Source of the DNA: Bacteroidetes bacterium OLB12
GTDB taxonomy: Bacteria > Bacteroidota > Bacteroidia > Cytophagales > Cyclobacteriaceae
Reading direction: 5' to 3'
Length of the DNA: 40,916 nt
Assembly: GCA_001567185.1 (NCBI GenBank)
Contig: LNFR01000008.1
Span: forward strand, 1-40,916
Shown here one piece after another: positions 1 through 40,916 of this stretch (position 1 is its first letter; the number at the start of each line of letters is the position of its first letter). The notes under the pieces were generated by a model. That model saw only the letters and a list, made by a program, of their open reading frames with translations, was not told the origin of the DNA and ran no database searches. The translations under genes and the position numbers were made by a program.

Positions 1-57
1 ATACAATCAAAACTGAACGTATCATTAATTTACATACCCAGCACCTCGCTGCGGTGG

Positions 58-3045
58 TTAGCGGATCAATACAATTTTACCCCGTTCACTAATCCGGTTA
101 GCTGCAGTGCCGATGCGAAGATTGTAGTAATAAATACCGGGTGCCAGCAAGCCGCCCGTTGCATCTGTTCCATCCCAAATCAATTCATTGGTTCCTACAT
201 GAAACTGTAACAAGTCCGTCATACCAAAATGATGAAGACGTGCCCCTTGTGTTGAAAAAATTTCCAACGCAAACTCGGTGGGTAAGTTTCCTGTTACCAC
301 AAACTGAAAAGCAAATCTGCCCTGCGATGGATTTGGATAAACGCCCATCCACTTAAGAGAAGATTCACTTTGTACGCTAAATGCTACCCGGTATGGAGTA
401 GCTCCTGCCAAATTACCCGTTGCATCTGCACCCTGAACCGATAACTCGTACAAACCATCTGCTAACGTGGGCCGGTATTCTATGCGGAAGGGTGTGGTGG
501 CAGTAGCAGGATGCCAGGTTACTTGCGCACTACTGAAGGCAATTCTTGTAAACGTACAGGCAGGTGCATTGCAGTTATTTCCAAGTAGCAAAGTAAAACC
601 TACTGTATCGGTCTTCAACAAAAAAGCATTTTCATCCACCAACTCTATTACAATAAGAGGTGTAGATGAAACAAAATCATTGTTGCGCAATGGGCGGCCA
701 TCTACGGTTACATTCAATACAGGAGGAATATTGTCTGCCACTACCTGCAAGTAATCCGGCAGGGAAAGCACATTGTTTTCATAATAACATTCAGGAAGCA
801 CGCGATTATTAACCGCCACCTGAATTGTATTATTTCCGGCTTTACCCGTGGTGACGGATGTTATTGCAAACGATGTGGTTGCACCGGGCAATGGTGGTTC
901 AATTTCAAAAGTTTGAATTTCGCGTGCCTGCGTTTGTGTATTCGTTACCTCAAGCGTTACCGGCAACATTCCGGTAAATGCTTTATCGGAAATATTCCTG
1001 AATCCAAATGTAGTACTCCAATCCTCCCCTTCGTGCACCCGTTGAAAATCTGATTCGCCCGAATACATCAACAATCCTTCCGCGGGTGATTCATATAACA
1101 CAATCCAGTTTCGCCAGACGGCCGGTGTCAGGTTGGTTTCATCGGTGGTGGTAAATTCAACACGCAAATAGGGAAACTCCGTGGCCGATATACCCGACAA
1201 ATCATAGGTTGTTGTTATCCCATCCGCAATAAGCGTTTCAACTCCCTGCCCTGTAACGCCATAAATAGAAAATGAAAACGCATCGCCTGCATCTTTTACC
1301 AAAGCAGCTTGTTTAAATTGGCCCCAGCTTAATGCCGGACCAATACTTGCCGATTTCATTTTACCGGTAGAGTTACGCCCAGTTATAGAACCGGCAACAT
1401 TTAACAGTTGCTCGTTTGCCGGTGCAATGGCAGAGCGAACAATTCGTGCACTACCCATAGGCGCTCCTTTCTTACCAAAAATCACAATAGGTTCACCGGC
1501 TTGCAGTCCATCTATATCTGCCGGATTAATTCCTAATTGAGCAAGTGCTGTTTTTGCTGCCAGTGGCCATGCGGTGTACGATGGGTTATGAATCGTAAAC
1601 ATCACCACCGAGTCGCCCGCGGCTACCGCATCTACAAATGCAATTAAATCATCTCCCAAACCGGTTTCCATTTCAGAGTAAATAAAACTGTTTATCACCT
1701 GCGGCTCGCGGCCACAGGTGCGTGGGTCTTGAAAATTAAACGGTAGGGCGGCATAAGGAACAGCCGTATTTTTATTAAACGCTACCAGGTTAAAAGAATG
1801 ATTCCGGCAAGGCTGCCCCTGGGTGGCCAGATTATATTCCGAACCGTTAATCTTTATAGATGCCTCGGTATAGGGCGTGGGGTTTTCACTACCAAAGGTT
1901 GCTACCGTAACATGGGTTATTGTTTCTTCAAATGAAAAGGGAATAGTACCAACCGGTGCCAGTAAATTCATAAACGTATTTTGCTGCACTTGTTGTGGTT
2001 TAAGCTGTGCCCAACCCGCATCGCTATTAACAATAAATGAAAAGCTGCTGGTTACCCACTCGCTGCTCTCCCCTGCTTGCGGATTCTTAAACCGGGTGCG
2101 CCAGTAATAGGCCATTGAATCTGTTGCCGGTATGGTAATGTCTGTTTCGGCCAGTACCGCGCTTCTTACCGTACGGCTAATCTTAAAATCGCTATCAAAC
2201 GTATTTACTGAATCTATCTCTACTTCATAGTCTCTTTCTTCCGATCGGAGGTTGGTTGACTGCCAAAGTAATTTTACTTGCTGTTGACCAACCAACGCAA
2301 ACGATTTGGGAAACAGGTTAAGGGTCGTGTTGGTGGCAATAAAACTTTCAAGCGTTGCTTCGTTGTTCGATTCGTTCAATTCTTCAATTGCATTCTCCGG
2401 ATCTAATGTAACAGTAAACTGATTCGCACCTCCACCCTGTGCCAGTCCGTTCAGATGGAAATAAACCGTGTCTTTGTTAAAGACAGGAGTAAATAAGGAA
2501 TCATAATGAAACTGCGTTCCGTCTGCGAGTGTGCGTGCAACCGAAATTTTCAGAGGGGTATTTGTTGCAAGTCCCAGGTTGTTGCGCACAATTCTTATAG
2601 CAAATGAATCGCTGGCCACCGTAATCGGTTTCCCATCAAACGAAACAAGTGCCAGATCCGTGGTCTTCACTTCATAGTCGGGTTTAGTGAAGTTGAAAAG
2701 TTTAACAGCCGGATCGCCCAACAAAACCATCTGTTGCACTTGTGTAATGTTGGCCATACTGGCTACGGCCGATTGCATGTATAACCGTGCCACTTCTTTT
2801 TGCACATCGCCTATTCCCTTCCCCACAAAGTTTACATCAGAAAATCCAACCTGGTAAAACAAACTGGAGTAGTATTGTAACGTATAATTAAATCCAAATG
2901 AACTATGTGCTATAAAAGCGCGGGCACCTTTATTGGATGCATTCATCCAATCTTCGCCAAATGCCTGTGTATTGGAAAAAAAGTTACCGGCATTGCAACC
3001 GTTAATTAAGAAAACCGGATACTTACCCGGGTTGGCATAACCCAT
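58..3045 (-). CDS. C-terminal part of a PorU2-like C25 peptidase (frameshifted)
   Basis: This is the downstream 995-residue piece of a secreted cysteine peptidase of the gingipain (C25) family. It opens with the second half of the catalytic domain, where Cys17 in LINGCNAG matches the family nucleophile. CARDB/fibronectin-like beta-sandwich segments follow, for example around VKTTDLALVSF and ending in NESNNEA. The last ~90 residues (from YPNPSQGRF to the C-terminus) resemble a type IX secretion sorting domain. The partner His lies in the preceding ORF (3045-4985), so neither half can be active alone. The ATG overlaps the upstream stop as TGATG, but it falls inside the catalytic domain, so I read the two as one gene of about 1642 residues. 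Known PorU proteins act at the outer membrane and remove sorting domains from cargo. The extra CARDB-like region and large size fit the variant annotated as PorU2. The PorU2 name is tentative; C25 membership is firm. Confidence 0.82.
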   Translation of the reverse strand: MGYANPGKYPVFLINGCNAGNFFSNTQAFGEDWMNASNKGARAFIAHSSFGFNYTLQYYSSLFYQVGFSDVNFVGKGIGDVQKEVARLYMQSAVASMANITQVQQMVLLGDPAVKLFNFTKPDYEVKTTDLALVSFDGKPITVASDSFAIRIVRNNLGLATNTPLKISVARTLADGTQFHYDSLFTPVFNKDTVYFHLNGLAQGGGANQFTVTLDPENAIEELNESNNEATLESFIATNTTLNLFPKSFALVGQQQVKLLWQSTNLRSEERDYEVEIDSVNTFDSDFKISRTVRSAVLAETDITIPATDSMAYYWRTRFKNPQAGESSEWVTSSFSFIVNSDAGWAQLKPQQVQQNTFMNLLAPVGTIPFSFEETITHVTVATFGSENPTPYTEASIKINGSEYNLATQGQPCRNHSFNLVAFNKNTAVPYAALPFNFQDPRTCGREPQVINSFIYSEMETGLGDDLIAFVDAVAAGDSVVMFTIHNPSYTAWPLAAKTALAQLGINPADIDGLQAGEPIVIFGKKGAPMGSARIVRSAIAPANEQLLNVAGSITGRNSTGKMKSASIGPALSWGQFKQAALVKDAGDAFSFSIYGVTGQGVETLIADGITTTYDLSGISATEFPYLRVEFTTTDETNLTPAVWRNWIVLYESPAEGLLMYSGESDFQRVHEGEDWSTTFGFRNISDKAFTGMLPVTLEVTNTQTQAREIQTFEIEPPLPGATTSFAITSVTTGKAGNNTIQVAVNNRVLPECYYENNVLSLPDYLQVVADNIPPVLNVTVDGRPLRNNDFVSSTPLIVIELVDENAFLLKTDTVGFTLLLGNNCNAPACTFTRIAFSSAQVTWHPATATTPFRIEYRPTLADGLYELSVQGADATGNLAGATPYRVAFSVQSESSLKWMGVYPNPSQGRFAFQFVVTGNLPTEFALEIFSTQGARLHHFGMTDLLQFHVGTNELIWDGTDATGGLLAPGIYYYNLRIGTAANRISERGKIVLIR

Positions 3046-4985
3046 CAGGGGTCGGTTACAAATCCTATATCAATATCAATAGTGCTGGAAGAAGAATGGC
3101 CGAAAAAAGTTACCATGTTAATTCCCGCATTTACCTGATCAGAAACATTGATCAACTCAACTGGATTTGGATCGCGTTTGGCAATGGTCGTTATAGTTCC
3201 GCCCCAATGCGGTTGTTCGGCTATGGCTTTATAGCCATCCAGGTACTCGCGAAAAACAATTAACTCATTGGGCTGAATACCTCCACTTAAGTGTAACCCA
3301 TTCTTTTGCCAGGTTTGTGCGGGTGCCGATTCATATTCAATAACTTTTTGGAGATAAGCTGCCACCTGCGCAGGTGTTGTTGCCGATAACCTTCCGGTTG
3401 GTACGGCAGGCTCGTACGTTGTTCCGGCTAACCCAATGGTGTATAACATATCCGATGGAGGCGAACCTGCTGTGGGTACAAGATCTTTTGCAACAGATGA
3501 AGGCGGATTGATTAACCGATGATAGCCCGAACTTACATCCCGGCCCTTCCCAATCAGGAACAAATACCCAGGTGAACCTTCAGCTACCATAAAGCGCATA
3601 AACTCATAGATAGCTCCCGGAGAAGTTTCGCCATAATTAAACTGGTTGTATAATTGATCGGTGGTTACCACCAACGTATCATAACTTCCGCCTGCTTCGC
3701 TGGCGCGATAACCGGCAAATGCTTTTACCGGATTGGCAAATCCTCCGGCTGCCTGCATCAACTCCTGGTGAGATACGATAATATAATTATGCTGCGCGGG
3801 CACCAAGGGGCGGAAGGTAACACGCTTCAATGTTGTTGAACCTACCTGATCGAATACAAAAAGTGCACGCGAAGTTTGTGTTTGATCTACCATGGCCGTT
3901 AAGGTGGTGCCTGCTAACTGGGTACCAAGCACGGTAGGGTTTTCAGGATCGGTAACATCCCACACGCGCGTAGCTGCATTTGCACCCGTCCATTCTACAT
4001 ACGATTTCCCTCCGGCATTTTCAGTTAATTGAAACGAGCGGGCAACCGGAGAAGCAACCTGAAAAGATTGTGGAAAAGTAATACGCACATAGGAAACACT
4101 AAACTGAAGACGATTGCTGGCATCGGGTGGAGCAACAAACCGAATTGTTAGCTGGCCATCCGCACTCACATCGCTCCATGCAAGAGGATAGCTAAGTGTA
4201 GCGGTAGCAAAACCATTAAAACTATGTGTATCCAGCAAACGCAATGCGCCAGCATGTTGGCCCACATAAACCTGCGCGGTGTGCGAAGTCTCGCCACGCC
4301 CCACCAATAAAATTTCTATGTGAGGATTGCCCCCGGCCGGAACAGGTTGAGTAATCTGATCAAGTGTATAATCAACCTGCTGACTCTGCTGTAAGGCTAC
4401 GCCTGTCCAACCCTCGCCTTCATCAAAATGAGTATAACGCAACACATCGCTAACTAAATTACCTCCTGCATATTGTGCTTTATTAATCAACAAGCGCTCT
4501 TGCAGGTGGTAGGATTGTGCCGGAAGGGCCGATACATTTACTTCAGAAAAAGTATTAACTCGTTTACCCGGTATAGCCGCCAGTGGCCAGGTTAGGAAAT
4601 AAGCAGTGGTATCGCTGTAAAGATTATAATAATTATGCGGCTGCAAAGTTGCCGGCTTGTACAAGGCCTTGTCTAAGGTACCGTCATTACCGCGACCAAA
4701 AAACTCGATATAATCCGTAGAATTAAAAACTGCATCTGCCTGACCTGCTACTGCAATCGCTTGCTCCACCCCCCGATGAAAAATCTGAATCTGCCTGGGG
4801 TCTATCGAATTTACCGGAACACCCGCATTTTGCAAGTCGGAATATGTAAGCCGGTAAACACCCTTGTTGGCAATGGGAATCCGATAATACTGCTGGCCAA
4901 AAACAATCCACGAGTTTGCATATTGCGCAGATGCCTGAAAAGGCAAACAAAAAAGAGTTAAACAAAGCCAGATGCCAATCCGCAC
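3045..4985 (-). CDS. N-terminal part of a PorU2-like C25 peptidase (frameshifted)
   Basis: This is the upstream 646-residue piece of the same gene. It starts at a GTG (4983-4985); the upstream frame is closed by a stop and no ATG fits. Residues 1-20 form a signal peptide ending FQASAQ. Residues ~25-450 are the beta-rich prodomain-like region seen in PorU proteins (YYRIPIANKGVYRLTYSDL near the start). The C25 caspase-like fold then begins at about residue 400 (HNYIIVSHQELMQ) and includes His630 in FFGHSSSS, the catalytic histidine. Translation stops 16 residues later, while homology continues in the -1 frame at 3045. The stop follows a run of four C; a fifth C would give Asp-Pro-Leu-Met-Gly-Tyr and restore the frame. 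A 244-base gap separates this gene from the divergent PadR gene. No clear promoter was recognised for this strand. Confidence 0.82.
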   Translation of the reverse strand: MRIGIWLCLTLFCLPFQASAQYANSWIVFGQQYYRIPIANKGVYRLTYSDLQNAGVPVNSIDPRQIQIFHRGVEQAIAVAGQADAVFNSTDYIEFFGRGNDGTLDKALYKPATLQPHNYYNLYSDTTAYFLTWPLAAIPGKRVNTFSEVNVSALPAQSYHLQERLLINKAQYAGGNLVSDVLRYTHFDEGEGWTGVALQQSQQVDYTLDQITQPVPAGGNPHIEILLVGRGETSHTAQVYVGQHAGALRLLDTHSFNGFATATLSYPLAWSDVSADGQLTIRFVAPPDASNRLQFSVSYVRITFPQSFQVASPVARSFQLTENAGGKSYVEWTGANAATRVWDVTDPENPTVLGTQLAGTTLTAMVDQTQTSRALFVFDQVGSTTLKRVTFRPLVPAQHNYIIVSHQELMQAAGGFANPVKAFAGYRASEAGGSYDTLVVTTDQLYNQFNYGETSPGAIYEFMRFMVAEGSPGYLFLIGKGRDVSSGYHRLINPPSSVAKDLVPTAGSPPSDMLYTIGLAGTTYEPAVPTGRLSATTPAQVAAYLQKVIEYESAPAQTWQKNGLHLSGGIQPNELIVFREYLDGYKAIAEQPHWGGTITTIAKRDPNPVELINVSDQVNAGINMVTFFGHSSSSTIDIDIGFVTDP

Positions 4986-5186
4986 AGTAATCCTGAAGTT
5001 AAAGCATTAAATACGCGGGTAAAAATACGGGTAACTGGTGGCAAAGCCCTTAAATGGCCGGGCCGATTTTGTACGGTTTTGTCGGATACCCTGTTCATTA
5101 ACGATCAATATTCAACAACTAAAAAACCAAAAACTCGCTTTTTAAGCTGATTTAAGGCATTTTTGCGGGCTATTAAATCTGGCTTA

Positions 5187-5226
5187 GTACTTGGTGATGC
5201 CAAGTACCGACCGCTAAAAGTCGGTA
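5187..5226 (+). promoter_or_regulatory. Two overlapping inverted repeats, candidate PadR operator
   Basis: A perfect dyad GTACTTGG-N5-CCAAGTAC lies at 5187-5207. A second perfect dyad, TACCGAC-N8-GTCGGTA at 5205-5226, overlaps its end and stops four bases before the PadR start codon. A TTTTG at 5161-5165 followed 19 bases later by TAGTACTT gives a rough Bacteroidota -33/-7 arrangement whose -7 would be inside the first dyad. Autorepression by PadR is inferred. The second dyad could instead be an RNA hairpin that hides the ribosome-binding region. Confidence 0.5.
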
Positions 5227-5229
5227 ACT

Positions 5230-5565
5230 ATGAACATGGAGAACACACAAGTGCAGATGAGAAAAGGCATACTTGAATACTGCATCCTACATATTATTTC
5301 GCGGGGTGAAGTTTATGCCACCGATATGATTGATGAACTGACAGCCGCCAAAATGATTGTGGTAGAAGGTACCCTGTACCCGCTGCTTACGCGACTGAAA
5401 AATGCCGGGCTGCTGGAGTACAAATGGGTGGAATCCAAATCGGGCCCACCCCGCAAATATTATAAACTAACCACCGAAGGTGAAAAATTTCTGCAAGGGC
5501 TAACCGAAACCTGGGACGACCTCGTGCAGTCAACCAATCTTATAAAATCAAAATCGATCAGCTAA
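5230..5565 (+). CDS. PadR family transcriptional regulator
   Basis: A 111-residue protein with the complete PadR winged helix: MRKGILEYCILHIIS (helix 1), YATDMIDEL, the recognition-helix stretch VEGTLYPLLTRLKNAGLLEYKW, and the wing GPPRKYYKLTTEGEKFL. PadR proteins are dimeric DNA-binding repressors released by small molecules or envelope stress. The gene lies 23 bases ahead of the PspC protein, so the two are almost certainly one operon. This PadR-PspC pairing is common in Bacteroidota. Two in-frame ATGs are available (5230 and 5236); the first is used here. The overlapping inverted repeats directly upstream are the obvious autoregulatory site. The ligand is unknown. Confidence 0.93.
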   Translation: MNMENTQVQMRKGILEYCILHIISRGEVYATDMIDELTAAKMIVVEGTLYPLLTRLKNAGLLEYKWVESKSGPPRKYYKLTTEGEKFLQGLTETWDDLVQSTNLIKSKSIS

Positions 5566-5588
5566 CTTCATAACGGGCTATTATTATT

Positions 5589-7511
5589 ATGAAAAAGAAT
5601 ATAAGCATCAACATCAGCGGCATCATCTTCCACATTGAAGAAGATGGCTACGAAACCCTGCGCAAATATTTAGACTCCATTAAGCGCTATTTCGCTACGT
5701 TTGAAGACAGCAGTGAGATTCTGGCCGATATTGAAAGCCGCATTGCTGAAATTTTTCTGGCCAAACTAAACGAAGGCAAGCAGGTAATTACTGCCGAAGA
5801 TGTAAGCAGCCTGATGGCAACCATGGGTAGCGTAAACGACTTTAAAGCTGCCGAAGAACAAGAGTTTGCCGGTGACTACACCAACCCGGCCGATACCAAC
5901 AAAACTCACACAGAAAGTAAATCTGCAGCGCGCAAATTATTGCGCGATACCAAACGTAAAATTCTGGGTGGTGTATGCGCAGGCTTTGCACACTATTTTA
6001 ATATTGACCCGGTATGGCCGCGCTTACTCTTTGCGTTGCTCGTGTTGGGTAGCTACGGCAGCCTGCTCCTTATCTATATCATTTTATGGATTGTGTTACC
6101 TGGTTCCGCTGAATTGGAAGATGAACCAACCGTAAAGAAAATGTTTCGCGACCCGGAGCGCAAAGTAATTGGCGGTGTAGCCAGTGGTGTAGCTGCCTTC
6201 TTTGGTGCCGATATCGCCATCATACGTTTGATGTTCGTAATCTTCGCCATTTTCGGAGTTGGTTTTCTGGCCTACATCATTCTTTGGATTGTATTGCCCG
6301 AGGCTAAAACCATAACCGAAAAAATGCAAATGCAGGGCGAGCCGGTTACGCTTTCCAATATTGAATCGACCGTTAAAAAAGGGTTGAACGAAAAAGAACA
6401 AGGTGAAGAAAGTTTGTTGGCTAAAATTGTTCTGTTCCCTTTCCGGCTTATCGCGATGGTGATTAACGGAACTAGTGCAATGCTGGGGCCGCTCTTCAAA
6501 GTTGTAGTAGATGTGTTTCGGGTAGCCATTGGTATCGTACTTAGCCTTACCGGCTTGTTTGGCATGCTTTCGCTGTTGTTCACCATGGGTGTAATCTTTG
6601 GTTTCTTTCATTTGAATGATTGGGCCTGGTGGAGTGCCAACGTGGGCGAAGTGGGATTACCCCTTGAAGCATTTCGAAACACCTTCCCGATGTGGACCAT
6701 CATCTTTGCTTTTTTGGTTGCATTTATTCCCGCTTTGTTCATTAACCTGATTGGAAATTCTATCATTGCCAAGCGCATCACATTCAATCCGTTAGTAGGC
6801 TGGTCGTTGTTTGTTCTGTTCTTTATCAGCATTGCCGCAGTAGGCATTAGTGTTCCGCAAATGGTTTATGCCTTTAAAGAAGAAGGCGAGTATAAAACTG
6901 AAAAGACCTTTACAACTAATGGAAAAACTACTGTGTTGCGGGTAAATGAAGTTGGCCTGGATGATTATGACATGACCTCGCTGATCCTTAAAGGCTACGA
7001 AGGCACCGATATAAAATTAATTCAGCGCATTGAAGCCCAGGGCAACACCCGAAAAGTAGCAGCCGAAAATGCCCAAATGGTTGATTACAACGTTGTGCAA
7101 CAAGATAGCATCCTGCTGTTTGATTCTAATATGACCTTTAAGCCAGAAGCAAAATTCAGAGCACAACGCCTGCATATGGAGTTATACATTCCTTACAACA
7201 CCTTGTTTGTAATTGAAGAACCCATGTGGCGAATTATCGACAACTGGTATGGCGATTATGACGGTTATGCTGATTCGGATTTTGATAAAACCTGGCGCAT
7301 GACTGCGAATGGATTTGAATGCATTAATTGCGAACATCCTACCGAAACACAAAAAATACGCCTGAGCGACCAATACGGGTTGCAAAACTTTGCACGCGTG
7401 GACTTAACCGGAATTTTTGATGTAGAAATTACGCAAGGCGAAACCTATGCTGTGCAATTGGATGGACCCGAAAAAGAAAAAGTCGCGCTATTCCATAGCA
7501 CGGGAAGGTGA
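5589..7511 (+). CDS. PspC-domain membrane protein, 5' part of a PspC-GIN protein (frameshifted)
   Basis: A 640-residue ORF. Residues 1-95 are a soluble helical N-terminus. Two PspC domains follow, at about 114-175 (RDTKRKILGGVCAGFAHYF) and 183-242 (RDPERKVIGGVASGVAAFF). Further membrane segments lie at about 285-340, 368-392 and 400-424, and then an extracytoplasmic region begins. The last ~40 residues (from NFARVDLTGIFDVEITQG) are the start of a GIN (putative auto-transporter adhesin head, DUF2807) domain that continues out of frame in the next ORF. The stop follows a CGGGAAGG sequence. One more G would give Thr-Gly-Lys-Val-Lys-Thr and fuse the two ORFs into a 789-residue protein. PspC proteins take part in the phage-shock/envelope-stress response. 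Co-transcription with padR suggests stress-controlled expression. The GTGA overlap could be read as coupling, but one domain shared by two ORFs argues for a frameshift. Confidence 0.87.
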   Translation: MKKNISINISGIIFHIEEDGYETLRKYLDSIKRYFATFEDSSEILADIESRIAEIFLAKLNEGKQVITAEDVSSLMATMGSVNDFKAAEEQEFAGDYTNPADTNKTHTESKSAARKLLRDTKRKILGGVCAGFAHYFNIDPVWPRLLFALLVLGSYGSLLLIYIILWIVLPGSAELEDEPTVKKMFRDPERKVIGGVASGVAAFFGADIAIIRLMFVIFAIFGVGFLAYIILWIVLPEAKTITEKMQMQGEPVTLSNIESTVKKGLNEKEQGEESLLAKIVLFPFRLIAMVINGTSAMLGPLFKVVVDVFRVAIGIVLSLTGLFGMLSLLFTMGVIFGFFHLNDWAWWSANVGEVGLPLEAFRNTFPMWTIIFAFLVAFIPALFINLIGNSIIAKRITFNPLVGWSLFVLFFISIAAVGISVPQMVYAFKEEGEYKTEKTFTTNGKTTVLRVNEVGLDDYDMTSLILKGYEGTDIKLIQRIEAQGNTRKVAAENAQMVDYNVVQQDSILLFDSNMTFKPEAKFRAQRLHMELYIPYNTLFVIEEPMWRIIDNWYGDYDGYADSDFDKTWRMTANGFECINCEHPTETQKIRLSDQYGLQNFARVDLTGIFDVEITQGETYAVQLDGPEKEKVALFHSTGR

Positions 7512-7957
7512 AAACGCTTACCATCGATTATAAAACTAACCGCAAAATGTTTTGGGAACGTAACATTCTGGACGAAGACAAAGTAAAAATTAAAATCACC
7601 ATGCCTGCGTTAAAGGAGTTAAAAGCCAAAGGGGCCGGCAAAATTAATTTTGAAGGGTTTAGCGAAGAGGATACGGAAATTGATTTAACCGGGGCCGTGG
7701 TAGCAGAAGGAAATCTGGAAGCCCACAATCTTACCATTGAACTTACAGGAGCCACCATTCTGGAACTTCGTGGCTCGGGTAATTTTATGGAAGCCAATGC
7801 AACAGGTGCTTCATCGCTACGGGCATTTAATTACGAAGTGGACGAAGCAATTATTGCTGCGCGTGGTGTATCATCCACGAAAGTAAACGTATCGCATAAA
7901 CTGCAAATTAAGAAAGACATCACCAGTCAGTATCACACCGGGGCGATGCAGAAGTGA
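7508..7957 (+). CDS. 3' part of the GIN (DUF2807) domain of the PspC protein
   Basis: This 149-residue ORF would start at a GTG overlapping the PspC stop. It contains most of a GIN domain: successive beta-helix-like turns such as LKELKAKGAGKINFEGF, LTIELTGATILELRGSG and ANATGASSLRAFNYEV, ending at SQYHTGAMQK, which is the usual end of the domain. It has no signal peptide and lacks the first strands, which sit at the end of the preceding ORF. I therefore treat it as the displaced C-terminus of one PspC-GIN protein. GIN domains are extracytoplasmic and of uncertain function; fusion with PspC would couple an envelope-exposed head to the membrane part. Separate translation by coupling is possible but less likely. 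Confidence 0.75.
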   Translation: MKTLTIDYKTNRKMFWERNILDEDKVKIKITMPALKELKAKGAGKINFEGFSEEDTEIDLTGAVVAEGNLEAHNLTIELTGATILELRGSGNFMEANATGASSLRAFNYEVDEAIIAARGVSSTKVNVSHKLQIKKDITSQYHTGAMQK

Positions 7958-7986
7958 TTGAAGACTAAGCATCCCTAAAAACCTAA

Positions 7987-8056
7987 ATGACAATTGACAA
8001 AAGGCAATTTGACAAAGACAAAGTTGTCAATTGACCTTTTGTCAACCGTCAATTAA
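7987..8056. repeat. Intergenic heptad-word stem-loop (TTGACAA type)
   Basis: The gap after the GIN ORF is made of near-repeats of TGACAAA/TTGTCAA. TTGACAAAAGG (7994-8004) pairs with CCTTTTGTCAA (8035-8045), and TTGACAA (8009-8015) pairs with TTGTCAA (8024-8030) on the same centre. The result is an 11-bp stem, a 4x4 internal loop, a 7-bp stem and an 8-base loop. It could terminate the padR operon, and it also overlaps the likely promoter of the next gene. It has the same design as the elements at 11936, 14249 and 15754. Confidence 0.7.
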
Positions 8057-8071
8057 TTTTTCCTACATTTC
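8037..8071 (+). promoter_or_regulatory. Candidate promoter of the MBL-fold RNase gene
   Basis: TTTTG at 8037-8041, inside the right arm of the stem-loop, is followed after 22 bases by TACATTTC (8064-8071). This matches the Bacteroidota -7 consensus TAnnTTTG except for the last base. It would start transcription just upstream of the ATG at 8088. Confidence 0.35.
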
Positions 8072-8087
8072 GGCAAGACAAATCGAA

Positions 8088-9488
8088 ATGAATGTTCGCT
8101 TAAAATTTCTGGGAGCCGCACAAAGTGTTACCGGTTCCAAGTACTTACTGGAAATTGACAAACAAAAAATACTGGTTGATTGCGGCCTGTTTCAGGGGCA
8201 AAAAGAATTGCGCCTGCGCAACTGGCAAAGTTTACCGGTAGATGCTGCCTCCATTCATACTGTTATTATAACCCACGCTCATATTGATCACATCGGGTAT
8301 TTACCGCGGTTGGTAAAAGATGGCTTTCGTGGCAAGATCATCTGCACGCACGCCACCGAAGACCTGATGAAGATTATGCTGCAAGATGCTGCCAAACTTC
8401 AGGAAGAAGAAGCAGAGTTTGCTTTTAAACGCGGCTACTCCAAACACAGCAAACCCGAACCACTCTTTACCGAAAAAGATGTGGAAGATGTGCTGCCCCT
8501 GGTTGAAAGCGTTCGGTTTAAGAAAGAAATAAAAATTCTGAATCAGCTATCTGTTTGCTTTTTTAACTCCGGCCACATTCTTGGTTCAGCCATTGTGCAG
8601 CTCACCATTCATTCGCAACAACACGAAAAGAAAATTATTTTCTCGGGCGATTTGGGCCGGTATAACGATGCCATCATGCATGCACCCGAAGCACTGGAAC
8701 TTGCCGATGTGCTGCTGGTTGAATCTACCTATGGCGACCGCTTAAACCCGGTAGATCAGATTGACAACCATCTGACACAAATCATAAATGAGGCCGTAGC
8801 CCACCGCGGAGTAATTGTAGTGCCGGCTTTTGCGGTGGGGAGAACACAAACACTCATTTACCATTTCCATCAGTTGATGGAACAAAAACGAATTCCAAAA
8901 CTGCCCATCTACATCGATAGCCCCATGGCTATTAATGTTACTGATTTATACGAGCGCCACAGTTACAATCATAAAATAAAAGTAGCACATCAACAGGGCC
9001 AGTTGATCAGCATTTTCGATTCGCCCCATATTCACTTTTGTACCACCCGCGAAAGCTCCAAAGCGTTAAACGACCTGAAAGGTTCGGGAATTATTATTTC
9101 AGCAAGCGGCATGGCCACCGGTGGCCGTGTGCTGCACCATTTGTTTCACCGGCTGCGAAATGAAAACGATACCGTGCTGTTTGCCGGTTATCAGGCCGAA
9201 GGTTCGCGCGGCCGTAGAATACAGGATGGTGAACCCCTGGTGAAAATTTTTGGCGAAGAAGTTCCGGTGAAGTGTCATGTAAAAACCATAAGCGGGCTTT
9301 CGGCCCATGCCGATCAATCGGAACTTTTGCAATGGCTCGATAATTTTAAAGACAGCCCCAAAATTACCTTCATCACCCACGGTGAAACATCGAGTGCAAA
9401 TACACTCGCAGAAAAATTAAAAACCCGAAACTGGAATACCGTTGTGCCAGAATACCTCGAAACATTTGAATTGTTTAGCGGTATCTAA
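8088..9488 (+). CDS. MBL-fold beta-CASP ribonuclease (RMMBL domain protein)
   Basis: A 466-residue protein with the full architecture of beta-CASP metallo-hydrolases (CPSF73/YSH1-like). The zinc motif HAHIDHIG lies near residue 70, followed by the His of SGHILGSA and the Asp of FSGDLGRY. The beta-CASP domain begins around VLLVESTYGDR and includes VVPAFAVGRTQTLIYHF and SASGMATGGRVLHHL. The C-terminal RMMBL region has SGLSAHADQSELLQWL and FITHGE. Members are RNA endo/exonucleases. An in-frame start at 8031 would add 19 residues, but it lies inside the stem-loop and the added sequence is not family-like. The ATG at 8088, just before VRLKFLGAAQSVTGS, is preferred. The gene stands alone between two unrelated operons. 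No accessory or catalytic residue appears to be missing. Confidence 0.9.
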   Translation: MNVRLKFLGAAQSVTGSKYLLEIDKQKILVDCGLFQGQKELRLRNWQSLPVDAASIHTVIITHAHIDHIGYLPRLVKDGFRGKIICTHATEDLMKIMLQDAAKLQEEEAEFAFKRGYSKHSKPEPLFTEKDVEDVLPLVESVRFKKEIKILNQLSVCFFNSGHILGSAIVQLTIHSQQHEKKIIFSGDLGRYNDAIMHAPEALELADVLLVESTYGDRLNPVDQIDNHLTQIINEAVAHRGVIVVPAFAVGRTQTLIYHFHQLMEQKRIPKLPIYIDSPMAINVTDLYERHSYNHKIKVAHQQGQLISIFDSPHIHFCTTRESSKALNDLKGSGIIISASGMATGGRVLHHLFHRLRNENDTVLFAGYQAEGSRGRRIQDGEPLVKIFGEEVPVKCHVKTISGLSAHADQSELLQWLDNFKDSPKITFITHGETSSANTLAEKLKTRNWNTVVPEYLETFELFSGI

Positions 9489-9628
9489 CTGTTTGTGTCA
9501 AAGGCTGTTGTAAAATGTGCATTCTCAACAATCATTTTAGCAACTCAAAACCAGAATCAAACCGGTCATTTTTCATTAAAAAAGCAACCTTACCTTCAGT
9601 AAGATGTCTGCTTTTTCCTGTAAAAGTC

Positions 9629-9680
9629 GGGGTTAAAATATTTACCCCCCCATGCAACCCCCGCAGCATTCCTTGCATCT
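9629..9680 (+). promoter_or_regulatory. Candidate leader/autopromoter of the ECF sigma operon
   Basis: The 214-base gap before the sigma gene holds an imperfect palindrome at 9629-9648 (GGGG...CCCC with an A/T-rich core). It is followed by GCAACC (9654-9659) and, 15 bases on, GCATCT (9675-9680). This resembles the GCAACC / CGTCT-type pair seen ahead of autoregulated ECF sigma genes in Bacteroidota. Transcription would start about 10 bases before the ATG at 9703. The assignment rests on resemblance only. Confidence 0.35.
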
Positions 9681-9702
9681 TGGTATTGATTAGCTGCTTT
9701 AC

Positions 9703-10291
9703 ATGGATTTTGAAGTTTACCGGGCCAAAGACATGGAATTGATTGAGGGTTGCAGGCGCAACGACCGCCAGGCGCAAAAAACGCTTGTACGATCGCTATA
9801 GCTCCAGACTGTATGCCTTGTGCTGCCGGTACATCAAAGATAAAATGGAGGCCGAAGACGTTTGGATCACTGCTTTTACTAAAATTCTGAACAAGATTGA
9901 TCAATACACGGGTGAGGGAAATTTTGAAGGATGGATGCGCAAGATTGTGGTGAACGAATCCCTCAGCTACCTGCGCAAGCACAAAAACATGTACCTGGAA
10001 ACCGACATTGAAGCAGCTGACTACGAACCCGACTATCAAAATCTGGAGGCGCACTTAGAGGCCGAAGACCTGATGAAGATAATTGAAGCATTGCCTGCCG
10101 GATATCGGATTGTGTTTAATCTGTATGCGATTGATGGCTATTCGCACAAAGAAATTGCCGAACAGCTGAACATCAGCGAAAACACATCGAAGTCGCAATT
10201 GAGCCGGGCACGCGTTGCATTACAAAAAAGTTTACAAGAAGCAGAGCAGGACTTGCTCTACAAACAAAAAGGATATGAACCGAATAGATGA
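9703..10291 (+). CDS. ECF RNA polymerase sigma factor (frameshifted near the N-terminus)
   Basis: An ECF sigma-70 factor of 195 residues once a single extra A is removed from the A6 run at 9776-9781. The natural start is the ATG at 9703, giving MDFEVYRAKDMELIEGCRR and continuing into QKRLYDRYSSRLYALCCRY. The rest is open in the +1 frame to 10291. Region 2 runs through EAEDVWITAFTKIL and FEGWMRKIVVNESLSYLRKH; region 4 is LPAGYRIVFNLYAIDGYSHKEIAEQL...TSKSQLSRAR. Without the correction the ORF would have to begin at a TTG (9743) and would lose the start of region 2. The gene overlaps the anti-sigma gene by 17 bases, the usual arrangement for translational coupling. It would direct RNA polymerase to a small regulon in response to an envelope or surface signal relayed by the anti-sigma. 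Confidence 0.85.
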
Positions 10292-10932
10292 GCTTTTCAG
10301 AAACAAACTGGCTAATCACCAGATGGCACCATCGGCTGATGCGTGGCAAAAAGTAGAAGCCGGTTTAACAAAAAAAATAGCGTTTGGGTTTGGCGCCTGG
10401 CGGCTGCATTGGTGTTGTTCGGATTAGTGAGTGCCTGGTATTTATGGCGTAGTGCGAGGTGCAACCGGAGTTGGTACAGCAACCTGTTCCACCCACACAA
10501 AAAGAAATTCCGGTAATCGTGCAACCGGAAGAACAAAAACAGAATCTGGCTGAAACGAAAAAGGAAACACCACTAAATCAAAAAATAAACTCAAAACGCG
10601 CTACAACAGAAATCAAAAAAGAAGAACCTGAAAAGGTGAATACGATACAACCAGAGGTTACTATTCAGCCTGAGATATTGATTACAGAAAATAAAACAGA
10701 ATCCACTCCGGTACGCAAACCCATTGTAATTGAGTTTACGCTAGATGCGATACCGGCCACCATTACGGAACCTGCAATGGCAAGTACCGGAGATGACAAG
10801 AGTGGATTACAAAAGATTCTCGAGAAAGCGCGCGATATTAAAAACGGAGAAAGCGAACTGGGCAGTTTGCGCGATGCCAAAAACGAATTGTTCGCCTTCG
10901 ATTTCAGAAAAGACAAAACAAAAAGAAATTGA
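10275..10932 (+). CDS. Membrane anti-sigma factor (two frameshifts)
   Basis: The product was pieced together from three frames. The ATG at 10275 gives a cytoplasmic N-terminus (MNRIDELFRNKLANHQ...APSADAWQKVEAGLTKK) typical of Bacteroidota anti-sigma proteins. The A8 run at 10370-10377 then breaks the frame. With one more A the sequence continues as a tryptophan-flanked membrane helix (WRLAAALVLFGLVSAWYLW). A second single-base loss near 10454 is needed to join the periplasmic part, which begins VQPELVQQPVPPTQKE and runs to 10932. That part is rich in Glu, Lys, Thr and Pro and looks like an extended linker. The corrected length is 219 residues. The 17-base overlap with the sigma gene and the membrane topology support the assignment. 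Uncorrected, only a 158-residue ORF from a GTG at 10459 is visible, with no membrane segment. Confidence 0.75.
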
Positions 10933-10934
10933 TT

Positions 10935-11933
10935 ATGAAGCGTACGATGATAACAACCTGTTTGATTGCACTAAGTGTGGTTGGGTTTAGCCAAACCAAA
11001 CCAGCCGATACCGTAGTAATAAAAGTAGGCAGCGGCAGTAAACTAATCCTGGCTGTGCATGACAAGAAAGATCTGGAAACCATGAAACAATATGATTTTC
11101 AGAAACTGATTTCGGATCTGATTGTTAAACTGGAGAAAGAAGACACCTCAACCCATCATAAGCCATCGTTCGAATACCTGAAAACGGATTCCGCCCGGCT
11201 GGCTAAGGCTAAGGAAACTGTTGAAGCCGAAAAAGAAGACTGGGGTGTGGATTGGAGTAGCAACCACAAAGAGAGCAGACGCTTTCGCAAGCGTACTTAC
11301 CACTCGATGAATTTCGACCTGGGCACCAATAACTACATTACTAAGAACGGTTTCCCCGATCAGGATAATAGTTTATATACTGTAAAACCGTGGGGCTCGT
11401 GGTATGTGGGTATCAACAGCGTACAACGTACCCGCATCGCAAACAAATTTTACCTGGAGTGGGCGTTGGGTGCAAGCTGGTATAATTTCAAATTTCAAAA
11501 CGCACAAACCCAGGTGAGCAAAGATGACAACAGCGTAATCTTTCAACCCGACACGCGCGATGCCGATTTCAAAAAAAGTAAATTAACGGCTTCTTATCTT
11601 AATGCATCGCTTGTTCCCATGCTCGACTTTGGTGGCAACCGGCATAAGCCCAGTTTTTTTGATGGCTATAATGCCGACTCTTTTCGGATTGGTGTTGGTC
11701 CATACGTTGGTTATCGTATTGACAGCTACAGCAAACAGGTATTTAAAGAAAATGACTCCGAACGCAAGCCGCGCAAGCACGATAATTTTTATCTGAATAA
11801 CCTGCGCTACGGATTGCGCGCCCAGATTGGCTTTGAGGATGTGGATTTATTTTTCAACTACGATTTGAACGAGCTGTTTGCAGAAAACAAAGGCCCGCAG
11901 TTGAATGCGTTTAGTTTTGGAATAACCTTTTAA
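10935..11933 (+). CDS. Outer-membrane beta-barrel protein
   Basis: A 332-residue secreted protein. The start is the ATG at 10935, two bases after the anti-sigma stop (a TTG two codons earlier is ignored). The signal peptide is MKRTMITTCLIALSVVGFSQ. A charged, probably helical segment follows (residues ~45-120, rich in Lys/Glu/Asp). From about residue 120 come alternating amphipathic strands with aromatic girdles (SMNFDLGTNNYI, GSWYVGINSVQRTRI, YLEWALGASWYNFKF, FRIGVGPYVGYRIDSY, NLRYGLRAQIGFEDVDLFFNYDL). It ends in phenylalanine (FSFGITF), the usual outer-membrane barrel end. It is the third gene of the sigma/anti-sigma operon and may be the sensor or a target. No specific family was recognised. 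Confidence 0.75.
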   Translation: MKRTMITTCLIALSVVGFSQTKPADTVVIKVGSGSKLILAVHDKKDLETMKQYDFQKLISDLIVKLEKEDTSTHHKPSFEYLKTDSARLAKAKETVEAEKEDWGVDWSSNHKESRRFRKRTYHSMNFDLGTNNYITKNGFPDQDNSLYTVKPWGSWYVGINSVQRTRIANKFYLEWALGASWYNFKFQNAQTQVSKDDNSVIFQPDTRDADFKKSKLTASYLNASLVPMLDFGGNRHKPSFFDGYNADSFRIGVGPYVGYRIDSYSKQVFKENDSERKPRKHDNFYLNNLRYGLRAQIGFEDVDLFFNYDLNELFAENKGPQLNAFSFGITF

Positions 11934-11935
11934 CG

Positions 11936-12012
11936 GATTCAAGATTCAAAATTTAAGATTCAAGATTCAAAATTCTTGGTGCAGGTCAATTTTGAATCTT
12001 GAATTTTGAATA
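11936..12012. repeat. Intergenic heptad-word stem-loop (GATTCAA type), between convergent genes
   Basis: From 11936 the sequence runs in exact 7-base steps: GATTCAA twice, AATTTAA, GATTCAA twice, AATTCTT. After a 13-base loop it returns as TTTTGAA, TCTTGAA, TTTTGAA (11990-12010). Bases 11958-11974 pair perfectly with 11988-12004 (17 bp), and the pairing extends outward with mismatches. It fills the gap between two converging genes and could act as a bidirectional terminator. It shares its words with the element at 14249. Confidence 0.8.
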
Positions 12013-12017
12013 GTTTC

Positions 12018-12515
12018 CTACTTAAACGCTTCCCCTTTGCTTAACACCATTTCTTTCTCATCGCCTTTTAGTTTTAGAAGGTGGCTTACTTGTGCAGGTG
12101 TTGGCCAATTCAAAAAGTACCAGGCCAGCAAAATAACAAAGCCCAGGGTAAACCCGAGGTGGTGTGTAAGTACCAAACCCACCGGCATGGTTAGGGTAAT
12201 CAGCGCCAGGGCAACAAAGCGGTTCATCAACACACCCCCAAGTAATTCCAGTTTTAATCCCAGTCCGGTTTGCTTCAAAATTTTTGCTGCGCGCGAACGC
12301 ACAAAAAAATGAACAAGCGTTAGGATTGTAAGAGCTACAACTGCAACACCAATCAATAGATAGTTTACAAGGGCAGCATCCGCAATCCAAACCGGGGCGG
12401 CAAATGCATAGACACTGGCATAATGAAAAATAAATACAAGCAAGGGTACCATCATTAATTGGTAGCCGGTATTATTTAGCCTAAAGAAATACTCCTTAAC
12501 CGAGTTAAACTTCAT
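12018..12515 (-). CDS. Small integral membrane protein, function unknown
   Basis: A 165-residue protein with four predicted membrane helices at about residues 18-38, 46-70, 90-112 and 116-136, and no signal peptide. The N-terminus (MKFNSVKEYFFRLNNTGYQ) and the C-terminal ~30 residues (LLKLKGDEKEMVLSKGEAFK) are soluble and charged. I do not recognise the family. It stands alone, divergent from the TetR gene and convergent with the outer-membrane protein gene. A perfect -7 element lies 25 bases upstream. A role in phenylacetate metabolism is not implied by position alone. Confidence 0.7.
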   Translation of the reverse strand: MKFNSVKEYFFRLNNTGYQLMMVPLLVFIFHYASVYAFAAPVWIADAALVNYLLIGVAVVALTILTLVHFFVRSRAAKILKQTGLGLKLELLGGVLMNRFVALALITLTMPVGLVLTHHLGFTLGFVILLAWYFLNWPTPAQVSHLLKLKGDEKEMVLSKGEAFK

Positions 12516-12539
12516 TTTTTATCGGTTCTGAATTTTAAT

Positions 12540-12547
12540 CAAATTTA
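12540..12547 (-). promoter_or_regulatory. Candidate -7 element for the small membrane protein
   Basis: On the minus strand this reads TAAATTTG, an exact match to the Bacteroidota -7 consensus TAnnTTTG, 25 bases ahead of the start codon. No convincing -33 TTTG at the usual 19-base distance was found. Confidence 0.35.
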
Positions 12548-12581
12548 ATTAATTACTTTAGCCTGTGATTTCTACCAAGTC

Positions 12582-13166
12582 ATGGAACTAGCAGGTAATT
12601 TATCCCGTAAAGAACAAGTAATCCGTAGTGCTGCCGAATTATTCCGCGAAAAGGGTTATGCAGCATCCTCTATGCGCGATCTTGCCCAGAAGTTGGGCAT
12701 AGAAGCAGCCAGTTTATACTCACATATTAAATCGAAAGAAGAAATTTTGCAGCACCTGTGTTTCGACATGGCTGCCGAGTTTCGCAAATCCCTGGCCGAA
12801 GTAGAAAAGAAAGAGGTATCGGCATCGGAAAAACTAAAACTTGGAATTATCGGCCACATACAGGTAATGGCAAAAGACCTTACGGCATCGGCTGTGTTTA
12901 TGAATGAGCATAGGCACCTGAGCCAGCCCTACCTGCGCGATTTTCTGTTGCTGCGCATCAACTACATCAATCGCTTCAAAAGCATTATTGAAGAAGGTGC
13001 CCGGCAGGGTGAATTCAAAGACTCCATTGATAAGAAACTGGCCGTAATGACCCTGTTTTCGTCCCTCAACTGGATGCCCATGTGGTATGATCCGTCAAGT
13101 AGAATTGTACCCCAGGATTTAGGTCAGCAACTTGCTGATATGCTGGTGAATGGCTTGAAAAAATAG
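12582..13166 (+). CDS. TetR family regulator, probably of the paa genes
   Basis: A 194-residue protein. The N-terminal TetR helix-turn-helix covers about residues 9-55 (KEQVIRSAAELFREKGYAAS, then SMRDLAQKLGIEAASLYSHIKSKEEIL). The all-helical C-terminal ligand domain includes FMNEHRHLSQPYLRDFLLLR. TetR proteins repress neighbouring genes until a ligand binds. It lies 90 bases ahead of paaA on the same strand, so a phenylacetyl-CoA-responsive role like that of PaaR is the natural inference. The ligand domain itself does not prove it. The N-terminus is well placed with the ATG at 12582. Confidence 0.88.
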   Translation: MELAGNLSRKEQVIRSAAELFREKGYAASSMRDLAQKLGIEAASLYSHIKSKEEILQHLCFDMAAEFRKSLAEVEKKEVSASEKLKLGIIGHIQVMAKDLTASAVFMNEHRHLSQPYLRDFLLLRINYINRFKSIIEEGARQGEFKDSIDKKLAVMTLFSSLNWMPMWYDPSSRIVPQDLGQQLADMLVNGLKK

Positions 13167-13223
13167 CCTGCGTTAATCACGTATTTTATTCTTTTCCATT
13201 ACCCCGCTAAGGGTATTCCTGTT

Positions 13224-13250
13224 TATATTTGCAAACGATTGTTAGGCAAA
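13224..13250 (+). promoter_or_regulatory. Candidate paaA promoter with overlapping dyad
   Basis: TATATTTG (13224-13231) matches the Bacteroidota -7 consensus exactly, 25 bases before the paaA ATG. Overlapping it, TTTGCAAAC (13228-13236) faces GTTAGGCAAA (13241-13250), an inverted repeat with a one-base offset centred on GATT. It is well placed to be the operator of the upstream TetR protein. No clear -33 element was seen. Confidence 0.4.
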
Positions 13251-13256
13251 TAAACC

Positions 13257-14240
13257 ATGTACGGAGGCGGAAACACATTTGAAGGTATTAAAACCGATAG
13301 CCTTGCCCAGGAAGACCCAGGCATGCTGGCTGCTTTTGAAGCCCGTATTGAGCGGGGTGAAAAAATTGAACCCTCCGATTGGATGCCGCAGCTCTACCGC
13401 AAGCAACTCATTCGCATGATTGAACAACATGCGCACAGCGAAATTATCGGAGCCCTTCCGGAAGGCACCTGGATAACCCGCGCACCCGGCTTTAAACGCA
13501 AAATGGCGCTAATGGCCAAAGTGCAGGATGAAGTAGGTCACGCACAACTATTATATAGTGCTGCCGAAACCTTGGGCAAATCGCGCGAGCAGATGATCGA
13601 TGACCTGATTAATGGCAAGTCGAAGTACTCTAATATTTTTAACTACCCTACTTTTACCTGGGCCGATTGCTGTTTTATCTCGTGGCTGGTGGATGCCGGG
13701 GCCATTGTAAATCAGTTAGCAAACGCGAAAGGAAGTTACGGTCCGTACTGCCGCGCGCTGGATCGGATTTGTGCCGAAGAATCATTTCACTTGAAGTATG
13801 GCCATCATTGCGTAATCTACTTAGCCAGTGGCACAGCCAAACAACGGCAAATGTTTCAGGAAGCATTGAACCGCTGGTGGCCACCGATGATGCACTTCTT
13901 CGGGCCGTCTGATAAAATCTCGGCACACACCGAAGTGTTGATGCGCTGGAAAGTGAAGATGGGCACCAACGATGAAATGCGCAATCAGTTTCTGGATATG
14001 TATGTTCCAAAAATCTGGGAGCTTGGGTTTACCATTCCCGATCCTAACCTGAAGAAGAACGAAAGCGGCAAGTGGGAATACACCGAACCCGATTGGGAAG
14101 AATTTAAACGCGTAATAAATGGCGATGGACCTTGCAACAAAGAACGATTAGAAGTACGCAGGGTAGCTGAAGCAAGAGGCCAGTGGGTGCGCGAAGCGTT
14201 AAAGACACCAAAAACAAGTTACGTTACTCCGTTGGCTTAG
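13257..14240 (+). CDS. paaA: 1,2-phenylacetyl-CoA epoxidase, catalytic subunit PaaA
   Basis: A 327-residue ferritin-like di-iron oxygenase subunit. With PaaC (structural), PaaB and PaaD (iron-sulfur assembly), and normally the reductase PaaE, it epoxidises the ring of phenylacetyl-CoA. The ligand helices show [10 protein letters not shown] (ExxH) and the second [11 protein letters not shown]; the substrate-pocket region [18 protein letters not shown] is typical. The C-terminus [17 protein letters not shown] is family-like, and the length matches E. coli PaaA (~309) plus a short extension. The start codon follows a candidate promoter. The 98-base gap to paaB is unusually long for this operon and is filled by a heptad-word stem-loop. 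The assignment is secure. Confidence 0.97.
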
Positions 14241-14248
14241 TAATTCAG

Positions 14249-14342
14249 GATTCAAAATTCAACATTCAAAATTTGGGTGGCGAGCTTTGAATACCTAACG
14301 TTTTGAATCTTGAATTTTGAATCTTAAATCTTAAAATCTTGA
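14249..14342. repeat. Heptad-word stem-loop (GATTCAA type) inside the paa operon
   Basis: The left arm 14249-14271 pairs with 14301-14323 at 22 of 23 positions (a single C-C mismatch), around a 29-base loop. The right arm continues in 7-base steps (TTTTGAA, TCTTGAA, TTTTGAA, TCTTAAA) up to and into the TTG start codon of paaB at 14339. The words are the same as in the element at 11936. It may attenuate or process the paaA-paaB transcript. Its origin as an insertion is inferred from the short gaps usual in paa operons. Confidence 0.8.
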
Positions 14343-14938
14343 ACTCCCTCGATCCACGTGTGAACCGATTACCGCAACTGAAGGAAGTTGTTTTGCCCAA
14401 AGCTCCTTTAGATCAGTTTGGTACGTATGAAGTATTTGTACAACCCAAAGAAGGAAAACCATTTCAACACGAAGGAATTGTACATGCACCTAACCTGGAG
14501 TTGGCGTGGGTGCTGGCGAAAGAAGCTTTTACACGCAGGTTTACCTGTACCTCATTATATGTAGTTGATACACGTGATGTATATGTATCGCCCTTAACAG
14601 AAGGCGATAAAAATGCGTATGATCTTATTCCGGAAATAACAGAACAAGCCGGAAACAAAAAGAATTTTGAAATCTATCATTTGGTAAAACGTGGAAAGCA
14701 ACATGTGCATGTGGGCACGGTACAAGCGGTATTACCCCAGGAAGCCATGCAACTTGCCGGCAAGCAATTTAACAATGGCAAAATTGTGTATAATGTATGG
14801 GCTATTGCTACCGATACAATCCGGTTTACCACCGATGAAGAAAAGGAGTTGTGGCTTACCTTACCGAAAAAAAAATTCCGCGATGCCTCGGATTACAAAG
14901 GTGGCGATAAACTGAAAGCGTTTTTGGAAAAGAGATAG
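14339..14938 (+). CDS. paaB: Phenylacetyl-CoA epoxidase subunit PaaB, tandem two-domain form
   Basis: A 199-residue protein with two PaaB-like units. The first is at about residues 27-88 (YEVFVQPKEGKPFQHEG...APNLELAWVLAKEAFTRR), the second at about 104-165 (FEIYHLVKRGKQHVHVGTV...LPQEAMQLAGKQF). E. coli PaaB is a single unit of about 95 residues, so this is a duplicated or fused form. PaaB is a non-catalytic bridge in the PaaABC epoxidase assembly; having both copies in one chain may replace a homodimer. The start is a TTG that lies within the stem-loop repeat. A GTG at 14360 is an alternative but would cut off NSLDPRV, which looks like the natural N-terminus. It is followed 46 bases later by paaC. 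Confidence 0.9.
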   Translation: MNSLDPRVNRLPQLKEVVLPKAPLDQFGTYEVFVQPKEGKPFQHEGIVHAPNLELAWVLAKEAFTRRFTCTSLYVVDTRDVYVSPLTEGDKNAYDLIPEITEQAGNKKNFEIYHLVKRGKQHVHVGTVQAVLPQEAMQLAGKQFNNGKIVYNVWAIATDTIRFTTDEEKELWLTLPKKKFRDASDYKGGDKLKAFLEKR

Positions 14939-14984
14939 AGCCGGAGTTTTATAAAAGAACAAATCCAGCACCATTAGAAACCCG

Positions 14985-15743
14985 ATGACTATGAACACCG
15001 CCCTAAAAGAACTTCTCTACAAAATGGCCGATGATCAATTAATTCTTGGTCATCGCAATTCTGAATGGACAGGCATGGGGCCTTTGCTGGAAGAAGACAT
15101 AGCCTTTTCTTCCATGGCTCAGGATAAAATTGGTCAAGGTTTAGCACTCTACACGTTATTGCAAACACTGGGCGAAAGCGATCCCGATACGGTTGCCTTT
15201 ACACGCAATGCCAACCAGTTTCACAATTGCATTTTGGTTGAGCTGCCCAACCAGGAATACGACTTTAGTTTAATCCGTCATTTTTTATTCGATTCGGCCG
15301 AAGCATTGCGATTTGAATACCTCAGCCATTCTTCGTACGAACCCCTTGCACAATTAGCGCGAAAAATCCGGGGTGAGCTGCGTTACCATACCCTGCATGC
15401 AAACACATGGATGAAACAACTTGGGTCGGCTACTGAAGAAAGTATTGCGCGACTGCAAAACGCATTGGAAGTTGCACTCCCCTATGCGCTTGGTATCTTC
15501 GAGGCCTCGCCTTACGAAACAGAACTGATTGATAAAAAAATATTTATTGGTGAAGCTGCATTGAAAGAAAAATGGGTATCAAAAATTGAATCGGTTATTA
15601 ACCAAACGCAACTACACCTGCCCGACTGGAAAACCCTTACACCCGTTTATGGCGGACGCATCGGAAAACACAGTGAACACCTGCAACCGTTGTTAGACGA
15701 AATGAGTGAGGTATTTCGGATTGATCCTGCTGCGGAATGGTAA
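14985..15743 (+). CDS. paaC: 1,2-phenylacetyl-CoA epoxidase, structural subunit PaaC
   Basis: A 252-residue ferritin-like subunit that pairs with PaaA in the epoxidase. Recognisable stretches are MADDQLILGHRNSEWTGMGP, LEEDIAFSSMAQDKIGQGLA, and FLFDSAEALRFEYLSHSSYEPLA. PaaC lacks a working di-iron centre but is required to stabilise PaaA. Two ATGs (14985 and 14991) are possible; the first is used. The C-terminus (EMSEVFRIDPAAEW) is the usual family end. The gap to paaD holds another intergenic repeat. Confidence 0.96.
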   Translation: MTMNTALKELLYKMADDQLILGHRNSEWTGMGPLLEEDIAFSSMAQDKIGQGLALYTLLQTLGESDPDTVAFTRNANQFHNCILVELPNQEYDFSLIRHFLFDSAEALRFEYLSHSSYEPLAQLARKIRGELRYHTLHANTWMKQLGSATEESIARLQNALEVALPYALGIFEASPYETELIDKKIFIGEAALKEKWVSKIESVINQTQLHLPDWKTLTPVYGGRIGKHSEHLQPLLDEMSEVFRIDPAAEW

Positions 15744-15853
15744 GTCAGTTGACGGTTACCTGTTTCCGGTAATCGGTGGTCAATAATCAGTGGACTAACT
15801 GGTAACAAGAAACTTGTAACAGGAAACCAGTAACCAGAAGCAAGTAACAAACA
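15744..15853. repeat. Intergenic 14-bp period repeat with inverted arms (GTAAC type), between paaC and paaD
   Basis: GTAAC recurs exactly every 14 bases at 15802, 15816, 15830 and 15844, inside degenerate 14-mers such as GTAACAGGAAACCA. Upstream, GGTTACCTGTTTCC (15754-15767) pairs with 15822-15835 at 12 of 14 positions. Between them, AATCGGTGGTCAAT and AATCAGTGGACTAA form another 14-base pair of copies. The word differs from the GATTCAA elements but the period and dyad design are the same. The last copy ends just before the paaD ATG. Confidence 0.7.
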
Positions 15854-16323
15854 ATGAACCCAACCATCCTCCACATCCTTGAAACCGTAAAAGATCCGGA
15901 GATCCCTGTTCTCTCGCTGGTGGATCTGGGTGTAATTACAGAAGTAAAGGTTGAAGGAAATACCGTTCTCGTAAAGATGACACCCACCTTTGTTGGCTGC
16001 CCTGCTATGGACTATATGAAAGCCGAAGTGGAAACTGCGTTGATCCAACAAGGCTATATACCAAAAGTTACCATCACATTTGAAAAGTCCTGGAGCTCGG
16101 ACTTAATCTCTGAAAAAGGAAAAGCAGCTCTGAAAAAATACGGTCTCGCCCGCCACCCGATACTAAACTCTTTATTGATTTAGAAATATTGGAACCCGCT
16201 ATATGTCCGCGCTGCAACAGCTCCAACACCGAACTAAAAACTCCCTTTGGCTCTACCCTTTGCCGTGCCTTGTATTATTGTAACGATTGTAAAGAAGCCT
16301 TTGAACAGTTTAAGCAGATTTGA
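15854..16323 (+). CDS. paaD: Phenylacetate degradation protein PaaD (frameshifted)
   Basis: PaaD belongs to the MIP18/DUF59 family and is thought to help mature the iron-sulfur or di-iron centres of the epoxidase system. Residues 1-98 contain the MIP18 core (ILETVKDPEIPVLSLVDLGVI, then MTPTFVGCPAMDYM). The visible ORF stops at 16183, but the family's C-terminal zinc ribbon is present in the -1 frame at 16201-16320: CPRCNSSNTELKTPFGSTLC and YYCNDCKEAFEQFKQI. One missing C around 16151-16158 (CGCCACCC read as CGCCCACCC) gives Ala-Arg-Pro-Pro-Asp and joins the parts into 156 residues, close to E. coli PaaD (165). The gene is probably intact in the organism. No paaE follows. Confidence 0.9.
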
Positions 16324-16384
16324 ATTGCTTCCATAAATCAGAATTATACTTAATATTACCTTCCAAATCATTTATCCCTAATTC

Positions 16385-19363
16385 ATGAAATCACCATTCA
16401 TAAAAACCGTTATCACTTCGCTTCTGCTAGTATTCTATATAAGCAGCACCGCACAACAGGAACCCAGGCCAATCACCTGGAAAGATGTATCTAACTGGAA
16501 GTCCATTTCGCCTTTCAGTGTAACGGTTTCTCCAGATGGGCAATGGATGGCCTATACCTTACTTCCGGTAGATGGCGATGGTGAACTCATCGTTCAGAAA
16601 GTAAAAGGAACAGATAAAAAAACCTTTGCAATTGGCAGTACTGCTTTCGCTTCTTTGGCCTTCTCTGAAGATGGCAAGTGGATAGCCTTTAAGGAATTCC
16701 CAACAAATTCTGAAAAGAAAGCCAATGCAAAAACCCCGGCTAAGCAATTGTTCGACAAGCTACAGGTAGTAGAGTTAGCAACCGGCAAAAAAACAGCATA
16801 CGAAAAAGTAAATTCCTTCTCATTTAATGGAGAGCTTGGCAATCATATCGCCATTCATATTACCAAAGAACGCGCAGCAGGAAGTAAACCCGATGATCCA
16901 AAAGGTTCAGACCTGTTACTTGTTGAGCTTTCAAATGGAAAAAGCCAGAACATCGGAAATGTTTCGGGTTATGCCTTTAATAAAAAAGGAACACATTTAG
17001 CTTACACCATTGATGCTGCCGGCCAATCTGGAAACGGACTACACCTTTATACAGTTGCTTCCAAACAAACCCGTGTATTGGATAGTGACAAAGCCCGGTA
17101 CCTGTCTATTAACTGGACAGAAGAAGGTGACGGGTTTGCTGCATTAAAGATGGTGAAGGATAAAAAATTCAAACAGGATAAAGGGAGCGTTCTTGGTGTA
17201 AAAAATATTTCTACCTCTGCCCCGCTTATTATTTTGTATGAACCAGCCAAAGACTCCATCCGGTTTCCGAAGGGAATGACCATAAGCCCAAATCGCGCAC
17301 CCATGTGGACGGAAGACCTGACACGTTTGTCGTTTGGTATCCACGACCTGGAACTGGCAAAAAAAGACGACAAGAAAGCAGGGCAAGAAACACCCAAAGA
17401 ATCGGATGAGAATAAGCTGGCAAAAATAAAATCAGATACCTCGATAAAATCTATTGCCGATTTACAAAAGGCTATCGCCAAATTAGATACAAAAAAACCG
17501 GAAGTTCCAAAAGGGGATACCATAAAGCCCGACATGACCATCTGGCATTGGCAGGATACACGTCTGCAATCGCGACAGCAGCGTCAGGAAACACAGGATA
17601 AAAATTTCAGCTATTGGGGTATGTACGATGTAACCTCCACAACCTTCAGCAGGCTTAATGAGGGTACCCTTAAAAATGTTAACATTATGCCTAAACATCG
17701 GTATGCCATTGGCCAGGATAATAGCAGCTATGAATTAGATAATGCATTGGACGGCCAATCGTACACGGATGTGTATGTAATCGATTTAAAAACCGGAACG
17801 AAAGCAAAGGTATTTGAGAAACTTTACCTGCCTTCTTTCTGGTCAAATCCAACGCCATCGCCTGACGGAACAAAATTTAGTTACGGTAAAGACGGTCACT
17901 ATTATGTATATGACATCCCAACTAAAAGCAACGTAAACATTACTGAAAAAGTTAAGACCTCTTTTGTAAACACCGATGACGATCACAATGTTATCAAACC
18001 ACTTACACCCGTTATTGGCTGGAGTAGCGATAGTAAATACATATTACTGCGCGATTTGTGGGACATCTGGCAGGTACCGGCAAATGGAAAAGATGTGGCT
18101 ACGAATCTTACTGTTAATGGTAAGAAGGAAAAAATCCGTTATCAGAACCGTTTTCAACTTGATGAGGATGAAAAAGGAATTGATCTGAAAAAACCACAAT
18201 ATGTGCGTGTGTATGGTGAGTGGAATAAGAAAAGCGGTATTGCAAGAATTGAAACCGGAAAAACCGGCCTGACACCCGGTGCCAAGTCCCTCTTGTGGGA
18301 AGAGTCAAACATAAGCCGTTTACTCAAAGCAAAAAAAGCCGAGGTATATGTTTTCAGTCGCGAAAAATTTAATCAACCTACCGAATTTTTTGCAGCCGAT
18401 GGACTGTTAAAAAATGCTTTGCAGGTTTCAAAAAACGCACCCGATGCCAACAAATACACTTGGTCGCCCGGGATTCAATTAATAGATTATGTGTCTGACA
18501 AAGGTGATACACTGCAAGGCGCGTTGTTCCTGCCGGCCGGTTACGTACAAGGAAAGAAATATCCTACCATTGTTTATTACTATGAAAAGATGTCGCAATC
18601 GTTACATAGTTATACAAACCCGAATTATCCAGGAGGCGGATGGAACCCGAACGTATACACCAGTAATGGTTATGCTGTATTTATGCCCGACATAGTGTAT
18701 AAACTGGATGATCCGGGCATGTCGGCAGTGTGGTGCGTACTGCCAGGCGTTAAAGCTGCAATAAAAACCGGTGTAATCGATGAAAGTAAAATCGGAATTC
18801 ATGGGCACTCGTGGGGCGGTTATCAAACCTGCTTTCTTATAACGCAAACAAATATGTTTAAAGCCGCTGCTGCTGGCGCTGCGCTTACCAACATGGTATC
18901 GATGTATGATCTAATTTACTGGAATACCGGTGGCGGCAACATGTCGATATTCGAAGCTTCTCAAGGACGATTTAAAGGAGCCCCCTGGGAAAATTGGGAT
19001 TCATACTTACGGAACTCACCGGTTTATCATGTAAAAAATGTAAATACGCCCTTGCTCATGTTACATAACGATAAAGATGGCGCGGTAGATTTTACGCAGG
19101 GTATTGAATATTACAACGCGCTACGCAGATTAAAGAAACCTGTTGTTATGATACAGTACAAAGGCGAAAATCATGGGCTAGTCAAATTGGAAAACCGAAA
19201 AGATTATGCTACACGCATGATGGAATTTTTTAATTATTACTTGAAAGGCGAAGAGCAACCACAATGGCTGGAAAAAGGTGTGGACCACTTGAAAACTAAA
19301 CGATCACTTAACAGAACGTGTATTTTCAGATCAGCATTAAATCAAAAGTATAGTGCAGACTAA
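16385..19363 (+). CDS. Secreted S9 family (prolyl oligopeptidase-like) serine peptidase
   Basis: A 992-residue exported peptidase. The signal peptide covers residues ~1-24 (FIKTVITSLLLVFYISSTAQ). A beta-propeller region (VSPDGQWMAYTL, FSEDGKWIAFKEF, PSPDGTKFSYGKDGHYYVY) spans to about residue 690. The alpha/beta-hydrolase domain follows, with the Ser in GHSWGGYQT, the Asp in LHNDKDGAVDF and the His in KGENHGLVK, so the triad is complete. Residues ~330-380 are a Lys/Asp/Glu-rich low-complexity insertion within the propeller. The C-terminal 30 residues after LEKGVDHLKTK look unlike the usual family end, but no better frame was found. It acts in the periplasm or outside the cell, cleaving peptides. 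It stands alone and is not linked to the paa genes by function. Confidence 0.92.
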   Translation: MKSPFIKTVITSLLLVFYISSTAQQEPRPITWKDVSNWKSISPFSVTVSPDGQWMAYTLLPVDGDGELIVQKVKGTDKKTFAIGSTAFASLAFSEDGKWIAFKEFPTNSEKKANAKTPAKQLFDKLQVVELATGKKTAYEKVNSFSFNGELGNHIAIHITKERAAGSKPDDPKGSDLLLVELSNGKSQNIGNVSGYAFNKKGTHLAYTIDAAGQSGNGLHLYTVASKQTRVLDSDKARYLSINWTEEGDGFAALKMVKDKKFKQDKGSVLGVKNISTSAPLIILYEPAKDSIRFPKGMTISPNRAPMWTEDLTRLSFGIHDLELAKKDDKKAGQETPKESDENKLAKIKSDTSIKSIADLQKAIAKLDTKKPEVPKGDTIKPDMTIWHWQDTRLQSRQQRQETQDKNFSYWGMYDVTSTTFSRLNEGTLKNVNIMPKHRYAIGQDNSSYELDNALDGQSYTDVYVIDLKTGTKAKVFEKLYLPSFWSNPTPSPDGTKFSYGKDGHYYVYDIPTKSNVNITEKVKTSFVNTDDDHNVIKPLTPVIGWSSDSKYILLRDLWDIWQVPANGKDVATNLTVNGKKEKIRYQNRFQLDEDEKGIDLKKPQYVRVYGEWNKKSGIARIETGKTGLTPGAKSLLWEESNISRLLKAKKAEVYVFSREKFNQPTEFFAADGLLKNALQVSKNAPDANKYTWSPGIQLIDYVSDKGDTLQGALFLPAGYVQGKKYPTIVYYYEKMSQSLHSYTNPNYPGGGWNPNVYTSNGYAVFMPDIVYKLDDPGMSAVWCVLPGVKAAIKTGVIDESKIGIHGHSWGGYQTCFLITQTNMFKAAAAGAALTNMVSMYDLIYWNTGGGNMSIFEASQGRFKGAPWENWDSYLRNSPVYHVKNVNTPLLMLHNDKDGAVDFTQGIEYYNALRRLKKPVVMIQYKGENHGLVKLENRKDYATRMMEFFNYYLKGEEQPQWLEKGVDHLKTKRSLNRTCIFRSALNQKYSAD

Positions 19364-19509
19364 TTGGATATTGCTTTAACGGTTTGGTGATAGGTGTTGA
19401 AGAACAGATACAATCACCACAATCATCGTGTCAAAGGTGAAATAAAAAATTTGGTAAACTATCTGTACTTAAAACCGCTTACAATCCTTCAAACCTATAA
19501 TTTAGCCGC

Positions 19510-19977
19510 ATGATTCGCATCTACACAGATGGTGCTGCACAAGGTAACCCGGGCCCCGGGGGGTATGGTATTATCCTGAAGTTTAACGGCCACGTAAAAG
19601 AACTGAGCCAGGGCTACCGGCTTACAACCAATAACCGGATGGAATTGTTGGCTGTAATTGTTGCCCTGGAGGCTATCAAAAAATTTGGGATGGCCATTAC
19701 CATTTACTCCGATTCGAAGTATGTGATTGATGCTATTGAAAAGGTTGGTTGTGGGGCTGGCAAAAAAAAGAACTTTGCAAAAAAAGCGAATGCAGATTTG
19801 TGGCAACGGTACATCCCCTTGCACCATCGGTTCAAGCCAAAGTTCAGTTGGGTGAAAGGGCATGCCGGCCACCCGGAGAATGAACGGTGCGATCAGTTGG
19901 CTGTATCGGCAGCGCTGGGCGATGATTTACTTACCGACAAATGGTATGAAGAAAATCAAGCCAACAAAACAGATTGA
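19510..19977 (+). CDS. rnhA: Ribonuclease HI
   Basis: A 155-residue enzyme that cleaves the RNA strand of RNA-DNA hybrids. All four acidic catalytic residues are visible: Asp in IYTDGAAQGNPGPGGYG, Glu in NNRMELLAVIVALEAI, Asp in IYSDSKYVIDAI, and Asp in NERCDQLAVSAA. The length is as in E. coli. The 146-base gap after the S9 peptidase contains no recognisable promoter or terminator. The downstream gene lies 42 bases away and may be co-transcribed. Confidence 0.97.
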   Translation: MIRIYTDGAAQGNPGPGGYGIILKFNGHVKELSQGYRLTTNNRMELLAVIVALEAIKKFGMAITIYSDSKYVIDAIEKVGCGAGKKKNFAKKANADLWQRYIPLHHRFKPKFSWVKGHAGHPENERCDQLAVSAALGDDLLTDKWYEENQANKTD

Positions 19978-20019
19978 TAAATAATCAAATCTGTATATTT
20001 AAACCTAAACCTAATCCTC

Positions 20020-20919
20020 TTGCCGGAAACCAGCATTCAATTTTCTGAAAACAGCCTTACGGTATTAAATATATGCCTTGCATTTATCATGTTTGGTGTT
20101 GCGCTGGATATCCGGTGGTCGCACTTTACACAACTGGTAGGCCAGAAGAAAGCAATAGTAACCGGTTTGGTTTCACAGATAATTTTGCTTCCGCTATTAA
20201 CGCTGTTGCTGATTTTGGTATTACCCGTTTCATCGGGTATGGCATTGGGTATGTTGCTGGTAGCGTGTTGCCCCGGAGGCAATGTGTCTAATTTCTTCAC
20301 ACAAATTGCCCGTGGCCATGTGGCCTTGTCAGTAACACTCACCGCATTCTCATCACTGGGTGCTTTTCTTATTACTCCGCTCAGCTTTTTCTTTTGGGGG
20401 TCAATTCTTCCATCGCTTACAACCGAAATCAAATCATTTGAGATTGACCTGGGCTCGTTATTGCTAAACATGGTGGCTATTCTTTTGATTCCCCTTATAG
20501 TTGGCATGACGGTGGCCACACGCCTTCCCGGTTTATCGTTAAAAATTGCCAAGCCTGTGCGTATTATTTCCATGTTAATGCTAATTGGTTTTATTGTAGC
20601 TGCTGTATTAAATAATCAAGAGGCTTTTGTTGTCCATCTGGGTAGTGTGTTCTGGATTGTATTAATTCATAACGGCCTGGCCCTTCTACTTGCTTATTAT
20701 TTCAGCAAAGCATTGAATAACCCGGAAGAGGTAAACCGAACCGTAGCCATTGAAACCGGAATACAAAATTCCGGCCTTGCACTAATCCTTATTTTTACTT
20801 TCTTCGATGGTAACACAGCCATGGCCGTGGTGGCCGCCTGGTGGGGTGTTTGGCATCTTATTTCAGGGTTAGCATTTTCATCTATTATGGGCAAGCGTAA
20901 AGTCGTTCCTCAATATTAA
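20020..20919 (+). CDS. Bile acid:sodium symporter family (BASS) transporter
   Basis: A 299-residue integral membrane protein with nine to ten hydrophobic helices. It carries the family signatures FIMFGVALDIRW in the second helix region, LLVACCPGGNVSNFFTQIARGHVALSVTLTA (the sodium-site crossover helix), and IETGIQNSGLALIL with AAWWGVWHLISGL in the second half. Members import organic anions with sodium; the substrate here cannot be told. It starts with a TTG at 20020, since no in-frame ATG precedes the conserved N-terminus. It is separated from the acyltransferase gene by four bases, which implies one transcript. Confidence 0.9.
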   Translation: MPETSIQFSENSLTVLNICLAFIMFGVALDIRWSHFTQLVGQKKAIVTGLVSQIILLPLLTLLLILVLPVSSGMALGMLLVACCPGGNVSNFFTQIARGHVALSVTLTAFSSLGAFLITPLSFFFWGSILPSLTTEIKSFEIDLGSLLLNMVAILLIPLIVGMTVATRLPGLSLKIAKPVRIISMLMLIGFIVAAVLNNQEAFVVHLGSVFWIVLIHNGLALLLAYYFSKALNNPEEVNRTVAIETGIQNSGLALILIFTFFDGNTAMAVVAAWWGVWHLISGLAFSSIMGKRKVVPQY

Positions 20920-20923
20920 GCCG

Positions 20924-21964
20924 GTGTTTCAAAAGATATTTTATCAGCTACTCAAAGTTTATTGCCAGACCGTATTGCGCTTTTACTTCAGCCAGTGGCA
21001 GGTGCAAAAACTTTCGGCAATACCGGATGGCCCCGTAATTTTTGTTGCCAACCATCAAAATGCTTTTCTCGATGCAGTGTTGATAATCTGTAGTTCGCAC
21101 CGCAACCCCTGGGCATTGGCGCGGGCAAATGTTTTTAAAAAGAAATGGGCAAATGCATTGCTTACCCTTATTCAGATGATGCCTGTGTATCGCTTCCGCG
21201 ATGGATTTGATACCCTTCGCAAAAACGAAGTTATTATGGACCGATGCGCCAGCTTGTTAAAAAAAGGAGATGCCATTCTGATTTTTGGAGAGGGTAATCA
21301 CAACGAGCACTATAATTTACGGCCACTTCAAAAAGGATTTGTGCGCATTGCACAGGCTGCACTGCAGCACCTTCCCGCTGTTCAGATTGTACCGGTTGGA
21401 CTTCATTACGAAAACCATACTGCTTTCCGCTCGCGCGTGTTGGTTAATTTCGGCTCGCCCATTTCGATTTCCAAAAATTATTTTGACGAGAACCCGGTTC
21501 AACAAACAGAATTGTTATTAAAAACAGTAGCCGATAAACTTACACCTTTAATTCTTTCTATACCCGAAAGCAACTATCATGACACCTGGCGCAGGCTGCA
21601 GGATCAGCGACAATACCAGGCGAGTATCGCAACACAATTGCAACATGAACAGCAATTGGTAAACACCCCATCTGCCACAGCTATTCATAAAACAAAGGGA
21701 GTAAGTTTTTTACAAAAAATTATCCGCGGTTATTATGCAGTTAACCATTGGCCAGCCCGATTAATTGTACATCGTATAACCGGCAAACCAAAACTTGATC
21801 CGCAATTTATTGGTTCTTTAAAGTTTGCCATAGGTATGGTTACGGTACCACTATTTTATTGTTTACAGATTGGCTTAGTGGCCCTGGTGGGCAACCTGAA
21901 TTGGCTCACCATCGGGTATGCAATAAGCTTGCCCCTTAGCGTAGTCTTACTTAAACCTCAGTAA
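20924..21964 (+). CDS. PlsC-type lysophospholipid/glycerol acyltransferase
   Basis: A 346-residue membrane-associated acyltransferase with a GTG start four bases after the transporter. The acyl-transfer motif is NHQNAFLDA near residue 43. Spacing from His to Asp is five residues rather than the classical four, a variant seen in the Bacteroidota branch. The second and third motifs are FRDGFDTLRKNEVI and IFGEGNHNEHYNLRPLQKGF, followed by VPVGLHYEN. The C-terminal 60 residues hold two hydrophobic helices (FAIGMVTVPLFYCLQIGLVALV and the segment to VVLLKP). The likely role is acylation of lysophosphatidate or a related lipid. The stop overlaps the convergent saccharopine dehydrogenase gene by seven bases. 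Confidence 0.88.
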   Translation: MFQKIFYQLLKVYCQTVLRFYFSQWQVQKLSAIPDGPVIFVANHQNAFLDAVLIICSSHRNPWALARANVFKKKWANALLTLIQMMPVYRFRDGFDTLRKNEVIMDRCASLLKKGDAILIFGEGNHNEHYNLRPLQKGFVRIAQAALQHLPAVQIVPVGLHYENHTAFRSRVLVNFGSPISISKNYFDENPVQQTELLLKTVADKLTPLILSIPESNYHDTWRRLQDQRQYQASIATQLQHEQQLVNTPSATAIHKTKGVSFLQKIIRGYYAVNHWPARLIVHRITGKPKLDPQFIGSLKFAIGMVTVPLFYCLQIGLVALVGNLNWLTIGYAISLPLSVVLLKPQ

Positions 21965-23295
21965 GTAACCTCCTGTTCTTGCAGCACAATACCATGCAGG
22001 CTTAGTTCTTCCAGTATAGGTGTGTAAAATTCGGATGTAACGGGAATAGTTACACCTACTGTGCGAAAACGATTTTGCAACAAAAGTTTTGCAGCAATAC
22101 CCAACGGTAGTCCTACTGTTTTTGCCATAGCTGTTTGTACTTCATCGGTACCGGTGGCAGTAAGATACGCCTCCACACATTTTTGTTTATCCGCCAGTGT
22201 GTATCTGAACCGATGCCACATTACAATAAAATCTTTATCGCCTGGCTGCAACTTCCAGCGTTTGTTAAGAATGTGTTCAAGAATGCGGGCCGGGCTTCCT
22301 TCACTTAACCCAATCTTTTCGCTCGAAAACAAACCACTCCACACAAGTCGTTTCAATTCTTCTCCGTCTGCTTTCAGATTAAAAAGGCCTGCCACAATTT
22401 TTTCGGCTGGCTCGTTGGTGGGTAAAAATGATTGCAAAAATTCCCGATGCGTCATGGATCCGATATTTTCCATTATATAACTCTCATCGCAACAACCCAA
22501 TTGCACCAATACATTCCACGCACTGCAAAATCCCTTATTGCGCAGCGTTCCTCTAACCATCGTTTGAATATGTTGTAACCGGTATGTTTCCAGGTATTTT
22601 AACGAATCGCGGTTGGCATATCCATCAAATGCTCCAAACCCCGGCACCACCACCGGGGTAGTGCGGGTAAATAATTGCTGATACGGGATATACCGATACT
22701 TACCATCCTGCAAAAGTTTTGCAGTACCTTGCCCGGCCACTACTACATTGCGCGGGTTCCAGGTAAACTTATACCGCCAGGGATTTTCAGGATCGGTATC
22801 CGGAGCAATCAAACCACCGGTAAACGATTCGAACGAAGTAACCTGGCCACCAGCTTCTTTAATCCTGTCAACAACCTGCATGGCACTCATGTGGTCGATA
22901 CCCGGATCAAGCCCACATTCATTCAGAAACAACAGACCCAATTGCTTTGCTTCGCTATCAAACTGTTTCATCTCTTCCGATACATAACTGGCGGTAATCA
23001 GGTGCTTGCGGTTACGAATACACAGCGCAGCCGCTTTTGTATGCAGGTGTGCAGGCATTAAAGAAATTACTACATCCGCTGCAGCAATTGCCGCTGTACT
23101 GGTTTCGGTATTATCAATCGAAAATAAAATTGCTTCGCCATGGGGGTGCCTACCCACGTGTGCTTGTGCATTTTTCAACTCCACATCACCCACGGTAACC
23201 CTCCACGAATTTTGTTCTGCTTGTTGCAACAGGTAAGAAATTAATGCGGCCGATGACCGACCCGCCCCCAGCACCAGGATATTCTTATTTAGCAT
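21958..23295 (-). CDS. Saccharopine dehydrogenase family protein
   Basis: A 445-residue NAD(P)-dependent oxidoreductase. It starts at the ATG at 23295 (MLNKNILVLGAGRSSAALI); a TTG eight codons upstream is not needed. The Rossmann motif GAGRSSA comes first, then YVSEEMKQFDSEA, the signature LNECGLDPGIDHMSAMQVVD, and the substrate domain with FTGGLIAPDTDPENPWRYKF and the C-terminal region LPLGIAAKLLL. This family includes saccharopine reductase/dehydrogenase and carboxynorspermidine dehydrogenase; the exact substrate is not clear. The gene is divergent from cdd across 91 bases and convergent with the acyltransferase gene. Confidence 0.9.
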   Translation of the reverse strand: MLNKNILVLGAGRSSAALISYLLQQAEQNSWRVTVGDVELKNAQAHVGRHPHGEAILFSIDNTETSTAAIAAADVVISLMPAHLHTKAAALCIRNRKHLITASYVSEEMKQFDSEAKQLGLLFLNECGLDPGIDHMSAMQVVDRIKEAGGQVTSFESFTGGLIAPDTDPENPWRYKFTWNPRNVVVAGQGTAKLLQDGKYRYIPYQQLFTRTTPVVVPGFGAFDGYANRDSLKYLETYRLQHIQTMVRGTLRNKGFCSAWNVLVQLGCCDESYIMENIGSMTHREFLQSFLPTNEPAEKIVAGLFNLKADGEELKRLVWSGLFSSEKIGLSEGSPARILEHILNKRWKLQPGDKDFIVMWHRFRYTLADKQKCVEAYLTATGTDEVQTAMAKTVGLPLGIAAKLLLQNRFRTVGVTIPVTSEFYTPILEELSLHGIVLQEQEVTY

Positions 23296-23386
23296 AACGG
23301 TATTAATAAGAACGGGCAATTTAGTGGAATTTGCAGGTATTATTTCATTTGCATAGCTGGGTTTACTATCTTTCTACTCCATCAAC

Positions 23387-23869
23387 ATGACTACCGATAT
23401 GAAGGGTTATGAAACTTTTAAGAATCTGGAAGAACTTGATAATGAATCAAAATACCTGGTACACAAGGCCAAAGAGGCTGCCCATCATGCCTATGCACCT
23501 TATTCCAAATTTCATGTAGGTGCTGCGTTAATGCTGGAAGATGGAACCGTAGTTACAGGCTCTAACCAGGAGAATGCATCGTATCCGCTATGCATGTGTG
23601 CAGAGCGGGTTGCCCTGTACACGGCAGCCTCGCAACACCAGGGAAAACGCATTACCAAAATGGCAGTAGTTGCACATAAAAAAAATCATAAAGAACTTTC
23701 GGCCGCCTCTTCATGCGGAGCTTGCCGGCAGGTAATGGCCGAGTTTGAGGAGCGTCAACACAAACCATTTGAGGTAATTATGCACCACACCGATAGCCAA
23801 TGGATTAAATGTGCCTCAGCCAGCTTGCTGTTACCCCTCGTGTTTAGCGGCAAAAGTTTAAATGATTAA
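23387..23869 (+). CDS. cdd: Cytidine deaminase
   Basis: A 160-residue zinc enzyme that converts cytidine and deoxycytidine to uridine forms in pyrimidine salvage. The zinc and proton-shuttle motif is CMCAERVAL (Cys-Ala-Glu), and the second zinc ligand pair is in SSCGACRQVMAEF. The substrate-binding stretch is YSKFHVGAALMLEDG and GSNQENASYPL. The N-terminal ~20 residues are an extension relative to the shortest bacterial enzymes; ATGs at 23387 and 23399 are both possible. The end overlaps an early in-frame ATG of the next ORF, so the two genes are probably translated from one message. Confidence 0.96.
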   Translation: MTTDMKGYETFKNLEELDNESKYLVHKAKEAAHHAYAPYSKFHVGAALMLEDGTVVTGSNQENASYPLCMCAERVALYTAASQHQGKRITKMAVVAHKKNHKELSAASSCGACRQVMAEFEERQHKPFEVIMHHTDSQWIKCASASLLLPLVFSGKSLND

Positions 23870-23891
23870 ACAACTCTTAGTTAACCTACCT

Positions 23892-24254
23892 ATGCAAAAG
23901 CTTGAAATTAGTGCCACTGATTTAACACCCGATGTACTGCTTGATGCAACCACCCGCACATTTAAGTTTGAGGGGCGCTCTGTATCGGATAACCCCGAAG
24001 AATTTTTTAAACCAATACAAGCCTGGTTTAATGAGTATGTCAAAAAACCCAATCCGGTAACCGTGTTGGTAACACGATTTGAATATGTGAATACTGCCAC
24101 CCAGCGTGAACTCCTCAACATTCTTAAACTACTGGAGCCTGTAGCAGGCGCAAAAGTAGTATGGCAATTTCTGGAAGATGATGAAGACATGGAAGAATGC
24201 GGCCAGGAACTGGAACAATTGACTTCCGTGGCCTTTGAATTTCAGGTCTATTAG
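23892..24254 (+). CDS. SiaC-family regulatory phosphoprotein (DUF1987)
   Basis: A 120-residue cytoplasmic protein of the DUF1987 (SiaC) family: LEISATDLTPDVLLDATTRT, FEGRSVSDNPEEFFKPI, RFEYVNTATQRELLNIL, and VVWQFLEDDEDMEECGQELE. In Pseudomonas SiaC is phosphorylated by the kinase SiaB and dephosphorylated by the PP2C-type phosphatase SiaA in a partner-switching pathway. No siaA or siaB homolog lies in this window. I chose the ATG at 23892, where homology begins. The ATG at 23862 overlaps cdd and would add ten residues. The conserved Thr in NTATQRE is the likely phosphorylation site. It is placed 33 bases ahead of the TerB-ABC transporter gene. Confidence 0.88.
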   Translation: MQKLEISATDLTPDVLLDATTRTFKFEGRSVSDNPEEFFKPIQAWFNEYVKKPNPVTVLVTRFEYVNTATQRELLNILKLLEPVAGAKVVWQFLEDDEDMEECGQELEQLTSVAFEFQVY

Positions 24255-24287
24255 TTTAATTAGTGGTTAAACTAGAGCTCTTGTTTT

Positions 24288-24545
24288 ATGAGTGAAGAAA
24301 TTCTCAAAGCCCTCACCCAGTTATTTGCCATTATTACCAAACAGGATGGTGGAGTTTCTGAGAACGAACGTCAATTTGTAATTGATTTCTTTCAACAGGA
24401 ACTTGAAAAATCTGCTATTGAAGGATACCTTCAATTGTATGATAACATATCGGGCTACAGCGAGCAAAAAATTCCGCACGTTGACGACAAGAGTCATAAA
24501 TTAACATCTGTAAAAGATTCTATTAAAAACGCTGGCAATCTGTAA
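24288..24545 (+). CDS. N-terminal TerB-like part of an ABCG-type transporter (frameshifted)
   Basis: An 85-residue ORF that starts a TerB-like helical domain: LKALTQLFAIITKQDGGVSENERQFVIDFF. It ends abruptly as VKDSIKNAGNL. One A too many in the A5 run at 24525-24529 explains the break. With four A the sequence reads VKDSIKTLAICKKINKTLAQ and runs on without a stop (ILELVGSDKHFTPQRMEIV) into the ABC ORF at 24643. The second half of the TerB domain is therefore in the other frame. Corrected, the whole gene spans 24288-27348 and encodes 1019 residues. TerB-like domains, named for tellurite resistance, are thought to act as cytoplasmic sensing or interaction modules. Confidence 0.8.
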   Translation: MSEEILKALTQLFAIITKQDGGVSENERQFVIDFFQQELEKSAIEGYLQLYDNISGYSEQKIPHVDDKSHKLTSVKDSIKNAGNL

Positions 24546-24642
24546 AAAGATTAACAAAACATTAGCGCAGAAACAAAAGGTAATTGTACTAAGTAAAATC
24601 CTGGAGCTGGTTGGATCTGATAAGCACTTTACTCCCCAGCGC

Positions 24643-27348
24643 ATGGAAATTGTAAGCACCGTTTCAACTGTGTTTAACATTGCGCCCGAAGAATATAAGT
24701 TAATCGAGAGTTTTGTGATTTCGGACCATGCGGCTAACCTTAACTTCAAAGATATTTTAGTTGCTGATGAGAGTGCCCAAAAACTAACTCCCCTTCAAAA
24801 ACACATCCATACGCATGTACACGGGCATTTGATTTTTCTTCGCGTAAGCAGCGTGGGTATGTATTTTGTAAAATACCTGGGTACTGATGCAAACGTGTTG
24901 AACGGATTTGCCATGAAGCCCGGCCGCGTTTACCTCTTCTCGCATGGAAGCACAATTAAAACACCCGATGGAAGCGCCTTATATTATAGCGACCTGGTAG
25001 CTGAGTTTAATGAAGAGTACCAGGCTACCAAACTTTCATTCAAAGCAAAAATTGAAGAATACAAATTCAGCAATGGCGTAGTAGGCATACACGATGTAAA
25101 AATATCGGAAGGGCCCGGAAAGCTGATTGGAATTATGGGTGCCAGCGGTGCCGGTAAAACCACTCTGCTAAACATTATGGCAGGCCTGGAAAAACCCGGC
25201 AAAGGCCAGATCAAAATCAATGGCTTTGATATCCACACCGAAAAACGAAAAGTAGAAGGAGTAATCGGGTATGTATCGCAAGATGATTTACTGATTGAAG
25301 AATTAACGGTGTATCAAAACCTATACTATAACGCCAAGCTATGTTTTGCTAACCTGAACGAAACTGAAATAGATTTTCGGGTTATGAAAGTGCTGGAAGA
25401 GCTGGGGCTTGACCAGCGTAAAGATCTGAAAGTTGGAAGTGTGCTGGATAAGAAAATAAGTGGCGGCCAGCGTAAGCGTTTAAATATTGCACTGGAGTTA
25501 GTTCGCCAACCGGCTATTCTATTTTTAGATGAACCTACTTCAGGTCTCTCTTCGCGCGATTCTGAAAATGTGATTGACTTACTGAAAGAACTTTCGTTGA
25601 AGGGCAAGCTCATCTTTGTGGTAATCCACCAACCCTCATCGGATATCTACAAGATGTTCGACAAAATGTTGATTATGGATACCGGTGGCTACCCGGCCTT
25701 TTATGGAAACCCGGTTGAAGCAGTTACTTATTTCAAAAAGGCAACCCACCAGGTGGACAGCAACCGCGGCCAATGCGAGATATGCGGTAATGTAAACCCC
25801 GAACAAATTTTTAATATCATAGAAGCAAAAGTGGTTGACGAATATGGTCAGCCAACTTTCAAAAGAAAAATCACACCCGTTCAATGGTACGAAATGTACA
25901 AACTGGCCTTTAAGCCCGGCAAAGTTGAAGAAGTAAAAGAAACACCACCCCGCAGTTTGCACATTCCTACCCGCATAAAACAAACGATCATTTTTGCTAC
26001 GCGCGATTTGCTGGCCAAGTTAAGCAACCGGCAATACTTGCTTATTAACTTGCTGGAAGCACCGGTGTTGGCCATCTTGTTGGCATTTGTAATTCGCTAC
26101 CGCAGCGCGCCCGATGGTTCTGAATACCTATTTCGGTATAACGAAAATTTTCCGGCCTTTATGCTTATGGCCATTATTGTTGCCCTGTTTATGGGACTTA
26201 CAGTAAGTGCCGAAGAAATTATCCGCGATCGAAAAATCCTGAAACGCGAATCATTTCTAAACCTGAGCTGGAGCAGTTACCTGTACTCCAAGCTTGGCAT
26301 TTTGTTTTTACTTTCTGCCATTCAAACCTTAACCTTTATTATAATTGGAAATTGGATTTTGGAGATTCACGGAATGACCTGGGCTTTCTGGCTTATTCTA
26401 TTCTCCACATCGTGTTTCGCAAATGTAGTGGGGCTAAATATTTCATCGGCATTTAATTCGGCCGTAACAGTGTATGTATTAATCCCGCTCCTACTGATAC
26501 CTCAAATGATTTTAAGCGGATTGTTATTTGACTTTGACAAATTAAATCACTTGCTAAGCACAAAAGGCAAAGTGCCATTCGTAGCCGATCTGATGACATC
26601 GCGCTGGGCGTACGAAGCCATGGCCGTACATCAGTTTAAAAACAATGAGTTTGAAAAACCTTACTTTGATTATGAGCGGGGCGAGGCGTTGGCCGATTAC
26701 AAAGCGGCCTACCTGGCCGATGAATTGCGTATGCGTAATCAATTCCTGCTCGACTTTACAGAGCACCCCACTGACTCCACGCGGGCAACCCTGAATAAAC
26801 AAATCTTACTAACTGAACTGCAACACGAACCTTACCGGGAGGGAATCGAAACGCTGGATCTAAAAACCCTGTTCACCACTGGCTATACCAAAGCTGCCGG
26901 CCAGCAACTGGATACTTACTTTGAGAAATTCAAAAAACATTATCAAGGCGAATACAACCATTACGCTAATCTGATTGAGAAAAAGATGGCTTTCTATGAA
27001 AAGCAGGGATTTAATGTGCAGCAGGATAAGAACAGGTATTTTAATGAAAGTCTGGCTGATTTGGTACGAAATGTTTCCACTAAAGAGCGAATTATTGAGT
27101 ACCAGGGGGCACTTATTCAAATCTACAATCCTATATTTCAACACCCCAGCCCCAACCACCGGCTGGACTACCGGGCACCTTTCTTTATCAGCGAAAAGAA
27201 CCTGGCTGGTTGGCCGGTTAGCACATACTTTTTTAATCTGTTGGTAATCTGGGTTATGTCTGTTCTCTGTTTCATAGCCTTGTATTTTGAATGGCTTCGA
27301 AAGATTGTTCGCCTGTTTGGTAAATTTAATCTTACATTGAAGAAATAA
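24643..27348 (+). CDS. ABCG-type ABC transporter, ATPase-permease half-transporter (3' part)
   Basis: A 901-residue ORF whose frame is open back to about 24530, so the ATG at 24643 is internal to the real gene. Residues ~1-25 finish the TerB-like domain. Residues ~60-125 (YLGTDANVLNGFAMKPGRV, then FSHGSTI) resemble a small FHA-like fold. The ABC domain has Walker A GASGAGKTTLL (from about residue 166), signature SGGQRKRLNIALEL and Walker B AILFLDEPTSGL. A cysteine pair in GQCEICGNV follows. Membrane helices begin near residue 470 (LINLLEAPVLAILLAFVI) and continue to about 630. A long soluble charged insertion (~650-860) comes before the last helix (FFNLLVIWVMSVLCFIALYF). The ATPase-then-permease order is that of ABCG exporters. 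The substrate is unknown; lipid or lipoprotein-related export is possible. Confidence 0.88.
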   Translation: MEIVSTVSTVFNIAPEEYKLIESFVISDHAANLNFKDILVADESAQKLTPLQKHIHTHVHGHLIFLRVSSVGMYFVKYLGTDANVLNGFAMKPGRVYLFSHGSTIKTPDGSALYYSDLVAEFNEEYQATKLSFKAKIEEYKFSNGVVGIHDVKISEGPGKLIGIMGASGAGKTTLLNIMAGLEKPGKGQIKINGFDIHTEKRKVEGVIGYVSQDDLLIEELTVYQNLYYNAKLCFANLNETEIDFRVMKVLEELGLDQRKDLKVGSVLDKKISGGQRKRLNIALELVRQPAILFLDEPTSGLSSRDSENVIDLLKELSLKGKLIFVVIHQPSSDIYKMFDKMLIMDTGGYPAFYGNPVEAVTYFKKATHQVDSNRGQCEICGNVNPEQIFNIIEAKVVDEYGQPTFKRKITPVQWYEMYKLAFKPGKVEEVKETPPRSLHIPTRIKQTIIFATRDLLAKLSNRQYLLINLLEAPVLAILLAFVIRYRSAPDGSEYLFRYNENFPAFMLMAIIVALFMGLTVSAEEIIRDRKILKRESFLNLSWSSYLYSKLGILFLLSAIQTLTFIIIGNWILEIHGMTWAFWLILFSTSCFANVVGLNISSAFNSAVTVYVLIPLLLIPQMILSGLLFDFDKLNHLLSTKGKVPFVADLMTSRWAYEAMAVHQFKNNEFEKPYFDYERGEALADYKAAYLADELRMRNQFLLDFTEHPTDSTRATLNKQILLTELQHEPYREGIETLDLKTLFTTGYTKAAGQQLDTYFEKFKKHYQGEYNHYANLIEKKMAFYEKQGFNVQQDKNRYFNESLADLVRNVSTKERIIEYQGALIQIYNPIFQHPSPNHRLDYRAPFFISEKNLAGWPVSTYFFNLLVIWVMSVLCFIALYFEWLRKIVRLFGKFNLTLKK

Positions 27349-27362
27349 GACCGTTTTATGAA

Positions 27363-27393
27363 TTTGCCCGACCCGGCCTAATGCTTATTTTTG
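27363..27393 (+). promoter_or_regulatory. Promoter matching the Bacteroidota consensus, ahead of the lipoprotein gene
   Basis: TTTG at 27363-27366 and TATTTTTG at 27386-27393, separated by exactly 19 bases, match TTTG-N19-TAnnTTTG at every defined position. The predicted transcript would begin about 12 bases before the ATG at 27412. This is the best promoter in the window. It separates the lipoprotein pair from the ABC gene transcriptionally. Confidence 0.7.
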
Positions 27394-27411
27394 TAAACAA
27401 CCCAATATGCT

Positions 27412-28308
27412 ATGAGACTATTAGTTATCGGATTAGCCGCTGCCGTGCTGCTTAGTTGCTCATCGGGCAAAAAACCCGATGATTCAGCATTTCTGCAAAG
27501 CCTTGAAAAAGAACCTACTGCCGGAGTGGGTGTAGATGAAGAGGTGATCAATTCCATCCTGGAACAGATTCCCAGCCCGCTCGAAATTTCAGTATTACTG
27601 AAAGAGTCAGGCTCCAAATACGCGCCCGAAATGCTTAATTCATCTAATAACTTACCCAAATACAACAGCAACTATAAGAAGGCACTAAACCTGGGTGTCT
27701 ATGGTACAGACTTAGGATACACCAACATTTTTGGTCGTAATGCAGATGGTATTAAATACATTTCTTCCATCAAATCGTTAGCGGATGAGCTAAACATCGG
27801 CCAGTTTTTTGATGTAGAGACAATTGGCCGCCTTGCTGCCAACAGTAAAAATCTGGATTCGCTCTTGCTAATCACTACCATGAACTTCAATCAAATCAAT
27901 CATTACCTGCAATCGCAAAGTCGCGATAACCTGAGTGTACTGCTACTTACCGGTGGCTGGGTGGAAGCCATGCAGATTACCTGCCAAACCGCGGTTAAAA
28001 ACCCGGGCAATACCGAGCTGCGCGAAAAAGTTGGCGAACAAAAAATTATACTCGAACAAATTCTGTTGTTGTTTTCTTTTTACAAAGAAGACGCTAACAT
28101 GGCAGGCCTGCTGGCCGACCTGGAACAACTTAAAACCGCTTACGATAAGGTGGAGATTAACTACACCTACAAGGAATCTACTATGGAGATTGTAAATGGC
28201 GTTGCCACTATAAAAGACAACAGCACGACAACCATTAACATTACACCACAAAATGTAGAAGAGATCAGGAATATCACCAACACCATTCGCGGAAAAATTA
28301 TCAGTTAA
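27412..28308 (+). CDS. Lipoprotein of unknown function
   Basis: A 298-residue lipoprotein with a short hydrophobic N-terminus and lipobox LLSC (Cys16). The mature protein is mostly alpha-helical: ILEQIPSPLEISVLLKESGS, KALNLGVYGTDLGYTNIFGR, IKYISSIKSLADELNIGQFF, then a Leu/Glu-rich helical C-terminal half. It ends with a Thr/Asn-rich strand (GVATIKDNSTTTINITPQN) and a final helix. I do not recognise a named domain, though the sequence looks like a conserved Bacteroidota lipoprotein rather than an orphan. It follows the TerB-ABC gene by 63 bases and has its own strong promoter. Eighteen bases separate it from the next secreted protein gene. Confidence 0.75.
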   Translation: MRLLVIGLAAAVLLSCSSGKKPDDSAFLQSLEKEPTAGVGVDEEVINSILEQIPSPLEISVLLKESGSKYAPEMLNSSNNLPKYNSNYKKALNLGVYGTDLGYTNIFGRNADGIKYISSIKSLADELNIGQFFDVETIGRLAANSKNLDSLLLITTMNFNQINHYLQSQSRDNLSVLLLTGGWVEAMQITCQTAVKNPGNTELREKVGEQKIILEQILLLFSFYKEDANMAGLLADLEQLKTAYDKVEINYTYKESTMEIVNGVATIKDNSTTTINITPQNVEEIRNITNTIRGKIIS

Positions 28309-28326
28309 CACCCATACACCCCTCCT

Positions 28327-28752
28327 ATGAAAAAGTTAGTATATGCAGTTTTATGTTTGTCTTTGTTGGGCATGCGCCCCGCAACGGATGATCAGGAATG
28401 CAACTCAGAAAATCTTGCAACAGCCTGTATTCCGAAACTTTCCGATGGTTTTAATTTTCTAAAAAGTTATAAAGTAGATGGCCTTGCCAAGGATAAGGTG
28501 GAATACAGTTACGTATTTACCAAAGGAACCCAATACCTGATAAACCTATGCGCTAACGGAACAAATACCGATGGTATTGTGGTGAGCATATTCGATAAAG
28601 AGCGTAACAAAGTAGCTACCAGTAAAGTGAATGGCCAATTCATTTCTGCTATTGCATATCCGTGCAATGCCACGGGTATTTACTACATACAATATACGTT
28701 TGATGAACCCTCGAGCCATTGTGGTGGCAGCGCCATGGGTTTTAAACGATAG
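28327..28752 (+). CDS. Small secreted protein, function unknown
   Basis: A 141-residue protein with a signal peptide (residues ~1-20, KKLVYAVLCLSLLGMRPA). A compact beta-rich domain follows (YSYVFTKGTQYLINLC, IVVSIFDKERNKVATSKV, GIYYIQYTF). Six cysteines remain after the signal peptide (in ECNS, TACIP, NLCAN, YPCNA, SHCGG and nearby), so disulfides are likely. The sequence resembles a pre-peptidase C-terminal or jelly-roll fold in outline only. It is co-transcribed with the lipoprotein gene and is closed by a very strong terminator. No firm family assignment. Confidence 0.7.
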   Translation: MKKLVYAVLCLSLLGMRPATDDQECNSENLATACIPKLSDGFNFLKSYKVDGLAKDKVEYSYVFTKGTQYLINLCANGTNTDGIVVSIFDKERNKVATSKVNGQFISAIAYPCNATGIYYIQYTFDEPSSHCGGSAMGFKR

Positions 28753-28769
28753 TAATTTTATTGCATATT

Positions 28770-28807
28770 CAGCGCGGCTATTGTCCTTAAGGACAATAGC
28801 CGCGCTG
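28770..28807. terminator. Perfect 38-base palindrome, transcription terminator
   Basis: AGCGCGGCTATTGTCC (28771-28786), the tetraloop TTAA, and its exact complement (28791-28806) form a 16-bp perfect stem, extended by one C-G pair (28770/28807). A short T-containing tail (GCTTTA) follows. It lies 18 bases after the stop of the small secreted protein and 15 before the esterase start, so it most likely ends the lipoprotein transcript. The U-tract is weak for a classic intrinsic terminator. Confidence 0.75.
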
Positions 28808-28822
28808 CTTTAAAACAACCAT

Positions 28823-29485
28823 ATGCAAAAAGAATTGCACTTTGAGTTTAAAGCACGCTACTTCACTTCTGGCGCCATTACAACCCAAACCCGAAATATC
28901 TGGTTTGTGTTACACGGGTACGGCCAACTGGCACAATACTTCATTCGCAAGTTTGAAATTTTAAAACCACCCGAAACAGTAGTAATAGCCCCGGAAGGGT
29001 TATCGCGTTTCTACCTGCAAGATGTTAATACACGGGTTCAATCGGGCAACGCTAAAGTAGGCGCTACCTGGATGACCCGCGAAAACCGGCTGACCGACAT
29101 TGAGAACTATTTAAATTTTCTGTGCAAACTATACCGCACAGAAATACCAAACGATTATACAGGCCACATTACTATTCTGGGGTTTTCACAAGGTGCTGCA
29201 ACTGCATCGCGTTGGGCTACAGACAGTCGTATTCGCTTTAACCGACTGATTCTATGGGCTGGCGTTTTCCCTCCTGACATGAACCTGGAGCAAGCAGGCT
29301 CTTTGCTGCAACGCAAAGAAGTATTGCAGGTGTATGGAACCAATGACCCATTTATGAATGAATTGCGATTGGCCGAAATGCAGCAAATCAATGCCCGGCT
29401 GGGGGTTACCCCGCGCGTAATCACCTTTACAGGGAAACATGAAATAAATACAGAAGTGCTGAAGCAGATTTCAGAAGGAAATTAA
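28823..29485 (+). CDS. Alpha/beta-hydrolase, phospholipase/carboxylesterase family
   Basis: A 220-residue cytoplasmic serine esterase. The nucleophile elbow is LGFSQGAATASRW (Gly-Phe-Ser-Gln-Gly), the Asp is in VYGTNDPFMN and the His in FTGKHEINTEVL, a complete triad. The oxyanion region is WFVLHGYGQLAQYF near the N-terminus. Length and motif order match the bacterial carboxylesterase/lysophospholipase family (Pfam Abhydrolase_2). The substrate is not predictable. The stop overlaps the convergent SirB1-like gene by four bases, leaving no room for a terminator between them. Confidence 0.92.
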   Translation: MQKELHFEFKARYFTSGAITTQTRNIWFVLHGYGQLAQYFIRKFEILKPPETVVIAPEGLSRFYLQDVNTRVQSGNAKVGATWMTRENRLTDIENYLNFLCKLYRTEIPNDYTGHITILGFSQGAATASRWATDSRIRFNRLILWAGVFPPDMNLEQAGSLLQRKEVLQVYGTNDPFMNELRLAEMQQINARLGVTPRVITFTGKHEINTEVLKQISEGN

Positions 29486-30334
29486 ACACCCAGGTCGCCA
29501 CCATCTGAAATTTCAATCAATAAGAGTTTTACCTCCTCTGCCTTGGCGTGCTCGCCCATTTTTTCGAACGACATAATTAAGTTACGCAAGGCCCTGCGCA
29601 CAATTTCAATTGCCGGGCAGGGTTCAAAAAAAGATTGTTGCGGCACAAGGTGTAATTCGTGTATATAGTTCTCAATGTCTTGCTTCGAGAAAATTAAGCC
29701 CCGATTAAATGCATTGATGTAAAACTGATGGTTGTCGTCTTTATACGTAAGTATAAATAGGTTTGGCAAATTAACTCCATACACTGGCAGCTTTAATTTT
29801 TGAGCTACCAGCATATAAATTACGCATAGTGTAATCGGGTTTCCTTTACGACTCTCTAACACCACATTAATCATGGAGTTTCCGGGCGAATGAAAGTTTT
29901 TTGTATTGGCCCCAAATTTCAGCTTATTAAAAATTACACCGTTTATAATTTTGATCTGATCGAGCGGATATAGTTCAGGCCTGAATTCCAGCCAGACTTC
30001 GTAATAAATCTGCTCCAGTTCCTGTCTCAGTTTTTCCAATTCAATTTCCGGGTATTGATAGGTAGCCACTATCCACATACCGGTTAGCAAGTCCGGCTCT
30101 GGCGATTTGTACCATTCAACCAGCCGCTCCTTTACCAAATCGTACTGCAGGGTATGAATTAGTTCTTCAATACGACTTTGAATTTGCGGATTCAGGTTGC
30201 TCTCCCATTCTTTTTCAAGAAATGGAATTGCTTCAGTGCCTAGCGATAAAAATTTTAGACTGTACGTGGTCAGCTATCTGCTTATCGTCATCATCTAGCA
30301 GAGAAACAAGCGCCTTTAATTCATTTTCCGACAT
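29482..30334 (-). CDS. SirB1-family transglutaminase-like protein (frameshifted)
   Basis: A 283-residue protein once one extra base is removed from the AAAAATTTT tract at 30248-30256. The N-terminus starts at the ATG at 30334 (SENELKALVSLLDDDDKQIA, then DHVQSK). After the shift it continues as LSLGTEAIPFLEKEWESNL and joins the visible 218-residue ORF (30138-29482). The core is the SirB1/transglutaminase-like fold: NSMINVVLESRKGNPITLCV, LKLPVYGVNLPNLFIL, and FYINAFNRGLIFSKQDI. The C-terminus is a TPR-like helical pair. The function of SirB1 proteins is not well settled. It lies downstream of the acyl-CoA carboxylase gene but is separated from it by a terminator. Confidence 0.83.
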
Positions 30335-30350
30335 CAGCACAAGATTATTA

Positions 30351-30375
30351 AAAAACCCTTTGCAATCACAAGGGT
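30351..30375 (-). terminator. Intrinsic terminator after the carboxylase gene
   Basis: On the minus strand ACCCTT (30375-30370), a nine-base loop and AAGGGT (30360-30355) are followed directly by a run of T (30354-30351). The hairpin starts 13 bases after the carboxylase stop codon and before the SirB1-like gene. It is short (6 bp) but has the expected U-tract. Confidence 0.6.
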
Positions 30376-30387
30376 AACAGCTAAAAA

Positions 30388-32013
30388 TCAGGTCTGAATA
30401 ACGCCAACATTAAATTTTTCTACAGGCGCATGATTGGCCGCAGCAATGCCGGTAGAAATAACCTGGCGCGTATAAAGCGGATCGATTACACCATCTACCC
30501 ACAACCGGGCTGCTGCATAATAGGGGCTCAGTTGTTCGTTGTAGCGTGCCGTTATTTCTTTTAGTAACTGATCTTCCTCTTCTTTCGAAATTGTTTTTCC
30601 CTGAGCTTTTAAAGCACTTACCCGAATTTGCAACAATGTTTTAGCAGCGGAGTTCCCGCTCATTACCGCTAATTGTGCAGTGGGCCACGCATAGATTAAC
30701 CGCGGGTCGTAAGCCTTACCGCACATAGCATAGTTGCCCGCTCCGTAGGAATTACCCAGCAGGAAGGTAAACTTGGGCACGGTAGAATTGGCCATGGCAT
30801 TTACCATTTTGGCTCCATCTTTTATGATACCTCCATGTTCTGCTTTGCTGCCCACCATAAAGCCACTCACATCCTGTAAAAAAACCAACGGTACTTTGCG
30901 TTGGTTACAGTTCATAATAAATCGTGCCGCTTTATCGGCCGAGTCGGAGTAAATAACCCCGCCCATCTGCATCTCGCCTTTTTTGGTTTTTACCACTTTG
31001 CGTTGATTAGCCACAATACCCACAGCCCAACCATCAATTCGCGCAAAGCCACACAAAAGCGTTTTCCCATAAAGACTTTTGTATTCTTCAAACGCTGAGT
31101 TATCAACCAATCGCTTAATGATCTCCAACATATCATAAGGCTTAACGCGATCAACCGGCATTAATCCATAAATTTCTTCTGGCTTTTCTTTTGGTGGCAA
31201 CGGGTTGATCCGATCGAACCCGGCTACCGGGTTTGCCCCCATCTTATTAAACAACTTCCGGATATAATCCAGGCATGCCTGGTCGTTGGGAAATTTATTA
31301 TCGGTAACACCAGAAATTTCGCAATGCGTGGTAGCACCTCCTAATGTTTCGTTGTCAATATCTTCACCAATGGCCGCTTTAACCAAATATGATCCGGCCA
31401 GAAAAATTGAACCTGTCTTATCCACAATCATGGCTTCATCGCTCATAATTGGTAAGTAGGCACCACCGGCCACGCAACTTCCCATAATGGCCGCTATCTG
31501 CACAATACCCATGGCCGACATCTTTGCATTATTGCGAAACTGCCTTCCGAAGTGTTCTTTGTCGGGAAATATTTCATCCTGCATGGGCAGAAATACACCG
31601 GCACTATCTACCAGGTAAACAATGGGCAGCTGATTTTCCATGGCAATTTCCTGTGCCCTCAAATTCTTCTTTGCTGTAATCGGAAACCACGCACCCGCTT
31701 TTACGGTGGCATCGTTAGCAACAACAACACACGGCCGGCCTTCAATGTAACCGATGCCGGTTAGTACCCCGCCCGAAGGGCATCCGCCCTGTTCGGCATA
31801 CATCCCTTCGCCAGCAAACAAACCGATTTCAAGAAAGCCGGTTGATTTATCAATCAGGTAATGGATACGCTCGCGGGCTGTAAGTTTTCCTTTTTGATGT
31901 TGTTCGGCTATTTTCTTTTCGCCACCGCCCAGTTGTGTTTTGGTAGCTTTTGCTTTGAGCTGACTGCAAAGCTGTTTTAGCTGGTCTTCATTTTTATTGA
32001 ACTCCAGATCCAT
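30388..32013 (-). CDS. Acyl-CoA carboxylase, carboxyltransferase (beta) subunit
   Basis: A 541-residue carboxyltransferase that moves CO2 from biotin to an acyl-CoA. The N-terminal half has ARERIHYLIDKSTGFLEIG, IEGRPCVVVANDATVKAGAW, VDSAGVFLPMQDEIFPDKEH, and MGSCVAGGAYLPIMSDEAMI. The C-terminal half has VPLVFLQDVSGFMVGSKAEH and LGNSYGAGNYAMCGKAYDPR. Sequence and length are closest to methylcrotonyl-CoA carboxylase beta, but propionyl-CoA and other acyl-CoA carboxylases share this fold. The alpha subunit with biotin carboxylase is not in the window. It is 15 bases downstream of the mlaD-like gene and ends in a terminator, so it is probably the last gene of the amidase-MlaD operon, although the functions differ. 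Confidence 0.93.
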   Translation of the reverse strand: MDLEFNKNEDQLKQLCSQLKAKATKTQLGGGEKKIAEQHQKGKLTARERIHYLIDKSTGFLEIGLFAGEGMYAEQGGCPSGGVLTGIGYIEGRPCVVVANDATVKAGAWFPITAKKNLRAQEIAMENQLPIVYLVDSAGVFLPMQDEIFPDKEHFGRQFRNNAKMSAMGIVQIAAIMGSCVAGGAYLPIMSDEAMIVDKTGSIFLAGSYLVKAAIGEDIDNETLGGATTHCEISGVTDNKFPNDQACLDYIRKLFNKMGANPVAGFDRINPLPPKEKPEEIYGLMPVDRVKPYDMLEIIKRLVDNSAFEEYKSLYGKTLLCGFARIDGWAVGIVANQRKVVKTKKGEMQMGGVIYSDSADKAARFIMNCNQRKVPLVFLQDVSGFMVGSKAEHGGIIKDGAKMVNAMANSTVPKFTFLLGNSYGAGNYAMCGKAYDPRLIYAWPTAQLAVMSGNSAAKTLLQIRVSALKAQGKTISKEEEDQLLKEITARYNEQLSPYYAAARLWVDGVIDPLYTRQVISTGIAAANHAPVEKFNVGVIQT

Positions 32014-32028
32014 ACCAATGGGTTTAGC

Positions 32029-32997
32029 CTATTTTTGTTTTGCTTTCTCTTCTTCCTCCTTGCGCCTGTCTCGTTCAATTTTACGCTTGCTCTTGCCAAG
32101 CGGAGCCATAAAATGTTTAGGATTATCATTGAAGTGAACCGCCAGCGAATCAAGGTTGCGCAGTAAGGTATTCAGGTTATTATAAACGGAATCGTTGCTG
32201 AGTAACTTACCCAGGGTTCCGTTTCCACTTTTAACCTTATCGAGTGTTTCATTCAACTTAATAACGGTTTGTCTGGCTTCTGTTATGGTTTTATTTAATT
32301 CCATGCGTTTCAACGAATCCGAAAACGTTTTGAAGTTGGCAAGCGTTGGTTTTAGTTCATTCAAACTTCCATTCAGGTTTTCGGCAACGGATTTAAAACT
32401 AACCGATAAGTCTTCTACTTTACCATTCGCTGTAATCAATGTTTTATTCAACAAATCAGGGGTGGTTTGAAGTTTTACAAAAATGGCGTCCAGTTGTTGC
32501 GAATTTTTGGTGAGGTTATCGAGTATCACATTAAATTTTCGCAGGGTAGTTTGCAGGTTATCAGCAACGGGTGTAGCTGTTTCAGAGAGCACATCCAACA
32601 TACCCTTAGCTACTTCGGCCAACAAGGTATCTTTAGCCTGTAACGTGCGTGTACCCTTGCCAATTGCCAGAAAGATTGATTTGCCACCCAGGAAATCGCT
32701 ATTGAGGATCGCTTTGGTAGAATCACTAAGTTCAATACCCGAGTCAATCATCAACTCAACCAGAACTTTGTTTTGTTTGTCTTGTAAAATGGCTATTCTG
32801 CTTACGCGACCAACCGCAAATCCATTTACCAGCACCGGATTAGATACGGCTAACTGATCGATGTTATCGTACACCACATAATATTTATTTGTGGTTGAAA
32901 AAAAGTCGATCCCCTTTAAAAAATTAAAACCGAAATAAAGAAATACCAACGCCACGGTGGCAAAAAGCCCTACCTTAAACTCTTTGTTCTTAACCAT
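32029..32997 (-). CDS. MlaD/MCE family protein
   Basis: A 322-residue protein with one N-terminal membrane anchor (residues ~10-27, VGLFATVALVFLYFGFNFL). The MCE domain follows at about 38-115 (YYVVYDNIDQLAVSNPVLVN, GFAVGRVSRIAIL, LNSDFLGGKSIFLAIG). A long helical region (~130-290) is rich in Leu/Asn/Lys and likely forms a coiled-coil tube. The tail (KRKIERDRRKEEEEKAKQK) is strongly charged. MCE proteins carry phospholipids across the periplasm with an MlaEF-type transporter, which is not present here. The ATG overlaps the amidase stop as TAATG, so translation is coupled. Confidence 0.92.
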   Translation of the reverse strand: MVKNKEFKVGLFATVALVFLYFGFNFLKGIDFFSTTNKYYVVYDNIDQLAVSNPVLVNGFAVGRVSRIAILQDKQNKVLVELMIDSGIELSDSTKAILNSDFLGGKSIFLAIGKGTRTLQAKDTLLAEVAKGMLDVLSETATPVADNLQTTLRKFNVILDNLTKNSQQLDAIFVKLQTTPDLLNKTLITANGKVEDLSVSFKSVAENLNGSLNELKPTLANFKTFSDSLKRMELNKTITEARQTVIKLNETLDKVKSGNGTLGKLLSNDSVYNNLNTLLRNLDSLAVHFNDNPKHFMAPLGKSKRKIERDRRKEEEEKAKQK

Positions 32998-33779
32998 TAG
33001 TTTATTGATTCAATATCTGTTTTATAATCTTTAAAGGCCCGGTAAATTCCGGAGGCAATTAAATCCTGCCCTTTATCACTAGCCAGAAATTCTTCTTCTT
33101 TTTTATGCGAAAGAAATCCGGTTTCTATTAGAACACTTGGGGTGGTTGTCATCCATAAAACCAGAAAGCCGGCTTGCTTTACCCCCCGGCTATACCGGCC
33201 CACCCGGTTCTTGAACTGGTCTTCTACCTTTTGGGCAAACCGCAGGCTGTTTTCCTGGTAAGCGCTTTGATTAAGCGAGAATAAAATATAAGACTCCGGA
33301 CTATTGGGGTCAAACCCTTCGTACTTCTCTTTATAGTTCTCATCCATCAAAATTACCGAGTTCTCGCGCTTGGCTACCTCAAAATTACTGTTGTCCTTAT
33401 GTAAACCCATTACAAAGGTTTCTGTACCATACGCGTTTGCCCCCACAATCGAATTGGCGTGAATACTCATAAAAAGATCGGCCTTATTCTTATTGGCTAC
33501 ATCGGCCCGATTCTGAAAATCCACATATTTATCGGTTTTGCGGGTATAGAGTACGTTTACACCCGGAATATTCTCTTCAATGTATTTACCGGTTTTAAGG
33601 GCAATTTTTAACACTACGTCCTTTTCCTGGGCAAACTTACCAATGGTACCCGGGTCTTTCCCCCCGTGCCCGGCATCAATTACTACCGTGCGCACCTTAA
33701 AATTCTTCTGATGCTGAAACGAAAACAGCGGCAACGTTGCCAGGGCTGATGATTTCAGGATAAACTCTCTTCTTTTCAT
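32997..33779 (-). CDS. N-acetylmuramoyl-L-alanine amidase (Amidase_3) with Tat-type signal
   Basis: A 260-residue zinc amidase that removes peptides from peptidoglycan. The zinc ligands are His in DAGHGGKDPG, Glu in AQEKDVVLKI and His in MSIHANS; the catalytic Glu is in VLIETGFLSH. The N-terminus KRREFILKSSALATLPLFSF carries a twin-arginine motif before a hydrophobic stretch, consistent with Tat export, as known for E. coli AmiA and AmiC. The active site looks open, without an obvious regulatory insertion. It heads the operon amidase-mlaD-carboxylase and diverges from lptD across about 300 bases. This neighbourhood (LptD, amidase, MlaD) suggests a cell-envelope locus. Confidence 0.94.
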   Translation of the reverse strand: MKRREFILKSSALATLPLFSFQHQKNFKVRTVVIDAGHGGKDPGTIGKFAQEKDVVLKIALKTGKYIEENIPGVNVLYTRKTDKYVDFQNRADVANKNKADLFMSIHANSIVGANAYGTETFVMGLHKDNSNFEVAKRENSVILMDENYKEKYEGFDPNSPESYILFSLNQSAYQENSLRFAQKVEDQFKNRVGRYSRGVKQAGFLVLWMTTTPSVLIETGFLSHKKEEEFLASDKGQDLIASGIYRAFKDYKTDIESIN

Positions 33780-34081
33780 GCGTTAATTTTTTTTTCTTGG
33801 GCACATGCAATTCGTTTTAGAACGGGTTGGCAGCCAATCATATCAGGTTTTTTGCATTGCAAAATATGGTTTTCCTTTATACTCATTTTATACCCGATAG
33901 GTTGGTATAAGGCCAGAATTTAAGTTTAGCAAGGTTATTGCTTCCAGCAGGTGCTTGGGTTCGATATTCATTTACTGGCTTTCTGATGTCTGGAGTATTT
34001 GCAATAACTTTACACAAAGTTGTGAATTTTTCACTAAAAGCTAAACCCCTGAGTTTCAACGTTGGGCCTGTAGATATTGTG
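33780..34081. other. Divergent intergenic region between the amidase and lptD genes
   Basis: About 300 bases without a credible gene. It must hold the start signals for two divergent genes. TAACTTTA near 34000 on the plus strand is one base from the -7 consensus and could serve lptD, and an A/T-rich tract adjoins the amidase start. No convincing -33/-7 pair, hairpin, RNA gene or repeat was recognised. A plus-strand ORF beginning at 33938 overlaps the lptD start and looks like chance. Confidence 0.5.
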
Positions 34082-36830
34082 ATGCGTTATAGTTTTCCTC
34101 TCTGTGTTTCTCATTGCTTCGCATCTTGGTTTTGGCCAGGTAGAGCGCCCCTTGCGCACTCCTGCCCGCCTACCGGTTAGGCAAGATTCGATCCAAAAGC
34201 CTCCCACTAACCCGGCCGATACTGTTAAAACCCAAACCGACTCGCTGAAAAACAATCAGACTAAGAGCGATATTGAAACCACCATCACGTACTCTGCCCG
34301 CGATTCTATTAACTCCAACCTGCAAAGAAAAATCATAAAACTATATGGCGATGCCCATGTAAAGTACGGCCAGATAGAGTTGCAAGCTGAAGAAATCGTT
34401 ATCGACTACGAAAATTCTACTATTACCGCCCACAGCCGGGCCGATTCTACCGGCAAGCATATTGGCTACCCGATATTTATTGATGGTGGCACGAAGTACG
34501 AAACCAAAGACATGATGTACAATTTTAAAACCCGGAAAGCCAAGATTACCGGAGTAGTAACCCAACAGGGCGAGGGTTTTTTACATGGCGATGTGGTTTA
34601 CAAAAATGAAAAAGATGAATTGTTTACAATTGGCAATGCCTATACCACATGCGACCTGGCTCATCCGCACTTCCGTATTATTTCCAAAAAAGTAAAAGCT
34701 ATACCGGGCGATAAAATGGTGTCTGGTCCTTTTTACATGGAATTTAATGATGTGCCTACCCCGTTGGGTTTTGCCTTTGGAATTTTTCCCGCACCCCGCA
34801 AAAGTGCATCGGGTATTCTTATTCCCAGTTATGGGGAAGAACGCAGACGCGGATTTTTTCTGCGGCAAGGAGGATATTTTTTTGATGTGAGTGAATATCT
34901 GAAGGTGGCCCTTACCGGTGATGTATATTCTAAAGGCGGAAGTGCCGTTACATTGAATACCAACTACAATAAGCGATATTATTACTCGGGTGCATTCAAC
35001 TTTACCTTTACCAACAATGTAAACAACGAACAAATTGAGGCCCCCGTTAAATCAAAGGACTTCAGAATAAGTTGGAGCCACAGCCCGCAAACCAAGGGCA
35101 CCGGCAGATTTTCAGCATCGGTAAATGCAGCCAGTTCCTCGTATAACACCAATAACTTTTTAGGTGTAAACTCAAATTCCCAATCTACACGCATCGACCA
35201 GACTACCCAAAACCTGAGTTCGAACATCAACTACAGCAAATCGTTTTCGGGCACACCCATTAGTTTAGGCGTTAACCTGCGCCACAACCAAAACCTGAGT
35301 ACCAAACAGGTTGATTTGCCGCTTCCTGATATGAGCTTTAATGTGAACAATATCTATCCATTTAAGAACGTGCAAAACAGTATGCTGCTGCAAAACCTGA
35401 ATGTGCGCTATACCATGAATGGCACCAATCAACTCACCAACAACCTGGGTAAAATCAGGCTTGATGAAAATGGAATTCTTCAAGACAGCATTGTTCCATT
35501 TACATTCGAAAACCTGCCTTTGTTTTTTAAAAATTCCAAAAAGGGCATTAGGCACAGCATTCCCATCAGCACCTCGTTTAAAGCCTTCAGGTTTTTTACA
35601 CTTAGCCCCAGCCTGAGTTATGAAGAGCGCTGGTATTTTGATAAGTTAGATTGGGCATACATTGATTCAACCCGCACGTTTGTATCCACGAAAGTGCAGG
35701 GGTTCAATCGCGTGTATAATTACAGCGGTGGTGTTAATATGACCACCCGGCTGTACGGCATATACACTTCGCGAAATCCTAATGCGCGGATAAAAGCCAT
35801 CCGCCATGTTATTAATCCTTCGGTAGGCTATTCATTTCAACCCAATTTTTCATCTAGTACGTACGATTATTACCAACGCTTTGTAACAACCGATGGTGCC
35901 GGAAACGAAACTGTGCAATACAAAGCGCGCCATGAAGGTTATCTGTACGGCACTGCCGGGCAAGGCAAAAGCAGCGCAATGAGTTTTGGAATAAACAACA
36001 ACGTGGAGATGAAAGTGCGAAACCCGAAAGATACAGTAGATCGTAAAATCGCCTTGTTCAACACGCTCTCTATTGCTTCATCTTATAATTTTTTGGCCGA
36101 GTCTTTTAAGTTGGCCAACATTTCGCTATCAGCAAATACCAACATATTACAAGACAAAATTAATTTAAACTTCAGCGCTACGCTTGACCCCTACCAATAC
36201 CGGATGATTGTTACAGACTACGCCCTGGAAGGATGTCTTGAGTGTATTGTTGACCGGGATGAATACGAAGGCGACCCGGCCCTGCTCGTACCCATCTATA
36301 CCGAAAAACGCGTGGACACATACGTGTGGAAGGCAGGCCAGGCAGGGCGAATTACACACGCCAACTTTGCGTTTAGCACTAACCTAAATCCCAAAGGACA
36401 AAAAAGTGATAACAGCACACGCGATAGAATTGGAAAATCGGAAATGAGTGATTCGGATAAAAAATTTCTATTACAAAACCCCGATGCGTATGTGGATTTT
36501 TCTATCCCCTGGAATTTACGCATAAGTTATAATATTGATTACAGGCATAATGCGAACCAATCGCCATTAATTACACAAACCGTGCGCTTTAGTGGCGATG
36601 TTTCCCTTACTGACAAATGGAAGATTACCTACAACTCTGGTTATGATTTTGAAAATAAAGAGTTTACGCAAACTCAAATTGGCATTAACCGCGATTTACA
36701 TTGCTGGCAAATGAATTTAGGCTGGACACCCTTTGGCCGATATCAATCGTACAATTTCTCGATTGGCATTAAATCGTCTTTGCTTCGCGATTTAAAATTG
36801 GATCGCCAACGCAGCTTCTTTGATAATTGA
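34082..36830 (+). CDS. lptD: LPS-assembly protein LptD
   Basis: The outer-membrane barrel that inserts lipopolysaccharide, about 915 residues. The N-terminal OstA-like domain starts near residue 75 (IIKLYGDAHVKYGQIELQAE) and runs on through VTQQGEGFLHGDVVYKNEKD. The plug and barrel follow, with NDVPTPLGFAFGIFPAPRKS and the typical DLHCWQMNLGW near the C-terminus. Cysteines in TTCDLAH, LEGCLECIV and DLHCW could form the disulfides LptD needs. In the visible frame the protein would start at a GTG (34104) with a clipped signal peptide. The ATG at 34082 followed by one T fewer in the T4 run at 34093-34096 gives a normal one (MRYSFLSVFLIASHLGFGQ). I therefore suggest the start at 34082 with a single-base insertion. 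It converges with lysS with a one-base gap. Confidence 0.92.
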
Positions 36831-36831
36831 T

Positions 36832-38562
36832 TTATTGCAACCAGCCTTCAATCTCCTGAAGGGTAGGATTCTGTACCGTATCCAGTTTTAGTTTCTTACG
36901 CATACCCGGAATATCGTTAAAGAGTTTAGTTGCTTTAATTCCTCTCAACTGCTCTATCGTATGAACGCCCAATTTTTGAAGAATGGGCAACAACTCTGCA
37001 CGCACACCTATTGCTACAAAATCTGCCGCAGTACTCGCTTCAGCCTTTTTCTCAGGCTTCATTTGCGGAAAGAAAATTACATCCTGAATAGAAGGTGAGT
37101 TGGTCATTACCATCGACAGCCGGTCGATACCAATGCCTAAACCGGCAGTGGGCGGCATACCATACTCCAGTGCACGTAGAAAATCTTCATCTAAAGTCAT
37201 GGCTTCTTCATCGCCCCGCTTGCCTAACTCCAGTTGTTCTTCAAATCGTTCGCGTTGATCGAGCGGATCGTTCAACTCCGAAAATGAATTACAGATTTCT
37301 TTACGATTACAAATTGCTTCAAATCGTTCTACCAGGCCGGGTTTGCTGCGGTGTTTCTTCGCCAGCGGTGACATCTCCAACGGATAGTCGGTAATGAAGG
37401 TGGGTTGAATTAAATTTGGTTCACATTTCTCTCCAAAAATCTGATCAATCAATTTTCCCTTCCCCATGGTATTGTCCATAGGCACCTGAAGCTTTTTGCA
37501 TGTTTCGCGCAATGTGGCTTCATCCATCTCAGAAATATCAATGCCTGTAAAATGCTGAATGGCCTCGTACATAGTAAACCGTTTCCATGGGCGTTTAAAA
37601 TCGATGACGTTATCGCCTACTTTTACTTCGGTAGAACCGTGCAGATCAAGCGCTACTTTCTCAATCATCTCTTCCACCAGGTTCATCATCCAATAATAAT
37701 CTTTGTAGGCTACATACAATTCTACTTGTGTAAACTCCGGGTTATGAAACCGCGACATACCTTCATTGCGGAAGTCTTTCGAAAATTCATACACACCATT
37801 AAAGCCGCCCACAATCAAGCGCTTCAAATACAACTCGTTTGCAATGCGCAGGTATAGAGTCATATCCAGCGTATTGTGGTGTGTTTTAAAGGGCTTGGCT
37901 GCGGCACCACCATACAATGGTTGCAAAATGGGTGTTTCCACTTCCAGGTATCCTTTCCCGTTCAGGTATTCGCGCATGGAGTTAACCAGCCTGGTTCGTT
38001 TTACAAATGCATCGCGCACGTGTGGGTTTACTACCAGGTCAACATACCGCTGGCGGTAGCGTTGTTCCGGATCGGTGAATGCATCATGCAGGGTTATATT
38101 TCCTTGTTCGTCTTTCGTTTCCTTTACGATTGGCAGGGGTTTTAGCGACTTGGACAGGATTTTAAAACTGGTAACATGAATTGAAATCTCTCCGGTTTGC
38201 GTAGTAAACACAAAACCCTTTACCCCAATAATATCACCTATATCCACCAGTTTTTTAAAAACGATATTATAAAGCGTTTTGTCTTCACCCGGGCAAAGGT
38301 CATCTCTACGAAAATACACCTGGATACGGCCACTCTCGTCCTGCAACTCGGCAAACGAAGCATTGCCCATAACCCTGCGCGACATGATGCGACCAGCTAT
38401 GGAAACATCCTTAAATTCAATTTTCTGATTCGGATAGTGTGTATGAATATCTTGTGCCGAAGTGTTTACTTCAAATAACTCAGCCGGGTACGGATTTATG
38501 CCCAGTTTTATCAATTCCTGAAGACTTTGCCTGCGGATGAGTTCCTGTTCGCTCAATTGCAT
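36832..38562 (-). CDS. lysS: Lysyl-tRNA synthetase, class II
   Basis: A 576-residue enzyme that charges tRNA-Lys. The N-terminal OB-fold anticodon domain ([20 protein letters not shown]) covers about residues 50-160. The class II catalytic core has motif 2 ([19 protein letters not shown]) and motif 3 ([20 protein letters not shown]). The C-terminal ~75 residues after the core ([18 protein letters not shown]...[14 protein letters not shown]) form an extra helix-hairpin-helix-like domain absent from the E. coli enzyme (505 residues). It is transcribed away from lptD, with which it converges. A promoter-like pair lies upstream, so it need not depend on the proline dehydrogenase gene 98 bases away on the same strand. 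Confidence 0.97.
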
Positions 38563-38585
38563 GATTCTGTAGCTAAAATGAGGGG

Positions 38586-38618
38586 CAAAGTTAACAAAAG
38601 GCTTGAAGAAGATACCAA
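38586..38618 (-). promoter_or_regulatory. Candidate lysS promoter
   Basis: On the minus strand TTG (38618-38616) is followed after 22 bases by TAACTTTG (38593-38586), an exact match to the Bacteroidota -7 consensus. It lies 24 bases ahead of the lysS start codon. The spacing is at the long end of the accepted range. Confidence 0.45.
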
Positions 38619-38660
38619 TTATGGCAGCCTGTTACCCATAACAAAATAAGGACTGTGGCC

Positions 38661-39842
38661 TTATTGTTTTTTTCTTCTTGCAATCTCCTTTCGGATCAGG
38701 GTAAGTTCCCGGCTACTTTGTCCTGCAACCGATGTATTCTCTTCGGCCCTGCGAATCAGGTAAGGCATTACCAATTCTACCGGCCCATACGGAACGTATT
38801 TGGCCACGTTGTAATCTGCTTTAGCAAGGTTAAACGAAATATTATCACTCATTCCCAGCAGTTGGGCAAACCACACGTGGTTGTCGCTGTTCTTAAGCCC
38901 ATGCTTTTCCATTAATTGTGCCAGGTATTGATTGCTGTATTCGTTGTGCGAACCGCACATCAGGCTTATCCGGTGCTTGTTATTCATACAAAAAGCAAGG
39001 CCGTTGTTGAAGGAATCATCGGTAGCTTGTTTGTTGGGATGGATAGGATTGGGGTAATTCATCTTTTGGGCCCGCTCTGCTTCTTTCTCCATATAAGCCC
39101 CGCGTACCATCTTCACACCCAGGAAATAATTATGCAACTCAGCATCATGATATGCCTTGCGCAGGTTATCAAGCATATCTCTCCGGTACATCTGGAAGGT
39201 ATTGTACACGATGGGGCGCTTCTGATTGTACTTGCGCATCATCTCATACGCCAATTCATCAATGGGATTCTGAATCCAACTGTCTTCCGCATCAATCATT
39301 ACCGGAACATCATATTCAAATGCCCGGGCACAGATTTTTTCAACCCGATCGCGAAAATGCTGAAAGGCTTCCTGCTGTTCAGGTGAAAGCGGTGCGTTGC
39401 TTTGTACGCGCTCCAATACCTCCATCAATACCAACCCGGTTGATTTGAAAACAGTAAACGGAATGGCCGGATTTCCCTTGGCTTTGTCCAGCGTTTTTAA
39501 AATCTCATTGGTTGTGTTATCAAATCCCTCCTCATTTTTTGCACCCTCGGCCGAATAATCCAGAATGGCACCCACATGATACTTGCTAAGTGTATGGATG
39601 GTGTTCACGCTTTGATCAATGGTTTCTCCTCCACAAAAATGTTCAAAAACGGTAGTGCGTATTAATCCCTTTACCGGAAGTTTAAGCGCCAGGCCGGCTT
39701 TTGCCAGGCCGGTGGCAATGCTTGAAAGCCAGGGATTGTTAACTAACGAAAAAATAAAATGAGCCTTTTTTAGTGCCTTGTCAGATTTATACGAAAATGC
39801 TACTGCGGTATCGTCAAAGCGGATTTTGGGATCTGTTTCCAT
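38661..39842 (-). CDS. Proline dehydrogenase (monofunctional)
   Basis: A 393-residue FAD enzyme that oxidises proline to pyrroline-5-carboxylate. The TIM-barrel signatures include VMIDAEDSWIQNPID, LGVKMVRGAYMEKEAERAQ, SLMCGSHNEYSNQYLAQLME, FAQLLGMSDNISFNLAK, and VAKYVPYGPVELVMPYLIRR. The start is the ATG at 39842; a TTG seven codons upstream lies beyond a perfect -7 element and is rejected. It lacks the P5C dehydrogenase half of PutA, as usual in this phylum. It is divergent from aroB, and lysS lies downstream on the same strand. Confidence 0.95.
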   Translation of the reverse strand: METDPKIRFDDTAVAFSYKSDKALKKAHFIFSLVNNPWLSSIATGLAKAGLALKLPVKGLIRTTVFEHFCGGETIDQSVNTIHTLSKYHVGAILDYSAEGAKNEEGFDNTTNEILKTLDKAKGNPAIPFTVFKSTGLVLMEVLERVQSNAPLSPEQQEAFQHFRDRVEKICARAFEYDVPVMIDAEDSWIQNPIDELAYEMMRKYNQKRPIVYNTFQMYRRDMLDNLRKAYHDAELHNYFLGVKMVRGAYMEKEAERAQKMNYPNPIHPNKQATDDSFNNGLAFCMNNKHRISLMCGSHNEYSNQYLAQLMEKHGLKNSDNHVWFAQLLGMSDNISFNLAKADYNVAKYVPYGPVELVMPYLIRRAEENTSVAGQSSRELTLIRKEIARRKKQ

Positions 39843-39860
39843 AGCTGCGTGAATCGGCAG

Positions 39861-39921
39861 CAAATATAAGATTGTGGCAGATTTTTAACAGACCGCTCAT
39901 CTTAAAGGCAATAATTGCCTT
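39861..39921. promoter_or_regulatory. putA-type promoter and 17-base palindrome between proline dehydrogenase and aroB
   Basis: On the minus strand TATATTTG (39868-39861) is an exact Bacteroidota -7 element 19 bases before the proline dehydrogenase start. Further out, AAGGCAATAATTGCCTT (39905-39921) is a perfect odd-length palindrome, followed on the plus strand by TATTTTGC 22 bases before the aroB ATG. It is a plausible operator shared by the two divergent genes. The regulator is unknown. Confidence 0.45.
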
Positions 39922-39943
39922 ATTTTGCCCGCAAGAATTTAGT

Positions 39944-40916
39944 ATGCCCCAGATTGTTATCCGGCAACAGCCGACCGAACTGATTTCTGATTTTTTTGCG
40001 CGTGTTTCCTACTCGCAGGTAGTTGTACTTGCCGATGAAAACACAGCCCGGCATTGTTACCCGCTGGTACAACAAAACATTCCGGCCCACCGGTTGATTA
40101 CAGTAAAGGCAGGCGAGGAACAAAAGAACCTGGAAACATGCCAGCACATTTGGGAACAACTAACCACCCTGAAGCTGGACCGCCATAGCCTGGTATTAAT
40201 TATAGGAGGTGGTGTTCTGGGTGATATGGGTGGATTTTGTGCGGCAACATATAAGCGCGGTATCGACTTCGTGCTGGTGCCCACCACCCTGTTGGCTCAG
40301 GCCGATGCCAGCGTAGGTGGAAAATTGGGTATTGATTTTATGGGATTCAAAAATCACATCGGTACATTTTGTGAACCGCAGGCAACATTGATCAGTCCCG
40401 CGTTTCTTAAAACCCTACCCGAACGCGAATTACGCTCGGGTTTTGCCGAAGTGATCAAGCATTGCCTTATAGCCGATCAACCCATGTGGGATGTATTGCG
40501 CAAAAAAGAACTGCACCATCAGGATTGGGAAACGCTTCTGGCACATTCCGTAGATTTTAAACGCGGGGTAGTGGCTACCGACCCGAAAGAAAAAGGCCTG
40601 CGTAAAATCCTGAACTTTGGCCATACCATTGGCCATGCGGTGGAAAGCTATTTTCTGGAAACGGGTAACCGCATTTTTCATGGCGAAGCCATTGCCGTAG
40701 GCATGATTACCGAAGCCTGGATTGCCATGACCAAAAACCTGCTTAAAAAACCAGAATTAAACCAGATAACAGCCTACCTGAAACAGGTTTATCCAGCTAT
40801 ACCCGTGCCCCCGAACAGAAATGAACTGGTAGCGTTGGCGCTACAGGATAAAAAAAATAAAGGCAATAAGATTTTAATGGCTTTACCGGAGGGAATTGGC
40901 AAAGCCCGGTGGGATA
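39944..40916 (+). CDS. aroB: 3-dehydroquinate synthase, cut by the window end
   Basis: An open frame from the ATG at 39944 (MPQIVIRQQPTELISDFF) to the last base; no stop is present, so about 20-30 residues are missing. AroB converts DAHP to 3-dehydroquinate in the shikimate pathway, using NAD and a divalent metal. Motifs: LIIGGGVLGDMGGFCAAT (NAD binding), VPTTLLAQADASVGGKLGID, SGFAEVIKHCL, ILNFGHTIGHAVES and FHGEAIAVGM, with metal ligands Glu, His and His in the last three. I translated the frame throughout and found no break. The family's usual length (~340-360) agrees with the visible 324 residues plus a short tail. It diverges from proline dehydrogenase across 101 bases. Confidence 0.95.
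   Translation, partial: MPQIVIRQQPTELISDFFARVSYSQVVVLADENTARHCYPLVQQNIPAHRLITVKAGEEQKNLETCQHIWEQLTTLKLDRHSLVLIIGGGVLGDMGGFCAATYKRGIDFVLVPTTLLAQADASVGGKLGIDFMGFKNHIGTFCEPQATLISPAFLKTLPERELRSGFAEVIKHCLIADQPMWDVLRKKELHHQDWETLLAHSVDFKRGVVATDPKEKGLRKILNFGHTIGHAVESYFLETGNRIFHGEAIAVGMITEAWIAMTKNLLKKPELNQITAYLKQVYPAIPVPPNRNELVALALQDKKNKGNKILMALPEGIGKARWD

Follow-up and report, generated by a model that had tools for sequence, protein, structure and literature searches.

Intergenic arrays of seven-base units in Bacteroidetes bacterium OLB12 change their words at fixed gaps across related genomes

The window analyzed here is the whole stretch of 40,916 nucleotides of Bacteroidetes bacterium OLB12 (contig LNFR01000008.1, positions 1 to 40,916). 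It contains four intergenic elements, g1 to g4, which are a variant of the known heptameric intergenic repeats and of the P6b stem of the Nostoc trnL intron. Comparison of the genome that holds the window (G000) with a sister genome (G023) and with further relatives (other G-numbers) revealed periodicity and dyads, indels of unit size more often than in other gaps, a loop inverted at one locus, arms that change together at a single gap, and words that differ at fixed gaps. We give about even odds (roughly 0.5) to the reading that these are spacer hairpins evolving by gain and loss of units and by template switching during replication, maintained or simply tolerated wherever a hairpin is of use. 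Polymerase slippage and template switching are the agents that we infer.

Heptads and dyads in the window and across the genome

The earlier note had described four gaps with inverted repeats written in heptads. The heptads of g2, g3 and g4 were confirmed, with period 7 significant in each (p = 0.002), whereas those of g1 and the dyad of g4 proved weak. None of the four elements is assigned to a strand. The g2 element (11936..12011) is a GATTCAA hairpin in a convergent gap, with arms at 11951-11974 and 11988-12011 that are 92% complementary. A second GATTCAA hairpin, g3 (14241..14338; arms 14243-14271 and 14301-14329, 90% complementary), fills the paaA–paaB gap between a paaA-type gene (PaaA_PaaC, PF05138; 13257..14240, + strand) and a paaB-type gene (PF06243; 14339..14938, + strand). 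Both arms are written in one heptad word in g2, in g3 and in the atpD–atpC gap of G000. The g4 element (15744..15853) is a CCAGTAA/GTAACCA heptad (14-mer) array that fills the paaC–paaD gap, between a paaC-type gene (PF05138; 14991..15743, + strand) and the gene of an FeS_assembly_P protein (PF01883; 15854..16183, + strand), putatively paaD from its position. Its self-match was slightly higher at lag 14 (0.59) than at lag 7 (0.55), in keeping with its earlier description as a GTAAC 14-mer. Its dyad was the weakest of the four (score 11; folding z −2.1 and −1.8 in two runs), and the dyad search that gave the arms of g1 to g3 listed no arm pair for it. The g1 element (7978..8061), located between a DUF2807 gene and a beta-CASP ribonuclease-like gene, is a TTGACAA-type dyad with 38-nt arms (7978-8015 and 8024-8061, 79% complementary), an 8-nt loop and a T-rich stretch (AATTTTT) at its end. 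Period 7 was weak here (p = 0.022), with self-match higher at lags 15 (0.40) and 22 (0.39) than at lag 7 (0.35); g1 is thus a good dyad with weak heptads.

A described terminator family, which the earlier note had named as counter-evidence, was not found. The terminator scan counted 14 sites across the region where chance predicts 10.6, which is no excess, and none inside the four gaps, so an intrinsic terminator (short GC-rich stem plus T-run) was rejected, and no Rfam family matched the window above the gathering cut-off.

In the G000 sample, period 7 was detected at p ≤ 0.005 in 16 of 288 gaps of 50-250 nt, with degenerate units, and periods 5, 6, 8, 9, 10, 11 and 13 in none. G023 gave 9/275 for period 7, one each for periods 5 and 6 and none for the other five. 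The null was drawn by resampling from a first-order Markov model and is therefore not an exact shuffle. The G000 sample comprises 708 kb (20% of the genome), of which 397 kb came from contigs known to contain GATTCAA matches. Because the yield of heptad gaps, taken at the cut-off of the folding comparison below, was similar in these contigs (8/169), in other contigs (5/99) and in the window (3/19), the choice of sample is not the source of the signal. With period ignored, 22 dyads scored at least 13 in the sample, 20 of them intergenic, compared with none in one copy shuffled within 50-base blocks; the shuffling comparison proposed earlier therefore favored a real excess, as did the period counts. 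The 13 intergenic dyads scoring at least 15, selected blind to period, showed self-match peaks at lags 7 (0.47), 14 (0.46) and 21 (0.36), and 10 G023 dyads in the same test reached just 0.31 (lag 7) and 0.34 (lag 14). Read by eye, the list of the 20 intergenic dyads of G000 contained roughly 10 heptad hairpins, and most others were terminator-like. Folding z was below −2 in 9 of 16 heptad gaps versus 20 of 261 others, with 10 gaps between the cut-offs excluded. Samples of two relatives gave low counts (G005: period 7 in 3/83 gaps, period 8 in one, period 11 in 1/83; G030: period 7 in 1/78, period 8 in none), on which we dropped unit length as a genome-wide trait.

Changes at orthologous gaps

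The earlier note had also proposed testing whether sister strains carry no element or a different word in the same gap, and a different word was observed at g4, where the G023 word is GACTAAG in place of CCAGTAA/GTAACCA. As the GACTAAG doublet (≤1 mismatch) occurs in G023 at g4 only, its arrival was not a copy from another extant locus; in eight genomes of the genus, the doublet was no commoner than its control, with 0-10 forward and 1-10 control occurrences per genome. At g2, a 20-nt loop segment is inverted in G023, matching at 18/20 positions when inverted (score 16 versus 5 direct); this inversion was seen at that one locus alone. Seven GATTCAA loci have their word in the same position in G023, and the indels of at least 4 nt between the two genomes there measured 5, 6, 7, 7, 7, 7, 9, 9, 14 and 49. 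Six of these 10 were multiples of 7, versus 3/42 in 109 other G000–G023 orthologous gaps; the other four were not unit-sized, and heptad alignments in the automatic gap set showed indels of many sizes, with multiples of 7 in 4/21. Median identity did not differ significantly between heptad and other gaps (0.70 versus 0.86, p = 0.11, 6 versus 108 gaps).

A dedicated trans-acting enzyme, such as a reverse transcriptase or a template-reiterating polymerase, could write 7-8-base units into spacers, as the near-constant unit of 7 or 8 whatever the word, and the replacement at g4 with no other extant copy in G023, might suggest. However, slippage can explain unit change, and no candidate gene was found in a search that lay outside the reverse transcriptase families; we regard such an enzyme as highly improbable. 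Word differences could also stem from homologous recombination of the flanks between lineages whose ancestral arrays differed. The paaD genes of G000 and G023 are only 82% identical, so recombination may have occurred at g4, and paaC (90%) is likewise less alike than paaA (96%); moreover, words recur out of tree order. Nevertheless, G000 and G023 pair as nearest neighbors for each of the four genes in the comparison of eight genomes, and recombination explains neither the loop inversion nor the unit indels, so that we consider it unlikely as the source of the word differences.

In six orthologous gap sets with G000 and G023 excluded, period 7 was detected at p ≤ 0.01 in 24/79 gaps and period 8 in 8/79, the sets having been picked because G000 has arrays there and the relatives not being independent. 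Two other periods (13 and 5) were detected, both at g2, and control gaps from the paa-gap regions gave 2/82 for period 7 and 0/82 for period 8. The g4 array of CTGGATA units differs by 42 nt between G007 and G035 (51 versus 93). Variant words adjoin within one array, as AAATCTC, AAATCTT and GAATCTT do at L009, and GATTCAA followed by AATTCCT at L005. Several word labels were not above their null. Counted with the remaining labels, word changes numbered 3-4 at g4 and 1-2 at g3, where a first labeling had given 5 and 4. Strict labels gave at least three switches of word class at the orthologous site at g4 and at least one at g3.

The earlier idea of a form that outlasts its sequence thus held for the heptad or octad rhythm, and in some gaps for the hairpin, while words change at orthologous gaps. 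The dyad, which had been taken as constant across loci, is optional: four of eight heptad-phased g3 orthologues (G009, G017, G008 and G026) and most of those at the L011 gap had no significant fold. At atpD–atpC, inverted repeats were detected at p ≤ 0.05 in 14/19 gaps versus 11/82 controls. Their arms look unrelated between genome groups, being CAAGATTC/GAATCTTG in G000, CAGGATTC/GAATCCTG in G023, AAGATTTAAAA/TTTTAAATCTT in G009 and G353, and CAATGTTC/GAACATTG in G011, and they change as pairs between genomes. Together with the g2 loop inversion, these paired changes constitute signatures of template switching.

The same excess and pairing would be expected if the hairpins were selected RNA elements, that is, terminators or 3′-end or intercistronic stabilizers, whose structure is kept by stem selection while the letters drift and the heptads are a by-product. 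GC-rich hairpins with T-runs, which occupy the g1 gap in G027, G016 and G025 and the g2 gap in two relatives, also fit this explanation. However, it leaves the 7/8-base rhythm unexplained, and the rhythm persists without a fold at g3 and L011. In addition, the terminator scan found nothing inside the four gaps, two of these gaps lie between same-strand paa genes, where termination would be costly, and the atpD–atpC gap is shorter than 30 nt in 10/30 genomes. We judge selection on RNA as the whole explanation to be rather unlikely.

Recurrence and dispersal of the words

Contrary to the earlier suggestion of a process that acts on structure with no copying of one sequence, the words are not arbitrary. 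The exact GATTCAA doublet was found at 12 loci, all 12 intergenic, and its reversed control at none. With up to one mismatch it was intergenic in 6/8 cases in the G000 sample and in 18/18 in the G023 DNA compared, as assigned by the gene caller of this analysis. The CCAGTAA doublet (≤1 mismatch) occurred 10 times in G000 and 10 in G023, against 1 and 0 for the controls; TTGACAA compared with its reversed control at 3 versus 3 in the G000 sample and 6 versus 1 in G023. As the GATTCAA and CCAGTAA words exceed their controls, words have also been dispersed or inherited from a common source.

Dispersal of one word over many intergenic loci (20 exact matches in G000 and 19 in G023) and Y1_Tnp matches in 33/40 genomes of the genus would accord with non-autonomous mobile elements, either REP/REPIN moved by RAYT or MITEs. 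Yet the 708 kb sample held no near-identical full-length copy of any element, the best full-length match being about 70-75%, and the shared position of the word in G000 and G023 at seven GATTCAA loci likewise speaks against mobility. None of seven words lay within 400 nt of the match in 18 Y1_Tnp stretches of the genus (the nearest at about 480 and 620 nt), the GATTCAA word was near only 1/20 Y1_Tnp loci in five gammaproteobacterial genomes, and G017, G007 and G010 (81% complete) have heptad or octad gaps with no Y1_Tnp match. With no link seen in the scanned Y1_Tnp flanks of the 40 genus and five gammaproteobacterial genomes, we rejected a REP/RAYT origin and regard mobile elements in general as very unlikely. 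No plasmid copies of g2 were found.

The 21-mer of three GATTCAA units was found in many phyla, in at least 119 stretches. Among the 80 titled matches listed, a hairpin was detected by test in 15/19 from Thioalkalivibrio (three genomes, by record names) versus 7/61 others; matches listed without a title gave 8/39, and random positions in the 119 loci gave 6. A 14-base string of the GATTCAA family is also present in a Lyngbya upstream region given in PMC2799420. Among 296 genomes of the window's phylum, the GATTCAA doublet was found in 19 and its reversed control in 11, and the corresponding numbers for CCAGTAA were 19 and 15, the control genomes having been tallied by eye. Given these counts and a weak word-overlap test (8/25 genus words versus 3/25 reversed), we do not claim one dictionary common to phyla.

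Known heptameric repeats and a proposed explanation

Literature searches found no published account of these elements. Cyanobacterial STRR repeats are tandem heptads, and their tandem 7-base unit, intergenic position and change of length by whole units were all found here.

Published work describes heptameric repeats between the genes of cyanobacteria, Beggiatoaceae, Xanthomonas and some Bacteroidetes (PMC4679880, PMC4692102), and a heptad stem in the Nostoc trnL intron (PMC4476775), so that the earlier statement that no named family fits was too strong. The P6b stem of the Nostoc trnL (UAA) group I intron is built of the word classes TDNGATT and NNTGAGT; the class is repeatedly replaced at the orthologous site between strains, with gains or losses of 7 or 14 nt (PMC4476775). 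Our elements share the hairpin of 7-base repeats, the class switch and the unit-sized length change. Unlike that single cyanobacterial intron site as described in PMC4476775, they lie in numerous gaps that separate protein genes, use more words and include 8-base units, and the window gave no Rfam match to a trnL intron or any other family. The Xanthomonas and Nostoc repeats GGGAATC and GGGGA(C/T)T resemble them in unit and mostly intergenic position (89-93% in Xanthomonas) and mostly have the same flanking genes in two species, while their length and sequence vary; however, their words are G-rich and were studied as quadruplexes, and word replacement at a gap is not recounted in the portions of PMC4692102 consulted, which also cites three Calothrix heptanucleotides. 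TAACTGA repeats, likewise intergenic heptads, occur in Beggiatoaceae, Cyanobacteria and five Bacteroidetes, with different heptamers sharing part of these gaps and, in close relatives, sometimes shorter gaps lacking repeats. In contrast to our elements, they are presented in PMC4679880 as direct repeats of one word with one inverted case, related words being rarely repeated in the main genome. REP/REPIN are also small extragenic palindromes, but have many copies of a fixed sequence and are RAYT-linked (PMC3116915); neither near-identical copies nor such linkage was seen here.

In the proposed reading of spacer hairpins evolving by unit turnover and template switching, whole 7-base, sometimes 8-base, units would be gained and lost in tandem, and the spread of a mutated unit could let the word drift or give way to another. 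One arm would be copied onto the other by short template switches that cross the fold, which would restore pairing and might flip the loop. If many words are tolerated, the word and even the unit length may turn over while the architecture stays. At the RNA level, the elements would probably serve as a generic stem at a transcript end or between cistrons, in favor of which are the GC-rich hairpins with T-runs of some relatives at g1 and g2 and the better folding of heptad gaps. It has been proposed that template switching may create a stem in one event, and loop-inversion-only and multiple-compensatory patterns are reported as enriched; the same paper describes its part in maintaining stems as less clear and did not find the "compensatory plus loop inversion" pattern significant (PMC8794818). 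Against the proposed reading, slippage alone gives no reason for 7 and 8.

A bolder but unlikely possibility is a structural lineage independent of sequence, in which members of the genus inherit, at a given gap, a hairpin composed of 7- or 8-base modules while its words and even its module length are rewritten. If true, bacterial spacers would be written by the cell in steps whose size depends on an enzyme, not on sequence.

The literature cited here mostly treats heptad repeats one word at a time. In the present comparison, orthologous gaps across a genus show replaced words, a changed module length, indels of unit size and a flipped loop at fixed places. The question "why seven?" thereby becomes testable in a few operons, and these gaps offer a natural system for watching replication errors make and mend hairpins.

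Heptad phasing in the four gaps and across the source genome

The window is the whole of contig C8 of the source genome (G000; 3.6 Mb in 118 contigs). Gaps g2 (11936-12011, convergent) and g3 (14241-14338, between paaA-type and paaB-type genes) each contain a hairpin of GATTCAA-type words. The gap g4 (15744-15853, following a paaC-type gene and preceding one of family PF01883) carries an array of GTAACCA/CCAGTAA heptads and 14-mers with a weak dyad (inverted repeat), and g1 (7978-8061, upstream of a beta-CASP ribonuclease-like gene) carries a good dyad of TTGACAA type whose 7-base phasing is poor. Direct reading of the sequence confirmed the words that the earlier note had assigned to each gap; its description of all four as heptad or 14-mer inverted repeats holds for the hairpins of g2 and g3 and the array of g4, and weakly for the g4 dyad and the phasing of g1. 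Elsewhere in the window, an intergenic perfect palindrome with 19-base arms and zero loop was observed at 28770-28807.

Periodicity was evaluated at p<=0.005 in 288 gaps of 50-250 nt from 708 kb of the source genome, more than half of which was contigs with GATTCAA hits. Period 7 was passed by 16 gaps, and periods 5, 6, 8, 9, 10, 11, and 13 by none; the sister genome (G023) gave 9/275 gaps at period 7 and, of the other seven periods, only one gap each at 5 and 6. Despite the weighting of the sample, the yield was about equal on GATTCAA-hit contigs (8/169) and other contigs (5/99), with 3/19 in the window. One of the 16, on contig C15, is a conserved repeat resembling an operator and does not belong with the heptad hairpins. 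A period-blind search of the source genome found 22 dyads, 20 of them intergenic, compared with none in one shuffled copy. The 13 best intergenic dyads showed self-match peaks at lags 7, 14, and 21; the 10 dyads of the first sister-genome sample gave only a slight heptad-lag peak. Folding at z<-2 was found in 9/16 heptad gaps versus 20/261 other gaps.

Word dispersal and comparison with the sister genome

The exact GATTCAA doublet (the word twice in tandem) has 20 hits in the source genome, compared with 0 for the reversed control (the word read backwards). These hits form 12 loci, all intergenic by our own gene calls; with one mismatch allowed, 6/8 places in the sample were intergenic. The doublet has 19 hits in the sister genome and 0-7 in the other 38 genus genomes searched, in two of which the reversed control reaches 5 and 2. 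The CCAGTAA doublet is also dispersed (10 hits in each of the two genomes; controls 1 and 0), and the GACTAAG doublet has no occurrence in the sister genome besides g4. When 17 elements were compared with the rest of the 708 kb sample, no recent copy was found: the longest match of each was about 70-75% identical where it spanned more than 50 nt, and otherwise 78-90% identical over <=50 nt.

DNA identity between the two genomes is about 93%. In the sampled sister-genome DNA a position was assigned to seven of the 12 GATTCAA loci, and the word family was present in 7/7, a count biased by five placements in stretches picked for having the doublet; only L001 and L018 are free of this bias. No counterpart of the other five was located in that DNA. 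Indels of at least 4 over the seven placed loci were 5, 6, 7, 7, 7, 7, 9, 9, 14, and 49, with 6/10 multiples of 7, compared with 3/42 in 109 other gaps; in the automatically assembled gap set, the seven heptad gaps aligned raggedly, with 4/21 indels being multiples of 7. The g2 loop is inverted between the two genomes. As a class, heptad gaps were not significantly more divergent than other gaps (p 0.11).

Other features were also observed. At L006 (source contig C48, near 70384), compared with L339, the flank is 99% identical to the sister genome versus about 93% in other regions, which may mean that the contig is mixed or that DNA was transferred recently. A 14-base repeat with ATTTTGTAAGTTAC (L053:7041-7166 and its sister-genome orthologue) is near-unchanged across the two species and resembles an operator rather than a drifting array. 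Both genomes have long hairpins (L048:7118-7210, L216:5511-5604) with ends of AAGAGG type and AAAAGT motifs, which have the look of a small MITE or an IS end. Sister-genome stretch L221 contains an identical 73-nt hairpin at 8713-8785 and 9275-9347, 562 nt apart.

Word replacement at fixed gaps across the genus

Word labels were accepted only if above null, and changes were counted on a tree from PaaA-C. At g4, the labels were CCAGTAA in the source genome, G017, and G008, GACTAAG in the sister genome and G031, TTGACAA-like in G009, and CTGGATA in G007 and G035; at g3, they were GATTCAA in the source genome, the sister genome, and G017, CCAGTAA in G011, and TTTGAGA-like in G019. The tree requires 3-4 word changes at g4 and 1-2 at g3 (5 and 4 with looser labelling by eye). 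Heptad phasing without a clear word label was found at g3 of G009, G008, G026, and G024 and at g4 of G026 and G029; g4 of G024 has period 8. The g4 gaps of G007 and G035 differ by 42 nt, in CTGGATA units. Variant words adjacent within one array suggest drift. On contig C4 of G017 (about 52843-91739), CCGGTAACCAGTAA recurs several times at about 2.7 kb spacing, as if a gene-plus-spacer unit were repeated in tandem.

Two gaps picked because the source genome has arrays there, one between genes that we take to be atpD and atpC and the other at L011, were followed in genus genomes that encode the flanking protein (the best 30 of 36 and the best 30 of 34). The atpD-atpC gap is <30 nt, with the element absent, in 10/30 genomes; among 19 gaps tested, period 7 was found in 6, period 8 in 7, and an inverted repeat at p<=0.05 in 14, compared with 11/82 control gaps. 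Its arms have no apparent relation between genome groups, and three kinds of paired change were seen in the arms of its hairpin. At L011, period 7 was found in 9/27 gaps, few of which fold. For the six gap sets together, the periodicity test covered 91 gaps of 40-250 nt, with shorter, longer, and unplaced gaps excluded; leaving out the source and sister genomes, 24/79 were heptad-phased, 8/79 octad-phased, and 2/79 of another period, counts that are descriptive because relatives are not independent samples. Control gaps of the paa regions (n=82) had period 7 in 2 and period 8 in 0. The earlier proposal of constant structure under a varying word is supported in part: a 7- or 8-base rhythm persists, and a hairpin at some of the gaps.

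Possible RNA role and relation to known repeats

GC-rich hairpins with T-runs were found in the g1 gap of G027, G016, and G025 and in the g2 gap of G007 and G035. Some relatives thus carry an ordinary terminator-like hairpin in place of the g1 and g2 heptad hairpins, which makes a role at transcript ends plausible there; a simple terminator scan called no terminator within the four gaps. At g3, g4, and atpD-atpC, our guess would be a stem that serves as a spacer or in processing.

The earlier statement that no named element family fits was too strong, as the kind is known: published accounts describe heptameric intergenic repeats (PMC4692102, PMC4679880) and, as the closest likeness, the P6b stem of Nostoc trnL, at whose single site two classes of heptad supplant one another (PMC4476775). 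Template switching has been described as a process that may both make and mend stems and that has loop inversion among its signatures, with the mending part called "less clear" (PMC8794818). A test of REP/RAYT membership, within the DNA sampled, gave no support for it. Among loci L091-L170, those of Thioalkalivibrio, a gammaproteobacterium, carry numerous heptad hairpins in GATTCAA words, several of which have G/C-rich loops, with the architecture of the source-genome hairpins. Whereas the Nostoc stem concerns one site, the present analysis adds many spacer sites within one genus, presumably of Bacteroidota, with differences in word and module length at fixed gaps.
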